Shown: positions 1 to 64,000, counted from the stretch's first letter. The stretch: DNA of 64,000 bases from Nautilia profundicola AmH (GCF_000021725.1 NC_012115.1:1317408-1381407), one strand, 5' to 3'. Numbers and translations are program-made. Notes: generated by a model from the sequence alone, not told the origin.

Positions 1-171
1 AAAATCCGTTGGACTCACTGTTGAGCAAGTTTTTACACCTGCTTGCTTTAAATCTTTTATAACATTTAATAAATCATCTTTATTTTTTAATTTGGCTTTC
101 ACCCATGTAGATTTATAATCCTCTACATATTCCATATCATATTTGTTTAAAATATTTTTAATGTTTTCCAT
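1..171 (-). CDS. nuoC: NADH-quinone oxidoreductase subunit C, 5' part only
   Basis: The first 57 codons lie here on the minus strand and the gene runs off the left edge. The visible protein begins MENIKNILNKYDMEYVEDY and continues into a short, charged alpha/beta region. This fits the N-terminus of the 30-kDa NuoC subunit of the complex I peripheral arm, but no diagnostic motif is inside the window. The start ATG at 171 follows an AAAGGGCTC ribosome site, 9 bases after the nuoB stop. The identity rests mainly on order, since nuoA-nuoB-nuoC is the standard start of complex I operons. Confidence 0.8.
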   Translation of the reverse strand, partial: MENIKNILNKYDMEYVEDYKSTWVKAKLKNKDDLLNVIKDLKQAGVKTCSTVSPTDF

Positions 172-180
172 GAGAGCCCT

Positions 181-654
181 TTAAAATTTCATTTGTTTCC
201 AGAGGCCACCTTGGCTTGATGCACTCGGCTCGCCTCTTTTAATTTTTTCTTTAAGTTCTTCAAGTCCGGCGATAATCGCTTCCGGTCTTGGAGGACATCC
301 TGCTACGAAAACGTCTGCAGGAAGAATCTCTGTCATATTTTTAATAACAGATACGGAATCATTATAAGGTCCTCCATCATATGCACACGCACCGATTGCA
401 ACAACGTATCTCGGTTCTGGCATTTGTTCGTATGTTCTTAGAAGAGCCGGAAGTATTTTTTTACTCACAAGTCCAGTAATAAACATAATATCTGCTTGTC
501 TTGGAGTAGGAGTCATAATATATCCGTATCTCTCCCAGTCATATCTCGGCCCCATAGCCGCAAGCATTTCTAATGAACAGCATCCACTACAGAAGTGGAC
601 AATCCAAGGAGATTTACTCCTTGCGTAATTAAAAAAATCAAGCACTTTTAGCAT
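181..654 (-). CDS. nuoB: NADH-quinone oxidoreductase subunit B (N2 cluster subunit)
   Basis: NuoB carries the terminal 4Fe-4S cluster N2 of complex I and passes electrons to quinone at the membrane interface. The 157-residue protein shows all four expected ligands: the tandem cysteines C25-C26 in CSGCCSLEM, C90 in GACAYDGG, and C120 in AGCPPRPEA. Length is normal for the family. The start at 654 lies 17 bases inside the end of nuoA, with a GGAG site seven bases upstream, so translational coupling with nuoA is likely. The next gene, nuoC, begins 9 bases after the stop. Confidence 0.97.
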   Translation of the reverse strand: MLKVLDFFNYARSKSPWIVHFCSGCCSLEMLAAMGPRYDWERYGYIMTPTPRQADIMFITGLVSKKILPALLRTYEQMPEPRYVVAIGACAYDGGPYNDSVSVIKNMTEILPADVFVAGCPPRPEAIIAGLEELKEKIKRGEPSASSQGGLWKQMKF

Positions 655-976
655 TTCTATACTCCTTCATACTAATCGTAATAGCTGCGAATAATAATAT
701 TCCGAATACCATTGCCCAATTTAAGGCATCCGTAGAATCAGCAAATACAAACAGACTAAAAAACAGACCTGCCATATCAAATACAATAAATGCTATCGCA
801 AATATAAAGTATCCGAAATTCGCTTTCATCGGAACTTCACTACTTGGAGGCAATCCACACTCAAAGTGGTCATTTTTAATCTCACTTGGATTTAGTGGTG
901 CAACCGCTATACCTAATAAATATAATAGTATTACACCTAACAGCGTTCCCGCCGCAAAGAATAAAATTGTTCCCAT
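638..976 (-). CDS. nuoA: NADH-quinone oxidoreductase subunit A
   Basis: A 112-residue membrane subunit of complex I, the first gene of the nuo operon. There are three hydrophobic segments: about residues 4-26, 52-72 and 80-100. The loop after the first carries the family signature ending in FECGLPP, with the conserved cysteine that lines the quinone-site loop. The second segment has the acidic membrane residue in FIVFDMAGLF. The ATG at 976 follows AAGGAG with good spacing. The coding sequence ends inside nuoB. Confidence 0.95.
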   Translation of the reverse strand: MGTILFFAAGTLLGVILLYLLGIAVAPLNPSEIKNDHFECGLPPSSEVPMKANFGYFIFAIAFIVFDMAGLFFSLFVFADSTDALNWAMVFGILLFAAITISMKEYRNAKSA

Positions 977-1034
977 TTAAACTCCTTTTTGGAAATATTA
1001 TCAAAATGAACTCACTACTAATTCAATTTATCAA

Positions 1035-1063
1035 ATTATAAGTGAAAATTATTAATTACACAA
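1035..1063 (-). promoter_or_regulatory. Candidate sigma70-type promoter of the nuo operon
   Basis: On the minus strand, TTGTGT (1063-1058) and TATAAT (1040-1035) are separated by 17 bases, about 60 bases before the nuoA start. The surrounding 160 bases between nuoA and the AAA ATPase gene hold no other gene. The -10 box is perfect and the -35 box is weak. Confidence 0.4.
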
Positions 1064-1135
1064 ATTTTATCTTAATACAATTTTAATATCAGTTACTTTA
1101 GGTAATAAATGAATATTCAGTTATCTTACCATATT

Positions 1136-2848
1136 TCACACTTTAATAAAACCCAACTCCTTTTCACTATCAAATGCACTACCTTTTTCTTTTTTTATTT
1201 CTTCAATAAAATCTTCAGTTTTAAAAACAGGTTTTTTTCTCATTGCTACTTTATATGCCGTATTTTTAATTATTACTTCGATTTGAGCACCGGTAAGCTC
1301 AAAACTACTAAGTTTGTTTATATCAAATCCTTCTTCATACTGAGCAGACTTAGGGAGTTTTAATTTCCACAGTTTTTTTCTTTCTTTGAAAGTCGGTTTT
1401 TCAAAAAGTATTTTATACTCAAATCTTCTTGAAAACGCACTGTCTATTGTTTCAAGCAAATTAGTCGTTGCTATTAAAAGACCGTCAAATTTTTCGAGTT
1501 GTTCAAGAAAAATATTCTGCATTTGGTTATGCATTTTATCTGCACTGCTAAATGCCGCGGTTGTTCTGCTGCTCAAAAACTGGTCAGCTTCGTTCAAAAG
1601 CAAAATAGGCTTGGTTTTCAGTTTTTCACAAATTGAATAATATTCATCAAACAATCTTCTTACGTTTTTCTCACTTTCTCCAACATACATAGAAAGTATT
1701 TTACTTGAGTCTAAACTCAAAAGAGGTTTGTCAAGTTCTTTTGCTATGGAGTGTGCTGTTAATGTTTTTCCCGTACCCGGAGGACCATAAAAAATGATTT
1801 TAGCCTCTATATCACTGCCTTCTTTTATTCCCCATTCTTTAAGGAGCTTAAGAACCCTTTTATCAATCTGTTTTAAAAGTGTATTAATCATCTCTTTTGT
1901 TTTTGAGGGTAAAATAACCTCATCCAATCCTTTTTTAGGTTCGATAAAGTCAAATATCGATTCTCTTACAATATGTTCTATTTTGTGTTTTTTCTTTGGA
2001 TGAATTAATTCATTTAAAATGTCCTCATTTAAAAAATATATTTTTGTATAACCTCCAAACGCCCCGAAAAGTTCATCATATTCAAAAATCTCTTCACTAA
2101 TTAATTTCGAATTATCATCTAATAAAGCCCTGTTTTTGATTCTTTCTATTTCATCGTCACTGATAAGATTAAGAAGGTAATTTTGTTCTCTTGCATTTTC
2201 ATTGCTTGATGTATACTCCTCTTTTAAAAGTGCTAAAAACAGTATTTCTTCTTTTTCATTCAGTTCGTATTCTTTAATAAAATTCTGTACAGGCAGTTCT
2301 ACTTTCGTCTTTTTAATTTTTTCTTTTATTGTATTTTCTATTAATTTCAATTTACTTTGCAGTCTTTTTATACTTGCGGATTCTTTTGAATAGTTTGATT
2401 TAATATTGCTTAATTGCTCATAAATCTCTATTCTCAAAAACTGATCGTGTAAATATTCCAAATGGTCGTTATATGGTGTCTTTTCAGGAATAACCAAATC
2501 AAGGCTACCTTGTTCTATCAGTTTTAAAAAAGCGACTGACAGAGAAACGGAAGAATTAAAAATTTCCAAAATAGATAAATCATTGTTTTTGATTTGTGAA
2601 AAACTGCTTATTACAATCCACCCTTCTTCCAATAGCTTTTTAATATATCCGATATATTCGAGTGCTTTGATTTTATCTTCCGAAAACAGTTCGGTTAATA
2701 TATTTCTTACTTTTATATCTTCATTGCCTTCTATATACTCTTCAAGAAGTTTTTTTAAAATTTGAAGTTCATCATCATTTATATTCAAAATATCATATAT
2801 TTTACTTTTTTTAGGGTTTTGTAAAAACACTTTTATGTTTTGTATCAT
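1136..2848 (-). CDS. AAA-family ATPase with NEAD-type Walker B
   Basis: A 570-residue cytoplasmic AAA protein. Residues 1-300 are helical and unassigned, with a coiled stretch near 140-180. The ATPase core is at 305-545: Walker A GPPGTGKT at 355-362, Walker B region LLLNEAD at 416-422, sensor-1 TTN at 461-463 and arginines in AFSRRF at 471-476. The usual Walker B acid pair is N419-E420, so the magnesium-coordinating aspartate is replaced by asparagine while the catalytic glutamate remains. I recall the same NEAD spelling in a family of stand-alone bacterial AAA proteins, so this is probably a lineage feature. No substrate can be named. It is divergent from rsmE, 50 bases away. Confidence 0.8.
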   Translation of the reverse strand: MIQNIKVFLQNPKKSKIYDILNINDDELQILKKLLEEYIEGNEDIKVRNILTELFSEDKIKALEYIGYIKKLLEEGWIVISSFSQIKNNDLSILEIFNSSVSLSVAFLKLIEQGSLDLVIPEKTPYNDHLEYLHDQFLRIEIYEQLSNIKSNYSKESASIKRLQSKLKLIENTIKEKIKKTKVELPVQNFIKEYELNEKEEILFLALLKEEYTSSNENAREQNYLLNLISDDEIERIKNRALLDDNSKLISEEIFEYDELFGAFGGYTKIYFLNEDILNELIHPKKKHKIEHIVRESIFDFIEPKKGLDEVILPSKTKEMINTLLKQIDKRVLKLLKEWGIKEGSDIEAKIIFYGPPGTGKTLTAHSIAKELDKPLLSLDSSKILSMYVGESEKNVRRLFDEYYSICEKLKTKPILLLNEADQFLSSRTTAAFSSADKMHNQMQNIFLEQLEKFDGLLIATTNLLETIDSAFSRRFEYKILFEKPTFKERKKLWKLKLPKSAQYEEGFDINKLSSFELTGAQIEVIIKNTAYKVAMRKKPVFKTEDFIEEIKKEKGSAFDSEKELGFIKV

Positions 2849-2898
2849 TTATTTCCTTTTCTCAAATATAATATAATTTTACCAAAAAAAGGGTTTTT

Positions 2899-3558
2899 AT
2901 GCAGTTTGTCTATTTTCCGAATCCTGGCGTACAAATCACTCTTACCGGTGACGAACACAAATATTTATTTAAAGTAAGAAGAGTTAAAAAAAATGAATTA
3001 GTAAAAATAAGAAATTTAAAAGATGATTATTTGTATATTTATAAAATTGAAGCAATTAATAAAAAAGAGGCCATATTGTCACTTGTTGAAAAAAAACTAT
3101 CACCGAATAAACCTGAAAAGTTTTTCCATTTGGCTTGGTGCATAATTGACCCTAAAAACATTGAAAAAGCACTTCCTTCATTAAACGAAATAGGAGTCGG
3201 AAAAATAACATTCATTTACTGTGACTATTCACAAAAAAACTTTAAATTAAAACTTGAGAGATTAACAAAAATACTTATAAACTCTTGTCAACAATGCGGC
3301 AGAAGTTCTTTAATGGAAATAGAATTTTTGGATTCTTCTGATGAATTTTTCCAAAAATACAACAACTTTTCAGCTCTTGATTTTGACGGAAAAGAAATAA
3401 AATGCGGTTTTTACAGCAGCTATCCTTTTTTAATAGGGCCAGAAGGAGGATTTAGCGATAATGAAAGAAAGTATTTTAAAGAAAAATTCAGATTAAAAGG
3501 TTTTATTTTAAGAAGTGAAACTGCAGCTGTAGGTATAAGCTCAAAAATACTTTTATAG
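2899..3558 (+). CDS. rsmE: 16S rRNA (uracil1498-N3)-methyltransferase RsmE
   Basis: This 219-residue SPOUT-class enzyme methylates N3 of U1498 in 16S rRNA, using S-adenosylmethionine, in the cytoplasm. The N-terminal part (1-70) is the PUA-like domain. The trefoil-knot SAM site is recognised by GPEGGFSDNE (about 179-188) and LRSETAAVG near the C-terminus. The ATG follows AGGG. The stop (3556-3558) directly abuts the stop of the convergent pel gene, leaving no base between them. Confidence 0.95.
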   Translation: MQFVYFPNPGVQITLTGDEHKYLFKVRRVKKNELVKIRNLKDDYLYIYKIEAINKKEAILSLVEKKLSPNKPEKFFHLAWCIIDPKNIEKALPSLNEIGVGKITFIYCDYSQKNFKLKLERLTKILINSCQQCGRSSLMEIEFLDSSDEFFQKYNNFSALDFDGKEIKCGFYSSYPFLIGPEGGFSDNERKYFKEKFRLKGFILRSETAAVGISSKILL

Positions 3559-4926
3559 TCAATAATAATAGATATAATTCAAATTAAATTCAAAAACCTG
3601 AGGCATAACGCTTATATATAGTTTCAGTTCATCCGCTTTTATTAGCCTTTTTTTACATCCCACGATTATATTGTAACCTAATTTATCCAATGTGTTGTAA
3701 TACAATATAGGATTTGCAAAAAAATGCAGTTTTTTACTGTAAGTATTTTTTTCAGATATATAAGCGCCGGCTCCAACTTCTGAATAAGAAGTAAATACAT
3801 CGGAATACCCAACGTTTTTCAAATAAAACCTAATATTCGCATGTCTGTCGTATCTTCTTATGTAGTCAATGTTAAAAAATCTTTTATTAAAACTTTTATT
3901 TTCATATTTATCTTTTGCAACCCCCAGACTTGTTAAAAATTTATTCTCTGTATTTAATTTAAATTCGGTTTTTATACTTACCAAATTTTCTTTTACGGTA
4001 TAGATTTCCTTATCGGCAAAATTTAAGAAGTTAATATTCTTGTTTATATATGAAAACAGCTTTATTTTTGGATTGTCAATTTCAAAATTTTTATATATTT
4101 TAAATACCATAGACGAACTATCTGAATTCTGATAACCGGCACCTAAAACATAACTGTTGATTTTCTTTGACAGTATTATTTCATTAATATTTTTAAGTTT
4201 ATATATTTCAAGCTCATATTCATTGTGTTTTATTTTTAATTTGTTTGTTATAAAATTTTTTTGAATGTCAAAATTATATGATACATAATTACCGTGCTTT
4301 CTAAACATATCGAAATATGCCTTGTATATTTGTGAATTGTTACTTTTGTTTTTAAAAATTTCTTTTTCGGCCTGTTTGTATCTTTGAAGTTTATAAAGCC
4401 CCTCTATTTTCTGATATGAAGCAATTTTTTTATTTATCAGTCGATTGATTTTATCTTTATCATACTGATATAAAGCCAAATTCATTTTAATATTGTCGGA
4501 AAGTAAAAATTTCTCATTGAATTTTTTAATCTCACTTTCTAATGTGTTTTTTTTATTTAACTTATTTTTTTTATTTAACGACATATTTAGATTATTTATG
4601 TTTGATGTTTTTTTTATATTTTTTTTAATGTTAGTTTTAATGTTGATAATTTTTGAGATTTTTTTAGGGTCGTCCTGCACAATGGAGTAATTTTTAAAAG
4701 GCTTGGTATAGGGCTTTAACTTGTATATTTTATCTTTAACCAAATATCTTACGGTATATTGATGCGAATCGGTAATATAAACGAATGATTTTTTTCTTAT
4801 TTTTGAAGGAAGTTGTTTTAAAAAATTTTCCGCATATTTTTTGGAATTGGATGTATACAGCTGAATAGAGTAAAACTTACCGTACAAACTAATACAAAAC
4901 GCTACTGCAGTTATTAAGGCTCTCAT
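3559..4926 (-). CDS. PelB-type outer-membrane beta-barrel protein (separate C-terminal half of PelB) with SPOR-like N-domain
   Basis: Last gene of the Pel locus. The 455-residue protein starts with its own signal peptide (1-17, MRALITAVAFCISLYGK). Residues 18-70 alternate in a way that resembles a SPOR domain (FYSIQLYTSNSKKYAENF ... VRYL). A Lys/Asn-rich linker and a short helical segment follow (about 75-200). From about 205 to the end there are regular amphipathic beta strands, and the chain closes with an aromatic residue (IYYY), as outer-membrane barrels do. It overlaps the TPR gene by ATGA. Together the two proteins total 1157 residues, close to the single PelB I remember from Pseudomonas (about 1190). 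I infer that it forms the Pel export pore. The SPOR-like call is a visual judgement. Confidence 0.72.
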   Translation of the reverse strand: MRALITAVAFCISLYGKFYSIQLYTSNSKKYAENFLKQLPSKIRKKSFVYITDSHQYTVRYLVKDKIYKLKPYTKPFKNYSIVQDDPKKISKIINIKTNIKKNIKKTSNINNLNMSLNKKNKLNKKNTLESEIKKFNEKFLLSDNIKMNLALYQYDKDKINRLINKKIASYQKIEGLYKLQRYKQAEKEIFKNKSNNSQIYKAYFDMFRKHGNYVSYNFDIQKNFITNKLKIKHNEYELEIYKLKNINEIILSKKINSYVLGAGYQNSDSSSMVFKIYKNFEIDNPKIKLFSYINKNINFLNFADKEIYTVKENLVSIKTEFKLNTENKFLTSLGVAKDKYENKSFNKRFFNIDYIRRYDRHANIRFYLKNVGYSDVFTSYSEVGAGAYISEKNTYSKKLHFFANPILYYNTLDKLGYNIIVGCKKRLIKADELKLYISVMPQVFEFNLNYIYYY

Positions 4927-7031
4927 CTTTCAAACCTTCGTAATTTTTCATATGCACGCATATAATCTAAATATAAAGCGTAATATTTTTTATAATTTAA
5001 ATTGTGTGATTTTAAATAATTCAGAATTTTCTTTATTTTATAATAAGAACCGTAATGCAAAAGATTATAAAAATAAAAATCTCGATATGTCTGGTTTTTT
5101 AAAATTTTTTTATTTCTTGTAATTAGTTTATCAATTCTTCTGAATAACATGAATTTAATCTTTTCGTCATTCGTAAGATAATAATATTGTATGAGTAAAT
5201 TTATATTGTTTTGTTTTTTTAACTGTTTTTTTAACAATTTCATTGCTTCATATTTTTTATTTAAAAGTAAATAAGCTCCCAATAAAATATTTTCATCTTT
5301 AATTTGGTTTAAATAATTTGCAATTCTTTTATCTTTTCTGTCAAGTAAAAACCAAAAATAATCATTTCTAAATTTAGGGTATTTATATATAAGCCGCTGA
5401 TAGAGTTTGTCAAGTTTTTCATATTTATGTAAATCATTATAAACTTTAACTAAAAACTCATAATAAAATTCCGGTTTGTTTTTAATATTCAAAGAAAGTA
5501 TCGCTTTATAGTTTTTATTTTTATATGTATATTTTAAATACTCAAACAACAACGCATTAGAGTACATATAATTTTTTTCCAAAACATCATATGCTTTTTT
5601 TATATTGTTTTCATTTAAATATGACAGATAAAGTTCATAAATTGTTTGAGGTTCTTTTTTAATTTCATTCATATGTTTCAACCACTTGATTTTATCCTGA
5701 ATGAGGTTAAGTTTATCAGAAAGATAATACATTCTCGAATAGTATTGATATGTGTCGCTTTTTATTTTTTTCATAACTTCATACGCTTTTTTATAATTCA
5801 TATCCGATATATAAATATTACTTACATAAAAAGCGACATCCAAAGGTATACGCCTGAACTCATCAGCTAATTTCAAAACTTTTTCATCATCCCCGAGTGC
5901 ATAATAAATCTTGAAAAGTTCAACTAAAAAAAGGTCTTTTTTTGTTCTTTGATATAGTTTTTTATAAAACTTTATACCTCTTTCAAACTGTGCATTATTA
6001 ATGTAAGTATAAGTAAGTTCTTTTATATATTTAAGATTCCCTCTTTTTACTTTATCTTCAAAAATATTTAATAATAAAGACTCTTTTTTCAGATACATTG
6101 CCAAAGGAATCACTATTTTAATATTTTTTTTAACGCCGTCTTTTATGAAATATTCCAACGCTTTATCATATTCTTTATTCCATAGATAAACTTCAGCCAG
6201 TAAGTAATAATTATCTGTGTTTTTTAGAATTTTAACCGCGTCTTTATATCTTTTCAAATTGATGTACGCTTGAAGTTTGAGCTCTTTGTTTTCCGACCTA
6301 TCAACAGAGAACCTAATCAGTTTTGTGTTTTTTGTTAACAGTCCCACTCTTAAAAGAGTATCAAAACCTTTTTTGGTTTTTATTTTTTTATAAAACTGCC
6401 TTGCGTAAAGATTGGCCAATGTGTTTTCTTTTAAATACAATAAAACCTCTTCCATTTTAATAAAATAATTTTCGTTAAATTTTTTATTGACTTCACTTTC
6501 AAGATATCTAAGAGCCGTTTTGTATTTTTTCAACGCTAAAGCAACATTTATAAGCTCATCCGTATAATGAAGATGTTTTAATGTTTCAAACTCCAAATCT
6601 AATAAATTAAAACTTTTTGCTTCTTTATAAATATATTCAAACTGTTTATCTTTTTTTGCATATTCAAATAATGTATATAAAAATTTTTTAATTTCACTTA
6701 TACCACTTTTTTTATTAAAATATTTTCTTTTTGCAATCAAATATTCGTAATAAAATTTTTGATAACTGTCTTTTTGTTTTTTTAATAACTGCTCCGCTTT
6801 TTTAAATTCTCCTAAATTTATATATTTTTCTGCCAAAATATATTCCAATTTTGAAGAAGGGTAAAATTTTAAAATATTTTGTAAATACTTGACAGCCGTT
6901 TCACTGTTGTCGTTTTTAATCATTGTATATAAAGTATTTCTTGGAAAAGCGGCCAATAAAAAAATAATAAATATTACAACAAATGCCATTAACTCTTTGG
7001 TAGTTAGGAACTTTTTACTTTTCGGCAGCAC
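4923..7031 (-). CDS. pelB: PelB-type TPR protein (separate N-terminal half of PelB)
   Basis: A 702-residue membrane-anchored TPR protein. One hydrophobic segment (about 14-30) precedes a long array of helical repeats to the C-terminus, with typical pairs such as AEKYINLGEFKKAEQLL. In Pseudomonas PelB one inner-membrane helix, a periplasmic TPR superhelix and the outer-membrane barrel lie on a single chain. Here the TPR part stops without a barrel and the barrel is the next gene. The start is a GTG at 7031 with AAAGG six bases upstream, inside the end of pelA. It probably bridges the periplasm and recruits PelA to the export pore, by analogy. Confidence 0.8.
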   Translation of the reverse strand: MLPKSKKFLTTKELMAFVVIFIIFLLAAFPRNTLYTMIKNDNSETAVKYLQNILKFYPSSKLEYILAEKYINLGEFKKAEQLLKKQKDSYQKFYYEYLIAKRKYFNKKSGISEIKKFLYTLFEYAKKDKQFEYIYKEAKSFNLLDLEFETLKHLHYTDELINVALALKKYKTALRYLESEVNKKFNENYFIKMEEVLLYLKENTLANLYARQFYKKIKTKKGFDTLLRVGLLTKNTKLIRFSVDRSENKELKLQAYINLKRYKDAVKILKNTDNYYLLAEVYLWNKEYDKALEYFIKDGVKKNIKIVIPLAMYLKKESLLLNIFEDKVKRGNLKYIKELTYTYINNAQFERGIKFYKKLYQRTKKDLFLVELFKIYYALGDDEKVLKLADEFRRIPLDVAFYVSNIYISDMNYKKAYEVMKKIKSDTYQYYSRMYYLSDKLNLIQDKIKWLKHMNEIKKEPQTIYELYLSYLNENNIKKAYDVLEKNYMYSNALLFEYLKYTYKNKNYKAILSLNIKNKPEFYYEFLVKVYNDLHKYEKLDKLYQRLIYKYPKFRNDYFWFLLDRKDKRIANYLNQIKDENILLGAYLLLNKKYEAMKLLKKQLKKQNNINLLIQYYYLTNDEKIKFMLFRRIDKLITRNKKILKNQTYRDFYFYNLLHYGSYYKIKKILNYLKSHNLNYKKYYALYLDYMRAYEKLRRFER

Positions 7032-9519
7032 ATTTAACCTTTACTGCGTTGTTATATATTATCAATTTACAGTTTTTAGGAAGAAAAAAATCAACTTTTA
7101 AATCACCGAAACCTTCATCGAAATTATAAATACCGTTACGGTGCGACATTATTCTTTTATTTGCGTATTTCAAATACGGAACGTCACTCTTACCGAATAC
7201 AATTTTATGTAGTTTAGTATTGTCTAAAGAAATATAGGTATATCCTTTTTCAAATACGTATCCCAACACTCCCTTGCTTTTTTTAACATCAACATCATGA
7301 TTGCCTTTTATTTTCAGGGTTCTTAAATCTGAAGAGTTTTTGTATATATAAAAGCCGTTCAAGTCTTTTAACAAATACGAGTTCTCAAAATCTTTTGCAA
7401 TTTTTATCCACTCACTTGTATACATAGGCAAAACATGTTGTTTTAAAGAATAATTTATTACATTTTTCAATGCATACAACGAAGCCGGATAAGCCCCGGA
7501 ATAGTGATGAAAATAAATATCGACAGCTTTAAGCCTTCTTGGATTCTCCGTCAGTTCAATTGTCTGCTTAGCTTTTATATATCCAAGCTTGTTTTTCCAT
7601 AAATCGGTATATATGTTCTCATTCGCCATTTGTGCGTAAATTTGGAAATACTCGCCCCTGTATATCCCAAGAGGAGCAATATAATATAAAAATTTTTTAC
7701 TTTTCATTATATAAGTGTCTTGTCCGTTAATGGCAAGTATGCCGTGATTATCAACATATGCCAAAACATTGCGCGGCGGATTACAAGCTCCCGTCCAAAA
7801 AAAGAGATTCGATTTTTTACCCGCAAGTTTAGACACAAATTTCAATGATCCGTTTATTTCCCTTATAAAAGAAAAACGGTAATTTTTTATTGGGAGTCTC
7901 GGATGGTTTTTATCAACCCAGTCAAAAGGATGAGAAAAGCTATGACTTGCAGGTTCCACATTTTTTAATCTGAAGATTTTACGCGCTATTTTCATTGCCT
8001 GTTCGGAATACTGAGGATATAAGCCATACGGAGCAATTTCTCCTTCGATAACTGAAACGGAGAAAGGTAGATTATATTTTGAAAAAACTTTTTCATACAG
8101 TTCCTCGGAAGCGAATTTTGATGTTATGATATTTTTATTTACAAACCCGTCCCCATCTATATGGGAAAACCATATTCTTCTGCCGTTTTCCGTAGTAAAA
8201 TCAGGTAAAGGAAGTTCTTTTAACCCAAGTGTTTCAGGTATAAAAGTAAACGGATTCACTTTCCATAAAATTATATTCCCATAATAATCAAAAGGATTTA
8301 TAAAATATCCTCCCCATTCTGTTTTTGCGGCAATAACAGTCTTTTGATTAGCTTTATTAACAAATGTAACTAAATATTTTGCATTTAACGGATCGATTAT
8401 TGGATATGTTTTAATTGTGCCCATATCAAATGTCGATTCAAAAGGTTTTAATGCACTTTTATATAAACTAAAACAGTATGAATTTGATTTGTATGTATTT
8501 ATTTTTAAAAAACTTAAATTCTCTAAACCGAATTCAGATAAAAAAAGGATTTTTTTTCCTTGTTTAATTTGAGCATTTAACCATTTCTGATAAATTTTTT
8601 GATTTTTAACTTTTTTTTCCAAAACAACAATTATGTAATCATACATCGATGTGTCGTAAGGAAGTTCGGTAACTGTTTTCAAATCCGGAATATATCCGAA
8701 AAATTCAAGAGGCATAGACACCATAATGTGAGCCAAGGAGTTTTCTTTTGAATCTATTGTATTATAAACAACTAATATTTTTCTCGGTATCAAATATGTA
8801 TTACTCACACCTATACTATATAAATTTTTATCCGCAATATACGGTATAAAGCCTAAATTCTGAATTTTTTTAGCCAAATCAACCGCTATATGTTTATCAA
8901 ACGGTTCAATATAATCTATAACTATAGGAATAATTCCTTTTGTTTTTGCATTATTCAGTTCAGAAATTATAAATTTTTTTTCATTTTTAGAAATATTTCT
9001 TCCATTATCATTTGTAAACAAATTTTCCACAACAATTGCATTCGGTTTAACTTCATCTATAAATTCGAATCCTCTGTTAAATATTATGATTTTATTTTTA
9101 AATATTTTTTTCACTTCTTTTAAAAAATTCAAAAGTGCGTTTTTATAGCTCTTTTTATCAACTTTTGTTAATTCAAAACTATCAAGCGTATCTAAAAAGA
9201 CACCGTCAAAATTATTTAATTTTTTGATTTTATTTAATAAATATTTTTTGTATTCTTTATTTCTTATATCATATATGTAACTGTGCCATTTTTGATTATA
9301 CCCTATAATCCATTTTGGATTTAACTTTTTTTCATTTTCTTCAACACTAAAATATGCTATTAATTTAGAGTCCGTTTTATATCGTTTTACATTCGAATTA
9401 ATAACCAGCCAGTCATACGTATAAAAAGCTTCTTTCGGGACATTAAACTGATAATTAAACCCGATGCTCAGAGCAAAAAGACAATTAAAAAAAAGACTAA
9501 AGAAACATAAACGTTTCAT
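7015..9519 (-). CDS. pelA: PelA: Pel polysaccharide hydrolase/deacetylase
   Basis: An 834-residue periplasmic enzyme that trims and deacetylates Pel during export. It has a signal peptide at 1-18 and a GH114-like hydrolase domain at about 25-235, with D110 in DGVFLD and a probable catalytic E165 in VVEN. A linking domain follows to about 440, then a CE4-like deacetylase domain with metal-site residues in SHIDGDGF (D455, D457) and ASHSFSHPFDW (H526, H530). This domain order matches Pseudomonas PelA. I place the start at the ATG at 9519, which has AGG seven bases upstream. An in-frame TTG at 9534 lacks that support. It overlaps pelG and pelB. Confidence 0.92.
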   Translation of the reverse strand: MKRLCFFSLFFNCLFALSIGFNYQFNVPKEAFYTYDWLVINSNVKRYKTDSKLIAYFSVEENEKKLNPKWIIGYNQKWHSYIYDIRNKEYKKYLLNKIKKLNNFDGVFLDTLDSFELTKVDKKSYKNALLNFLKEVKKIFKNKIIIFNRGFEFIDEVKPNAIVVENLFTNDNGRNISKNEKKFIISELNNAKTKGIIPIVIDYIEPFDKHIAVDLAKKIQNLGFIPYIADKNLYSIGVSNTYLIPRKILVVYNTIDSKENSLAHIMVSMPLEFFGYIPDLKTVTELPYDTSMYDYIIVVLEKKVKNQKIYQKWLNAQIKQGKKILFLSEFGLENLSFLKINTYKSNSYCFSLYKSALKPFESTFDMGTIKTYPIIDPLNAKYLVTFVNKANQKTVIAAKTEWGGYFINPFDYYGNIILWKVNPFTFIPETLGLKELPLPDFTTENGRRIWFSHIDGDGFVNKNIITSKFASEELYEKVFSKYNLPFSVSVIEGEIAPYGLYPQYSEQAMKIARKIFRLKNVEPASHSFSHPFDWVDKNHPRLPIKNYRFSFIREINGSLKFVSKLAGKKSNLFFWTGACNPPRNVLAYVDNHGILAINGQDTYIMKSKKFLYYIAPLGIYRGEYFQIYAQMANENIYTDLWKNKLGYIKAKQTIELTENPRRLKAVDIYFHHYSGAYPASLYALKNVINYSLKQHVLPMYTSEWIKIAKDFENSYLLKDLNGFYIYKNSSDLRTLKIKGNHDVDVKKSKGVLGYVFEKGYTYISLDNTKLHKIVFGKSDVPYLKYANKRIMSHRNGIYNFDEGFGDLKVDFFLPKNCKLIIYNNAVKVKCAAEK

Positions 9520-10864
9520 AATGAAACCTTTCAAAATTTTTATTCAAAAAAACCAATCCTATAATAGAAACAATAAAATATGCCAATGCGAATCCGTAAC
9601 CATAATAAAAAGGACCTAAATATTGTGTAAACAGTGTCAAAGAAAAATTCAAAAAAAACAAAAGTACAACCAAAACCAAGACTTCTTTTCTTCTATCTAA
9701 ATAAAACAGTATTGTCACAATAGCCATAAAAAAAACCAGCAGCGTTGTACCTATCATGTCTACAATAAAAAGAGGAATATATATTTTGGATATATGGAAA
9801 AAATTAAAAATATTATCTGCAAAAAGGATTATAAGAAACGTTACAAGTATCTGTATTCTCAAGATTTCAATCAAACCCATTTTGGCACTGTCAAACATTT
9901 CATTGGCATATATGTATAACTCTTTTAATGTTCCGTTTTCCCTTGCGGCCGAAAAATATTTATCATAATTCAAAGCAAAATCCACTTCTATTCTAAGTAA
10001 AAAAATAGCCATAGCCGGAGCAATTGCTAAATAAGCTAAAAAAATCGGATAATCATATATAGGAGAAAACCTTAATAATCCAATCCCTTCCACACTCGTA
10101 GACGGTGCAAACCAAAAAATAAATTTATCAATCCATATACTCGCATTAAGAAAAAACCCTATAAAAACCAAATCCTTGTATATATTTTTTAAAAACTCAA
10201 AAGAAATTAGTTTATTTGTTTTAAACTCTTTGAAAAACATCGACATTAAAAAATACAACAAAATAGACTGCCCTATAAAAAATGAAAGCATAAAATATTC
10301 AAGTCCCAAATCTCCTATAATTACAGACAGCACGACAATTAAAACATATGAAATCAAAAAAGAATAAAAAATAAATTTATAATTTTTAAGTCCAGTTAAA
10401 ACTATATTCACAATCCATATTGCACACATAATCACAAATGTTGCTTCAAATAAAAACGTAAGCATTAAATTTTTCGTTTCATGATATATAGAAATACTAA
10501 AAGGTAAAACAAAAATACTCCCTATTAGCATACTAATCACAATAGCACCTATAGTGTTAGGTAAAACTTTTTCTTTTTCTTTTTTAAATAACACATCGGC
10601 AACGTATCTTGTAAACGACAACTGAAAAAAACTTGTTGTAATTAAACTAAAAGCAATAATATACGTTATCATTAACGTAAAAGCCACCACCATGTGTTTA
10701 CTGTTGAAATAATAATTAACCAAAAAACCTGCAACCAAAATACTTAGCATTGAGACTATCCAAGGTCCTGAGCTTACTATACCTGCATACGAAAACGCTT
10801 TTACAAGAGAAAAAATAGTGTCTTTTTTTAATATTTTTCTAATTTCGAATCCGATACCCGCCAT
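9497..10864 (-). CDS. pelG: PelG: polytopic inner-membrane Pel biosynthesis protein
   Basis: A 455-residue membrane protein with about twelve transmembrane helices. The N-terminus MAGIGFEIRKILKKD followed by SYAGIVSSGPWIVSM is the hallmark of PelG, a MATE/Wzx-like protein that works with PelF, PelD and PelE in the inner-membrane synthase. Its coding sequence begins on the last base of the pelF stop codon (TAATG) and runs 23 bases into pelA, so it is translationally coupled on both sides. Length equals the usual PelG length. Confidence 0.95.
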   Translation of the reverse strand: MAGIGFEIRKILKKDTIFSLVKAFSYAGIVSSGPWIVSMLSILVAGFLVNYYFNSKHMVVAFTLMITYIIAFSLITTSFFQLSFTRYVADVLFKKEKEKVLPNTIGAIVISMLIGSIFVLPFSISIYHETKNLMLTFLFEATFVIMCAIWIVNIVLTGLKNYKFIFYSFLISYVLIVVLSVIIGDLGLEYFMLSFFIGQSILLYFLMSMFFKEFKTNKLISFEFLKNIYKDLVFIGFFLNASIWIDKFIFWFAPSTSVEGIGLLRFSPIYDYPIFLAYLAIAPAMAIFLLRIEVDFALNYDKYFSAARENGTLKELYIYANEMFDSAKMGLIEILRIQILVTFLIILFADNIFNFFHISKIYIPLFIVDMIGTTLLVFFMAIVTILFYLDRRKEVLVLVVLLFFLNFSLTLFTQYLGPFYYGYGFALAYFIVSIIGLVFLNKNFERFHYETFMFL

Positions 10865-12348
10865 TATTTCTCCAGATATTTTAAATAAATGTCTCTATAA
10901 TTTTTAAGAAACATCTCTTTAGTGTATAACTTTTCAACTCTCTTAATTGCCGCTTTTTTTGCATCATTGTATAAATCTTCGTTTTTAAAAAATTTCACAT
11001 AAGCTTTCGCAAGTTCTGTCGGGTTTGCTATAGAAACGACTTCACCAGCTTTTCCTAACTTTTTGTCTTCCTGATTTCCACCGTATATCAAGTCCTTACA
11101 ACTCCCTACATCTGTAGTTACAGCAGGTATACCTGCGGCAAAGCCTTCTATGATTGTTAAAGGCATTCCCTCACTAATTGAACTTAATGTCAACAACCCG
11201 GTTTTAGGTAGTATATCTTTTATGTTTTGAAATCCTAAAAACTTAACTTTTTCCCCTAATCCTAACAAATCCACTAACGTATGACATTCCTTTGCGTATG
11301 TTTCATCTTCATCTTCTGGTCCAACAATCCAACCTTCGAGTCCTCCAATCTCTTCACTGGCTATTTTTACAGCTTTTATAAATGTTTTAATATCTTTTAT
11401 AGGAACAACTCTTCCTATAAGTGACACGACTTTGGGTATTTCATTTTTTCTGAGTTTAGATAATTCCTCAACATCAACACCATTCGGTATGACTTTTGTT
11501 TTATTTTTATCTGCTCCGTATTCTATTTGGATTTTTCTTGCTTTTTCAAAAAGCGATATAATTATGTCAGCACTTTCATACGTTATTTTTCCTATATTTT
11601 CAAAAAATTTAATCCACATTTGCTTTGCATAAGCCAGTTCACCTAATTTTTTTTGAAAAATACTTTTATTTTCTTTAAATAAATTCGTATTTAGCATGTC
11701 TATTTTTCTTTCTCTCACATATATGCCATGCTCTGTCAAAACAAAAGGAATTTTATAATTTGAAGATAAAAGCGATGCTAAAAACCCGGCATATCCTGTT
11801 GACGGAGAATGTACCATTTTAGGCTTTTTAATATTATTAGCAATATTTACCACTCTCCAAATAGGAGTATGCATATTCCTAACAGACCAAAAATAATCAA
11901 TAAAAGGAGAATCAGGTGTATTTTTCATGTAGTTTTTTTGAATATATTCCCATGAAGATTCCGAATATAAAAATTTTTCAAATGAGGCTGTGGTATTATA
12001 AAACTTAAGGGATTTCACATACTCTGGCATTGTTTGATCTTTTGAATTAAACCACTCATGCAATTGTTCAACAATGTTGAAATCTTTGTATTTCGGAATA
12101 TATTTCGGAGACGGAGTTTCTTCTTTTTTAAAAAGATAATCAACATACAGATATGTTAAATTTTCAGGCAATTCATATTTTATCTCTTGATAATCAGATT
12201 CGGCGGAACCGATAAATACTAATCCGAATTTGAACTCATTCAATCCGGTTATTAATTGATGTATCCAACTCGAAACACCTCCACGTACATAAGGATAAGT
12301 TCCCTCAGCCACTATTAAAATATCATAATCCCCGTTTCTAAGTATCAT
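10864..12348 (-). CDS. pelF: PelF: GT4 glycosyltransferase for Pel
   Basis: The cytosolic polymerase of the Pel pathway, using UDP-sugars. The N-terminal signature EGTYPYVRGGVSSWIHQL is specific to PelF and carries the glycine-rich turn of GT-B enzymes. The C-terminal nucleotide-sugar half has SLIGRVVPIKDIKTF and the E-x7-E pair in SEGMPLTIIEGFAAG. I choose the ATG at 12348 (494 residues), with AGG seven bases upstream and an 11-base overlap with pelE. A TTG at 12381 would add 11 residues but lacks a clear ribosome site. Confidence 0.94.
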   Translation of the reverse strand: MILRNGDYDILIVAEGTYPYVRGGVSSWIHQLITGLNEFKFGLVFIGSAESDYQEIKYELPENLTYLYVDYLFKKEETPSPKYIPKYKDFNIVEQLHEWFNSKDQTMPEYVKSLKFYNTTASFEKFLYSESSWEYIQKNYMKNTPDSPFIDYFWSVRNMHTPIWRVVNIANNIKKPKMVHSPSTGYAGFLASLLSSNYKIPFVLTEHGIYVRERKIDMLNTNLFKENKSIFQKKLGELAYAKQMWIKFFENIGKITYESADIIISLFEKARKIQIEYGADKNKTKVIPNGVDVEELSKLRKNEIPKVVSLIGRVVPIKDIKTFIKAVKIASEEIGGLEGWIVGPEDEDETYAKECHTLVDLLGLGEKVKFLGFQNIKDILPKTGLLTLSSISEGMPLTIIEGFAAGIPAVTTDVGSCKDLIYGGNQEDKKLGKAGEVVSIANPTELAKAYVKFFKNEDLYNDAKKAAIKRVEKLYTKEMFLKNYRDIYLKYLEK

Positions 12349-13309
12349 GCCACAGCCTGTATATGTTATAAAATTTTTCAATATATTTAATTTCGGGATA
12401 CTGCTCTATTAATTTTTTAACCGTCTTAAAATCTTTTTTATAATATGCAGCTTCAATAAAATAAGTTACTGTATCGCTGTTAATTTCAAGTTGTTCTAAT
12501 ATTTTAGAAACATTTTCGTAATCTTTTTTCATTAAATATACTCTCAGTAAAATCATTTTAGCTTCTTTCGAAGAATTGTTCTTAAGAATATCAATGATAT
12601 TGTTTATATAGTATTCTTTAAAAGTTTCATCAGCCAGTTGCAAATAAATCATTTCCCAATAAAGCTTTGCGAGTTTGAGTTTAAGGTCTTTTGCATTACT
12701 GTTTTTTAATATTTTATTAAGTTTAAAGATTTCATTGTTTATCTTTTCGTCCAATGAATTTATTAAAGAAAAACATAACAACCTAATTTCATCATTTTTA
12801 TCTCTTAGCCCAAACTTTAAAAACTGAATACTTAAAGGCGATATTATTTCGGAAATTATAATAAAGGCTTTCAATCGAAGGTCAGGATTTAAATCCTGAT
12901 TAGTAATATATGAAACAATCGCCCCTTCTCCCAAAAATCGTTTTATCAGCAAAAGCTCATCCATCGTTAAAAGTTTTTCAACCTCTATATGTTTAAAATC
13001 ATCTTCTGTTTTTTTTGTTTTTTTAATTAAAATAAGATAAAAAATTAAAAGCCCTATATATGCCAGTACGGGCATAAAAAAAACAAACATAAAAACAAAT
13101 AAAAAAATAAAATATTTTCTTGTTTCAACATTAAATTCTTTAAATAAAGAAAAACTCATTAGAACAGATATAAAAATACTTAAGACATAATGTAAAAACA
13201 AAACCAAAAAAATAGACATATTATAAAAATTGTAAAAAAAGAAATTAACAATAACAAAAGTATCTAATATTATCAATAAAAATAAAACGACATTGTTAAC
13301 TGTCTTCAT
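12338..13309 (-). CDS. pelE: PelE-like membrane/TPR protein
   Basis: A 323-residue protein with two or three hydrophobic segments in the first 105 residues, a basic stretch at about 107-120, and a helical-repeat cytosolic part to the end, with TPR-like pairs such as YYKKDFKTVKKLIEQYP. It sits between pelD and pelF, where PelE is found in Pseudomonas, and overlaps both neighbours. PelE is the least conserved Pel protein, so the name relies on topology and position more than on a motif. The ATG follows AAGG. Confidence 0.8.
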   Translation of the reverse strand: MKTVNNVVLFLLIILDTFVIVNFFFYNFYNMSIFLVLFLHYVLSIFISVLMSFSLFKEFNVETRKYFIFLFVFMFVFFMPVLAYIGLLIFYLILIKKTKKTEDDFKHIEVEKLLTMDELLLIKRFLGEGAIVSYITNQDLNPDLRLKAFIIISEIISPLSIQFLKFGLRDKNDEIRLLCFSLINSLDEKINNEIFKLNKILKNSNAKDLKLKLAKLYWEMIYLQLADETFKEYYINNIIDILKNNSSKEAKMILLRVYLMKKDYENVSKILEQLEINSDTVTYFIEAAYYKKDFKTVKKLIEQYPEIKYIEKFYNIYRLWHDT

Positions 13310-14456
13310 TTAATGCCTTGTTGAGGTTATCCAAATCCATTTGCATCAAATCATATACTTTATATTCAACATCTATTTTTCGTAAAACCTTGTTTAAAAA
13401 TTGATTTACCCCGATCTCGTTTGTAAAAGGTAAAATTACAACCAATTTATCTTTATATTCAAAAAATATATCAACTCCTCTTATCATTTTTGATATCTGA
13501 ACACTCTGCAGAGGATTTTTAATATTGAAGATGACTATATGATTTTTTATTCCGTATTTTTTAGACAAATATCTCAAACTTTCAATTTCTTTTGCCACTA
13601 ATGGATCAATAACGTATTTATGGTATTTTTCGGGAATATTCAATAAATTAACAAAATACGTTAAAAAGAGAGAAATTGTAATAAGATTATCTTTGGAAAG
13701 ACTGAAAAACGGCATCGATTTTATTACAAACAAACCTTTTAATTCATCGCTTAACGATACAACGGGTATTACCGCTATATATTTACTGCTGTTATCCGTA
13801 TTAATTGAATAGCTCAAATGTTTATTTTCCAATACCTGCTTTACTAATTCGTCATCCATATCTAAATTGATTTTTTCTCCAATATTTCCTTTTAACTCAT
13901 AATCGCCGTCCTCTTTTTTAAAAAACAGACTTGCTTGTTCCAATTTAAACAGTTTTTTTAAAAGGTTTAGAAAAATATCTATACTTTTATTTTTATCTTT
14001 TTTTATACTTTCTTTTATTTCCTTTAATATTTCTCTAATGCTAAAAGGTTTTAAAATATAATTTTTTTCAAGCTCGTCATGAGAAATTTTTAATAAATAA
14101 TAAGCATTTCCCAAATCCTCGACCCTTCTTTTCAAAAAACTATTTTCTTCATTCAATTTTTCTAATTTTCTATTCCAAAAATATTTAAACTCGCTGAAAA
14201 TAAGTAAAAATATAAAATAATGACTGAGCATAAAAATATCAACACTTCCTAAAAAGAAATATTGAGCGGCAAAATACAAAATATAAAACACAAGCGAATA
14301 AATAAAACCGTAAAAAAGAGAAATTATTATAAGTGCATACAGATATATATTTATTAAGTATTCGGAGTAAAACATCTCTTTTGGAGAGAAAAAATAGTTA
14401 AAAAGCACTAAAACAATAAAAATAACGAATGTTTCAATTAAAGCGTATAATTTCAT
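13296..14456 (-). CDS. pelD: PelD: membrane c-di-GMP receptor of the Pel synthase
   Basis: A 386-residue receptor that switches on Pel synthesis when it binds c-di-GMP. The first 92 residues hold three to four transmembrane helices, then comes a coiled stretch (95-130), a GAF-like domain (about 150-270) and a GGDEF-fold domain (about 285-386). R326-G-V-D329 matches the RxxD inhibitory-site motif. It lies exactly where that motif precedes the active-site hairpin, which here reads EYKDKL instead of GGDEF. Binding without catalysis is the defining PelD property. It overlaps pelC by ATGA and pelE by 14 bases. Confidence 0.93.
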   Translation of the reverse strand: MKLYALIETFVIFIVLVLFNYFFSPKEMFYSEYLINIYLYALIIISLFYGFIYSLVFYILYFAAQYFFLGSVDIFMLSHYFIFLLIFSEFKYFWNRKLEKLNEENSFLKRRVEDLGNAYYLLKISHDELEKNYILKPFSIREILKEIKESIKKDKNKSIDIFLNLLKKLFKLEQASLFFKKEDGDYELKGNIGEKINLDMDDELVKQVLENKHLSYSINTDNSSKYIAVIPVVSLSDELKGLFVIKSMPFFSLSKDNLITISLFLTYFVNLLNIPEKYHKYVIDPLVAKEIESLRYLSKKYGIKNHIVIFNIKNPLQSVQISKMIRGVDIFFEYKDKLVVILPFTNEIGVNQFLNKVLRKIDVEYKVYDLMQMDLDNLNKALNEDS

Positions 14457-14938
14457 TTAGTCAACTTAAACAAATTATCAAACCCTTCTTGAGTTAAAAC
14501 CCCCACGGAATTATAAGTATCTCCCACCCTGCTGAAAGTAGCGACATAAATGTATTGTTTTTTAGCTTTATCATAAATTTTCACAGTTACACTAACTGCG
14601 GGTTCACCGTCTATGCCGGTTTTATATCTGTATTCATTTACATATCCCGTAATAATATATCTGGCATTTACGTTTTTTAACAAATCGTTAATATCTTCAA
14701 CCGAATAATCTCTTTCTTCATAATTCCATAAACTACCGTTTAAAGAAACACCTTTAGATCTTAAAACACCTTCTAAAATACCGGCAACTTTATATCCTGC
14801 CATCGGAGTTTGAGTAAGGTTTGCAAATGGGATTATTTTGTAAGTATTTTTAGTAGGAAAATTTGAGCTCATATTATATGTTTCTTTAACGCATCCCGTA
14901 AAAAACAATAATATTACAGCTAATAAAATTTTTCTCAT
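14453..14938 (-). CDS. pelC: PelC: outer-membrane lipoprotein for Pel export
   Basis: A 161-residue lipoprotein. A short signal peptide ends in the lipobox FFTGC with C16 as the lipidated residue. The mature part begins with a flexible segment, then a small alpha/beta domain (KTYKIIPFANLTQTPMAGYKV ...) typical of PelC. In Pseudomonas, PelC forms a dodecameric funnel around the PelB pore on the inner leaflet of the outer membrane. The ATG at 14938 is preferred over the GTG at 14941, with AGGGG six bases away. It is the first pel gene of the run, 60 bases after rdgB. Confidence 0.9.
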   Translation of the reverse strand: MRKILLAVILLFFTGCVKETYNMSSNFPTKNTYKIIPFANLTQTPMAGYKVAGILEGVLRSKGVSLNGSLWNYEERDYSVEDINDLLKNVNARYIITGYVNEYRYKTGIDGEPAVSVTVKIYDKAKKQYIYVATFSRVGDTYNSVGVLTQEGFDNLFKLTK

Positions 14939-15001
14939 CACCCGCCCCTCTTGTAAAGAAAATTTTAGAATTTTATAATATAAGCATTAACAAAATATTA
15001 A

Positions 15002-15589
15002 TTAATTATTAATAGATTTTAGTAAAATATTTGCTAATTCCAATGCTTTGCTTCTGTGAGAAATTGATTTTTTAATATTTTCATCAAGCTCACCCAATGT
15101 TTTATCAAAGCCTTTAGGTATAAACATAGGATCGTAACCAAAACCTTTATTACCCCTTGCCTCATCAATCACATTACCATGCATAAATCCGTGCGTTGTA
15201 AAAATACCATAAGGTGTTGCAAGAGCTATTGCGGCTGTATAATATGCGTATGTTTTTTTAATATTTCTTTTTTTAAGTTCATCAATCAATTTATATAAAT
15301 TATCTTTATCACTTGCTCCTGCTCCTGCAAACCTTGCGGAATATATACCTGGTACACCACCTAAAACCGGTACGCTTATACCGCTATCATCCGCCAAAAC
15401 TATACTACCGGGAAGTTTTTCATATATGGTTTTAGCTTTTATTATCGCATTGTCTTTAAAAGTAGTACCGTTTTCTTCTATCTCAAACGGTTCAATTAAT
15501 TCGGAATAAGGAAGAATTTCAATACCTTCAAAAAACTTCTTAATCTCTTTTATTTTTCCTTTATTGGAACTTGCTACAATTATTTTCAT
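15002..15589 (-). CDS. rdgB: XTP/dITP diphosphatase (RdgB/HAM1)
   Basis: House-cleaning pyrophosphatase that converts dITP, ITP and XTP to monophosphates and so keeps non-canonical purines out of nucleic acids. The N-terminal [14 protein letters not shown] binds the triphosphate. [22 protein letters not shown] and GKGFGYDP-like [13 protein letters not shown] are family signatures, and SHRSKAL is near the C-terminus. The true start is the ATG at 15589 (195 residues). It overlaps the stop of the upstream gene by ATGA and has a perfect GGAGG six bases before it. A longer reading from 15625 would add a basic tail and has no support. Confidence 0.96.
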
Positions 15590-16863
15590 TTTTTTCCTCC
15601 GAAATCTACTAAAAACATCCCGCAAAAACTGTCTTTATCATATATTTCGACCCTAAACATTTTGTGATTTTTATCCACAGCATATTTTTTTATAAGCTTG
15701 TCTTTTGTAATTTTTTTATATGCTTCATTCTGTTTGGAACTATAACCAATAACATTAATCCTTTTATCACTTAAAACTTTAAAATATTTGTCAACTTTTA
15801 CAATACTCGGTACGGTTATTTCTTTTTTCTGACCGTCAATTTCTATTTTTATTTTTTTTATTTTACAAAAATTCTTAAAATATTGAGGATATAATACTGC
15901 GTGTCTATTGTATCCTTCATATAAAACATAATAATTTTTTTCTTTTACTACCGCCACTAAAGGGTTACTACTTTTAAAAGTAATCTGTTTCGATGTTAAA
16001 GGAAAAAAGTTGATAACTTTGTCAATATTTTTAACTGGTAGAATCGTATTACCGTTTATAATAACATAATCCTCTTTTTTCAATAGTTTTTTAATTTCCG
16101 GTATAGTAAGATCAAAATTTCTCGTATATTTTATTCCGACTATTTTCATAAATTCTTCAATAGCCCTTAACTGGTAATAAATTTTGGTTGGCAGATCTTT
16201 TATGTTTTTGCTTGTTTCAATCGCGAAAGCAGGCTTTCCGTGAGTTATTGCAAAATACGTTAAAGACAACCTCATCTGTTCATCTTTAAACTTGGTTTTG
16301 GTGTTTTTTACATTAAAAAAATGATAGTTCTTTTTTAAATCCGTATTTAAACAGCTTGATACTTTTCTTGCTATATCCCCCAAATTACCAAATTTATTTG
16401 TTTTTATTTTTTCCTGGTCTATGATACAGGTCTGTCCCCATGCGGCAGGATTAAAAATGGAATTTTGCCATGAGTTTCTGTAAAACCCGTGTCCGTCATG
16501 AAGATTTAAAACCATATCAATTTTGGGGTTTAAAATAATTTTTTTTATGTCTTCAACAATATTATAATCTTTATCTTTCTTATCAATAAAGGCGAACTTT
16601 CTATTCATATCCCCGTAAACGCCTCTTCTAAACTTAACAATGGAATCAAAGTTCAAATTCGGTACAATCCATAAAGAACCTTTATTTATATCGTAATATC
16701 TGATTAAAAAAGACGGAGCATAGTAACCTCCCGGCTCATTTCCATGAATTCCACCGATTACAAGTAACGTGTTTCCCTGTTCCCCGTTTTTTTTATAAAG
16801 CGTAAAATGAAGATTTGCAGCATTTAAATAAAAAGCTAAAATAATTATTAATAATTTTTTCAT
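15586..16863 (-). CDS. pgp1: M14-type peptidoglycan DL-carboxypeptidase, Pgp1/Csd4-like (cell shape)
   Basis: A 425-residue periplasmic zinc peptidase with a signal peptide (1-16). The ligand motif HxxE is H40-E43 in GIHGNEPGG, the third ligand is H122 in [11 protein letters not shown], and E216 in FAIETS fits the catalytic glutamate. These contexts match Csd4 of Helicobacter pylori and Pgp1 of C. jejuni. Those enzymes cut muropeptide tripeptides to dipeptides and set helical shape. From memory, H. pylori Csd4 has Gln as the first ligand, whereas this protein has the canonical His. The upstream neighbour is the partner carboxypeptidase Pgp2/Csd6 (TAATG overlap), which strengthens the call. 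Confidence 0.85.
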
Positions 16864-17822
16864 TATTTCTCCGCTATAATTTTCAACCCGTCGTTAGTAA
16901 ATTTGACATAAAGTTCTTTAGGCCCCGCATATTTATAATTTTTGGATATATACTTTTCAAACATATTAATTCTGAAAATCTTTTTATTGTTTATATTTTG
17001 ATAAGGGACAATATCTATGTCCTTAAAATATATTTCAACTTTTTGATATTTTTTATTTTCAAAAACTCTTTTTTTATAATCTAAAAACTCTTTTAAGTCT
17101 TTGCCGTCCGATTTTTTAAAACTTTCATCATAAAAATTCTTATAACTTTCAAAATCGTTATTCATCCATGCCTTTCTCCACTTATATATAAAAGCCAAAA
17201 TAGAGGCTATTTCTTCTTTTGTAGCGGTTAAAGGCACATTTTCGCTTATTAAAAGATACGTGTCTTTATAATTGATTTCATTTTTAAGCTGCAGCAGTTT
17301 ATTGTTGTCCATAACAATACAACCTTTTGTATTGTTATCATCTCTTTTTCCTTCAAGCGGTACGCCGTGTATCCATATTCCGTGACCATTTTTATGATTA
17401 ATCTTATCAAACAGGTTCGGATACCCGGTAACAAAAGCAAACGGTCCGTAAAAACTATCTACATTTTCAATTAATCCTTTTAACTTATAAACGCCTATCG
17501 GGGTTTTTAAATCCCCCTCTTTTTTCTTGTCGCCGTCAAGCCCCGTCAATACTTTTACCGTATCGATTAATTTAAACGTGCTGTCATTGTTTTCAAATAT
17601 TTTTAATATTTTTTTTGACTTAACGCAAACTAAAATATCCTTTTGAGTTTCGTAATACCCCCATGTCACATCTTTATTTTGCAATCTTTCTAACCAGTAT
17701 GTTTTACTTCCCAAAATTTTTTCAATATGTTCACTTAAAGCATCACTACCGTTAAACCTATAAATATCAATCAAATTTGCAGAATATAAAAAAGTCACCA
17801 AAAATAGAATTAAAAACCTCAA
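16863..17822 (-). CDS. pgp2: L,D-carboxypeptidase Pgp2/Csd6-like (YkuD + NTF2-like domains)
   Basis: A 319-residue periplasmic enzyme: signal peptide (1-15), a YkuD-fold catalytic domain (about 60-195) and an NTF2-like domain (about 205-319). The catalytic motif reads IHG (H152-G153) then NTKGCIVM with C168. This is the architecture of H. pylori Csd6 and C. jejuni Pgp2, L,D-carboxypeptidases that trim tetrapeptides to tripeptides and feed the next enzyme, Csd4/Pgp1. That partner is encoded directly downstream with a one-base overlap. An L,D-transpeptidase role is the alternative, but the NTF2 domain and the neighbour favour carboxypeptidase. Confidence 0.85.
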   Translation of the reverse strand: MRFLILFLVTFLYSANLIDIYRFNGSDALSEHIEKILGSKTYWLERLQNKDVTWGYYETQKDILVCVKSKKILKIFENNDSTFKLIDTVKVLTGLDGDKKKEGDLKTPIGVYKLKGLIENVDSFYGPFAFVTGYPNLFDKINHKNGHGIWIHGVPLEGKRDDNNTKGCIVMDNNKLLQLKNEINYKDTYLLISENVPLTATKEEIASILAFIYKWRKAWMNNDFESYKNFYDESFKKSDGKDLKEFLDYKKRVFENKKYQKVEIYFKDIDIVPYQNINNKKIFRINMFEKYISKNYKYAGPKELYVKFTNDGLKIIAEK

Positions 17823-17850
17823 CTCCCGCCTTTTTTTGAAGGGAATTATA

Positions 17851-19767
17851 TCAAATTATTTCCTGCGGTTTCCCAAAATAAAATCCTTGGGAACAATCTA
17901 CATCCAACTCACACATTTTTTTATAAATTTCTTCAGTTTCCACATATTCCGCAACTATTTTCATACCTCCTTTTTTAGCGAACGCAACCATTGTTTCAAC
18001 TATCATTTGTGATTTTCTATCTGTTAAAATATTCTTGATTAAACTGCCGTCAATTTTGAATCCGTTAACTTCAAAATTGAAAAGGTAACTAAAATTTGAA
18101 TACCCGCTTCCGAAATCATCTATAAATATTTTTACTCCCTTATCCCTTAAATACCTCATAAACTCAATAGAAGTTTTTGATTCGGTTATATTCTCGCTTT
18201 CAAGTAATTCTATGGTAATTCTTTGTGGTTCAGGAAATTTTTCTATTAAATCAATAACAGCGTTTCTTATTTTTTCATTTTCAAAATCTTCCAAATCAAG
18301 GTTTAATGAGACAATTTCCTTTCTGTCTTTAAATGTTTCAAGAGCGGTTTTAAATACTTTTTTTGTTATTTCCGGATACAAATTCGCACTTTTAGCAATA
18401 TCCAAAAAACTTCCCGGAAGATATATATTTCCTTTCTCATCTTCAATTCTTACAAGAGCTTCATACTTCACGATTTTTTTTGTTTTATTCTCAACAATAG
18501 GCTGGTAATATACTTTAATTCTGTTGTTTTTAATGGCTTTAACCAAAATATTTAAAATTTTAAGATTTTTTTCGAACTCTTTAATGGTGTCTTTTATATC
18601 ACAAAAGCATAAACATTTTTCCTTTCTTCTTTTTGCATATTCAAGAGCTATGTCCGCTGTTGTCAAAAGATTTTCTTTTGCCTTGCTCATACCGCACCTG
18701 AAAGTCAATATAATCTCATTTTCATTTATATGATAAGGTTTTTCAAGTTCTTGCAATATGTTTGCAATAAACTTAAAATTGTCTTCTTTTTTACTGTATG
18801 GTAAAGGAACAGCGAATTCGTCTATATTTATGTGATATGCTTTTGTTAAATTTTTAATTCTTTGACCAATAAAATAAATTAATTTATCACCTATTTCCTG
18901 ACCAAAATAATCATTTATTTCCCTAAAATTATTTATATTTAAAATAGCTAAGTTAAATTTTTCTTTTTTAAGATCTTCATTCAGTTTAATTCTGTTCGGT
19001 AATTTTGTTAAATCACTTATAAGATAGCTTTTAATCATCTCATTGCGATAATACACTATCGATTTTACCGCCGTATTGATCTCTTTTTTCAATTTTTCAA
19101 ACTCGATGTATTTCATTTTTGTCTTTAAAGGTTCATAAATACCTTTTTCTATTTTGTTTTTAAAATACATAAGTATAATATTAATATCTTCCCTAATAGT
19201 TTTCATATAATCATAAAAATAATAAAGAGTAAACACCAACGCAATACCCAAAACAATAAAAATCCACATAAATGTCTGATTATATTTCTGAATTTGATTT
19301 TTAATAGGCAGTCTTGCTTCAAGCACCCCTATGAAATCCCCCAACCTGAACCCAGTATAATGATTTCTTTTTAATCCTCCGTGACATCTAATACATTCAC
19401 TTTCAACAATTAAAGGCCTGTAATAAATTAATGTATCTTTTTTAATTTCATACAATTCTTTTTTCTTTTTCAGTTTGTTTATAAATTGTTTATCGAAAGG
19501 TAAAAATTTATCATCCAGCAACGCATGGATTTTAAAATCGATATTTGTTTTTTTACTATAAATTTTTATTATATCAGCGAAGCTGTTTTTATATAACATT
19601 TGTGAATATTTCATTACAATCAATGAGTCTGTAGCTGTTTTTGCTTTATCTATCTGATCTACTATCAATTGTTTATAGATTATAAAATATAATATCACCA
19701 AAGCTGCAGTTGCTACAAATAAAGACAGTACAATTATTTTAGCCATTTTTAAAAAAAGGTTGGTCAT
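17851..19767 (-). CDS. Haem-c sensor (DUF3365-like) - degenerate GGDEF - EAL phosphodiesterase
   Basis: A 638-residue membrane protein predicted to hydrolyse c-di-GMP. Helix 1 is at about 10-32, a periplasmic sensor domain follows with a c-type haem motif CIRCH (125-129), and helix 2 is at about 167-186. The GGDEF domain (about 250-370) has HINIDEF in place of the GGDEF loop and should not be a cyclase. The EAL domain (about 395-635) keeps the usual catalytic set: EALVR, the N of SLNLD, E in IELLES, DDFGSGYS, KIDGS, AEYVE and the Q of SQGF. The stop is only 28 bases before pgp2, and the Pel locus with its c-di-GMP receptor lies downstream on the same strand. Confidence 0.9.
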   Translation of the reverse strand: MTNLFLKMAKIIVLSLFVATAALVILYFIIYKQLIVDQIDKAKTATDSLIVMKYSQMLYKNSFADIIKIYSKKTNIDFKIHALLDDKFLPFDKQFINKLKKKKELYEIKKDTLIYYRPLIVESECIRCHGGLKRNHYTGFRLGDFIGVLEARLPIKNQIQKYNQTFMWIFIVLGIALVFTLYYFYDYMKTIREDINIILMYFKNKIEKGIYEPLKTKMKYIEFEKLKKEINTAVKSIVYYRNEMIKSYLISDLTKLPNRIKLNEDLKKEKFNLAILNINNFREINDYFGQEIGDKLIYFIGQRIKNLTKAYHINIDEFAVPLPYSKKEDNFKFIANILQELEKPYHINENEIILTFRCGMSKAKENLLTTADIALEYAKRRKEKCLCFCDIKDTIKEFEKNLKILNILVKAIKNNRIKVYYQPIVENKTKKIVKYEALVRIEDEKGNIYLPGSFLDIAKSANLYPEITKKVFKTALETFKDRKEIVSLNLDLEDFENEKIRNAVIDLIEKFPEPQRITIELLESENITESKTSIEFMRYLRDKGVKIFIDDFGSGYSNFSYLFNFEVNGFKIDGSLIKNILTDRKSQMIVETMVAFAKKGGMKIVAEYVETEEIYKKMCELDVDCSQGFYFGKPQEII

Positions 19768-19844
19768 TACACGCCTTTGGTGAATTAATGTTCAGGAGAA
19801 AATTATAACAAATAGGGAAAAAAAGAAAAGGATATAATTTAAAT

Positions 19845-22800
19845 TTATACCTCTCCGAGTCCGTATTTGATGTGTTGTTCTTTTTTATGTTTTGAAATCA
19901 GATATCTCCAATATAGTACCGGAACCACTACAACAGACAGAAGTGTAGAAGCAAGTACACCGAAAATCAGCGCAACCGCAAGCCCCTGCCATACAGGGTC
20001 AAGTACGATTACAAACGATGCAAGGATAATAGCAAGTGCAGTTAAGATAATAGGTCTGAATCTTGTAGCCGCAGCTTCTATTACGGCTTCATTGATGCTT
20101 CTTCCCTGTTTTAAAAGATCGTTCGTAAAGTCGATAAGCAACAACGAGTTTCTAACAACAATACCGGCAAGAGCAATAAATCCGATCATACTTGTAGCGG
20201 TAAAGTATGTTTTGCTTCCGAAAAACGCCAAAGTAATCCAGTTCATAATCGCATGTCCAGGAAGCACCCCGATAAACGTTAAAGGAACCGCCGCAAGTAC
20301 GATTCGTGGAACTCTGAAGTTTTTATAATACGCCACCATCAACAGATAAATAAGCACAACGGCAACACCGAATGCGCTTCCAAGGTCTCTGAATACGTCA
20401 AATGTCAGCTCCCATTCTCCACCCCAGATAAGGTCATACGTTTTACCTGTTTTTTCATCCACGGCTTTAAGATTAAGTCTTGGATTTCCGTCGTATGTAA
20501 TTTTATATCCCGGAATTCCTTTATCTTTAAGCTCACTGAATATATCAAGAAGCGCATATAGACTTCCTCTTTTATCCATCTCACCCGTTACCATAACCAT
20601 CGGACGTAAATCTTTAGAGGTAATCATACCGTCATATGCAACAGGAACCACTTTAACCACCTCTTTTAGAGGAACGAGTCTGTGAGTAACCATTGACATT
20701 AGTTTGATTTTATCAAGAGCGTCAATCGAATCTCTCGCATTTTTTTCAAATCTGACAAAAATTCCCACCTGCTCTTTTTCACTCGGAATATGAGCCACAC
20801 TAACAACCGCACCTTTTAATCCCATACCGAGTATTTTTGCTATCTGATCTGTAGAGATTCCAAGCAGTGCAGCTTTTTCTCTGTCAGGAATAATTTTATA
20901 TTTAACTATTTCCCTGTCTCTCATAATATCTATATCAACAACCCTGTCGGTATGTTTATATAGTTTTTCAATCTCTTCGGCTAATTTAACTCTTCCGTTT
21001 TCATCACCGCCGAACACCTGCATAAGAAGTGTAGCGATAACCGGCGGTCCCGGAGGATCTTCTACAAGTTTGATGTTAGCATTGTGGAAACTACACTCTT
21101 TTTGAATAACTGGTCTTAAGCGTGAAACCATATCGATTGAGCTTTCTTTTCTGCCTTCTTCTTTAGGGAAAAGATTTACTCTGATTTCACCGATGTTTTC
21201 ACCTCTTTTCATTGAACTACCTCTAAGAAGACCGTTAAAGTCAACAACTCCGGTAATTCCGATAAACTGTTCGAAATCTTTGATTTCTTTTTCTTTTGCA
21301 AGGATTGAAGCAACACAATCGCTCACTTCTTTTGTCGAATCGATAGAACTTCCTTTTGGCAGGTCAATTGTAATGTTAAATGTATTTTTGTTTGCACTCG
21401 GCAGCATTTTAAACAATACTATTTTAAACGCAGGAAGCGCCATAGATCCTAATAATAGGATAATAAGTCCCGTAAAGAATATTACTCTTTTTGGAGTTGA
21501 TGTAAGTAAAGGATCTAATATTTTATGGAAAATTTTATATGTTTTCGTTTTTCTTATATCAAACGGTTCGTGATTTTCTGAATGTTTGTGTTCAGGCAGG
21601 AATTTCACAGCCGCCCAAGGCGTAAACATATACGCAATCACAAGCGAAGCTATCATAGCAACAGGCACGTTAAATGGAATCGGCTGCATATAAGGCCCCA
21701 TCATACCTGTTACGAAAAACATAGGAACGAAAGCTAAAATAATCGCAAGTGTCGCGATATTAGTAGGATTTCCGATTTCATTAGTCGCATATATTGCGGC
21801 ATATTCACGAGGTTTGTCCCCGATTTCGAAATGTCTGTGTATATTTTCGATAACGATAATCGCACTATCAACCAAAAGCCCTAATGAAAGTATCAGCGCA
21901 AAGAGTGTAATTCTGTTGATTGTCTGCCCTGCGAGCATCCCGATAAACAGTGTAACCGAAAGAATTAAAGGCACTGTAAACGCAACGATAAGCGCTTCTC
22001 TCCATCCAAGCATAATTATTAAAAGTATTACGATAATACCAAGAGATATCAACAGGTGATAAATAAGTTCGTTAACCGCATGGTTTGCTTTATTTCCGTC
22101 ATTTCTTGTTACGAATATATCAACATCTTTCGGAAGAGTTTTTTTAAGCTCTTCGGCTTTTTTAATTACGTCGTTTGCCACGAATACCGCGTTTGTTCCT
22201 CTTTTTTTACCTATGAAAATCGTTACCTGATTTAGTTTTTCTCCTATGATTTTTTTATCTTCAAACGCTTTTCCGGCTTCGAAATATGTTTGATGTTTGT
22301 TTTGAAAATCAACACCGTCTTCAACTTTTGCGATATCTTTTACATATATAGGTCTTCCCATATAATTAGCTATAACAAGATTTTCCACATCTTTTGTAGA
22401 TTTTATAAATCCGTCAAACTCTACAGGGATTGAGTATTTTTTATTATCAACCCCTCCTAAAGGATAATCGACATTGCTGCCTTGAAGAGCCATTGCAATT
22501 TGACCGAGAGACAAATGATAAGCGGCTAATTTTTCCGGGTTTATAATAATATTAAACTGTCTTTTATGCCCGCCTTTTATACCTATAATACTTACATTTT
22601 TAACGGCGGCAAGAGGTGAGAGGAGTCTTTGGGCTATTCTGTAAAGCTGTGCGTCGTTATATTTTTTACTTGATAATGCCAATGTTACGATAGGTACTTC
22701 ATCTATATCGATCGGTTTAACCAAAGGCTGCCAAACACCTTTTGGCAGTTTGTCCATATTTTGCATAACCCTGTCGTACAGTTTGGAAATACTTCTTACT

Positions 22801-23294
22801 TTATCCTGTCCTATTTTAAATCTTACAGTTACAATACCTACACTGTTCATAGCCATTCCGTATACATGTTTTACACCGGTCATGGCTTTAAGCGTTCTTT
22901 CAAGCGGATCAACTATTACGTTTTGTACTTCTTTAGAACTCGCACCCGGATATACAACCATTACGTTTGCAGCCGGTACGTCGATTTGCGGGTTTTCCTC
23001 ACGAGGTGTGAAAAATACCGCAATTAGACCCATTAAAATAAGAGTAAGTGCAATTACGGGAGTTAGAGGATTTTTTAAAAAAGTTCTTGCAAGTCTACCC
23101 GCAATATTAAGGCTCAGCTCTTCTTCAATGGCTTCAAGCTCTTTTTCTTTAGCCCTAACTTCATCTTCCAATGCCTGAAGCTCGGCTTCGGTAGCTTTTA
23201 ATTCATCAATAGAGCAGCTACCTCCCGCTTTTTTACTTTCAAGCTCTTTTTTCTTAGCTTCAATAGCTTCTTTTAGTTTTTCAAGATGCTCCAT
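19845..23294 (-). CDS. RND efflux pump, inner-membrane permease, with N-terminal coiled coil
   Basis: The proton-driven transporter of a tripartite efflux system, 1149 residues. An AcrB/CusA-type body begins at about residue 70, with the first membrane helix in NPLTPVIALTLILMGLIAV. The porter signature YPGASSKEVQNVI and transmembrane segment 4 (LLVDSAIIVIENIHR, one relay aspartate instead of the AcrB pair) are present. Ahead of it is a charged 65-residue cytoplasmic coiled coil that standard RND pumps lack. I take the ATG at 23294, with AGGAG five bases upstream, over the GTG at 23300. The substrate is unknown. The single Asp would also fit metal-type RNDs, but no methionine relay was verified. 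Confidence 0.93.
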   Translation of the reverse strand: MEHLEKLKEAIEAKKKELESKKAGGSCSIDELKATEAELQALEDEVRAKEKELEAIEEELSLNIAGRLARTFLKNPLTPVIALTLILMGLIAVFFTPREENPQIDVPAANVMVVYPGASSKEVQNVIVDPLERTLKAMTGVKHVYGMAMNSVGIVTVRFKIGQDKVRSISKLYDRVMQNMDKLPKGVWQPLVKPIDIDEVPIVTLALSSKKYNDAQLYRIAQRLLSPLAAVKNVSIIGIKGGHKRQFNIIINPEKLAAYHLSLGQIAMALQGSNVDYPLGGVDNKKYSIPVEFDGFIKSTKDVENLVIANYMGRPIYVKDIAKVEDGVDFQNKHQTYFEAGKAFEDKKIIGEKLNQVTIFIGKKRGTNAVFVANDVIKKAEELKKTLPKDVDIFVTRNDGNKANHAVNELIYHLLISLGIIVILLIIMLGWREALIVAFTVPLILSVTLFIGMLAGQTINRITLFALILSLGLLVDSAIIVIENIHRHFEIGDKPREYAAIYATNEIGNPTNIATLAIILAFVPMFFVTGMMGPYMQPIPFNVPVAMIASLVIAYMFTPWAAVKFLPEHKHSENHEPFDIRKTKTYKIFHKILDPLLTSTPKRVIFFTGLIILLLGSMALPAFKIVLFKMLPSANKNTFNITIDLPKGSSIDSTKEVSDCVASILAKEKEIKDFEQFIGITGVVDFNGLLRGSSMKRGENIGEIRVNLFPKEEGRKESSIDMVSRLRPVIQKECSFHNANIKLVEDPPGPPVIATLLMQVFGGDENGRVKLAEEIEKLYKHTDRVVDIDIMRDREIVKYKIIPDREKAALLGISTDQIAKILGMGLKGAVVSVAHIPSEKEQVGIFVRFEKNARDSIDALDKIKLMSMVTHRLVPLKEVVKVVPVAYDGMITSKDLRPMVMVTGEMDKRGSLYALLDIFSELKDKGIPGYKITYDGNPRLNLKAVDEKTGKTYDLIWGGEWELTFDVFRDLGSAFGVAVVLIYLLMVAYYKNFRVPRIVLAAVPLTFIGVLPGHAIMNWITLAFFGSKTYFTATSMIGFIALAGIVVRNSLLLIDFTNDLLKQGRSINEAVIEAAATRFRPIILTALAIILASFVIVLDPVWQGLAVALIFGVLASTLLSVVVVPVLYWRYLISKHKKEQHIKYGLGEV

Positions 23295-23302
23295 ACGCAC
23301 TC

Positions 23303-24340
23303 CTATAATCTTTGTCCGTCAGCTAAATTTGCAGGTGGATAAAGAATAACTCTCTCACCTCCGTTTAAGCCTTTAACCGCAATATTTTCCCCGTCCTGAG
23401 CAATTTGTGTTACAGGAACGAATCTTGCAACGTTTCCGTCAACCACAAACACTCCAACAATACCGCTTCTGCTTGTAAGCGCACTAAAAGGCACTAAAAC
23501 CGCTTCTTTTTTTGCAATATTTACAACAGCTTTTGCATACATTCCTGGAAGCAGCCCTTTAGTGTTTGTAAATGTGTATTTAACGATATATGAATGTGTC
23601 GCCGGATCCGCACTCGGTATTATAGTGCTTACTTTTGCACTGAATTCTTTTTTTATTGCCGGTACTTTAATCGTTACAGGCATACCGATTTTAAATTTAT
23701 CGATATCTTCTTCTTTTACAAAACTTTTAGCTTTTAAGTTATGAATATCGCTTAGTACCAATACTGGATACCCGGGAAGCGCCATTTCAGCCACTTTTTT
23801 CATTTTCATAGTAACAACACCGTCAATCGGAGATTTTACTTTTGCGTATTTTAGCTGATTCTCAGCCATACTTAGCCCGGCTTTCGCCTGTTTTAGCATT
23901 CCTTTTGCCATATCAACCTGTTTTTTTCTGATATCCATCATTAATTTCATTTTTTCAAAATCTCTTTTACTAACCGCACCGTTTTCATATAAATTTTTAA
24001 ATCTCTCATAGTCTTTTTTAGCGTCCGCATATGCCATCTCAGCCATCAATACTCCGCTTTGCGCCTGCAAAAGCGCCCCTCTTGCCTGGTTAAGCATTGA
24101 ATAGATATCATTCGGATCCACTACAAAAAGTTCTTGACCTTTTTTTACAACATCGCCCTCTTCCACGTTTATTTTTTTAATATACCCCATAACTCTTGTT
24201 GCCACCATAACCTGAGAAGGTGAATACACATCCGCTACGTATTCTTTTTTAATATCAATCTCTTTTTTTTGAGCCGTAGCGGTTTCAAATGCGAACAATC
24301 CCGCAACCAAAGCCGTTAATAATGCTATTTTTTTAATCAT
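23303..24340 (-). CDS. RND efflux periplasmic adaptor (membrane fusion protein)
   Basis: A 345-residue HlyD/AcrA-type adaptor joining the RND pump to TolC. A signal peptide (1-22, ending ATA) is followed by a beta-barrel start and a lipoyl half-motif with VEEGDVVKKGQELFVVDPND. A long alpha-hairpin (about 80-150) leads to the second lipoyl half (VKSPIDGVVTMKMKKV) and then the barrel and membrane-proximal domains. There is no lipobox, so it is probably anchored by its signal or soluble. It overlaps tolC by ATGA and precedes the pump by eight bases. Confidence 0.94.
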   Translation of the reverse strand: MIKKIALLTALVAGLFAFETATAQKKEIDIKKEYVADVYSPSQVMVATRVMGYIKKINVEEGDVVKKGQELFVVDPNDIYSMLNQARGALLQAQSGVLMAEMAYADAKKDYERFKNLYENGAVSKRDFEKMKLMMDIRKKQVDMAKGMLKQAKAGLSMAENQLKYAKVKSPIDGVVTMKMKKVAEMALPGYPVLVLSDIHNLKAKSFVKEEDIDKFKIGMPVTIKVPAIKKEFSAKVSTIIPSADPATHSYIVKYTFTNTKGLLPGMYAKAVVNIAKKEAVLVPFSALTSRSGIVGVFVVDGNVARFVPVTQIAQDGENIAVKGLNGGERVILYPPANLADGQRL

Positions 24341-25719
24341 TTACTCTCCTTTACTAAATCTCCTATTGCGGCTTTAAGTTCGGCAGCCGCCAGTGCTTCG
24401 TCATATTTTGCTTTTATAAGTTCCGCCCTCGCCTTTCTTGCATCCGCTTCTTTCATTAAAAGAATTGTCATATTTATCATTCCCTGCTTATACATATAAG
24501 TGTATTTGTTCAGTATTTCTTCCGCTAAATCTTTATTTACGATTTTATTTTTTAAAACCGCAGCCTTAGCCTGCAGATCAAGATATTTCTGTTCTACCTG
24601 AAGCGCTATACCTTTTTTCATATATTTATAATAATAAGCGGTCTGCATAGCCTCAATTTTACTTTTTTCTATTTTTGCTTTTTCACTGTTATCGAAAATT
24701 GTATAATTTAAGCCTACGGCAGCCACAAAATAATCTTTGTCCGAATCGATGTTGTTTAACTGATTATCATTCCATCCGTACTCGAGATGAGCACCTATCA
24801 TCGGATATTTCACGGATGAATCCATTTTTACTTTTTTCTGCATAGTTTCAACATTTTTTTGCATCCATTTTAAATCGTTTCTGTTTTTTAAAGCCGCTTT
24901 TTTCAAATCTTTCAAATCGGAATCAGGAGATACGATTACTTTAAAATCCCCTACATCGCTTATTTCATCATCACCGCTTAAAAATCTTAAATATGAAAGA
25001 GCCAAAGCATATTTGTTTTTAGCTTCAGTAAGCATTGCGTCTACTTCGCTGTCCCTTTTTTTCGCCTGTAAAAGGTCAGTATCGGTAGCCATTCCCACTT
25101 TTTTAAAATTTTCTATCATTTTCACAAAACTTGCAGTTGTCTCTTTTGCTTTTTTGAGTGCCGAAATAAAATATTTAGCGGCAACCGCACCGTTATACGC
25201 CTTTAACACTTCTATGGCAAGTCTGTTTTTGTCATTTGCATATTTGAATTTGTTAGCGATTACCTGCAATTTTGCCATCTCTTTTGCGTATTTGAGTTTA
25301 AAGCCTGTAAAAATAGGTACTTCATATACGAATTTAGTCTTAAAATTACTTCTCGCTCCCGGATAATTCAGATCTTTAGGCTGAATCGCCAGTAATTGAT
25401 CCGGTGTAGCCCCGCTTCCCCAGGCCATTAAAAAATCACTAAAACCGAAATCCTTAAAAGTAGCTTCACGACTTTCAAGTTTCATACCGAAAACATATAA
25501 AGCGTTGTTGCTTCTGCTTATTTCTTCAGTAAAAATCAGTTTCCCTAAATCGTATCCCTTTGCAGTTTTTAAATCAGCCTTGGCTTTATCGATATTCAGT
25601 TTTTTTGCTTTAAGTTCCAAGTTGTTACTTAAACTTTCATTCAAAACGGTGTCGAAATTCACCGTTTTCGCCATCAATAAACTCGATAAAGCGGCTGAAA
25701 TTAATAAAAACTTATTCAT
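24337..25719 (-). CDS. TolC-family outer-membrane efflux channel
   Basis: First gene of the efflux operon. The 460-residue protein has a signal peptide (1-17, cut after LLMA) and two long helical hairpin repeats typical of TolC/OEP proteins: AKADLKTAKGYDLGK near 50 and the matching second repeat ending near 455. Polar barrel segments are inserted between them. There is no lipoprotein cysteine. The ATG follows AAGGAG. Confidence 0.93.
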   Translation of the reverse strand: MNKFLLISAALSSLLMAKTVNFDTVLNESLSNNLELKAKKLNIDKAKADLKTAKGYDLGKLIFTEEISRSNNALYVFGMKLESREATFKDFGFSDFLMAWGSGATPDQLLAIQPKDLNYPGARSNFKTKFVYEVPIFTGFKLKYAKEMAKLQVIANKFKYANDKNRLAIEVLKAYNGAVAAKYFISALKKAKETTASFVKMIENFKKVGMATDTDLLQAKKRDSEVDAMLTEAKNKYALALSYLRFLSGDDEISDVGDFKVIVSPDSDLKDLKKAALKNRNDLKWMQKNVETMQKKVKMDSSVKYPMIGAHLEYGWNDNQLNNIDSDKDYFVAAVGLNYTIFDNSEKAKIEKSKIEAMQTAYYYKYMKKGIALQVEQKYLDLQAKAAVLKNKIVNKDLAEEILNKYTYMYKQGMINMTILLMKEADARKARAELIKAKYDEALAAAELKAAIGDLVKESK

Positions 25720-25760
25720 ACCGCTCCTTTATAAATTTTGTTGAATTTTAACAAATAGAG

Positions 25761-25783
25761 CTTATATATAAGATGTATATAAG
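25761..25783. promoter_or_regulatory. Palindrome plus repeated half-site in the efflux-operon promoter region
   Basis: CTTATATATAAG (25761-25772) is a perfect 12-base palindrome. Its half-site TATATAAG recurs at 25776-25783, eleven bases on, about one helical turn away. It lies about 45-60 bases upstream of the tolC start, where a repressor operator would be expected. The A/T content makes chance palindromes common, and no regulator gene is adjacent. Confidence 0.3.
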
Positions 25784-25827
25784 AAAAAATTATCCCAGAA
25801 AAAAAGAGTGGTTTTATCTTTTTATGA

Positions 25828-25833
25828 TATAAT
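25828..25833 (+). promoter_or_regulatory. Candidate -10 box for the membrane-protein gene at 25855
   Basis: A perfect TATAAT 22 bases before the start codon. No good -35 box is visible, which is common in Campylobacterota, where a T-rich tract often replaces it. Confidence 0.35.
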
Positions 25834-25854
25834 TTTATAAAAAAAAGGATATTG

Positions 25855-27012
25855 ATGAAAAAATATACACCGATAATGTTTTTGGCATCATTAGGTGCAG
25901 GTGGTTTAACAGTTTCGTTTTATGTGTATCTGCTGTTTTTAATTCCTCACAAAGGAATCCCTTTAGCAACGTTTGATCACATTTATCATACTTTTAACAA
26001 CACTTCCGTTATTAATAAAGTCGGAATTGTTTTAGCGTTAATCGGAATTTTGTATTTTGCATATAAACATATTTCCCTTCTTATTTGGAATATAAAACAG
26101 TGGAACAGTTTTAAAAAAACTGAAGAATACAATCAAATGAAAGGAACTTTAAAAGAAATTTCTTTTATGGCTATCCCTTTGACATACGCCATGACTATTA
26201 ACGTAATGTTCGTACTTGGTGCGGCATTGGTTCCTGGACTTTGGAATATAATTGAATATATGTTCCCAATGGCTCTTTTAGCTTTCTTGGGTGTAGGAAT
26301 TTACGCATTTAAAATATTCGGTGAATATTTTATTCCTTTAATTTTAAACGGTAATAAAGAATGGGAAGAAAACACAAGCCTTGTACAGTTATTATCAGTT
26401 TTTGCATTTGCTATGATAGGTGTAGGTTTTGCCGCTCCGGGAGCAATGAGCCATATCAAAGCCGTTAATGCTATAGGTATTTTTTGTTCATTTATATTTT
26501 TAGGTGCGGCTATTATTCTTGGGATTTTAAAATCTATATTAGGATTTCATACAATCATCAAAAACGGACTTGATGAAAAATCAGCTCCTTCACTTTGGAT
26601 AGGAATTCCTATTTTTACATTAGTCGGAATCGCCCTTGTAAGAGACGCTTTCGGACTTGGACATCATTTTAGTGCAGATGCTGATTTAAAAGCGATGCTT
26701 TTCACATTAACAGGATTCACTTTCGCAGCTGAAATTTTAATGGGCGTATTCGGATATATCGTTTTGAAAAAAGTAAACTACTTTGAAAAATATATTCATT
26801 CGGATGAAAAAGATCCCGCAACATATGCGTTAATTTGTCCGGGTGTTGCGTTTTTCGTTTTTGGTATGTTTTTTATTCACTGGGGACTGGTATTTAATGG
26901 CGTATTTGATAATTACTCAATAGCTCACTATATATTAATAGCATTACTTGCGATAGTTCAATATAAAACTGTAAAAACAGTTTTAAAACTAAATAAAAAA
27001 TTCGGCCTTTAA
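25855..27012 (+). CDS. Multi-pass inner-membrane protein, TsoY-like / TehA-SLAC1-like
   Basis: A 385-residue protein made almost entirely of about ten hydrophobic helices. Conserved-looking features are the first helix SLGAGGLTVSFYVYLLF followed by IPHKG, and histidines in GLGHHFSADAD (about 265-275). The glycine-rich first helix resembles proteins annotated as TsoY family, and the helix count and spacing recall the TehA/SLAC1 anion-channel fold. Neither match was tested and no substrate can be named. The start is the ATG at 25855. The preceding TTG at 25852 is an unlikely alternative. It is transcribed alone, divergently from the efflux operon. Confidence 0.65.
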   Translation: MKKYTPIMFLASLGAGGLTVSFYVYLLFLIPHKGIPLATFDHIYHTFNNTSVINKVGIVLALIGILYFAYKHISLLIWNIKQWNSFKKTEEYNQMKGTLKEISFMAIPLTYAMTINVMFVLGAALVPGLWNIIEYMFPMALLAFLGVGIYAFKIFGEYFIPLILNGNKEWEENTSLVQLLSVFAFAMIGVGFAAPGAMSHIKAVNAIGIFCSFIFLGAAIILGILKSILGFHTIIKNGLDEKSAPSLWIGIPIFTLVGIALVRDAFGLGHHFSADADLKAMLFTLTGFTFAAEILMGVFGYIVLKKVNYFEKYIHSDEKDPATYALICPGVAFFVFGMFFIHWGLVFNGVFDNYSIAHYILIALLAIVQYKTVKTVLKLNKKFGL

Positions 27013-27262
27013 GGCCTCTCCCTTTTAAAAACGCACAAACAAAATACAAAATTAATTTTTAAGTATATAACCGTAAGTATCCTGCACCAATCCAATCAAA
27101 ACCCGATATATTCATCTGCTTAAACCAAATATTTTCATATTTCAATACTCATTTTCAAATCACAGTTTATTAATTATATACACACATTTTTAACCAATCA
27201 CTTTTTTTAAATTTCCTCATAGATTTTAAATTTTTCTATAGAAGCAAATTCACAAAAAACTT

Positions 27263-27281
27263 TTCTGTATTGATTACAGAA
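27263..27281. repeat. Short perfect hairpin next to a REP-like palindrome
   Basis: TTCTGTA - TTGAT - TACAGAA is a perfect 7-bp stem with a 5-base loop, three bases before the TAGTG palindrome. It may act as a terminator-like structure for typA, which ends at 27367 on the minus strand. Confidence 0.4.
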
Positions 27282-27284
27282 GTA

Positions 27285-27299
27285 TAGTGACAGACACTA
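27285..27299. repeat. REP-like palindrome TAGTGACAGACACTA
   Basis: A 15-base imperfect palindrome with 5-bp arms TAGTG/CACTA. The segment TAGTGACAGAC recurs inverted at 60154-60164, and a related TAGTGTCTGGCA is at 32625-32636. All three copies are intergenic. Confidence 0.45.
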
Positions 27300-27366
27300 A
27301 AATAAATCTATTAATTTAAAAAGTTACATAATATAAAACTGAAAAAAATAAAAAAGAGAAAAAGAA

Positions 27367-29175
27367 TTATTTTTTATTTTTAGCCATTCTTTTTCTAACT
27401 GAAGGATCAAGATATTTTTTTCTAACCCTGATAGACTGAGGAGTAACTTCAACAAGTTCGTCGTCTTCAATCCACTCAAGCGCTCTTTCAAGCGTCATAT
27501 CCACAGGCGGTACAAGTTTGATAGCCTCGTCACTTCCGCTTGCCCTTACGTTTGTAAGGTTTTTACCTTTAATAGGGTTAACTTCAAGGTCGTTGCTTCT
27601 GCTGTGCTCCCCTACGATCATACCGTTATATACTTTATCACCAGGTTTTATAAACATTCTACCTCTTTCTTGAAGGTTGAATATAGCATATCCGACAGCC
27701 ACGCCGTTTTCCATAGAAATAAGCGCACCGTTTTTTCTTGTATAAGGTTTAGTAGTTGCAGGTCTGAAATCTAAAAACGAACTGTTAAGAACACCCTCAC
27801 CTTTAGTATCCGTCATAAATTCACCCCTGTAGCCGATAAGACCACGTGCAGGCATTTCGAATTCGATTCTTGTAGAACCGTCGCTTAGAGGCATCATGTT
27901 TTTCATAATTCCGCCTCTTGTACCAAGTTTTTCGATTACCGCACCGCTGTACTCTTCAGGAACGTCAACCACTACGTATTCGTACGGCTCTAACTTAACG
28001 CCGTTTTCTTCTTTGATAATTACTTCAGGACGTGAAAGTGAAAATTCAAAATCTTCTCTTCTTAGGTTTTCTGCAAGGATGGCAATTTGAAGCTCACCTC
28101 TTCCTGAAACCTTAAATTTACCTTCACCAAGCTCTTCGATTTTCATAGCGATGTTTGTTTCCATCTCTTTAAAGAGTCTGTCTCTAAGTTTAGGAGCAGT
28201 TACGTTTTTGCCTTCGGTACCTGCAAGAGGAGAGTCGTTAACGCTCATAATTACGCTGATTGTAGGCTCTTCGATATGAAGCGGGTCAAGTCCTACAGGA
28301 TTGTCTTTATCTGCAATAGTATCCCCGACATCAAGTGCGCTGAAACCTGCAACAGCCACGATATCACCTGCGCTCGCCTCTTCAATTTCAACCCTGTCAA
28401 GCCCGAGGAAACCTAAAAGTTTTGTAATTCTACCGTTGATTTTTTCACCGTCGGCTTTTACAAGTGTAACGTTTTCACCTTTTTTCACTTTACCGTTAAA
28501 AATTCTCGCAATCCCGATTCTACCTACGAAATTGTCATAATCAAGAGTAAACACCTGCATTTGAAGAGGTTTTTCAACTTCACCTGTCGGTGCCGGAATA
28601 TGATCAACGATAGCTTCGAAAATCGGAGTCATGTTTTCGTTGTCGTCTTCCAAGTCCCATTTTGCGATACCATTTTTAGCCGCAGCATAAATAATAGGAA
28701 ACTCAAGCTGGTCTTCACTTGCACCCATACTTACGAATAAATCGAACACTTCATCAACAACCCTGTCAGGTTCAGCTGCAGGTTTATCGATTTTATTTAC
28801 CACCAAGATAGGTTTAAGTCCAAGTGAAAGAGCTTTTTTCACAACGAATTTGGTCTGAGGCATTACACCTTCTTGTGCATCCACAAGGAGTAAAACACCG
28901 TCAACCATTTTAAGAACCCTCTCAACTTCTCCACCGAAGTCGCTGTGTCCCGGAGTATCGATAATATTAATTTTATAATCGTTCCATTTGATAGCCGTAT
29001 TTTTAGAAAGAATCGTAATCCCTCTTTCTTTTTCGAGGTCGTTAGAGTCCATTACCCTCTCACCGAGTTCTTTTCTCTCATCAAGAGTACCTGACTGTTT
29101 TAGAAGTTCGTCAACCAAAGTAGTTTTCCCGTGGTCAACGTGTGCGATAACCGCAATATTTCTAATATTTTTCAT
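27367..29175 (-). CDS. typA: Ribosome-associated GTPase TypA/BipA
   Basis: A 602-residue translational GTPase of the EF-G family that acts on ribosomes under stress and in 50S assembly. G motifs are clear: [10 protein letters not shown] (G1), RGITI (G2), [12 protein letters not shown] (G3), NKIDKPAA (G4). The BipA-specific C-terminal region includes [14 protein letters not shown] and ends in a Lys/Arg-rich tail. The family length is about 600. The ATG follows AAAGG. It is a single-gene unit, with a good -10 box 32 bases upstream. Confidence 0.97.
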
Positions 29176-29206
29176 TAATTGCCTTTATACATTGAAATTT
29201 TTCGCA

Positions 29207-29212
29207 ATTATA
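29207..29212 (-). promoter_or_regulatory. Candidate -10 box for typA
   Basis: TATAAT on the minus strand (29212-29207), about 32 bases before the typA ATG. No convincing -35 element is seen. Confidence 0.4.
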
Positions 29213-29335
29213 TCCAATATTTAAAAATATTTTTTAATTCATCAAAATATTACAAGAATATTACAAATATTAACAATTTTTCTATGAATTTTTATTTTTT
29301 CTTCATTTTATATTCATAAACCATATATAATTAGA

Positions 29336-29341
29336 GTTAAA
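29336..29341 (+). promoter_or_regulatory. Candidate -10 box for the chemoreceptor gene
   Basis: TATAAT 19 bases before the start codon of the methyl-accepting protein, preceded by a T-rich stretch (29289-29310) of the kind that replaces -35 boxes in this phylum. Confidence 0.35.
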
Positions 29342-29359
29342 AAAATAAAAAGGGAAATA

Positions 29360-31060
29360 ATGAGCTCTAAAATGAAAATTGTCTTGTTGATAATTATAAC
29401 TTTTATGGCGGTGTTGATTCCGGGTTATTTTATCATTCAAAATCAGATATATAAACTTGCGGAACAAGAAAATATAGATAAAGCCAGAAAAGCTGCCGGA
29501 GAACTGATAGCCATGAGACATTATATGGCCAAACTCGCTCCGAATGTAAAAATAACAAATCCAAATATGTCGAGATGGGCTGCGACACCGGCTTTTTCAG
29601 GCAGAAACGTAGCAAAAGAAGTTACAGAACAGTCAGGATTTTATATTAAACAAACATCTCTAAAATACAGAAACCCTCTAAACAAACCAAATGAAAACGA
29701 AAAAAAAATTCTTAAATTAATTGAAGAAAAAAAGCTTCCGGAATATTACGAAATAGGTACCAATGAAAAAGGTGAAGAAGTCATAAGATATGCAAAACCG
29801 TTATATATTAAAAAAGCATGTTTAAAATGTCACGGTGTTCCTCATAAAGATGTTCCGGACAAACTGTATAACGCACTTGTAAAAGATTACGGTCCTGTTG
29901 CTTTTAATTATAAATTGGGCGATATAAGAGGAATGGTTTCAGTTGAAGTACCGTTAACACAAGTTAAACAATCGATATCTAAAACACAAAAAATAATGCT
30001 GATTGGGGGTATTTTTGCACTTATTTTATTTATTTTGATTATTATTATTGCTATTAATATTTATTTTGAAAAAAATATTATCAAACCTGTTACAGAATAT
30101 TCGAATATTTTAAGCAAAAATGATGATGACCTTACTATAAAATTAGAAGAAAAAGGGTCTGAAGAAATTAAAGGAATTGCAAAAGCAATAAATAAATTTA
30201 TTACCGAATTAAGAAATATTATCAATAAAATTAAAGTATCCACTCAAAGATTATTGAACATTACATCTAAAATAACAGACAATGCTGAAAAAATTGAACA
30301 AAACGTAGAAACACAAAATAGATTAATAGATGAATTAAACGGTTATATTTCAAAAGTTCAAGAAAGTGTGGATTCTGCTGAAGATAAAGTAATAAAAACT
30401 GTTGACGACATAATAGACACTCAAAAAACATTAAGCCAAACTACACAAAAATTATCTGTCGTAGTTCAAAAAATACAACAAGAAGTTGATAATGAAACGG
30501 ATGTAGCCAATCAAATCACGACACTTGCAAACCAATCTAACCAAATCAAAGATATTATCTCTATAATCAAAGAAATTGCGGATCAGACAAACCTTTTAGC
30601 TCTTAATGCGGCTATTGAAGCGGCAAGAGCAGGTGAACACGGAAGAGGTTTTGCGGTAGTAGCTGACGAAGTTAGAAAACTTGCCGAAAGAACACAAAAA
30701 AGCTTGGGCGAAATAGATGCCGGTGTAAATATAATAGTTCAGGGAATTTTACAGGCTCAACAGACTATTGAACAAAATGTGGAAGAATTCCAAAAAACAA
30801 CTCAGCAAACTGACGAACTAATTACAGAGACAAACCAGACAATGGAAAAATTAAACACAACAATAGATAACGCTCAAATTGCAAAAGAAGAAACTTTAAA
30901 AATCAATTCAAATATTGAAGCTTTAATTAAAACCGCACACGGATTATTAAAAGAAAGTAAATTAACAGAAGAAATATCTAAAAAATTAAGACAAATTGTT
31001 AACGAACTCGAAAATGTTTCATCTGAACTGAAAAACGAAACGGAAAAATTTAAAGCTTAG
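29360..31060 (+). CDS. Methyl-accepting chemotaxis protein with DUF3365-like haem-c sensor
   Basis: A 566-residue chemoreceptor. Helix 1 is at about 6-26, a periplasmic domain follows with the haem-c motif CLKCH (154-158, flanked by YIKKA and GVPHKD), helix 2 is at about 210-235, and then a HAMP segment. The cytoplasmic signalling domain has the invariant hairpin tip region [20 protein letters not shown] and [18 protein letters not shown]. The covalent haem points to sensing of redox state, oxygen, NO or a similar ligand. Its stop codon TAG lies inside the sigma54 promoter of fliK, so it borders the flagellar cluster directly. Confidence 0.92.
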
Positions 31061-31074
31061 GAACAGTAATTGCT
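31060..31074 (+). promoter_or_regulatory. Sigma54 (RpoN) promoter of fliK
   Basis: GGAACAGTAATTGCT, with GG at 31060-31061 and GC at 31072-31073, the exact 12-base register of -24/-12 promoters. It overlaps the upstream stop codon and predicts a start at about 31085, 14 bases before the fliK ATG. Confidence 0.8.
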
Positions 31075-31095
31075 TGAGTCTTTAAAAAAGGCTCA
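31075..31095 (+). promoter_or_regulatory. Hairpin covering the fliK ribosome binding site
   Basis: TGAGTC (31075-31080) can pair with GGCTCA (31090-31095), with one G-T pair, and includes the AAGG ribosome site of fliK. The left arm is upstream of the predicted sigma54 start, so only read-through transcripts would form it. The stem is short and unproven. Confidence 0.3.
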
Positions 31096-31098
31096 TGC

Positions 31099-32490
31099 AT
31101 GTCCATTGTAGAAAACCTATTATTGAATTTATCAGATTCCAAAAACATAAAAACACCTAAAACAAAAGAAAATTTTCTGTTAAATTTAATACAGTCATAT
31201 AAAGACGAGCCTGAAAAATTAACGAATATCCTAAAAAGCTTGGATATTGACGAAAAAAATCTCGAGGATATTCTACAAAAAAATAATAAAATTGACCCTT
31301 CTATAAATAAATTAATAGAAAAAATAAAACTATCATTAAAAGAAAATACACAAGTTACACAAAAAAATATTCGATTAACAAACATTAAAAATAACGATAA
31401 TATTGAAACAGATGAAAGCAATATATTACAACAACTTATTAACAAACCTATTTCGAATGATGAACTTGAAAAAAAAGTAAATAATTTTATAAAAGACAAT
31501 GAACCTAAACAAAATAGTAAAAAAACAGAAACAAAAGCAACAAAACAGAACCAACAAATATTAAATATAGAAGAAACTATTCAATCTTTACAACAATCTC
31601 AAACCGTTACTCAAACAGTTGATCAATCATCAAAGCAAATAGAAGAAAAAATAGTAACATTTACAAAGAAAATAATCACTTCCCAACAGACGTTAGAAAA
31701 TTTAAAACTTTCAGATAAAGAAATCGAATCGTTTAAAGAAATAAAAACATTTAAAGAACTTATTAATTTTGCAAATAAAAAAGATCTTAATATAAGTAAA
31801 ATTGTTTTATCATATAAAAATAAAAAAACAACTTCACCAAAACAAACTGCGATAAAAGATTTAAAATTTCAATTACCTAAAAATAAAATAGAACTAAAAC
31901 AATCTGTTAATCCCACAACAAATCCGATTCTATCTGTAAAACCTCAACAAGCTAATGAAAAAAACAACATTCTTTCAAGCCTATTGCAGGAAAGTAAAGA
32001 TATATCTTCGGAAACTCAAATAAAACAACATAATGCAAAAAAAACAAACGAAAACAATGAAAACATTAACCTTAACTCAAACTCTTTTGATGTTAATACA
32101 TTAAAACAAAACATCCATAAAGCAAAAGAAACGTTAAAACATTTCGCAAGTAATTTAAAAGAGGCTGTAGAAAATTATAAACCACCTATCTCCAAACTTT
32201 CAATGGAATTACATCCGAAAGAGTTAGGAAAAGTAGAAGTAACCATTGTACATCGCGGAGACAATTTACAAATTCAAATTAATTCAAATAATACTGCTAT
32301 AGGATTTATGCACTCTCAACAACAAGAATTGCGGCAAAATTTAATTAATATGGGATTCACAGATGTAAATATGAGTTTCAATCAAAATCAACAACAAGGC
32401 AACAAACAGTATAAACAAAACCAAAAATTTACCAATACGAATGATGATACAGATGAACTTATAATAGAAATTCCTTATCAATATGCATAA
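31099..32490 (+). CDS. fliK: Flagellar hook-length control protein FliK
   Basis: A 463-residue secreted ruler/switch protein that ends hook growth and triggers the change to filament export. The first 340 residues are low-complexity Gln/Asn/Lys/Thr-rich sequence, as in other FliK rulers. The conserved globular C-terminal domain is at about 355-430: LSMELHPKELGKVEVTI and GFMHSQQQELRQNLINMGF. The ATG follows AAGG. Its own sigma54 promoter precedes it, and flgD and the hook genes follow. Confidence 0.88.
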   Translation: MSIVENLLLNLSDSKNIKTPKTKENFLLNLIQSYKDEPEKLTNILKSLDIDEKNLEDILQKNNKIDPSINKLIEKIKLSLKENTQVTQKNIRLTNIKNNDNIETDESNILQQLINKPISNDELEKKVNNFIKDNEPKQNSKKTETKATKQNQQILNIEETIQSLQQSQTVTQTVDQSSKQIEEKIVTFTKKIITSQQTLENLKLSDKEIESFKEIKTFKELINFANKKDLNISKIVLSYKNKKTTSPKQTAIKDLKFQLPKNKIELKQSVNPTTNPILSVKPQQANEKNNILSSLLQESKDISSETQIKQHNAKKTNENNENINLNSNSFDVNTLKQNIHKAKETLKHFASNLKEAVENYKPPISKLSMELHPKELGKVEVTIVHRGDNLQIQINSNNTAIGFMHSQQQELRQNLINMGFTDVNMSFNQNQQQGNKQYKQNQKFTNTNDDTDELIIEIPYQYA

Positions 32491-32501
32491 TATTACAGTT
32501 T

Positions 32502-32533
32502 TGAAGTGGTGAAGCAGTGAAGTTGTGAAGTAG
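32502..32533. repeat. Octamer tandem array A (TGAAGNNG x4)
   Basis: Four in-phase 8-base units: TGAAGTGG, TGAAGCAG, TGAAGTTG, TGAAGTAG. It starts twelve bases after the fliK stop. The same unit occurs in arrays at 45373-45464 and 54388-54427. Confidence 0.75.
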
Positions 32534-32624
32534 TAAATTTTAGTTCTATTTAATTTTTATTTTAAACCTTTTGTTTTGGGTAAAATTTCTTATAAATAAA
32601 TATAAATATTGCTTCTCTTATTTT

Positions 32625-32636
32625 TAGTGTCTGGCA
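32625..32636. repeat. REP-like half element TAGTGTCTGGCA
   Basis: It shares TTTTAGTGTCTG with the reverse complement of the palindrome at 27285-27299. Only the first arm is well kept here. Confidence 0.35.
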
Positions 32637-32715
32637 TTTTTCAACGTTAGATCTTTTCACATTCATTTTCCATTGAAACATTTTTCATTTCCGTCACATT
32701 AACAACACTAAAACC

Positions 32716-32730
32716 GGAACACTTATTGCT
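32716..32730 (+). promoter_or_regulatory. Sigma54 (RpoN) promoter of flgD
   Basis: GGAACACTTATTGCT with GG at 32716 and GC at 32728, 12 bases apart. The predicted start at about 32741 gives a 13-base leader before the flgD ATG. Confidence 0.8.
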
Positions 32731-32753
32731 CCACATTTAAAAAAGGCTTAGCC

Positions 32754-33425
32754 ATGGCAGTAACAAGTGTAAGTAATACAACAACTACATCAAGCAGTGA
32801 TTATGTATACAACCCTGATTCACAACTCGACAAAGACGCATTTATGAAACTTTTTTTAGCCGAACTTCAAATGCAGGATCCAACTGATCCCATGGATACG
32901 GATAAAATGCTCGAACAAACAGCGTATCTTTCAACAATGGAAATGAACGACAATATGCAAAAATCTCTTGATAATCTTTCAAACGTATTATCAACCACAA
33001 GCCAATTCAGCACTCTCTCAGCAATAGGTAAAATGGCTGATACCGGATACAGATATGTAAATGTAACGGATGACGACAATAGTGTAAATTTTGATCTCTA
33101 TTTTGGAGACGATATAGCAAGCGGAAATGTAATTATTAAAGACAAAAACGGAAATGTAGTTAAAACCTTTCCTCTTGAAGCACATACAAAAGGTGTGCTC
33201 AACTTTGACTGGGATTTAATTGGTGATAACGGAGAAAGAGTACCGAGCGACACATATGAAGTAAGTGCTGAATACACTACCCCTGACGGTAAAGATATGA
33301 CTACCGCACTCGGAGCTTATCCGATAGAATCAGTAAGATTTGAAAATGGAGTACCATATGCGAAACTCGGAAGCAATTATCTTCCGTTTAGTGAAATTCA
33401 AGAAATATACGAATGGCAGGATTAA
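32754..33425 (+). CDS. flgD: Flagellar hook capping protein FlgD
   Basis: A 223-residue scaffold that caps the growing hook and is lost from the finished organelle. The conserved N-terminal segment DKDAFMKLFLAELQMQDPTDPMD, here residues 24-46, is diagnostic, followed by MLEQTAYLSTMEM. The C-terminal half (about 100-195) has the FlgD Ig/tudor-like beta domain with GNVVKTFPLEAHTKGV. It has its own sigma54 promoter. The hook gene flgE begins 15 bases later, with AAAGGAAC as ribosome site. Confidence 0.95.
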   Translation: MAVTSVSNTTTTSSSDYVYNPDSQLDKDAFMKLFLAELQMQDPTDPMDTDKMLEQTAYLSTMEMNDNMQKSLDNLSNVLSTTSQFSTLSAIGKMADTGYRYVNVTDDDNSVNFDLYFGDDIASGNVIIKDKNGNVVKTFPLEAHTKGVLNFDWDLIGDNGERVPSDTYEVSAEYTTPDGKDMTTALGAYPIESVRFENGVPYAKLGSNYLPFSEIQEIYEWQD

Positions 33426-33440
33426 TTTTAAAGGAACGGA

Positions 33441-35369
33441 ATGACTACTTCTTTTTATAACGGAATTACGGGACTTAAAAGTTTCCAGTACGGAATAGAT
33501 ATTTGGGGAGATAACATCGCCAATATTAATACGACTGGTTATAAAGAACAAATACCCGAATTTTCAACTCTTTTTTCAGAAACTTTAAATTCGGATCCTG
33601 TTTACTCTGATATAGGTATGGGAAGTAAACTTTCTTCAACCGCTATTAATCTGGATCAGGGAAGTTTAATTAATACTGATAATCCGTTTGACGTATCCAT
33701 AAACGGTGAAGGCTGGCTTGCTGTAAAAAGATATAATGACACTTATTACACAAGAACAGGGTCTTTTACAAGAGATGCTCAAGGTTATTTAGTAGATGAC
33801 AACGGTGATTATCTCTTAGTGGCAAACGCTAATAACCTTATCCAAAATGCCGATGGAAGCTATTCCGTAAACAGAAGTATCAATACCGATAATTTAATTT
33901 CACAAAACACTCAAATGAGTCCAATTTCACTTCCTAATAATGTGATTTTACCTGCAATCGCCACAACAGAAGCGACTCTTACGTCAAATTTAAATGACTC
34001 AGACGTAATTACAACAACAAAACCTTCTACAACTGAAAGCGATTTTAGCGCACTTTATTCAAAAGACGGAGCCGATTTAAAAGTAAGAGACGGCGACTCT
34101 TTAGTTTTCGGTTTCGGTAATCCGGCGACTTATCAAAATAATATTATATCCACAGAACTATGTATCACAGATGACGAAGCGGACGGAAAAGACGCCGTAT
34201 ATAACTTCACACTTAACGGAATTAACTTTAACATAGACATGCCGGACGGATCAACTAAAGAAGAAATTCAACACGCTCTTAAAGATGCTTTCGATCAAGC
34301 GGGCATAATAAATGAAATAACTGATAACGGTATAAAAATTTCAGATCCTAACCATATAATTTTAACTTCAGAAAATGAACTTTTACCGAATATTGCAGCA
34401 GCAAAGCTTACATACAGATCCGAACCACAAAACAGCTATGAATTTTCAACCATCCAGGATTTTGACAACATAATACAAAACCTTGCAAACAGCGCATACC
34501 CTGATGCGACAAACGTATATTTGGATGACGAAGGCAGAATTTCTATTGATAATAATTCTTTTAAAACAATAAATGCCTATACTCTGAATACAGAAAATTC
34601 TAACGATTTATTTATGAACAACTTAGGCAGACTCGGAAATGAAATTTATGCCGGAACAAGCGCAAAAAGTTATGATTTTCTAACCAACACTCAAAGTTTT
34701 GGAGGTAAAATCATAGAGGCGAACGGTCAAAAAGACACTATTTCAGTAACTTTCACAAAACAAAAAGTGTTAAATAATCAAATCGTATGGAACGGAGAAG
34801 TATCGATTCTTGATCCGGATTCAAATGAAATATCCACACAAAATTTCGAAATGACATTTGATTCAGACGGACATTTACTTTCTCCTACACAAATCACAAT
34901 CTCATCTCCCCAGAATATAACACTAAATTTTAATATGACTTCTTACGCAAAAACAGATTTGGCTACATCATATTCTTTTACACAAAACGGAGTAGAAGAA
35001 GGATTTTTGAAAAACTATCAAATTGACCAAAACGGGCAAATTCAAGCACTGTTTTCCAACGGTCAAATGTCTGTCTTAGGTCAAATACCGGTATATCACT
35101 TCCAAAACGATCAAGGTCTTGAAAGTTTGGGTGGCAATCTGTTCAGAGAAACAGCAAACTCAAATAAAGCGATTTTATATACAGACCAAAACGGCAATTA
35201 TATTAGTGGCAGCTCAATTATTTCAAACACCTTAGAAGCTTCCAATGTGGATTTTTCTCAGGCTATGACAGAATTAATAGTAACACAAAAAGCATACTCC
35301 AGTGCAGCAAAAACAGTTACTACAAGCGATCAGATGATTCAAAGAGCAATCGATATGAAAAAAGGATAA
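33441..35369 (+). CDS. flgE: Flagellar hook protein FlgE-type (first copy)
   Basis: A 642-residue hook/basal-body protein. The N-terminus has the rod/hook export motif GLKSFQYGIDIWGDNIANINTTGYK split over 11-35. FDVSINGEGWLAV follows, and the C-terminal D0 helix has ASNVDFSQAMTELIVTQKAYSSAAKTV. The central 150-560 region is variable, as in FlgE. It sits behind flgD, as C. jejuni flgE (Cj0043) sits behind flgD (Cj0042). With a second, longer hook gene downstream, this copy may be a minor or proximal hook component. That division of labour is inferred. Confidence 0.88.
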   Translation: MTTSFYNGITGLKSFQYGIDIWGDNIANINTTGYKEQIPEFSTLFSETLNSDPVYSDIGMGSKLSSTAINLDQGSLINTDNPFDVSINGEGWLAVKRYNDTYYTRTGSFTRDAQGYLVDDNGDYLLVANANNLIQNADGSYSVNRSINTDNLISQNTQMSPISLPNNVILPAIATTEATLTSNLNDSDVITTTKPSTTESDFSALYSKDGADLKVRDGDSLVFGFGNPATYQNNIISTELCITDDEADGKDAVYNFTLNGINFNIDMPDGSTKEEIQHALKDAFDQAGIINEITDNGIKISDPNHIILTSENELLPNIAAAKLTYRSEPQNSYEFSTIQDFDNIIQNLANSAYPDATNVYLDDEGRISIDNNSFKTINAYTLNTENSNDLFMNNLGRLGNEIYAGTSAKSYDFLTNTQSFGGKIIEANGQKDTISVTFTKQKVLNNQIVWNGEVSILDPDSNEISTQNFEMTFDSDGHLLSPTQITISSPQNITLNFNMTSYAKTDLATSYSFTQNGVEEGFLKNYQIDQNGQIQALFSNGQMSVLGQIPVYHFQNDQGLESLGGNLFRETANSNKAILYTDQNGNYISGSSIISNTLEASNVDFSQAMTELIVTQKAYSSAAKTVTTSDQMIQRAIDMKKG

Positions 35370-35371
35370 TC

Positions 35372-35386
35372 GGAACGATAATTGCT
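35372..35386 (+). promoter_or_regulatory. Sigma54 (RpoN) promoter of the second hook gene
   Basis: GGAACGATAATTGCT, GG at 35372 and GC at 35384, 12 bases apart, located three bases after the stop of the first flgE. The predicted start is at about 35397. Confidence 0.82.
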
Positions 35387-35417
35387 TGAAAAATAAAAAA
35401 CTCTAAAGGACAGCGTC

Positions 35418-37979
35418 ATGATGAGAAGTTTATGGAGCGGAGTCAGCGGACTTAACGCTCATCAAATTGCAATGGATGTAGAAGCAAACAATATTGCGAA
35501 CGTTAATACGGTAGGATTTAAATACAGCAGAACAAACTTTCAAAACCTACTTAGCCAGACAGTAAAAAGCGCAACAGCACCACAGGGTGATTTAGGTGGT
35601 AAAAACTCACTCCAAATCGGTCTTGGTACAAGTGTAAGCGCTGTTGAAACAATGTTTAAACAAGGAAGTATACAAAATACCGATAAAAATACGGATATGG
35701 CTATAAACGGTGACGGTTTTTTCGTAGTAAGCGGTGACGGCGGGAAAACTTACAGATATACAAGAGCAGGAGATTTTACGTTTGACGCAAACGGAAACTT
35801 TGTAGATCCTAACGGATATATTGTTCAAGGATGGCTTGCGGATCCTGAAACGCATACTATTGATACGGCAAGCGGAGTAAAACCTATTTCAATTCCTCCA
35901 GGACTTACTACTCCTGCAAACCCTACAAGTAAAATTGCAATAAAAGCAAACTTAAACAGTGGTGATCATATCACTGAAATGGACGGAACGAGAACTACAG
36001 TAGATCAAACTGCGGATATAAATGGTCTTTATAATGCAAATGGTGAAAAAATACAACTAACTCCGGATGTTGATAAAATCACTTTAGCAATTGATGCAAA
36101 TAATGACGGAACAATATCATCTACCGAAGTGTATACATTCACATACGGAACAAGTCAAACAGATACAGACAGAAAATTTACAACAATAAAAGATCTTTTA
36201 GATGAAATTAACGCAATAATTAAAGATCCGACAGGAACAACTCCTGCTTCAGAATATCAGGTATATTTAAACGGAAACGGACAGATTGTTGACCCTCAAA
36301 ACAGAATAAAAACAGAAGACACTTTGTCTTCTACAAACACTATATTAGAAAACATTTTTAAAGCGCTTGACGGTCCTGCAACAAGTACAGAATCAATGAA
36401 AGCGGTTCAAAACAGTTTTATAGGCGCTGATGATGTAGGTGAATTATTTAATGCAAACGGTGATGCATTTAACCTTGAAGACGGACAGGGAATAACAGTA
36501 AACATAAACGGACTTGGTGAAACAAGAAAATTCATTTATCAGCAAACTCCGATTAACGAAACTGAAGGGTGCGGAACCGCAACAGGTAAATATCAGCCTA
36601 CCAACCCTATTACAAGTGATTCTATGGAAGGCTTACACTGGACATATGACTCAAACAGAGAAAGAGCCTTTTTCAATACAAACCAATATATTGAATTTAC
36701 TCTATCAGACGGTAGTACCGTATCATACACTTATGGAAAAGATTTTCAAACTATCGCTGATTTATGTTGTTTATTGCAAAACGATATAACAAATAGAAAC
36801 TTGGACGACACGATTAAATTCGAAAACGGTAAAATTACCGAAACAAATGATGTTATTACGGGTGTACAAGTATATGATTCAGCCGGAAATGCCGCATCTA
36901 CTACTGCTTTACAAAATTTACAAAATATTTTCGAACCTTTAGGAAGCGGAACATCCACAAACGAATTCTTAAAAAACGACGTGTACTATTTCCACGATAT
37001 TCAGGATCTTGCATATATTTGGCAAATAGCTGTAGATGACAGTGGAGACCCTTTAAACTCAACTACAGGAAACAGCGGTATTGTATCTATAAATGACGAC
37101 GGTCAGTTAACAATTAAAAACACTTCATCTAACTCATTTAATATAAATATAGGCGGTTATCCTGATGAAGAAAAAGACAATCAACTCTTTACAGACGCAT
37201 TTTCTCCAATAAACGGTAGTGTGGCAGCCGGCGGTACGGCTATTTCTCAGGCAATGAACGCGGCTGTACATACTACAAGCATAGACGTATTCGATTCCCT
37301 TGGAAGTAAACACACTCTAACACTGCATTTCAGAAAAACACATACTTCTGAAAATCCAAACGATCCTACTGTTTGGAAATGGTATGCAGAGGTTCCTGCA
37401 CCAAGTACATTGGATCAGCCTGCTTACGGATATGTAAAATTCAATCCTGACGGAAGTATAAACTCATACAATCCACCAAGCTTGATTTTCAACCCTAACA
37501 ACGGTTCTTCAACAGGACAGGCAATTCAGCTTGATTTCGGAACAATGGGTAAATTTGACGGAATTACTTCATTTGAAGCTCCGAGTGCTACAAGCGGGCA
37601 AACTCAGGACGGATATCCTGGTGGAGATTTACAGCAACTTGTTGTTGACCAGACAGGTACTGTTATCGGTGTATTTACCAACGGTAGAAGTTACTCTTTA
37701 GCTCAGGTTGCAATTGCAAAATTTGTAAATAACGAAGGATTAATGAGTGAAGGCGGAACACTGTTTAGTGCTTCTCCGAACTCAGGTGAACCTATTATCG
37801 GTACTGCCGGTACAGGAGGCAGAGGTTCTATTCAGCCGAGCTCACTTGAGATGAGTAACGTTGATTTAAGCAGAAGCTTAACTCAGTTAATAGTGATTCA
37901 AAGAGGTTTCCAGGCAAACTCAAAAACAATCACTACTTCAGACCAAATGTTAAACACTCTACTTCAATTAAAACAATAA
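35418..37979 (+). CDS. flgE: Flagellar hook protein FlgE (second, long copy; FlgE2-like)
   Basis: An 853-residue hook protein. D0 motifs are canonical: SLWSGVSGLNAHQIAMDVEA with NNIANVNTVGFKYSR at the N-terminus, and MSNVDLSRSLTQLIVIQRGF with ANSKTITTSDQML at the C-terminus. The length matches the major hook protein of C. jejuni (about 850) rather than the short enteric FlgE (about 400). The extra mass is in surface domains at about 150-700, including acidic calcium-loop-like DANNDGTISSTE. Its own sigma54 promoter allows higher expression than the first copy. ATG-ATG tandem start; the first follows AAAGGA. Confidence 0.93.
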   Translation: MMRSLWSGVSGLNAHQIAMDVEANNIANVNTVGFKYSRTNFQNLLSQTVKSATAPQGDLGGKNSLQIGLGTSVSAVETMFKQGSIQNTDKNTDMAINGDGFFVVSGDGGKTYRYTRAGDFTFDANGNFVDPNGYIVQGWLADPETHTIDTASGVKPISIPPGLTTPANPTSKIAIKANLNSGDHITEMDGTRTTVDQTADINGLYNANGEKIQLTPDVDKITLAIDANNDGTISSTEVYTFTYGTSQTDTDRKFTTIKDLLDEINAIIKDPTGTTPASEYQVYLNGNGQIVDPQNRIKTEDTLSSTNTILENIFKALDGPATSTESMKAVQNSFIGADDVGELFNANGDAFNLEDGQGITVNINGLGETRKFIYQQTPINETEGCGTATGKYQPTNPITSDSMEGLHWTYDSNRERAFFNTNQYIEFTLSDGSTVSYTYGKDFQTIADLCCLLQNDITNRNLDDTIKFENGKITETNDVITGVQVYDSAGNAASTTALQNLQNIFEPLGSGTSTNEFLKNDVYYFHDIQDLAYIWQIAVDDSGDPLNSTTGNSGIVSINDDGQLTIKNTSSNSFNINIGGYPDEEKDNQLFTDAFSPINGSVAAGGTAISQAMNAAVHTTSIDVFDSLGSKHTLTLHFRKTHTSENPNDPTVWKWYAEVPAPSTLDQPAYGYVKFNPDGSINSYNPPSLIFNPNNGSSTGQAIQLDFGTMGKFDGITSFEAPSATSGQTQDGYPGGDLQQLVVDQTGTVIGVFTNGRSYSLAQVAIAKFVNNEGLMSEGGTLFSASPNSGEPIIGTAGTGGRGSIQPSSLEMSNVDLSRSLTQLIVIQRGFQANSKTITTSDQMLNTLLQLKQ

Positions 37980-37989
37980 TGATATAATT

Positions 37990-38015
37990 CGCTAAAAATC
38001 TTTTGATTTTTAGCG
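37990..38015 (+). promoter_or_regulatory. 11-bp perfect hairpin abutting the ribosome site of the next gene
   Basis: CGCTAAAAATC - TTTT - GATTTTTAGCG. The last stem base is the first G of the GGAG ribosome site (38015-38018). There is no T-run after it, so it is a poor intrinsic terminator. A translational control or mRNA-processing role between the hook gene and the glycosylation-type gene is possible. Confidence 0.55.
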
Positions 38016-38023
38016 GAGTAATC

Positions 38024-39793
38024 ATGCAAAAACTCTTTGAAAAAAACATTAACTTTTTTTACAACAATCTTCCGGAATATTACAATTTAATAAAAAATAT
38101 AAAATCGAGAAACTATAAGATAGTCAATGACAATATCGTAAACATTCATACAAACGAAAAAATATATCCCAACTCAATAATAAGTGATAGCATCAATATT
38201 GCTCAAGCACCTACTCACAACAACATGTGGGAAAAAAAATTCTTTACTCTCTCTCCAAACAAATGGAATGAAAAAGACTTTCCTTATACGGGAAAAGCTA
38301 TAAACCATTTGATTAATCAGGCAGAATCGTTAGATTCGTTTGAAAATGAGAATTTTTTATTCGACAAAACTTTTTTACCGACAACTGCCATTTTCGGACT
38401 ACTGGCCGGGAAACATTTAGATGTGTTAGTTAAAAACTATAATTTTCAGTCTCTTTTTGTTTATGAGCCAAATCCTGAATTTTTTGCTATAAGTTTATAT
38501 TTTGTGGATTACGAATATATTTACAAAAAACTTGGTGAAAGATTTTTTTTATGGGTAAACGGTACATTAGATTACTATGCTATTGAAAAATTTTTTTACG
38601 AACGCGTTATCACTTCAAGCCTTTTAAACCTAATATATACTACTTATTCACATCCACTTATTAATGATGCAAAGGAAAAATTCGAACAAATAAGAACTGC
38701 AAAATTTAGAGGCTGGGGAACTTTTGAAGATGAAATAAAAGGTGTTCAAAATCATTTACAAAATATAAACAAATATCCGCTTTTATCAAAAAGAAAACAA
38801 CTCAATATTCCTATTTGTGTGGTTGCAAACGGAAAAAGTTTGGAAAATTCACTTGCTTTTATTAAAAAAAATAAAAATTCAATGATAATCGTTAGTGTAG
38901 GTACGGCGATAAATCCTTTACTTAAAGCAGGTATACATAGTGATTTTCATATCGAACAAGAAAGAATAGACCTGTTAGAAAAAATATTATATGAACCCCT
39001 TAAAGAATACAAAGGTTATTTCATAGGTGCATCGGTTGTAAACCCTAAAGTGTTTACTTATGCCAAAAAACCTTTAATGTACATAAGAGAAGGTTTTACA
39101 CTTTCTGACAAAAATACCCTTATCGGATCTTCTCCTATTGTTGGAAATAGTGGTTTTGCTTTTGCGAGTATGTATACAAAAGAAATTTATTTATGCGGTA
39201 TGGATTTGGGTTTTAGATTAAATGAAAGAAAACATCCTAAAAACAGTTATTACGATAATAAAAACGATATTGCAAAAACAGGAATTAAAATAAAAGGAAA
39301 CTTCAGTAACGACATATATACAAATTCTTTGCTGCTCTCATCAAAAAGAAACATAGAAAACCTTATTAAAGCATTAAATATTAGCGTTTATAATTTAAGC
39401 GACGGAGCTTATATTGAACATACCACTCCTATTAAAGACAAATCTTTACCTAAAATAAACAAATCGCTTTACATAAAAGAAATCGTATCAACATTTAAGA
39501 TCACAAAAACAGCCTTACCTTCTTTAAAATTTGCAAAAGTCATAAAACAGCTTGAAAAATCTATTAATCATAAAACAAATAATATTAAAGAGCTGACAGG
39601 AATGATTGATTTTATTGAAGATGTGTTTAAATCCAAAAACATTCCGGAAATGAAGATTTTAAAAGGCAGCATGTTTCATTATTTATTCAATTTATATTTA
39701 CTCGCTCATAAATTATCAAAAAAAGACTTTCAAACTTTACTTAAAAATATAAATCTAAAAGAATTCTTCCCGGAAAAATTAACATCTGAATAG
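38024..39793 (+). CDS. Motility accessory factor (Maf/DUF115 family), probable flagellin glycosyltransferase
   Basis: A 589-residue DUF115 protein. The core at about 265-420 has IPICVVANGKSLENSL, a nucleotide-sugar/pterin-kinase-like glycine loop, then HSDFHIEQER, GNSGFAFASMYT and EIYLCGMDLGFR, which are family signatures. In Campylobacter, Helicobacter and Aeromonas, Maf proteins transfer pseudaminic or legionaminic acid to flagellin. The start is the ATG at 38024 after GGAG. A TTG at 38003 would start inside the hairpin. No nonulosonate biosynthesis genes are in the window. It ends 15 bases inside the convergent neighbour. Confidence 0.85.
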   Translation: MQKLFEKNINFFYNNLPEYYNLIKNIKSRNYKIVNDNIVNIHTNEKIYPNSIISDSINIAQAPTHNNMWEKKFFTLSPNKWNEKDFPYTGKAINHLINQAESLDSFENENFLFDKTFLPTTAIFGLLAGKHLDVLVKNYNFQSLFVYEPNPEFFAISLYFVDYEYIYKKLGERFFLWVNGTLDYYAIEKFFYERVITSSLLNLIYTTYSHPLINDAKEKFEQIRTAKFRGWGTFEDEIKGVQNHLQNINKYPLLSKRKQLNIPICVVANGKSLENSLAFIKKNKNSMIIVSVGTAINPLLKAGIHSDFHIEQERIDLLEKILYEPLKEYKGYFIGASVVNPKVFTYAKKPLMYIREGFTLSDKNTLIGSSPIVGNSGFAFASMYTKEIYLCGMDLGFRLNERKHPKNSYYDNKNDIAKTGIKIKGNFSNDIYTNSLLLSSKRNIENLIKALNISVYNLSDGAYIEHTTPIKDKSLPKINKSLYIKEIVSTFKITKTALPSLKFAKVIKQLEKSINHKTNNIKELTGMIDFIEDVFKSKNIPEMKILKGSMFHYLFNLYLLAHKLSKKDFQTLLKNINLKEFFPEKLTSE

Positions 39794-41080
39794 TTGACTG
39801 TTTCTTTTAGATTTTTTCAATTCATTTTCAAGTTTACAGACAATATCTTCTGCCCCTCCATTTGGAAAATATATTGTTTTTACAACAAATGTACACCTTA
39901 TATCTTTAACTATACTAAAATCAAATTTTTTAATTGAATCTTGTATGTTTTTAGCCCTTTTGCAAGCATCGTTTTCCGTTTCGTTCAAAATAATTAAAAA
40001 TGTACCGCCTCTTATTCTTGCAAAAACCTCGTCCTTTTTTAAAAATGATTTTACCGATGAAACCAATTCCAATAACGTAATATCACCAAACTGATGTCCG
40101 TAGAAACGATTAATGTTTTTAAAATTATTAATATCAAACATTATTAATGAAAACTTTTCATTGTTGCCTGTTTTACGTTTTATAATATCTATTGCCGTTT
40201 TTCTATTAAATATTCCTGTCAATCGGTCACAATCGGTGTAGTAATTATTGTGTCTTTGTTTTTTTAAATCTTTTAATTCATAAATCAATGTATATACCCA
40301 AAGAAGTATAATTATTAAAAAACTCGTCAATATTAAAAAATAAAAAAGAATTTCATTGGATGTAAAAAAAAGCTTGGTTTTAGGATTAATATATTTTTGA
40401 TAAATTTTTTCTTTTTCCTCATAAGATATTTTTTCAATTGCACTGTTTATTTTTGAAAGCAAGTAAGAATATTTTTTCGAAAGCATAAAACGGACTTTAA
40501 AATCAATAGGAATTTGACCTGATATTTTCAAGTCTTTAAATTCATATTTATTAATTTTATAAGCAATAACCGGAAGAATATCAATAGCAGCAAAAGCTTT
40601 GTCTTCTTTCACCATATTTAATGCTTCATCCGTATTGTTTACATACACATAATCTAAATAAGGATATCTACTATACATCATTTTAGCTGCAGTATAATTG
40701 CGTCCGACAGCGATTTTTTTATTTTTTAAATATTCTATATCGAATATAAAACCAATACTGTTTTTAGTTGCAATTACAAGAGGATACGTCACATATGCTT
40801 TTGAAAAAACGGCATAACTTTTTCTGTCTTCGGTTTCATCCGTGCTTACAGTCAAAGCCGCATTAGAGTTTTTTATCTCATTTAAAACATCACTCCACTT
40901 TTCGACAACTTTAAATTTATAATTAATACCGGCTTTTTTTGCAACAAGTTTCCAAAAATCTATACCTATTCCCTCTAAACGGTTAGAGTTTATCATATTA
41001 AACGGTTCCCATTTATATGTTGTCACTACAGTTATTTTGGAATCGGCGTATACAACATTCAATATTAAAACAATAAGCAA
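39779..41080 (-). CDS. Periplasmic solute-binding (SBP_bac_3) - TM - degenerate GGDEF protein
   Basis: About 433 residues. The N-terminal secretion signal is followed by a type-3 solute-binding domain (about 14-235: YKWEPFNMIN, LEGIGIDFWKLVAKKAG, STDETEDR), a membrane helix (about 245-268) and a GGDEF-fold domain (about 285-425). The fold is clear from DRLTGIFNRKTAID and DINNFKNINRFYGHQFGD, but the active loop reads ARIRGGTF where ARYGGDEF is expected, so cyclase activity is doubtful. The start is uncertain: the TTG at 41080 has no ribosome site. An in-frame ATT at 41101 has AAAGGA seven bases upstream and would give a better signal peptide. It follows polX directly. Confidence 0.82.
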   Translation of the reverse strand: MLIVLILNVVYADSKITVVTTYKWEPFNMINSNRLEGIGIDFWKLVAKKAGINYKFKVVEKWSDVLNEIKNSNAALTVSTDETEDRKSYAVFSKAYVTYPLVIATKNSIGFIFDIEYLKNKKIAVGRNYTAAKMMYSRYPYLDYVYVNNTDEALNMVKEDKAFAAIDILPVIAYKINKYEFKDLKISGQIPIDFKVRFMLSKKYSYLLSKINSAIEKISYEEKEKIYQKYINPKTKLFFTSNEILFYFLILTSFLIIILLWVYTLIYELKDLKKQRHNNYYTDCDRLTGIFNRKTAIDIIKRKTGNNEKFSLIMFDINNFKNINRFYGHQFGDITLLELVSSVKSFLKKDEVFARIRGGTFLIILNETENDACKRAKNIQDSIKKFDFSIVKDIRCTFVVKTIYFPNGGAEDIVCKLENELKKSKRNSQLFRC

Positions 41081-41085
41081 AGTTT

Positions 41086-42726
41086 TTAAAAATTGAAAAA
41101 TTTTTTAATCCTTTCATATGAAAACGTGTTTAATAAATCTTCTTTTTCGCACCACCCTCTTCTTGCCTGATTAAGTCCGTATTTAAAGCTGTTATGATAA
41201 CTGTTTAACAATAATTTTACATTTTTATCAATAGCTTTTTTTATTAAAACATCACTTAAATCAAGATATTTAGGATTTGAGTTTATTTCCATTGCTTTAT
41301 GATGCTTATTCGCACACTCAAACACCTCATCCCAATCCAAATCAACACCTTCTTTTTTTAAAACCTCTCTTAAACTCGGTCTTAGTAAAACTTTAACATA
41401 TGGATTCTGAAGAGCCTTTATATATCTTTTTGTCTGCATATCACTGTTTAATTCGGCTTCTTTCATAATTGCGCAAACAAAATCCGCTTTTTCAAGCAGA
41501 TCTTCTTTTGCTTCAATTTCACCGTTTTCATCTACTCTTACCGTTAAGCATCTTATAATTTTGATATCTCTATTTTTATTTGCAATATATTCGTTAATTT
41601 CTAAAAAACAGTCTTTATCAACATTTAAAATAAGATATTCAAATTGATTTTTTTTTGCATTCAAAACGGCTTTATCAACTTCTTCTTTTGTAATTACATT
41701 CTCCATTACACCGCGTATATCATCAGCTTTTATAAGTTTCGGAAGAGAATTACTCATTGCGGCTTCAATCTCACCCCTGTTTTCTCTAAGCTCAGGTTCA
41801 ACATATTCCAACCCTACACTTTTATACACATCTTCTTCCGTAAGTGACGCAATTCTTTCATTGCCTTTGTAAACACCGTATTCGTTTATTTTAAGACCTT
41901 TTTGTATTGCCAGCTTTCTAATTTCTATATTATGCGATTTCGAACCGGTAAAATAATGCAAAGCCGCCCCGTAGCTCTCTTTAGCAACCGCTCTTAAATC
42001 CACCTGCAAATCATTGTCCAAAAATACGGTTGAGCGTGTCAATCCCTTGGAATAAACCTCTTTAACTTTATGAAATTTAATAAAATATTCACTGACTTTC
42101 GGATAGTCTTTGGCAATTACCAATATATCCAAATCGCCTACACTCTCTTTTTTACGCCTGAAACTCCCTGCAATATCAACTGTTTCGACCCCTTCAAACT
42201 CAAGCAGATAATCTTTTAATTCGTTTGCAGTGTCCTCTACTTCAGCCCATAAAAACCTTATTCCGGCTTTTTTAAGCTGTTTAACGCCTTTTAAGATCTT
42301 TTCTATCAATTTAGGCCCGAAACCAGGTAGTTTGTCCAACTCTCCGCTGTATGCGTATTTTTTTAAATCATCCATATTCTTAATACCGAATGTTTCATAC
42401 AACTGCTTAACCCTTTTAGGACCCAATCCTTCAATGCTAAGCAGCTCGACCACCCCTTTAGGGATCTCTTTTTGCAGTTCTTCTAATTTATGAAATTTAC
42501 CTGTATTTACGATTTCTTTTATATATTCACTAAGATCATGCCCGATACCTGGCAGCTTTGTTAAATCAAACCCTTCTTTTACAAGCTTACTGAAGTCTTT
42601 TGCGGAGTTTTCCAGAATTCTTGCGGCATTTCTGTATGCCCTTACTTTAAAAGGATTTTCTCCTTTTATTTCCATTAAATCCGCTGTTTTTGATAAAATG
42701 TCCGCTATTTGCTTATTAGTGACCAT
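41086..42726 (-). CDS. polX: DNA polymerase X family protein with degenerate PHP domain
   Basis: A 546-residue repair-type polymerase. Helix-hairpin-helix motifs are in KLPGIGHDLSEYI, SIEGLGPKRVKQLY and KLPGFGPKLIEKI. The nucleotidyltransferase site has GSFRRKKESVGDLDILV (D198, D200) and D243 in QVDLRA. The C-terminal third (335-546) aligns with the PHP nuclease but lacks the metal ligands: DDIRGVMENV replaces the DLHxHTxxSDG loop, and NSYHNS stands where TDAH is usual. The terminal ARRGWCEKEDLLNT is kept. Start ATG 42726, AGGA five bases upstream, overlapping the DUF167 gene by 11 bases. Confidence 0.92.
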   Translation of the reverse strand: MVTNKQIADILSKTADLMEIKGENPFKVRAYRNAARILENSAKDFSKLVKEGFDLTKLPGIGHDLSEYIKEIVNTGKFHKLEELQKEIPKGVVELLSIEGLGPKRVKQLYETFGIKNMDDLKKYAYSGELDKLPGFGPKLIEKILKGVKQLKKAGIRFLWAEVEDTANELKDYLLEFEGVETVDIAGSFRRKKESVGDLDILVIAKDYPKVSEYFIKFHKVKEVYSKGLTRSTVFLDNDLQVDLRAVAKESYGAALHYFTGSKSHNIEIRKLAIQKGLKINEYGVYKGNERIASLTEEDVYKSVGLEYVEPELRENRGEIEAAMSNSLPKLIKADDIRGVMENVITKEEVDKAVLNAKKNQFEYLILNVDKDCFLEINEYIANKNRDIKIIRCLTVRVDENGEIEAKEDLLEKADFVCAIMKEAELNSDMQTKRYIKALQNPYVKVLLRPSLREVLKKEGVDLDWDEVFECANKHHKAMEINSNPKYLDLSDVLIKKAIDKNVKLLLNSYHNSFKYGLNQARRGWCEKEDLLNTFSYERIKKFFNF

Positions 42727-43000
42727 TAATTTCCTCAAGTTTTTTTATTATATCGTCCCTAAACGGCACTATTAAAACTTTCTGTTTACTTGTTTCACCT
42801 TTAATTGCAATCTCGCTTTTAGGAATTTTAAATTCTTTACCGATAAATTTTATCAGTTCTTTGTTAGCCGCACCTTCTACAGCTGGAGCTTTTATATTTA
42901 CCTTTAAACTTTCTCCGTATTTACCCGCTATTTTATTTTTAGAAGAATTCGGCTGCGCTTTTATTTTAATATAAATATATCCGTCTTTAATCTCAAACAT
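42716..43000 (-). CDS. DUF167 (YggU) family protein
   Basis: A 94-residue protein with the DUF167 signature: VKAQPNSSKNKI-like IKAQPNSSKNKIAGKYGE, LKVNIKAPAVEGAANKELI and SEIAIKGETSKQKVLIV. The family is widespread and small and its function is not established. The ATG follows GGAG. It is the first gene of a three-gene minus-strand run with polX and the solute-binding protein. Confidence 0.93.
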   Translation of the reverse strand: MFEIKDGYIYIKIKAQPNSSKNKIAGKYGESLKVNIKAPAVEGAANKELIKFIGKEFKIPKSEIAIKGETSKQKVLIVPFRDDIIKKLEEINGH

Positions 43001-43036
43001 TTTTCTCCTTTTTTTTATTTTATCATATTAACAAGA

Positions 43037-43042
43037 TATAAT
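43037..43042 (+). promoter_or_regulatory. Candidate -10 box for the gene at 43067
   Basis: TATAAT in the context AAGATATAATATAAA, 24 bases before the start codon. No clear -35. Confidence 0.4.
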
Positions 43043-43066
43043 ATAAAAAATAAAAGGGATGGGAAT

Positions 43067-43492
43067 ATGAAAAAAATGCTTTTATTGATTAGCATAGTTT
43101 TATGTCTTAACGCCGGGATTTTTACACAAAAGCTTTCAGAATGCTTTATAAAAAACACCTCATCAAACGATAGAATTTTACTTGCCAAATGGATGTTTGT
43201 GGTATTGTCACAGTATCCGGAATTAAAATCACTTTCAAACGTTACGCCGAAAGTGGTGGACAGTTACAACAAAAAAGTAGCTTTTTTATTTAAAAGACTT
43301 CTTACAAAAGATTGTAAAAAAGAAGCGTCATTAGTACTTAAATATGAACCTGGCGGTATGAGTGAAAGTTTTAATATCTTGGGAAAAATAGCAGCGGGAG
43401 AAATAATGTTAAACAAAAATGTCCTAAATGCCGTTAAAGGTTATACCAAATATATCGATATGGAAAAGATAGTTAAAGAATTAACGAAATAA
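43067..43492 (+). CDS. Small secreted protein of unknown function with two cysteines
   Basis: A 141-residue protein with a clear signal peptide (1-17, ending LCLNAG) and a helical mature part. It has two mature cysteines, in LSECFIKN and LLTKDCKKE, about 60 residues apart and suitable for a disulphide. The motif NTSSNDRILLAKWMFVVL is reminiscent of uncharacterised periplasmic proteins in other Proteobacteria, but I cannot name the family. Single gene, with a good ribosome site (GGGAT/GGGAA) and -10 box. Its 3' end overlaps the convergent waaA by 20 bases. Confidence 0.8.
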   Translation: MKKMLLLISIVLCLNAGIFTQKLSECFIKNTSSNDRILLAKWMFVVLSQYPELKSLSNVTPKVVDSYNKKVAFLFKRLLTKDCKKEASLVLKYEPGGMSESFNILGKIAAGEIMLNKNVLNAVKGYTKYIDMEKIVKELTK

Positions 43493-44603
43493 TTTTTTTT
43501 ATATCCGTACGGTTTCTAATAGTAGTGTTTTGAATATTTTTCAGTTGATCTGTAATTTCATCAACATCACAAATAACGATACCATCAACTTCGCTATATA
43601 AAGCTTTTTGATTAAAAATATATTTTCCGCTTATTATAGGTTTATTGAAATATGCGGCTTCTACCGGATTATGTCCTCCTACGTTATCGACAAAACTGCC
43701 TCCTAAAATAACAATATCCGCAACAGCGTATAAATTAACAAGCTCTCCCATTTTATCCATTAATATTAAATCACCATCAAGTTTACACTCTTTTTCACCG
43801 TTTTTGCATATATCACTAATTCTTACCGCACTGCCGTAATTATTTAAAATCTTATATACTTCTTCAAATCTTTCCGGATGTCTTGGTACCACTACCACTT
43901 GATATTCATTCAAAGGTAAATTTTCTAAAATCAGCTTTTCTTCATTCTCATGGGTTGAGGCTACAACAATTAAAGGTTTTGTTTTTATATATCGTGTAGT
44001 AATACTCGGATTGAAGTATGTTTTAATATTACCCACAACTTCAACATTTTTGGCACCTAATGAAACCAGCCTTTGTCTGTCCGTCTCACTTTGAGCCAAA
44101 ACAAGATCTATGTTTTGGAATATTTTTTTGTAAAACCATTTAAATTTCAGATATTTAGGATAGCTTTTTTCACTTATTCTGGCGTTTAATAAAACCGTTT
44201 TAGAGCATTTGCGTTTTGCCGTATAAAAAAGCATATACCAAAGCTCCGCTTCCATAACAATAAGAGTATTGCACGGTTTTACCCAAAAAGGCAAAAAAAT
44301 TTCATACGGTAAAAATCTTACATCTGCATTTTTGTATTTTTTAGCTTCTTCAAAACCAGTATTTGTTATAACGCTTATATTAACTTTCTCAAACTGTTCA
44401 ATTACAGGCCTTAAAGCCCTTGTTTCTCCCAATGAACAAGAATGAAACCAGTATCTTTTCTCGCAAAAAGGCGGGTTTTTATATAAAAAAAATCTTGCGG
44501 GAATAGACTTTTTATATTTTGATTTAAAAGATAAAATAATTAAAAAAGGAAGGGAAATAAAATAGATAAATAATGAGAATATATAATAAAAGGCGGTAAA
44601 CAC
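43473..44603 (-). CDS. waaA: 3-deoxy-D-manno-octulosonic acid (Kdo) transferase
   Basis: A 376-residue inner-membrane-attached GT-B enzyme adding Kdo from CMP-Kdo to lipid A precursor, essential for LPS core. An N-terminal hydrophobic anchor (about 5-27) is followed by the conserved FHSCSLGETRALRPVI, with the acceptor-site glutamate. VMEAELWYMLF, LLNARISEKSYPKYLKF, LAQSETDRQRLVSLGAKNVEV and the donor-side GGHNPVEAAYFNKPI follow. The GTG start at 44603 has only a weak ribosome site and lies two bases after the zinc-ribbon gene. The order matches the C. jejuni and H. pylori chromosomes. Confidence 0.94.
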   Translation of the reverse strand: MFTAFYYIFSLFIYFISLPFLIILSFKSKYKKSIPARFFLYKNPPFCEKRYWFHSCSLGETRALRPVIEQFEKVNISVITNTGFEEAKKYKNADVRFLPYEIFLPFWVKPCNTLIVMEAELWYMLFYTAKRKCSKTVLLNARISEKSYPKYLKFKWFYKKIFQNIDLVLAQSETDRQRLVSLGAKNVEVVGNIKTYFNPSITTRYIKTKPLIVVASTHENEEKLILENLPLNEYQVVVVPRHPERFEEVYKILNNYGSAVRISDICKNGEKECKLDGDLILMDKMGELVNLYAVADIVILGGSFVDNVGGHNPVEAAYFNKPIISGKYIFNQKALYSEVDGIVICDVDEITDQLKNIQNTTIRNRTDIKKIISLIL

Positions 44604-44605
44604 TT

Positions 44606-45331
44606 TTATTCTTCGTTTACTTTATCTTCGTCTTCTATATATAAAACTCTACCACAGTGAGGACATGTTACGATTTCTTCACCTTTAATAACTTCTGAAA
44701 AGATTTTATCGTTTATTTTCATATTACAACCGCTGCAAGCCTGTTTTTTAACAGGAGTAACCGCCGTAATTCCAGCCCATCTTTTTATTTTTTCATAAAA
44801 GGCATAAATTTTAGGACTCATTTTTTTAACTAATTCTTCTTTTGCTTTATAAATTTCTTCTTTTTGTTTTTCCACAGTTTCAAGTTTTTTAGCAACATCC
44901 ATACTTAAAATCGTAATTTCCGCTTCAATTTTTTCAATTTCTTCCTGAATAGATTTCTTTTCTTCTTCTTTTTGTTCTAACTGTTTTTCAAATTTAGCGA
45001 TTTCTTCATTTGCAACTTCGATTTGTTCACGTGCAAGTTCTTCTTCGATTTGAAGAGCTTTAAATTCTTTTTCACTTTTTACTTTTGACTGTTTTTCTTC
45101 AATGTTTTGAAGTTTTTCTTTAAGTTCTGCAATTAAAAGTTCGTTTTTGCCTCTTTTTAATTTAATATTCTTAATTTCTTCTTCTAATTTTTCAAGTCTC
45201 TCTTCAAGTAGGTTTTTTTGATTTTCAAGTTTAAGTAAAGGTGCTTTGATTCCCGCTTCTACAGGTTCAAGCTCTTTTAATTTTCTCTCAAGTCTATTTA
45301 ATTCTATTAGCTGCTCAAGAAATTTATTCAT
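44606..45331 (-). CDS. Coiled-coil C4 zinc-ribbon protein, HP0958/FlgZ-like
   Basis: A 241-residue protein: residues 1-180 form a long antiparallel coiled coil rich in E/K/L, and the C-terminus carries a four-cysteine zinc ribbon (ACSGCNMKI ... VTCPHCGRVL). It is the orthologue by position and architecture of H. pylori HP0958, which stabilises the RpoN sigma factor and binds flagellin mRNA. This fits the five sigma54 promoters here. The ribosome site is AAGG. Confidence 0.88.
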   Translation of the reverse strand: MNKFLEQLIELNRLERKLKELEPVEAGIKAPLLKLENQKNLLEERLEKLEEEIKNIKLKRGKNELLIAELKEKLQNIEEKQSKVKSEKEFKALQIEEELAREQIEVANEEIAKFEKQLEQKEEEKKSIQEEIEKIEAEITILSMDVAKKLETVEKQKEEIYKAKEELVKKMSPKIYAFYEKIKRWAGITAVTPVKKQACSGCNMKINDKIFSEVIKGEEIVTCPHCGRVLYIEDEDKVNEE

Positions 45332-45372
45332 TTTATGCCTTTTTTAAGTGGAATTATAACATAAATAAGCAA

Positions 45373-45464
45373 TCAAGTTGTGAAGTTGATAAGTCATTAA
45401 GATTTAACAAAACATCCTCGCCCGCACCACTTCGCCCTTCACAACTTACCTACTTACCTATTTA
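45373..45464. repeat. Octamer array B: two facing arrays forming an inverted repeat
   Basis: The left arm has TCAAGTTG, TGAAGTTG, ATAAGTCA, TTAAGATT (45373-45404). The right arm has the same unit reversed: CACCACTT, CGCCCTTC, ACAACTTA, CCTACTTA, CCTATTTA (45425-45464). AAGTTGTGAAG (45375-45385) and CTTCACAACTT (45437-45447) are an exact 11-bp inverted pair. The right array contains the stop codon of the Nif3-family gene. Confidence 0.7.
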
Positions 45465-46177
45465 ATAAAAAAGGGATTTTTTGAATTGGTTTTTACTATT
45501 TCAACTTTTAAATCTTTAATATCCCTGTAAAGAACATCTACAAAAAACCTCTCACTTTCATAATGTCCTATATCCATCAAAGATATTCCCCTGATTTTGG
45601 CATCCATCGCCTCATGGTATTTTATATCACCCGTTAAAAACAAGTCGGCTCTGATATAAGGCAGAAGTGACATTCCTGCACCGGTTGTGAGTGCGACTTT
45701 TTTTATTTTTTTGTGACATTTAACGGTTTTTAAGCATTTTAAATCAAGTTTTTCTTTTACAAACTCCGCAAATTCATCAAAATCCGAATCAATTTCCGCC
45801 GTATAAACAAAATCAAAACTCTCGCCCTTTAAACCAAGCACTTCTTCAGCTACGTATCTGTTAAGGTGTGTTTTATCAAAATTCGTATGCATTGCAATGA
45901 ATGATATATTTTTTTGAATAAGTTTAACCAAGAGCTTTGTTGAAAAAGAAGTAGGCACCACGTTTTTAAGAGGTTTGAAAATCAATGGATGATGCGCAAT
46001 AATTAATGAGTTTTCTTCCGCATTTTCAATCACCTCTTCATCCAAATCGAGCGTTAAATAGATCTTTTTAACATCATTATCAAAACTTCCGACCAAAAGC
46101 CCGCTGTTATCCCATTCCTCCTGAAGTTCAAACGGACTGATTTCATTTAAAAAATCGTATATTTTTTTTAGTTTCAT
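45458..46177 (-). CDS. Nif3-family dinuclear metal centre protein (YbgI-like)
   Basis: A 239-residue Nif3-like protein with the metal-binding motifs LIIAHHPLIFKPLKN (two histidines) and FIAMHTNFDK, and a C-terminal HYESERF that supplies further ligands. The family has two metals per toroidal hexamer. Its activity is debated (GTP cyclohydrolase-like annotations exist), so I name the family only. The position next to the zinc-ribbon gene and glyQ matches H. pylori HP0959. The last codons and the stop are in an octamer repeat array. Confidence 0.93.
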   Translation of the reverse strand: MKLKKIYDFLNEISPFELQEEWDNSGLLVGSFDNDVKKIYLTLDLDEEVIENAEENSLIIAHHPLIFKPLKNVVPTSFSTKLLVKLIQKNISFIAMHTNFDKTHLNRYVAEEVLGLKGESFDFVYTAEIDSDFDEFAEFVKEKLDLKCLKTVKCHKKIKKVALTTGAGMSLLPYIRADLFLTGDIKYHEAMDAKIRGISLMDIGHYESERFFVDVLYRDIKDLKVEIVKTNSKNPFFIK

Positions 46178-46178
46178 A

Positions 46179-47402
46179 TTACTCCTTGATTGCTTTTACG
46201 TATATTTTTTTAACCAACGTCTTATCTCCAACTTTCATTTCCACTTCGATTTTGTGGATTCCTGGTTTTTGAAACACATAATCAAATTCCCTTATTTTTT
46301 TATCAATGATATCATAAACACTGTTATCAAACGAGATTTTTAATTCGTCTATTTTACTGCTGTCAAAATCATAAACCAAATCCACACTTACCTCCAAAGG
46401 TGCTTTACCGACTTTAGGGTTTACATCTAAATTAAAAAACAGATTCTCATTTTTTTTTGATATTTCATTGTATGTTGTGTTTTCATCAACTTCTTCTCTT
46501 TGGATTTGGGAGATATTATTCCCATTTTCGGCAATTGAATACACATAAACTTTATATTTTCCTCCAACCGCAATATATTCGCCATTTACACTCAAATCCA
46601 CTACATCAACCTGATTTATATCGTAAGTTTCGGTATTTGTAAACTGAGAAACATTTTCATAAACATAAATTTTTTTATCTGTCGCAATATATACTTTACC
46701 TCCGAAAGTATCTACAGCTTTAATTTTCCTGTATCCAAAATCTATTTTCTGTAATCTGCTTCCGTCAATATAAAAAATATCAACCTCATTATTCATAAAA
46801 AGCAAAAATTTATTATCATCTATAAATTTGATTTTTTTAATATTTTTTATTCCTTTTAAAGCTATTCTTTTTTCGGCTTTTAATCTAAAATCATAAAACC
46901 TATCAATATATACTTGATTAGGAGCTGCGGCAATTAAATAATTACATAACGCAGAATCAATAAAATCGACACTTTTAATATTTCGTTTTTCTATGTTTAT
47001 TATTATTTTGTTTGTTGTTAAATCGTAGGCTTTAATATTTTTATTTGTAATTCCGAACAATATATAGTCTTTTAAAACAAATCCCTGAAATTCACCTGGA
47101 AATTTACTTATTAATTTAAAATTGTTGTCAAAAATATTAATTCCGTCGTATTTATTTAGCACTACAATTTTATCTCCGGTTGCGTTTAGTTTTGCTTCTA
47201 ATATATTGTCAATATGTTTTTTCTGCTTTTGCTTTGTTAATAAATTATACAAATATATTTTTTTTACCGTAGAATATAAAAGTATATCGTTTTTAAAATC
47301 CAGTGATTTAAGCGCATTGGTAGATACGGAATAGATAACGTTTAAAGAAGCGGCATATAAAAATGCCGTGAAAAAAAATAAAATCAATCCCCCTCTTTTC
47401 AT
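46179..47402 (-). CDS. Secreted beta-propeller-like protein with C-terminal PKD-like domain
   Basis: A 407-residue exported protein: signal peptide at 1-18 (ending FLYAAS), then about seven repeating beta-rich units resembling WD40/quinoprotein blades to about 290. Examples are IKAVDTFGGKVYIATDKKIYVYE and VVDLSVNGEYIAVGGKYKVYVY. A polar linker leads to an Ig/PKD-type domain (about 325-407, NPKVGKAPLEVSVDLVYDFDSSK ... FQKPGIHKIEVEM). The role is unknown; binding to a partner in the periplasm or cell surface is a guess. It interrupts the otherwise conserved glyQ-nif3 pair, one base before the Nif3 gene. Confidence 0.75.
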   Translation of the reverse strand: MKRGGLILFFFTAFLYAASLNVIYSVSTNALKSLDFKNDILLYSTVKKIYLYNLLTKQKQKKHIDNILEAKLNATGDKIVVLNKYDGINIFDNNFKLISKFPGEFQGFVLKDYILFGITNKNIKAYDLTTNKIIINIEKRNIKSVDFIDSALCNYLIAAAPNQVYIDRFYDFRLKAEKRIALKGIKNIKKIKFIDDNKFLLFMNNEVDIFYIDGSRLQKIDFGYRKIKAVDTFGGKVYIATDKKIYVYENVSQFTNTETYDINQVDVVDLSVNGEYIAVGGKYKVYVYSIAENGNNISQIQREEVDENTTYNEISKKNENLFFNLDVNPKVGKAPLEVSVDLVYDFDSSKIDELKISFDNSVYDIIDKKIREFDYVFQKPGIHKIEVEMKVGDKTLVKKIYVKAIKE

Positions 47403-47418
47403 TTTAATCCCCTAATAT

Positions 47419-48261
47419 TTATTCATCCACTCCTACATACGTCTCAGCCACACCTTTAGCGAGTTCTCTGATTTTTAAAATATAGTTTTGTCTTTCAGTC
47501 TGTGAAATCGCTTTTCTTGCATCAAGCACGTTGAATATGTGAGAAGCCAGAATCGTGTAATCATAAGCAGGAAGCGGAAGTTTCGCCTCAAGGCATCTTT
47601 TAGCCTCTTCCCTTGCATCTTCAAACCATCTGAACAGCATCTCTACATTCGCCACTTCAAAATTGTATTTTGAAAATTCAAACTCGCTTCTTTTATGCAT
47701 ATCACCGTAAGTTGTATTTTCATTCCATTTAATATCGTATACGTTGTCAACTCCCTGAAGATACATCGCAAGTCTTTCGGTTCCGTATGTAATCTCCACA
47801 GGCACCGGGAATGTTTTAAGTCCTCCCACCTGCTGGAAATAGGTAAACTGAGTAACTTCCATACCGTCAAGCCATACTTCCCATCCAAGACCCCATGCTC
47901 CGAGAGTCGGACTTTCCCAGTTGTCTTCTACGAATCTTACGTCGTGTTCTTTAAGATTAAGCCCGAGATACTCAAGACTTTCAAGATACATCTCCTGAAT
48001 ATTATCCGGACTCGGCTTCATAATAACCTGAAACTGATAATAACTCCCGAGTCTGTTCGGGTTTTCTCCGTATCTTCCGTCGGTAGGACGGCGGCTCGGA
48101 GCCACGTACGCCACATTCCATGGACCCTTGTCAAGACTTCTAAGAAGAGTCGCCGGATGAAAGGTCCCGGCCCCGCTTGGGAAATCGTAAGGCATTACGA
48201 TATTGCAGCCTTTGTTTTTCCAAAACTCCTGAAGTTTTAAAAGTAAATCACTAAAATACAT
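47419..48261 (-). CDS. glyQ: Glycyl-tRNA synthetase alpha subunit
   Basis: The 280-residue catalytic subunit of the bacterial alpha2-beta2 glycyl-tRNA synthetase. Signatures: [38 protein letters not shown] (class II motif region), [12 protein letters not shown] and [18 protein letters not shown]. Length is normal. The beta subunit glyS is not in the window, as in Campylobacter, where the two are unlinked. The ATG follows AAAGG. It is part of the cheZ-to-waaA run. Confidence 0.97.
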
Positions 48262-48270
48262 ACCAATCCT

Positions 48271-49128
48271 TTATTTGTCGTTTTTCATAAATACATAATC
48301 ACCAACATCAGCCCCGCACGCCCTTGCCACAACTTCACACTTAACCTTAAAAAGATAAAAAACATCTCTGCCGCACTCACCGAAAAGGCATTCAAAATTA
48401 CCCATTCCCTTGCTTATAACCAGATCCGCTTCAAAAAACAGCTCTTTTGCCTTTTCATTAGCATACTTTAGATGAAACCCGGGAGTCGGAACACCGCTGT
48501 CGACAACACCGGCTATTTCCAATATCTCAAGCCCTTCAAGGTCTTTTAACGTAATATCGTTGATAATCGGCTTGCCTCTTGTGAAATAAAATATCTTATC
48601 CACATACTTTTTAAGCTCTTTTATCAATATTTCATCAAACACGTTTTCACCAGCATTATCGCCTAAATATACGATACTTTTTGCATCTTTCAGACGATTT
48701 TTAAATTCATTGTAATCATTATGCTTAAAATCAAGTTCAAAAATATTTTTTATCTCTTTTTGTAGATCATATTCCTGATTGACTCCCAAATCTATTACAT
48801 TTCCCGATACTGCAATTTTGCAGGCGTCATAGAGTCTGTCTTTTGATTTTTCAAGTCTTTTTTCAAGAATATCTTTAAATTTCAGTGCTTCTTTTATAGC
48901 CGCTTCTTTTTCTTTTGAAAAAGGGTCTTCAATACCTGTGGTTTTCGATATATAATCATACACCTCAGCCGCTATTTCGGGAGGGGTTACGTCCAAAGAA
49001 TATTTACTTATAATTTTTGCCACACCTCTTAAAATTTCACTGGCTTTATCCTCATCCAAGCCAAGACGCTTTGTTAGGTTTAGCGTCTGCGTATATATAC
49101 ACAGATAACACTCTCTGCTTATTTTCAT
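48271..49128 (-). CDS. DUF89/ARMT1-like damage-control phosphatase family protein
   Basis: A 285-residue metal-dependent phosphatase-type protein. It has CYLCIYTQTLNL near the N-terminus, SGNVIDLGV, the conserved YLGDNAGENVFDEILI (acidic metal site) and ISKGMGNFECLFGE. These belong to the subfamily with the CxxC N-terminus found in archaea and anaerobic bacteria. DUF89 enzymes remove phosphate from damaged or side-product metabolites. The substrate here is not known. It overlaps the glutaredoxin gene by ATGA. In the C. jejuni order I remember, neither gene is present at this point. Confidence 0.88.
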   Translation of the reverse strand: MKISRECYLCIYTQTLNLTKRLGLDEDKASEILRGVAKIISKYSLDVTPPEIAAEVYDYISKTTGIEDPFSKEKEAAIKEALKFKDILEKRLEKSKDRLYDACKIAVSGNVIDLGVNQEYDLQKEIKNIFELDFKHNDYNEFKNRLKDAKSIVYLGDNAGENVFDEILIKELKKYVDKIFYFTRGKPIINDITLKDLEGLEILEIAGVVDSGVPTPGFHLKYANEKAKELFFEADLVISKGMGNFECLFGECGRDVFYLFKVKCEVVARACGADVGDYVFMKNDK

Positions 49129-49364
49129 TTAATACCAAGCTCCCTTTTAATTACAGGCTCGTTAAACCCGCAGATCCATCTGCTGCCGATTAATATTACG
49201 GGCACACCCCTGCATCCGTGTCTTTCACAGTCTTTTGCAGCTTTTCTGTCTTTTGAAATATCTATTTTTCTGTATTTTACTTTGTTCTTTTTAAAAAACT
49301 GCTCGGCTTTTGTACACCACACACATCCAGGAGCTGTAAAAAGCACAACCCTTTTTACCGACAT
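49125..49364 (-). CDS. Glutaredoxin-like protein
   Basis: A 79-residue thioredoxin-fold protein with a CVWC redox motif (C14-C17) after VVLFTAPG, the cis-proline segment GVPVILIG, and ICGFNEPVIKREL at the C-terminus. Extra cysteines in DCERHGCRG precede the cis-proline loop. It probably reduces a partner disulphide or protects thiols, and may pair with the overlapping DUF89 gene. Strong ribosome site AAGGAGG. Confidence 0.88.
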   Translation of the reverse strand: MSVKRVVLFTAPGCVWCTKAEQFFKKNKVKYRKIDISKDRKAAKDCERHGCRGVPVILIGSRWICGFNEPVIKRELGIK

Positions 49365-49373
49365 CCAACCTCC

Positions 49374-49832
49374 TTATTTTTCTTCATTTTCTTTTTTCAG
49401 CACTTTACCCCACATAAGTTTATATTTTTTACGGCAAAACTCAAGCTCGTTTTGACATATCTCAAGCTGCTTTTGCAGCCTTTTAATGGTTTCCTGAGAA
49501 TCTTCATAAACTTCCTGAATGGAATAAATCGAGTTTTTCAAAAACTCGTTTTCTTCTTTAAGAGCTTCAATGGTTTCGTCTTTGCTCATTAAAACTTTTT
49601 CATGAAGAGTCAAAAGCATGCCGATTGTTCTTTCGGCCACATCATTATTATTCTCAATTACTTCAAGCTCCTCAACAGGAACGATGGCATTAGCTAAAGA
49701 TTCTATTTCTATATAAATTACGCCATCACTTTTTTTACATTTGAGTTCTTTTTGTTTACAGGCTTTTAAAACTTCTTTTTTATCTTTTCCGCTTAGTTTA
49801 CAAAATTCCTCTAACGTAAGCCATGTTTGCAT
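49374..49832 (-). CDS. DUF3972 family protein (MerR-like head, coiled-coil tail)
   Basis: A 152-residue protein. Residues 1-45 look like a small DNA-binding or MerR-like head (WLTLEEFCKLSGKDKKEVLKACKQK) with several cysteines. From about 65 to the end it is a continuous coiled coil (IEALKEENEFLKNSIYSIQE ...). It corresponds by position to C. jejuni Cj0703, a conserved phylum-specific protein of unknown function. The first base of its ATG is the last base of the purE stop codon (TGATG). Confidence 0.8.
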   Translation of the reverse strand: MQTWLTLEEFCKLSGKDKKEVLKACKQKELKCKKSDGVIYIEIESLANAIVPVEELEVIENNNDVAERTIGMLLTLHEKVLMSKDETIEALKEENEFLKNSIYSIQEVYEDSQETIKRLQKQLEICQNELEFCRKKYKLMWGKVLKKENEEK

Positions 49833-50329
49833 CAGTCTATTCTTACTTCTACTTCTTTAGAATCCATCTCTACTTTTTTAGCTCCCGCAACCCTGTCTTC
49901 TTCAAGTTTGGCTTTAAGTTCGTCATCATTATTTGCTAAAATCTGAAGCGCAAGATACGCCGCGTTTTTAGCTCCGGCTTTTCCTACAGCTAAAGTTGCA
50001 ACAGGCATACCTCCCGGCATTTGAACAGTACTTAAAAGTGCGTCAAGTCCGTCCATCATACCCGTAGGCATAGGAACACCAATCACCGGCCTTGTAGTAA
50101 GTGATGCAACCACACCTGCAAGGTGAGCCGCCATCCCGGCACCGCAAATAAACACTTTACAACCTCTCTCTTCAGCTTCTTTTACATAGCTGTGAGTTCT
50201 GTCTGGCGTTCTGTGTGCCGATGTGATAATCAGCTCATAAGGAATTTGGAATTTTTCCAAAATCTTAACAGCTTCTCTCATAATCTCATAATCGCTCTTG
50301 CTTCCCATAAGTATTGATATAAATCTCAT
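49832..50329 (-). CDS. purE: N5-carboxyaminoimidazole ribonucleotide mutase
   Basis: The 165-residue class I PurE converts N5-CAIR to CAIR in purine synthesis. Active-site motifs: ILMGSKSDYEIM, ITSAHRTPDRT, FICGAGMAAHLAGV and VQMPGGMPVATLAVG. Octameric enzyme family, length typical. No purK is adjacent in this window. The ATG follows GGAG. Confidence 0.97.
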   Translation of the reverse strand: MRFISILMGSKSDYEIMREAVKILEKFQIPYELIITSAHRTPDRTHSYVKEAEERGCKVFICGAGMAAHLAGVVASLTTRPVIGVPMPTGMMDGLDALLSTVQMPGGMPVATLAVGKAGAKNAAYLALQILANNDDELKAKLEEDRVAGAKKVEMDSKEVEVRID

Positions 50330-50338
50330 ATTTTCTCC

Positions 50339-51625
50339 TTATACTCCGTTTGGACTAAACTCGACTTTTTTTCTTAAAAACGTAAGATACGGCAACTTAC
50401 AAGGTAATTTTATAGGGTTTAAATTCCCGCTGTGTACCGCTTCTAAAACCTTACCGTTTTTTGTTTCTATTTTATTAAACTTCAGTATCCATTTACCGTT
50501 TTCCTGCCAAATTTCACCTATTTCGTTTTTTACAGGTGAAATTTTAGCATTTTTTGGTGCGAGTATTTCAACAACGTCACCCGGGAATGTTTTATATTTA
50601 CACATAAACGTTTCTTCATCTTCATTTACAATTCCGCTAACCTGCCATTCACCGTGAGTGAGTGAGGTTTCGAGATTTTGAGTATCGTGTCTTTCATAAG
50701 GTCTTTTTACAAGGTATGCGTCTGTAAGTCCCCTGTTTTTGGTAGTCAGGATTTCATTCATAAAGTATTCTTTGTCAAACTCCCTGCCTTCATAAAACGC
50801 ATCAATCGCCTCCCTGTAGGCTTTTGTCACAACCCCGACATAATAAGGCGCTTTGGTTCTTCCCTCAATCTTAATGGAATCAACCGCCCCGCTTTTTAAA
50901 ATCTCAGGAATATGCTCAATCAGACACAGATCTTTTGCGTTCATTATATACGTACCGTCTTCCGGATACTCTTCAAGTTTAAACATCATACCCGTTTCCG
51001 GATTTTCTGCATAAAGCACGTACGGATACCTGCAGTCGTTCGCACAGCTTCCTTTGTTCGGGTTTCTTCCGAACTGCACCGCACTCAACAGACACCTTCC
51101 GCTGTATGCAAAACACATAGCGCCGTGTACAAACGTTTCAATCTCTACATCCGGTACTTTTTCTTTAATTCTCTGTAAATCTTTTAATGTTGATTCTCTC
51201 GCTGCAATAATTCTTTTAACACCTAAATCCCTGTATGCTTTATAATCCCATGAATTAAGAGCATTAGCCTGAGTTGAGAGATGAATTTCAATTTCAGGCG
51301 CAATCTCCCTTGCTTTCATCAACACACCCAAAGATGAAACAATCATCGCATCAACGCCTATTTCTTTAAGTTTTAATATATGCTCTTCCACCAAAGGCAG
51401 CTGATTTTCAAACGGAAACGAGTTTACCGTTGCATAAACCCTAACACCTCTTTCATGTGCGTATTTTACCGCTTCGGCAAAATTTTCATAATTAAACTCT
51501 TTACCGCTGTGGCATCTAAGTGAAAAATGGCTCACACCGGCATAAACGGCGTCCGCCCCGTATGCTATAGCTATTTTTAATTTTTCAAAATCACCCGCAG
51601 GTGCTAATAATTCAACTTTCTTCAT
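50339..51625 (-). CDS. Peptidase U32 family protein (TrhP/YegQ-like tRNA hydroxylation factor)
   Basis: A 428-residue U32 protein. It begins KVELLAPAGDFEKLKIAIAYGADAVYAG and contains the hallmark ETFVHGAMCFAYSGRCLLSAV, followed by GSCANDCRYPY, cysteines that bind an iron-sulphur cluster in family members. The C-terminal domain (about 330-428) is beta-rich. Members called TrhP/RlhA hydroxylate tRNA or rRNA pyrimidines using prephenate, and older annotation is collagenase-like protease. It starts immediately after the cheZ stop, with GGAG inside the end of cheZ. Confidence 0.9.
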   Translation of the reverse strand: MKKVELLAPAGDFEKLKIAIAYGADAVYAGVSHFSLRCHSGKEFNYENFAEAVKYAHERGVRVYATVNSFPFENQLPLVEEHILKLKEIGVDAMIVSSLGVLMKAREIAPEIEIHLSTQANALNSWDYKAYRDLGVKRIIAARESTLKDLQRIKEKVPDVEIETFVHGAMCFAYSGRCLLSAVQFGRNPNKGSCANDCRYPYVLYAENPETGMMFKLEEYPEDGTYIMNAKDLCLIEHIPEILKSGAVDSIKIEGRTKAPYYVGVVTKAYREAIDAFYEGREFDKEYFMNEILTTKNRGLTDAYLVKRPYERHDTQNLETSLTHGEWQVSGIVNEDEETFMCKYKTFPGDVVEILAPKNAKISPVKNEIGEIWQENGKWILKFNKIETKNGKVLEAVHSGNLNPIKLPCKLPYLTFLRKKVEFSPNGV

Positions 51626-52285
51626 TTATTTTGCTCCAAACTGCGCTATTAATGCTTCTATATCATCTTCATTAACAAGTTCTTCGTTTTCATCACCTTT
51701 TATGTGAGTGGCGCTTTTAACTCTTTCACTATCATCAATTTTACCTTCAAAGAGTCTGTTCATATACTTAATTAAGGCTCTCATAATATTAATAACTCTT
51801 TCAATTTTTTGACGGTGAATATCCTGATACTGCATTATATCCATAGCCATCATTATTTCATCCTGAGTAGCTTCTCCGGATTCTATCGCTTTTTGAACTT
51901 TATCAATCATTTCATTAACTCTGTCAAGTTCCTCTTTAAATGTTTTAATATGAGGAAAAGCGTTTGAAAGTTTTGTGAAAAGTTCTTTTTCATGCTCTAA
52001 AAACTTCAGCACTTCGCTTAATTCTTCAACGGCATCGGCCATTGAAGCGGAAATATTATCCATAATATCCAAAATTTGAGTTGCTTTTTCTTCACTCTCT
52101 TTTGTAACTTCATCAAGCTGAGCAACAACTTTATGCTTCTCATCCGCAGGTGGCGGCATTATTTCTTCTTTTTCATCTTTTACTTCTTCAGATTCATTTT
52201 GATTTGTTTCTTCATTTTCAATATCTATGTTTTCAAGTTCGTCAACGCCGCCTGCCATTAAAGCATCTAATTCTTCTTGGGTCAT
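51626..52285 (-). CDS. cheZ: CheZ-like CheY-P phosphatase
   Basis: A 219-residue chemotaxis protein. A long helical hairpin (about 55-175) carries MQYQDIHRQKIERVI, with D155 and Q159 matching the CheZ catalytic Asp-Gln pair (D143/Q147 in E. coli). Both ends resemble CheY-binding peptides: TQEELDALMAG at the N-terminus is like the FliM tail, and NEDDIEALIAQFG at the C-terminus is like that of CheZ. Residues 20-50 are an acidic linker. Position matches C. jejuni Cj0700. First gene of the run towards waaA; ribosome site GAGGTG. Confidence 0.88.
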   Translation of the reverse strand: MTQEELDALMAGGVDELENIDIENEETNQNESEEVKDEKEEIMPPPADEKHKVVAQLDEVTKESEEKATQILDIMDNISASMADAVEELSEVLKFLEHEKELFTKLSNAFPHIKTFKEELDRVNEMIDKVQKAIESGEATQDEIMMAMDIMQYQDIHRQKIERVINIMRALIKYMNRLFEGKIDDSERVKSATHIKGDENEELVNEDDIEALIAQFGAK

Positions 52286-52339
52286 GGCTCACCTCTTTTT
52301 TTGATTAATTATATATAATTTCATTTAAAAAGGCAAAAA

Positions 52340-53116
52340 ATGCTTATAGACCTTCATAATCACACACCTTTATGCAAACACGCCATAGGTGAGCCCGAAG
52401 AATATATAAAAAAAGCGATCGAAAAAGGGATTGACATATACGGTTTCGCAGATCATGCACCTATGGATTTCGATTCTAAATACAGAATGTCTTTTGAAGA
52501 AATGGAAAAATACGAACAGACAATAGTCTCACTGTCTAAAAAGTACAAAAACAAGATTAAAATTTTATTAGGTTATGAAGTGGATTTTACACCGGTTATT
52601 GATGACAGAGTATTAAAAAGGGATGTTGATTATCTAATAGGAAGTGTCCATTTCTTGGACAACTGGGGATTTGACAATCCGGAATTTATTAGAGACTGGG
52701 AACAACGGGACGTGGATGATATTTATAAAGAATATTTTCATTTAATAGAAAAATTGGCGGAGTCTAAACTGTTTAACATTGTAGGACACCTTGATTTAAT
52801 CAAAGTATTTGGATATAAACCCAAAACACCTATAAAAGACATTGCAAAAAACGCCGTTAAAGCCATTAAAAAATCCGGTATGGCGGTAGAACTGAATACT
52901 GCCGGAATAAGAAAGCCGGTAAAAGAGCTCTATCCCGGAGACGAACTGCTTGAAATGATTTTTGAAGAAAATATTGATATTACATTTTCAAGTGACGCTC
53001 ACTCGCCGGAACAGGTAGGATTTATGCTTAATGAAACGGTGCAAAAAGCTAAACAGTTAGGGTTTAATGAAGCCGTTTATTTTGAAAAAAAACAAAAAAT
53101 AAAAGTTAAAATTTAA
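52340..53116 (+). CDS. hisJ: Histidinol-phosphatase, PHP family (HisJ/HisK-type)
   Basis: A 258-residue metal-dependent phosphatase of histidine synthesis. All PHP ligands are visible: IDLHNHTPLCKHA, GFADHAPMDF, GYEVDF, IGSVHFLDNWGFDNP, VGHLDLIKVFG and FSSDAHSPEQVG. The HFLD and HAPMDF contexts are characteristic of HisJ rather than of polymerase PHP domains. It is divergent from cheZ and 9 bases before an MFS gene, so the two are probably co-transcribed. Confidence 0.92.
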   Translation: MLIDLHNHTPLCKHAIGEPEEYIKKAIEKGIDIYGFADHAPMDFDSKYRMSFEEMEKYEQTIVSLSKKYKNKIKILLGYEVDFTPVIDDRVLKRDVDYLIGSVHFLDNWGFDNPEFIRDWEQRDVDDIYKEYFHLIEKLAESKLFNIVGHLDLIKVFGYKPKTPIKDIAKNAVKAIKKSGMAVELNTAGIRKPVKELYPGDELLEMIFEENIDITFSSDAHSPEQVGFMLNETVQKAKQLGFNEAVYFEKKQKIKVKI

Positions 53117-53125
53117 AGGAGAGTT

Positions 53126-54370
53126 ATGATTTATCTCAGTTTGCTTATGGCGATAAGATTTTTCGGATTGTTTATAGTAATGCCTCTTTTGGCACTGTAT
53201 GCCATGAACTTACAAAATGCCAACGCGTTTAATGTAGGTATAGCACTTGGGGCATACGCTTTATCACAGGTGTTTTTACAGATACCCTTCGGTAAAGCCG
53301 CTGACAAATTCGACAAGAAAAAAATACTTATATTCGGACTTAGTTTATTAGCTTTAGGAAGCCTCGTATGTGCGTTTTCCACCAATATTTATATGCTTAT
53401 TTTCGGTCGTTTATTACAGGGAGCAGGAGCTATAGGAGGGGTTATTTTAGCTTATATTGCCGATTTGACCGATGAAAACACAAGAGCCAAAGCGTTTGCG
53501 AGAATGGGTCAGTTTATTGCCCTGAGTTTTGCGCTTTCTATGATATTAGGCCCTACAATAGGTGCGAACTGGGGAGTTGACAAATTATTTATTCTAACGG
53601 CTCTTTTGGCTCTGTTTTCAATCTGGCTGGTGATTGCAAAAATTCCAAACCCTCCTAAAATCGTCCACCATCAGCAACACTCTTCTTTAAAAGAAATATT
53701 AACACATAAAGAACTGTTAAAACTGTTCCTAAGCGGATTTTTACAAAAAGGTTTAATGACGGTATTTTTTATGTTGACACCTATCATTTTTACAACTAAA
53801 CTCGGATGGGATAAAACTGATCTTTGGAAAGTGTATATTCCCGCACTTGTACTCGGTATTTTTGCACTTCCTCTTGGTGCGATTTTAGCCGAAAAAAAAC
53901 AAAAAGCAAAAACCGTATTTGTAATGAGTGCAACGGCAATCACTTTATCTTTAATTCTCTTCCTAATAGGCAACAAATACACATATTTTGCCGCCGTCAT
54001 CGTATTTTTCTTCGGTTTCAACCTGCTTGAGCCGGTACTACAGAGTTTTGTAAGCAAAATTGCAAGAGCTCATGAAAAAGCGACAGCCCTTTCAACTTCA
54101 AATACAATTCAATACATCGGTATTTTCTTAGGCGGTGCGAGTGCCGGTTATTTCGTTCATCACAACATGTTAAGTCTTTTTTTAATTATCTCAGTTATTA
54201 TAGGATTAATATGGACGTTTTTACTTATAAAAATGAAACCGGTTAGCAGATTCAAAATAGTAGAATATGAAAACTTTGATAAAGATTTTATTGAAGAGCT
54301 TAAAACGGAAAAAAATGTATACGACTTCTACGAAAAAGACGGTGTTTTAATTGTCAGATATATAGACTAA
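53126..54370 (+). CDS. Major facilitator superfamily transporter (YajR/drug-efflux type)
   Basis: A 414-residue, 12-helix transporter. Motif A is GKAADKFDKKKILIFGLSL in the loop between helices 2 and 3, and motif C-like GRLLQGAGAIGGVILAYIADLT favours a drug:H+ antiporter type. After the last helix (about 380) comes a 35-residue acidic cytoplasmic tail (NFDKDFIEELKTEKNVYDFY). That tail is reminiscent of, but shorter than, the YAM domain of YajR. The substrate is unknown. The ribosome site is AAAGGAG. Confidence 0.88.
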   Translation: MIYLSLLMAIRFFGLFIVMPLLALYAMNLQNANAFNVGIALGAYALSQVFLQIPFGKAADKFDKKKILIFGLSLLALGSLVCAFSTNIYMLIFGRLLQGAGAIGGVILAYIADLTDENTRAKAFARMGQFIALSFALSMILGPTIGANWGVDKLFILTALLALFSIWLVIAKIPNPPKIVHHQQHSSLKEILTHKELLKLFLSGFLQKGLMTVFFMLTPIIFTTKLGWDKTDLWKVYIPALVLGIFALPLGAILAEKKQKAKTVFVMSATAITLSLILFLIGNKYTYFAAVIVFFFGFNLLEPVLQSFVSKIARAHEKATALSTSNTIQYIGIFLGGASAGYFVHHNMLSLFLIISVIIGLIWTFLLIKMKPVSRFKIVEYENFDKDFIEELKTEKNVYDFYEKDGVLIVRYID

Positions 54371-54387
54371 AACACCTCTTTTTTCCT

Positions 54388-54427
54388 TATCAATTTCACA
54401 ACTTCACCACTTATCCATTTCACAACT
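54388..54427. repeat. Octamer tandem array C (five units)
   Basis: In-phase 8-base units TATCAATT, TCACAACT, TCACCACT, TATCCATT, TCACAACT. The reverse complement is the AAGTNGTG unit seen at 32502 and 45373. It ends seven bases before the flgI sigma54 promoter. Confidence 0.75.
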
Positions 54428-54434
54428 TGTTTTT

Positions 54435-54449
54435 GGAACGCCTTTTGCT
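54435..54449 (+). promoter_or_regulatory. Sigma54 (RpoN) promoter of the flgI operon
   Basis: TTGGAACGCCTTTTGCTT, with GG at 54435 and GC at 54447, 12 bases apart; the best match of the five. The predicted start is at about 54460. Confidence 0.88.
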
Positions 54450-54461
54450 TCTATTTGTAAA

Positions 54462-54479
54462 ATTCAAAAGGATTTGAAT
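54462..54479 (+). promoter_or_regulatory. Hairpin presenting the flgI ribosome site in its loop
   Basis: ATTCAAA - AGGA - TTTGAAT, a perfect 7-bp stem whose 4-base loop is the ribosome site and whose right arm contains the first two bases of the flgI ATG. It lies entirely within the predicted sigma54 transcript. Confidence 0.4.
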
Positions 54480-55473
54480 GTCATTTATAATAGATAAATA
54501 CGAAAAACTTTTAGGATTTATGTTTTTAATAGTCTTTTATATGTTCATAACAACAAATCTGTTTGCGGCTAAAATTAAAGATGTTTCCAACATTGTAGGA
54601 GTAAGGGACAACCAGCTTATCGGTTACGGACTTGTTGTAGGACTTGACGGAAGCGGAGATTCGTCTTCTAAATTCACAAATCAGACACTTTCAAACTTAC
54701 TTAAAAACGTAAACGTAAAACTCGACCCTAAAGATATAAAATCCAAAAACGTAGCGGCTGTAATGGTAACCGCCACACTTCCGCCATTTGCCAGAGAAGG
54801 TGATAAAGTGGATATTACAGTTTCTTCAATCGGTGACGCAAAATCCCTTCAGGGCGGTGTTTTATTAATTACTCCCCTAAAAGGTGTAAACGGTAAAATC
54901 TATGCGCTTGCTCAAGGTCCTATTACAATGGGCGGATTTAACCTTAAAGGCGGTAAAAAACAAAAACATTTCACAACAACAGTAAAAGTTATAAAAGGTG
55001 CAACCGTTGAAAGAGCTGTGGCATGGGATCTATATCATCAACAATACGCAACTCTTTCACTTAAAAGAAGCGATTTTGACTTAGCGGTAGCAATTCAAAA
55101 CAGAATCAATAATTATTTCAAAACCAAAGCAGCCGTTGCAATCGACCCACGAACCATTAAACTTAAAAAACCTCTCAATATGAGTATGCCGGAATTTTTG
55201 GCAAGAGTTGAAAATTTAAATGTTCAGACAAAAATGCCTGATGTAATAGTAATTGACGAAAGAACCGGAACTATCGTAGCCGGAAGTGACATTATGGTTC
55301 AGCCGACAGTAATAACTTACGGCAACTTTGTAATTAAAATCAAAAAAGAAACGTCCATACTTGATTTAACACAGATGTTTCAAAAATTTAAAGCCACTCC
55401 TCAGGATATGATAGCGATTCTTGAAAATTTAAAAGCCAGTAACGCAATAAACGCAAAACTAATAGTAAATTAA
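54478..55473 (+). CDS. flgI: Flagellar P-ring protein FlgI
   Basis: A 331-residue periplasmic ring protein forming the bushing around the rod in peptidoglycan. A longer than usual N-terminus with a hydrophobic signal (about 12-31, ending LFAA) precedes the conserved IKDVSNIVGVRDNQLIGYGLVVGLDGSGD. PPFAREGDKVDITVSSIGDAKSL and GGVLLITPLKGVNGKIYA follow. FlgI opens a five-gene flagellar operon with the order of C. jejuni Cj1462-Cj1466. Confidence 0.96.
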   Translation: MSFIIDKYEKLLGFMFLIVFYMFITTNLFAAKIKDVSNIVGVRDNQLIGYGLVVGLDGSGDSSSKFTNQTLSNLLKNVNVKLDPKDIKSKNVAAVMVTATLPPFAREGDKVDITVSSIGDAKSLQGGVLLITPLKGVNGKIYALAQGPITMGGFNLKGGKKQKHFTTTVKVIKGATVERAVAWDLYHQQYATLSLKRSDFDLAVAIQNRINNYFKTKAAVAIDPRTIKLKKPLNMSMPEFLARVENLNVQTKMPDVIVIDERTGTIVAGSDIMVQPTVITYGNFVIKIKKETSILDLTQMFQKFKATPQDMIAILENLKASNAINAKLIVN

Positions 55474-55483
55474 GGAGAAAAAA

Positions 55484-55759
55484 ATGAGCAGTTATGAAAT
55501 AAATATCGCAACACATCATAAAATCGACATTTCCAAGACCGAAAATTTAAAAAAACTAAAACAAGCTTGTGACGATTTTGAGAGTGAAATACTTAATTTT
55601 TACCTCAAAGAAGCAATGAATTCAAAAAACGAACTTTTTCCTGAAAGTCCCGGTGAAAAAATATATAAATCTATGTACCAAGAAGAACTTTCAAAAGATT
55701 TAAGCGGAAATTTCGGGTACAGCAAACTGCTTTTCGATTATTTGAAAAAAAAGGTTTAA
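55484..55759 (+). CDS. flgJ: FlgJ-type rod-binding protein (no muramidase domain)
   Basis: A 91-residue protein equal to the N-terminal rod-scaffolding half of enteric FlgJ. The core is LKQACDDFESEILNFYLKEAM ... YKSMYQEELSKDLSGNFGYSKLLFDYL, matching the rod-binding signature. The glucosaminidase half is absent, as is usual in Campylobacterota, so a separate enzyme must open the wall. It lies ten bases after flgI; ribosome site AAGGAG. Confidence 0.9.
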   Translation: MSSYEINIATHHKIDISKTENLKKLKQACDDFESEILNFYLKEAMNSKNELFPESPGEKIYKSMYQEELSKDLSGNFGYSKLLFDYLKKKV

Positions 55760-55781
55760 AAAATTTTTTATTTGCCGATAT
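55757..55781 (+). promoter_or_regulatory. Probable sigma28 (FliA) promoter of flgM
   Basis: TAAA (55757-55760) and GCCGATAT (55774-55781), close to the TAAA-N15-GCCGATAA consensus, with 13 bases between. The -10 part is excellent and the spacing is two bases short. It starts at the flgJ stop codon. Confidence 0.65.
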
Positions 55782-55816
55782 AGTTGGGTAGAATAACAAT
55801 AAAAAAAGGCAAATAA

Positions 55817-55996
55817 ATGATTAATAGAGTAGGAGCGAATACTCAAATGATCTCTACCCAACAAAAAAGAACTCAAAATGTTCAAAAACAGGAAAAATTA
55901 GGAAGGGTAGAAGAGATAAAAGAGCAAATAAAAAACGGTGAGTATAAAATCGATATTGATAAAACCGCCGAAGCTTTAGCTAAATCTCTTCTTTAA
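55817..55996 (+). CDS. flgM: Anti-sigma28 factor FlgM
   Basis: A 59-residue protein encoded between flgJ and flgN. The N-terminal half is polar and presumably unfolded (MINRVGANTQMISTQQ). The C-terminal half has the FlgM pattern RVEEIKEQIKNGEYKIDI followed by DKTAEALAKSLL. FlgM binds sigma28 (FliA) until the hook is complete and it is exported. The ATG has AAAAAGGC upstream. The sigma28-like promoter ahead of it would give the feedback loop known from enterics and Campylobacter. C. jejuni has flgM at the same place (Cj1464). It is far shorter than enteric FlgM (about 97). Confidence 0.92.
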   Translation: MINRVGANTQMISTQQKRTQNVQKQEKLGRVEEIKEQIKNGEYKIDIDKTAEALAKSLL

Positions 55997-56038
55997 TCTC
56001 TCACCCTTCCTGAAATATAAATTATTAAAGGAAGGGCT

Positions 56039-56449
56039 ATGCTTATTAACACATTAAATAAAACTATTCAAACTCTTGACAAATTAATCTCTCTTACAAA
56101 AGAAGATATTGAAAATATTAAACAGGCAAATCATAAAGAAGTTTTTGCAAATACTAAAACAAAAGAAATATTGGCAAGTGAATTTGCAAAACTTAAAACT
56201 GAAATTGATAAAATTTTAGTTTCAAGAAACAAGCCTTTAGAAGAAATCTTCTCACCCGAAGAAGAAAAACTTTTTAATGAATTCAGAGAAAAACTTTTTG
56301 AATTTAACAACCTTCATAAAAGATTTTCAAAACTTGCTTTAAGTGTTGCGAATTTTTATAACACATTGCTTAAACAAATCCATAATAGTGAAACTATCGA
56401 TTACAAAAACGAATCATACAAAGATTCCAATCTTCAATTAAAGGCATAG
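56039..56449 (+). CDS. flgN: FlgN-like flagellar export chaperone
   Basis: A 136-residue, nearly all-helical protein with an early heptad pattern (LINTLNKTIQTLDKLISLTKEDIENI) and a second helical pair up to about 115. The ending is amphipathic and polar. FlgN proteins bind the hook-filament junction proteins FlgK and FlgL. The call relies on helical make-up and on sitting between flgM and flgK, as in C. jejuni (Cj1465). Ribosome site GGAAGGG; ends one base before flgK. Confidence 0.82.
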   Translation: MLINTLNKTIQTLDKLISLTKEDIENIKQANHKEVFANTKTKEILASEFAKLKTEIDKILVSRNKPLEEIFSPEEEKLFNEFREKLFEFNNLHKRFSKLALSVANFYNTLLKQIHNSETIDYKNESYKDSNLQLKA

Positions 56450-56450
56450 T

Positions 56451-58634
56451 ATGGCTATTTCAACATCATTTTCAACCGCACTTACAGGATTGAAAGCCCA
56501 CCAAACTGCAATTGATGTAACATCTAACAATATTTCCAACGCTTCAAACCCAGACTATGTGAGAGAAAGAGCGGTATTTTCAACATTAAATCCTATTAAT
56601 TCTATTCCCGGAGACATAGGTACCGGTGTACAAATCAGCTCTATTTACAGAATAACCGATACTTTTTTATTCAACAGATACACATCAACATCCGCAACTT
56701 TTGCAAATCTTGATACGCAAGAGCAGTATTTAAAAGAAATAGCCACATATTTTCCCGACGTAACGGATAACGGTTTGTATAAAGATATGGAAGATTTTTT
56801 TAATGCATGGCAAACATTTGCAAGCAATCCTAACGACGGTGCCGTTAAAGTTGACTTAGCCGCTAAAACACAGGCACTTGCAGATAATATTAAAACCCTA
56901 AAAGGCAAACTCGAAGATATACAAAAAAGCATAAACGATTCTTTAAATTCAAAACTTACAGAAGCAAACAATATTATTAAACAAATCGCTGAATTAAATA
57001 AAGAAATAACGGCGCATGAAGCAAACAACGAATCAAACGCCAATGAATTAAGAGATAAAAGAGACGCTTTGGAAAAAAGATTAAAAGAGCTTCTTGACGT
57101 AAAAGTTTTTAAATCAGGCGTAACATCACAAGACGCACAGGGTGCTGTAACAACAGATTATGAGGAAGATTATCAAATATCACTTGGAGGATATCCTCTT
57201 GTGGATAATTCCACCTATCATGAGCTTAGTATAGAATCCCTTTCCGGCAATCCTATGATAGGTATAGAAAAACAGGATTATTCGGTGGTTGATATTACCA
57301 AATCCGTAACAGGCGGGGAAATAGGAGCACTTTTAAATTTAAGAGGAACGGATTTCGATAAAGAAGGAAACCCTACAAACGGTACGCTTGGTAATTTGAT
57401 GACATCACTCGATTCATTGGCAAACGGACTTATAAGAAGCGTTAACTCAATCTATTCATATTCCGCACAGGAATCTGTAGAAACAGATGTCATCAGTTCA
57501 CCAAACACCATTTCACCGGATTTGACAGATGTTTCATTAAGTTCTCTATACAATAACTATAAAATACTTAAATCACCCGTAAGAGACGGTAATCTAATTT
57601 TAAACGTTTATGACGACCAGGGTAACTTAAATACCGCAACTGAAATAAAAGTTGCCGTCTCTGCTGATGATTCAATAAACGACGTAATACAAAACATCAA
57701 CAATGAACTTACAAATGCAGGGATTACCGATGTTGAAGCAAAATTAGTAAACGGTCAGCTAAAATTCGTAAACTCATCTGATTCAAGCGAAACTTCAAAA
57801 ATACTTGTAAAAGATGACGGAGCACAGCTTTTTACAGCTTTAAACCAGATAGAATACCAGCCTTTAAATCAGGTGAATGATACACAATTACCTCTACCGC
57901 TCAAAAACGGTGACTTTGATATAGTAGTTTATGACAGTGACGGAAATGCCATAGCAAAAAGAACTATAACGGTAAATATGGATTCTAAAGACCCGAAATA
58001 TTCAACTATTGAAGGTATACTTGCGCAAATAAACACCCCTGGGATTGATGACAACGGAGACAATAACCTTAACAACGACGTTGATGATTATTATCAGGCT
58101 GAATTTATAAACGGAAAATTAATCCTATCTAAAAAAACAGATCAAAACACATATGTCGGTTTAGATAACGACAATGCTGATTTCGGTGGAGCATTCGGAA
58201 TTAATAAATTTTTTGACGGAAATAACGCTTCAAATATACAATTAAGACAGGAGCTTCAAGACGATCCGAGTTTGATTAAAGCCAGTAAAACTCCGAATTC
58301 AGGAGATAACACTATAGCAAACTCCGTATTACAATTACAATACGACAATATTAATTTTTATGTAAACGGAAAAACACAAAGCAATACTATTTACGGTTTT
58401 TACAGAGGTTTAACCGCAGATTTGGCTAATCAGACACAGATTGTCTCAAGCAAAAAAGAAAGCACTCAGACTCTTCTTACAAGTATTTCAAATGAGTATT
58501 ATTCTTTAAGCGGTGTAAACATCGATGAAGAACTTGTTAATTTAGAACAGTACCAAAGAGGGTACCAGGCAAATGCAAAAGTAATAACTACAATAAATCA
58601 AATGCTTGACGCACTATTTAGTATAAAACAGTAA
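56451..58634 (+). CDS. flgK: Flagellar hook-filament junction protein FlgK (HAP1)
   Basis: A 727-residue junction protein. D0 helices are typical: STALTGLKAHQTAIDVTSNN then ISNASNPDYVRERAVF at the N-terminus, and SGVNIDEELVNLEQYQRGYQANAKVITTINQML at the C-terminus (split over 690-722). It is longer than enteric FlgK (about 550) through an expanded middle domain (about 260-640). flgL is not in the window. The ATG follows AAAGG and is one base after flgN. Confidence 0.95.
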   Translation: MAISTSFSTALTGLKAHQTAIDVTSNNISNASNPDYVRERAVFSTLNPINSIPGDIGTGVQISSIYRITDTFLFNRYTSTSATFANLDTQEQYLKEIATYFPDVTDNGLYKDMEDFFNAWQTFASNPNDGAVKVDLAAKTQALADNIKTLKGKLEDIQKSINDSLNSKLTEANNIIKQIAELNKEITAHEANNESNANELRDKRDALEKRLKELLDVKVFKSGVTSQDAQGAVTTDYEEDYQISLGGYPLVDNSTYHELSIESLSGNPMIGIEKQDYSVVDITKSVTGGEIGALLNLRGTDFDKEGNPTNGTLGNLMTSLDSLANGLIRSVNSIYSYSAQESVETDVISSPNTISPDLTDVSLSSLYNNYKILKSPVRDGNLILNVYDDQGNLNTATEIKVAVSADDSINDVIQNINNELTNAGITDVEAKLVNGQLKFVNSSDSSETSKILVKDDGAQLFTALNQIEYQPLNQVNDTQLPLPLKNGDFDIVVYDSDGNAIAKRTITVNMDSKDPKYSTIEGILAQINTPGIDDNGDNNLNNDVDDYYQAEFINGKLILSKKTDQNTYVGLDNDNADFGGAFGINKFFDGNNASNIQLRQELQDDPSLIKASKTPNSGDNTIANSVLQLQYDNINFYVNGKTQSNTIYGFYRGLTADLANQTQIVSSKKESTQTLLTSISNEYYSLSGVNIDEELVNLEQYQRGYQANAKVITTINQMLDALFSIKQ

Positions 58635-58640
58635 GAAGGG

Positions 58641-59216
58641 TTATTTGTTTAACTCTTCTTTTAAATTATTTAACGTCTCATAAGCAGCTGATACTATTTT
58701 TCTGTTGAATATAAATGCCGGAGCCCCTTTAGGATCCACTTTCGCGCTGTAAATAATTTTAACTCCATTATCAGTTTTAACAGCTTTAAAAACAACATCG
58801 TCTTTCATTTCCACACAAGACGGTTTTTCAAACTCTTTTTTAATATTTTCCGGCAGTTTGTCGTATGGAATACTGTTTAAATCTATTTCCAGCATATCGG
58901 GTGTTTGTTTTATATTGATTTTGTAAAAGGCAAATCTGTTACTTAAAGGAAAAGGAAAATCAAGTTCTTTTAACATATATCCGTTTTTTACTTCAATATT
59001 TTCAATCTTTTTTTGCCATTTAGGATAGTTTTTAAAATCAAGCAGAGTTTTTTTAACTTTATCAAATGGTTTTGTTACTATCATTTCGGCTTTAAATTCA
59101 TCATATTTTGAGTTTTCAACATTTTGGGTATAAACTTTTATACCGTTTTCATTCTTTTTAAGCTCCCATGAAAACAAAACAGCTACACTTAGTAACAAAA
59201 AAATCAATTTTTTCAT
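58641..59216 (-). CDS. Secreted START/SRPBCC-fold protein
   Basis: A 191-residue exported protein with a signal peptide (1-16, ending LFSW). The mature part is a helix-grip fold: KFEAEMIV-like strand FKAEMIVTKPFDKVKKTLLD, then FKNYPKWQKKIENIEV and the long C-terminal helix KIVSAAYETLNNLKEEL. START-domain proteins bind lipids or other hydrophobic ligands. In the periplasm this suggests lipid handling, which is not proven. It is convergent with flgK (six bases apart) and divergent from the next gene. Confidence 0.82.
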   Translation of the reverse strand: MKKLIFLLLSVAVLFSWELKKNENGIKVYTQNVENSKYDEFKAEMIVTKPFDKVKKTLLDFKNYPKWQKKIENIEVKNGYMLKELDFPFPLSNRFAFYKINIKQTPDMLEIDLNSIPYDKLPENIKKEFEKPSCVEMKDDVVFKAVKTDNGVKIIYSAKVDPKGAPAFIFNRKIVSAAYETLNNLKEELNK

Positions 59217-59254
59217 TATAATCCTTTTTAGGAAAATTGTACCAAAAAGGGAAG

Positions 59255-59983
59255 ATGTTGGATATTAAAAAAAGACTTGATGATTTAATTCAAAACAATA
59301 TATATGAAGTAAACGAGGAAAAACTCGACCCTGTACTTATAGCACATAAATATAAAGACGAATATTCGGCATTGATGGCAGCTCTTTTTGCATACGGAAA
59401 CGTACAGGCCATACTTAAGTTTTTAAATAAACTTGACTATTCTTTTAAAAAACCGGTATTTAATGAAAAACTTTATTACCGTTTCCAAAATGCAAAAGAT
59501 GTATATGAATTTTTAAAAACATTATCAATTATGAAAAAAGAATATTCTTTAAACGAACTTTTTTTAAATGGATATAAAAAAGAACATAATATTATTGACG
59601 GTATAAGGGAAATTATTAAAAAAATTTATGCAATAAACCCATACACCTCACAGGGATATGAGTTTTTAATTGGAAAAATCCCTCCGCAAAAAACAAAAGG
59701 AGTAAGCCCGTATAAAAGATGGAATATGTACATAAGATGGATGGTTAGGAATGAATATCCCGATTTGGGATTATGGAAAGGAGTTGATAAAAAAGATTTG
59801 ATAATACCGCTTGATACTCATACACATAAGGTTTCGTTAAAATTTGGACTATTAAAAAGAAAAACTTATGACCTTCAAGCAGCATTAGAACTTACCGATA
59901 AACTAAAAGAATTCGATCCGAACGATCCAATTAAATACGATTTTGCGCTTTACAGAATAGGACAAATGAATATTGATATTTAG
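59255..59983 (+). CDS. DUF2400 / TIGR02757 family protein
   Basis: A 242-residue protein of an uncharacterised family. Recognisable parts are DPVLIAHKYKDEYSALMAALFAYGNV near the N-terminus (split), PYKRWNMYIRWMVRNEYPDLGLWKGV, and IPLDTHTHKVSLKFGLL, where the Asp-His region is typical of this HhH-like fold. Its function is not established. The ATG at 59255 follows AAGGGAAG with tight spacing; an upstream TTG at 59237 is less likely. Confidence 0.88.
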   Translation: MLDIKKRLDDLIQNNIYEVNEEKLDPVLIAHKYKDEYSALMAALFAYGNVQAILKFLNKLDYSFKKPVFNEKLYYRFQNAKDVYEFLKTLSIMKKEYSLNELFLNGYKKEHNIIDGIREIIKKIYAINPYTSQGYEFLIGKIPPQKTKGVSPYKRWNMYIRWMVRNEYPDLGLWKGVDKKDLIIPLDTHTHKVSLKFGLLKRKTYDLQAALELTDKLKEFDPNDPIKYDFALYRIGQMNIDI

Positions 59984-60289
59984 TTTGTATAAAGTTAGTT
60001 GAGCTATTGGATTGGTTAAAGTTTTTGATGTTATTTAAGTTTATTGGTTATTAGTGTATTAATTTGTTAATGATGATTAGTATAATGGTTATTAGATTTT
60101 TTGAAACTTCAAAGTTGTTAAATTAATAAAAATGGTATGCGATAAATTATAGGGTCTGTCACTAAAAAGCTATTATCCGTTTTTTATATTAACCATTTTT
60201 CACACCATTTTATTTTTTTTACTTTTTTCACACATTTCACTATTAATTAATAATTAATTTTGCTACAATTACAACAAAAAAGGAACTTT
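59984..60289. other. Intergenic region before atpB
   Basis: A 306-base very AT-rich gap. The first 130 bases are G/T-rich with loose 8-base spacing (TTAGTTGAG, TATTGGATTGGTT) and may be a decayed octamer array. A REP-like half element is at 60154-60164, and T/C-rich sequence leads to an atpB -10 box TACAAT (60264-60269) with an extended TGC. I see no gene or stable RNA in it. Confidence 0.5.
60154..60164. repeat. REP-like element GTCTGTCACTA
   Basis: An exact inverted copy of TAGTGACAGAC at 27285-27295; the opposite arm is degraded (GGG in place of TAGT). Confidence 0.4.
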
Positions 60290-60973
60290 ATGGAAGGTAG
60301 AATTTGGTTGTTTTTCCAATTTTTAGGCCACGACCCGATGGTTCAGTTGGTAGTTCACACTATTATTTCTGCAGTATTGGCAATAGCTGTTGCTAAACTT
60401 GCTACAAGAAATTTACAAATCGTGCCAAACGGTTGTCAAAATGTTATGGAAGCTACAGTTTCTGGTATTTTATATATCGGAAAAGACGTTGCAAGCGAAG
60501 AAATCGCAAGAAAATATTTAGCACTTGCCGGAAGTTTGGCGATTTTTATTTTCATGGGTAACTTTATCGGTATTATTCCTGGATTCGAATCTCCGACTGG
60601 AAACGTAAACTTAACTTTAACATTAGCATTAATCGTATTCTTATATTATCACTATGAAGGTATTAAAGCACAAGGTTTAGGACATTATATCGCTCACTTT
60701 GCGGGACCTGTTAAATGGCTGGCACCTCTTATGTTCCCTGTGGAAATTCTTTCGCATTTCTCAAGAATTATTTCACTTGCGTTCAGGTTATTCGGTAACA
60801 TCAAAGGTGACGATTTATTCTTATTAGTATTATTAATGCTTGCACCTTATGTATTCCCTTTAGCAGGGTATGCACTATTAACATTCTCTGCATTCTTACA
60901 GGCTTTCGTATTTATGGTACTTACATACGTTTACTTATACGGTGCTGTAACAGGACAAGAAGAAGCTCTTTAA
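60290..60973 (+). CDS. atpB: F0F1 ATP synthase subunit a
   Basis: A 227-residue membrane subunit forming the proton half-channels of F0. There are about five or six helices. The essential arginine is R166 in SLAFRLFGN, and the preceding PVEILSHFSRI is the usual context. GNFIGIIPGFESPTGNVN marks the conserved loop after helix 2. The start at 60290 has AAAGGA five bases upstream, and a longer reading from 60260 would include the promoter. It is a stand-alone atpB, separate from other atp genes, as in Campylobacter and Helicobacter. Confidence 0.95.
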   Translation: MEGRIWLFFQFLGHDPMVQLVVHTIISAVLAIAVAKLATRNLQIVPNGCQNVMEATVSGILYIGKDVASEEIARKYLALAGSLAIFIFMGNFIGIIPGFESPTGNVNLTLTLALIVFLYYHYEGIKAQGLGHYIAHFAGPVKWLAPLMFPVEILSHFSRIISLAFRLFGNIKGDDLFLLVLLMLAPYVFPLAGYALLTFSAFLQAFVFMVLTYVYLYGAVTGQEEAL

Positions 60974-60975
60974 TC

Positions 60976-60990
60976 GGAACACCTTTTGCT
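60976..60990 (+). promoter_or_regulatory. Sigma54 (RpoN) promoter of the 83-residue gene
   Basis: CGGAACACCTTTTGCTT with GG at 60976 and GC at 60988, 12 bases apart. It sits three bases after the atpB stop. The predicted start at about 61001 leaves a 12-base leader. Confidence 0.8.
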
Positions 60991-60992
60991 TA

Positions 60993-61010
60993 GGCTCCTA
61001 AAAAGGAGTC
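60993..61010 (+). promoter_or_regulatory. Hairpin sequestering the ribosome site of the 83-residue gene
   Basis: GGCTCCT (60993-60999) pairs with AGGAGTC (61004-61010), one G-T pair, loop AAAA. The right arm is the AGGAG ribosome site. The left arm precedes the predicted sigma54 start, so only read-through RNA from atpB would fold this way. Confidence 0.45.
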
Positions 61011-61012
61011 TA

Positions 61013-61264
61013 ATGCAAATCTCTCATATTAACTCTTTCAATTTCAATAATAACTTTTCACTTCAAGATATAAATCAAAATTTAAAATTAGACGAAAAAC
61101 AGGCGTTACGAAAAGCGCTAATGCAGGTTCCATCAAAAGACCTACCCAAGGTTCTTGAAAAAATAAAAAAAATACCTGTCGATGAAAACTATATAAATAA
61201 TATATTAAAAACCCTGCAACAGGAAAAAGAGTATAAAAAAGAAGGTTTTGAAATTTATGCGTAA
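61013..61264 (+). CDS. Small protein of unknown function under sigma54 control
   Basis: An 83-residue soluble, charged protein: polar Asn/Phe-rich start (MQISHINSFNFNNNFS), then two or three helices (LKLDEKQALRKALMQVPSKD; LPKVLEKIKKI; ENYINNILKTLQQE). There is no signal peptide, no membrane helix and no cysteine. I do not recognise the family. The promoter type is the one used here only for rod-hook genes, so a flagellar role (chaperone, export substrate or regulator) is the best guess. Start ATG 61013 after AAAAGGAG. The ThiE-like gene overlaps its end by 8 bases. Confidence 0.75.
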   Translation: MQISHINSFNFNNNFSLQDINQNLKLDEKQALRKALMQVPSKDLPKVLEKIKKIPVDENYINNILKTLQQEKEYKKEGFEIYA

Positions 61265-61778
61265 ATTAATCAAATATATGATTACCGATCCTAAATATAC
61301 TTTAGAAGAAACAAAAACGACAATTTTAAAACACAAACCCGATTTTGTATGCTATAGAAACAAACAGTATTACAATGAAAACGAAATTATAGAATTTGCA
61401 AAGTTTGCCAAAGATTATGCAAAAGTATTTATAAATATCGACTCTTTAAAAAACACCCGACTGTTATATCTTTTTGACGGAGTGCATCTGCCTTCTTCAA
61501 AACTTTCTTTAATTGACAGTTTTGAAAACAAAACAATAATCGCTTCAACTCATAACACCGAAGAAGTCAAAAAATCTCAAAAAGCCGATTTTATAACCTT
61601 TTCACCGATATTCGAATCCAAAAACAGACCGGGACTCGGAATTGAAACACTAAATAGAATATGTGAATTACACAAAAACGTCATTGCTCTCGGAGGTATT
61701 GTCAGTGACAAAGAAGTAGAAGAGATTAAAAAATCCAAAGCTGTAGGATTTGCAAGTATAAGATATTTTTTTACATAA
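61257..61778 (+). CDS. ThiE/TenI-like thiamine phosphate synthase family protein
   Basis: A 173-residue short TIM-barrel protein. FDGVHLPSSKLS, IASTHNTEEV, ADFITFSPIFESKNRPGLGIE and VIALGGI follow the ThiE order (HLG/Q, SxH, GPIFxTxTK, ALGGI). The N-terminal part of full ThiE (about 210) is shortened and GPIF reads SPIF. It could be a TenI-type aromatase or a diverged paralogue rather than the true synthase. The start at 61257 overlaps the small gene upstream; its 3' end overlaps tyrA by 8 bases. Confidence 0.8.
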   Translation: MRKLIKYMITDPKYTLEETKTTILKHKPDFVCYRNKQYYNENEIIEFAKFAKDYAKVFINIDSLKNTRLLYLFDGVHLPSSKLSLIDSFENKTIIASTHNTEEVKKSQKADFITFSPIFESKNRPGLGIETLNRICELHKNVIALGGIVSDKEVEEIKKSKAVGFASIRYFFT

Positions 61779-62598
61779 TTTTGTGAAGTTCGTTACCTGT
61801 TTCCATCCATGTCTTAAGTTTATCCCACTCTTCCTTTTCAATCATTTCTTTTGCTTTTTTAAGTTCGCTTTTAAAAGCTTCTATTGAATCTAAAAGATTG
61901 CTTTTATTTTCTTTAAAGATATCTCCCCACATATGCGCATTACTTTTCGCAAGTCTACTCATATCTCTAAAACCACCGGCTGCAAGCGTTACAATATGTT
62001 CTTTATCTTCTTGTTTAAGTACTGCGTTAGCTATTGAAAAACTCACTATATGAGGCATATGTGAAATAAAAGCGGCATGTCTGTCATGCTCTTTGGCCTC
62101 CATATATTTAACACGCATTTTAAGTTTTTCGAATATTTCAATAGCTCTCTTTCTTTGCGTTTCTCCACTCTCTTCCAAATTGCATACGACCATAATTTTA
62201 TTTTCATATAAATCCGCAATTGCAGCCATCGGCCCCGAATATTCAGTTCCCGCCATAGGATGTGAGGCTACAAGGTTTTTTCTTATATTTGCTGGACACT
62301 CATTTATAATGCTCTCTTTGGTTGATCCGAAATCAATTATGGTGCAGTTTTCTTTTAAATTCATTTTCGAAAGCGTTTTAAGTGAACTTATTATCCCTCT
62401 GATAGGTATGGCTAAAATTATCACGTCTACGTTTGATAAATCTTCAAAACTACCAACTTTATCAACAAGCCCTAAACTTAAAGCGTCTTTTTTATGTTTT
62501 TCGTTATGGTCTATACCTATAATTTCTTTAAAATATCCTCTCATTGCAAGACCGAAGCTTCCCCCCATCAAACCAAGACCAACTATACCGCAAGTCAT
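61771..62598 (-). CDS. tyrA: Prephenate dehydrogenase
   Basis: A 275-residue NAD-dependent enzyme of tyrosine synthesis. The Rossmann start is GIVGLGLMGGSFGLAMR. DVIILAIPI and IIDFGSTKESII follow, then the catalytic-region signature SHPMAGTEYSGP, with HAAFISHMPHIVSFSIA and LAAGGFRDMSRLA further on. There is no fused chorismate mutase and no ACT domain visible. The ATG at 62598 follows GAGGGAAT. It is divergent from bamA, with 161 bases between. Confidence 0.95.
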   Translation of the reverse strand: MTCGIVGLGLMGGSFGLAMRGYFKEIIGIDHNEKHKKDALSLGLVDKVGSFEDLSNVDVIILAIPIRGIISSLKTLSKMNLKENCTIIDFGSTKESIINECPANIRKNLVASHPMAGTEYSGPMAAIADLYENKIMVVCNLEESGETQRKRAIEIFEKLKMRVKYMEAKEHDRHAAFISHMPHIVSFSIANAVLKQEDKEHIVTLAAGGFRDMSRLAKSNAHMWGDIFKENKSNLLDSIEAFKSELKKAKEMIEKEEWDKLKTWMETGNELHKIM

Positions 62599-62724
62599 AT
62601 TCCCTCTTTTTTTCCGGAATTATACCATTACTCCTAAAACAGACAAAAAAATATATTAATATTCCGCTAATACGGTATCAATTTTAGTTAAAAAACCATT
62701 ATATTTTTTATAATTTTATTTTGG

Positions 62725-62730
62725 TATAAT
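62725..62730 (+). promoter_or_regulatory. Candidate -10 box for bamA
   Basis: TATAAT in TTTGGTATAATTGCCG, 29 bases before the bamA start, after a T-rich tract at 62700-62720. Confidence 0.4.
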
Positions 62731-62759
62731 TGCCGTTATTATTAAAACAAGGGGTATTA

Positions 62760-64000
62760 TGAAAAAAACACTGCTGTTATTTCCGCTGATTTTATTTGCA
62801 CAAATTGATAAAATAGAATATAAAGGCCTTCTTCACATATCGCCTATAACCGCAAATAGTATTATAAAAATTCATAAAAATGATAATTTTAATGTAGAAA
62901 AAATTGATGAAAGTATTAAAGCATTATATAAAACAGGTTATTTCCAGACAATAAAAGCCGTAAAAGAAGGAAATACGTTAATTTTCGAATGTTTGGAAAA
63001 ACCTACAATATTAAAAGTCGATTTTGAAAACTTATCTGAAGATTTGAAAAAACTTTTAAAAGAAAGAGGCTATATGCCCAAAAAAGGTGAAATATTATCC
63101 CTTGAAAAACTTGATAATTTAAAAGAGTTTATCAAAGCGTACTATCTTTCAAAAGGCTATTTCAATACTATAGTAAATATTGAAAAAAAATTCGTAACCC
63201 CTACTTCCGTAAAACTTACGATATCTATTAAAAAAGGTGAAGAACTTGTAATTAAAGACGTAAAATTCTTCGGTGCCAAAAAAATCAGCAAAGACGAACT
63301 GCTTGAAGAAACGGAAAACAGACCAAGAACGTTTTGGAGCGCATTTCCATTTACAAACAGCGGGAGATTAAATATTTATAAACTTATTTCAGATAAAGAA
63401 GCTTTACAAAATTATTATCTCAATTTAGGATTCATGGATGCGTATGTAAGCGATCCCTTAGCCAAATCAAACTTTGATAATTACAGTGCGACAATTGATT
63501 ATTCTATATATGAAGGAATAAGATATCTTGTTAAGAAAATAGATATAGATTATCCAAAAAATATCAAAGTTACACTGCCAGAACTTAATTTAAAAACAGA
63601 TAAATACTTCAACGTATCCGCTCTGAGAGAAGATATGAAAAATATCCAGCATGCGTTTGCCAACGAAGGTTATGCATACGCAAAAGTATATCCGGAAATT
63701 AAAAAAGAAGGTTCAAACGCATTTATAACTTACAAAGTAATACCTGGTGAGATAGTATATATAAGAAATGTTATCATCAACGGAAACACAAAAACACTTG
63801 ACAGGGTAATAAGAAGAAACGTTTATTTGGCTCCGGGAGATAAATTTTCATATCGAGATTTAACCGACTCTAAAAACGCGCTTCAAAGAAGCGGTTACTT
63901 GGAAGATGTAAAAATAGAACAAAAAAAAGTGTCCTCAAATCAAATAGATCTGATTGTAAATGTAAAAGAAGGTCTCAGCGGTTCACTTAAAGCCGGGATA
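62760..64000 (+). CDS. bamA: Outer-membrane protein assembly factor BamA, 5' part
   Basis: The first 413 codons of BamA; the gene continues past the right edge. A signal peptide (1-15, ending LFAQ) is followed by serial POTRA domains of beta-alpha-alpha-beta-beta type. These are recognised by DKIEYKGLLHIS, ESIKALYKTGYFQTIKA, IKDVKFFGAKKISKDELLEE, YIRNVIINGNTKTLDRVIRR and NALQRSGYLEDVKI. The chain ends at the edge in LIVNVKEGLSGSLKAGI, the start of the 16-strand barrel. The ATG follows AAGGGG. Confidence 0.93.

Follow-up and report, generated by a model that had tools for sequence, protein, structure and literature searches.

Pel, a biofilm sugar, and similar polymers have to cross the periplasm and the cell wall in register with an outer-membrane pore, and PelB has so far been pictured as a single chain that bridges both membranes. 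In the pel locus of Nautilia profundicola AmH, a bacterium of deep-sea vents, the bridge is divided between two genes, with an additional domain on the pore half. The genome is a single finished contig of 1,676,444 bp, which is the published size (PMC2628731), and the window considered here is the whole stretch of 64,000 nucleotides that was analysed (GCF_000021725.1, NC_012115.1:1317408-1381407). A complete pel operon is present on the minus strand of the window in the order pelC-D-E-F-G-A-B, and from ORF calls and translation the operon ends with pelB as two genes that overlap by ATGA:

14453-14941, minus strand: pelC, lipoprotein (match to PelC 9h80_C, E 3.8e-15)
13296-14456, minus strand: pelD, divergent (from position and homology across relatives' pel loci)
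12338-13309, minus strand: pelE, divergent (from position and homology across relatives' pel loci)
10864-12381, minus strand: pelF (NCBIfam equivalog NF038011, 613 bits)
9497-10864, minus strand: pelG (PF16933, E 1.2e-129)
7015-9534, minus strand: pelA (match to PelA in PDB entry 9cgy, E 4.4e-89)
4923-7031, minus strand: PelB-N, inner-membrane-anchored TPR scaffold, 702 aa (GTG start; ORF and translation)
3559-4926, minus strand: PelB-C, separately secreted outer-membrane barrel chain, 455 aa (ATG start; ORF and translation)

Both pelB genes are thus located in an operon with pelA, pelC, pelF and pelG. The pelE product has no PelE family match of its own, and the matches of PelD to its family are weak (Pfam PelD_GGDEF, E 0.09; solved PelD in the PDB, E 0.1). 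Control of the Nautilia pel operon by c-di-GMP is uncertain, PelD being so strongly diverged; a GGDEF-EAL protein is encoded near pel at 17851-19767.

The upstream pelB gene had been annotated at first pass as encoding a 702-residue TPR protein with one membrane helix, and this was confirmed. Its TPR motifs are significant (TPR_19, E 1.5e-9, Pfam), and a single transmembrane-like segment was found (hydropathy 3.27 over 15 residues from residue 14):

6939-6995, minus strand: PelB-N transmembrane segment (about residues 13-31; hydropathy)

This segment is probably uncleaved, and the N-terminal helix of Pseudomonas aeruginosa PelB is likewise uncleaved (PMC12141448). PelB-N is colinear with parts 1 and 2 of relatives in which pelB is carried by three genes (residues 13-154 and 245-670), and provides the N-terminal membrane helix and TPR scaffold of a PelB.

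The downstream gene encodes the remaining modules, together with a putative signal peptide and a domain, here called the head, that lies behind it:

4876-4926, minus strand: PelB-C signal peptide (about residues 1-17; hydropathy and sequence, with a model helix at residues 2-15)
4657-4875, minus strand: SPOR-like head (about residues 18-90; model pLDDT 85.7, head family against SPOR by hhalign, iterated search)
4498-4656, minus strand: Lys/Asn-rich linker, modelled with low confidence (about residues 91-143; low pLDDT)
4294-4497, minus strand: two helical hairpins and a stalk helix (residues 144-211; AlphaFold2 model)
3565-4287, minus strand: 16-strand outer-membrane barrel (residues 214-454; model, Foldseek and conserved C-terminal alignment columns)

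PelB-C starts with a signal-peptide-like segment, MRALITAVAFCISLYG, in agreement with the earlier proposal that the barrel protein has a signal peptide of its own; this was called from hydropathy and sequence, with the cleavage site placed by the same means rather than by a dedicated program. The AlphaFold2 model (mean pLDDT 67.7, pTM 0.52, the second half of the barrel being better than the first) has the expected C-terminal PelB-type barrel of 16 strands, and a Foldseek search of the PDB ranked P. aeruginosa PelB first (9h80_M, E 2.2e-11, TM-score 0.52/0.59), the next matches being BcsC and a bacterial polysaccharide outer-membrane secretin (4y25). PelB-C does not match the Pfam family for the PelB barrel (PF24604), and neither Pfam nor NCBIfam gives it a PelB family, so its homology is taken from relatives and from the fold. 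Three-gene relatives match PF24604 strongly (6.8e-36 and 3.8e-32), and the homology of PelB-C to the product of their third pelB gene covers its whole length (residues 3-452 against 5-555 of the L039 protein, E 4e-15). As judged from the model and these alignments, the second protein is the PelB pore. In the 9h80 structure the resolved part of PelB comprises a 16-strand barrel and, enclosed by the PelC ring, a TPR pair and a stalk (PMC12141448). In the model, PelB-C residues 144-211 would be equivalent by position to this TPR pair and stalk, which would place the Nautilia split just before the PelC-docked module.

The two-gene design is genuine. The ATGA overlap is real, and the summed length of 1157 aa is, as had been noted, near that of a one-chain PelB, the solved Pseudomonas chain having 1193 aa. 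A second Nautiliaceae genome, an independent MAG (contig JAMOSZ010000052; L034 and L067), has the same layout, with pelB genes of 723 and 413 aa and the same 4-base overlap, and the three-gene relatives also show ATGA-type overlaps. A frameshift or assembly artefact is excluded by these independent genomes and by the second start, which has its own signal peptide and an extra domain. Given, in addition, that the genome is finished and that nothing was found in favour of such a reading, the chance that both genes derive from one intact pelB through an error of sequencing or annotation is negligible. The departure of Nautilia from the single-chain form is instead a recurring variant.

A survey of pelB gene structure across Campylobacterota, comprising the window and 26 relatives' loci with a complete pelB region, found pelB split in 22 of the 27 loci, the splits falling at two sites. 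Eighteen have genes for about 290-370 and 900-1118 aa, two are of the three-gene type (G104 and G158; 361+548+573 and 350+526+565 aa) and two of the Nautilia type, leaving five one-chain loci (1184-1213 aa); a further genome, G200, has a three-gene layout as judged from fragments. Outside Campylobacterota, split pelB genes for about 260-395 and 915-942 aa are present in Geobacteraceae, other delta-group MAGs, Hydrogenothermaceae and Elusimicrobia, and pelB is one chain in the pel loci of beta- and gammaproteobacteria. In a tree of PelF and PelG, Nautilia groups with the three-gene loci (SH-aLRT 94). Since the one-chain Campylobacterota loci lie nested inside the split clade, with four changes needed between one-chain and split forms, the simplest reading of this tree suggests that one-chain PelB in Campylobacterota is a re-fusion; these proteins have the junction of the two parts near residues 315-323 and keep no remnant of a signal peptide. 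A split pelB is not in itself new, both because most of the surveyed Campylobacterota loci are split and because "pelB fission ... in aquatic thermophilic species" is already named in a figure legend (PMC7112194, Fig 5 iii). That case resembles Nautilia in the fission, in a rearranged pel order and in the kind of organism; the figure legend itself mentions neither a signal peptide nor a head domain, and it lists no split sites or species. Splitting of pelB is thus a known kind of event, and the new element is the SPOR-type head on outer-membrane exporters, a combination that was not found in the open-licence literature.

The suggestion that a SPOR-like segment follows the signal was upheld in substance, through relatives, profiles and fold, although the head fails Pfam's own threshold for SPOR (PF05036; 15.8 against 21 bits, E 0.017, residues 16-61). 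When a profile of twelve heads was compared by hhalign with 27 SPOR domains taken from relatives, the match reached 96% (E 4.7e-9, 69 columns); none of 40 column shuffles exceeded 0.67%, and none of 45 real control segments exceeded 4%. Cys-rich heads alone scored 93% against SPOR, and the four Nautilia-type heads alone 1% against SPOR and 5% against the other heads, so that the link of the window head to SPOR depends on intermediates. Such intermediates exist. The head profile finds proteins with a Pfam SPOR domain (E 6.7e-9 and 1.1e-8), and the headed protein of an alginate-like locus itself passes Pfam SPOR at 23.7 bits. An iterated search from the window head alone reached a Pfam SPOR protein (L165/L179, Pfam 2.2e-8) in its second round and took in a classical SPOR protein at a later one; the database was small and loci retrieved by the head profile entered the later rounds, which makes the E-values of this search flattering; the second-round match had been retrieved independently, by Pfam SPOR. 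The head is modelled with the beta-alpha-beta-beta-alpha-beta topology of SPOR domains. A Foldseek search with the head gave nothing significant, its best match by probability and TM-score being the RlpA SPOR domain with denuded glycan (0.82; 0.50/0.52; E 0.22), and the head profile matched no PDB entry by sequence. Taking profile, iterated-search and predicted fold together, the window head is a member of the SPOR superfamily.

The conserved residues of the head bear on what it might bind. SPOR domains bind peptide-free amino-sugar glycans, and of their glycan-contacting side chains a single one is conserved throughout, a Gln (Q270 in RlpA, Q351 in DamX) that contacts an N-acetyl group (PMC6895207). 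Two head residues, Q22 and R60, are nearly invariant. The glycan-contacting Gln of RlpA aligns with Q22, which is kept in 10 of 11 heads, the L034 head having Glu instead, and R60 appears by alignment to occupy the position of RlpA R311. This near invariance, even in diverged heads, weighs against the proposal that the head has lost glycan binding and serves as a protein-protein docking module, joining PelB-C to the TPR half or to the PelC ring. Some docking would be needed now that the covalent link is gone, and the Nautilia-type heads are those most diverged from SPOR; heads nevertheless occur on barrels with no split TPR partner (Porin_O_P), and there are split PelBs with no head. On balance a docking module is unlikely.

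Wherever the split falls, the head immediately follows the signal peptide of the chain that bears the barrel; it precedes the TPRs in the 334+1118 aa types and the linker and stalk in the 702+455 aa and three-gene types. The three-gene loci carry it, as do seven of the 18 two-gene loci split near the N-terminus, two of these seven having it in tandem. None of the five one-chain Campylobacterota PelBs carries a head, and the absence of any head from 11 split Campylobacterota loci indicates that it is not needed for a split exporter. No SPOR head was found in the one-chain PelBs of beta- and gammaproteobacteria, nor in 17 genomes outside Campylobacterota, searched with no positive control. A neutral fission of the gene without consequence for the mechanism, the head being a relic carried along passively, would accord with how often splits, fusions and head gains or losses occur (12 architecture changes on the tree, and seven head changes within Campylobacterota). 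The head is conserved, though, keeps a constant position behind the signal peptide and is reused on unrelated barrels, which makes neutral fission very improbable.

Matches to the head profile were found in 54 of 299 Campylobacterales genomes, the weakest being ordinary SPOR proteins. Porin_O_P proteins (E 4e-42) carry the head and are encoded beside pel in two genomes, where they lie just upstream of pelC (L060:14047-15846 and L037:449-2086). AlgE-like exporters (PF13372, 8e-12) with a head are encoded in alginate-like operons of Nautiliaceae and, by synteny, of another family; these operons contain a sugar dehydrogenase, a GT2, an HlyD, a beta-helix protein, the head-barrel protein and a TPR protein. 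Such synthase operons are found at L219:821-11325 and in L217, L218, L220, L221 and L224, the exporters of L221 and L224 having two heads. The head is also present on 524-540-aa proteins beside MMPL and LolA-like genes and on a TPR protein in a secretin locus. This recurrence on non-Pel outer-membrane chains speaks for a general envelope tether rather than a reader specific to Pel. If the head were to bind the Pel polymer itself and feed it to the pore, its ligand would be a peptide-free amino-sugar chain like denuded peptidoglycan, of the kind that SPOR domains recognise, and Pel exporters do carry heads, as does a porin whose gene lies in pel loci. No Pel is expected, however, for the AlgE-like exporters, beside the MMPL/LolA-like genes or in the secretin locus, and most headless split Pel exporters still look intact, so that binding of Pel by the head seems rather unlikely.

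Several loci depart from the usual pel layout in other respects. At L213:4020-10843 a headed PelB-like protein (979 aa) adjoins an ABC-2 exporter (ATPase and two membrane subunits), and the stretch read contains neither pelF nor pelG. In the pel loci at L056:9727-10620, L211:7771-8649 and L212:9385-10272 the PelA homologue is short, about 295 aa against 840-920, and is followed in each case by a headed PelB of about 1000 aa. PelF is 570-582 aa long in five genomes (L058-L062), with an insertion near NF038011 model position 370, and a second pel copy of G085 (L214:2743-4286) has PelF apparently broken into two ORFs and no recognisable pelA.

The first-pass annotation had also pointed to neighbouring peptidoglycan carboxypeptidases as fitting a pore tied to denuded peptidoglycan. 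Two such wall enzymes are indeed encoded, by family match, upstream of pelC:

15586-16863, minus strand: Csd4 (M99)
16863-17822, minus strand: Csd6 (YkuD)

Csd4 and Csd6 trim peptide stems rather than strip them, and denuded glycan requires amidases, not carboxypeptidases. The neighbours therefore lend the idea little weight, and the notion that they make the ligand of the head was dropped. In Nautilia csd6-csd4, with csd4 in single copy, adjoins pel (15586-17822, minus strand); in G104 and G158 the pair is convergent, downstream of the pelB barrel gene (L225:11798-14058; L068:18301-20558), and G010 has pel but no csd4. That the pair adjoins pel in two relatives as well is suggestive.

The reading that best accommodates these observations, with a probability of roughly 0.6, is a modular Pel exporter in which a SPOR-type domain ties the outer-membrane half to the cell wall. 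The inner-membrane TPR half, held by its uncleaved helix, would receive Pel from PelDEFG, guide it through the periplasm and present it to PelA. The half in the outer membrane, which has a signal peptide of its own for export, would be a separate unit docked in PelC and would carry the stalk and 16-strand pore. With no covalent bridge left between the membranes, these halves would have to pair non-covalently. The head, on a flexible linker of about 50 residues, would most likely bind glycan strands of the wall and so keep the pore and the PelC ring placed. Against such a tether stand the failure of the window head, taken alone, to pass Pfam SPOR and the 1% score of the Nautilia-type heads on their own, together with the lack of a significant Foldseek match for the head, the 11 headless split loci and the Glu of L034.

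Compared with known systems, the Nautilia exporter shares with P. aeruginosa the uncleaved N-terminal transmembrane helix, the TPR scaffold, the TPR/stalk module and the 16-strand barrel (9h80; PMC12141448), as well as PelC and PelA in the operon. P. aeruginosa PelB is, however, one chain joining both membranes, with no second signal peptide or SPOR-like head, whereas the Nautilia protein is split and headed. With SPOR domains (PF05036; RlpA 6i09, FtsN 1uta, DamX 2lfv) the head shares its fold, a YxxQ motif with the glycan-contacting Gln and a periplasmic place; it differs in falling below the Pfam threshold and in standing N-terminally on an outer-membrane export barrel rather than on a division protein, the Nautilia-type heads being strongly diverged. 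Alginate export by AlgE and AlgK is alike in having separate TPR and barrel proteins in a synthase-dependent exporter. The barrel of AlgE has 18 strands, and AlgK is a TPR lipoprotein of the outer membrane, whereas the TPR half in Nautilia has an inner-membrane helix.

A naturally cut bridge, with a domain of wall-binding type on the pore half, suggests that the covalent link between the two membranes is dispensable and offers a testable alternative to the single-chain picture. It is possible, at somewhat less than even odds, that the SPOR-type domain has been recruited repeatedly in Campylobacterota as an N-terminal wall tether of export barrels (PelB-C, AlgE-like exporters, Porin_O_P and other porins), giving a class of wall-anchored exporters in which the anchor replaces PelB's covalent two-membrane bridge. 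The occurrence of the head on exporters of several kinds suggests that outer-membrane channels may be anchored to peptidoglycan in this way more generally, and a role for SPOR domains outside cell division would broaden the functions known for the family.
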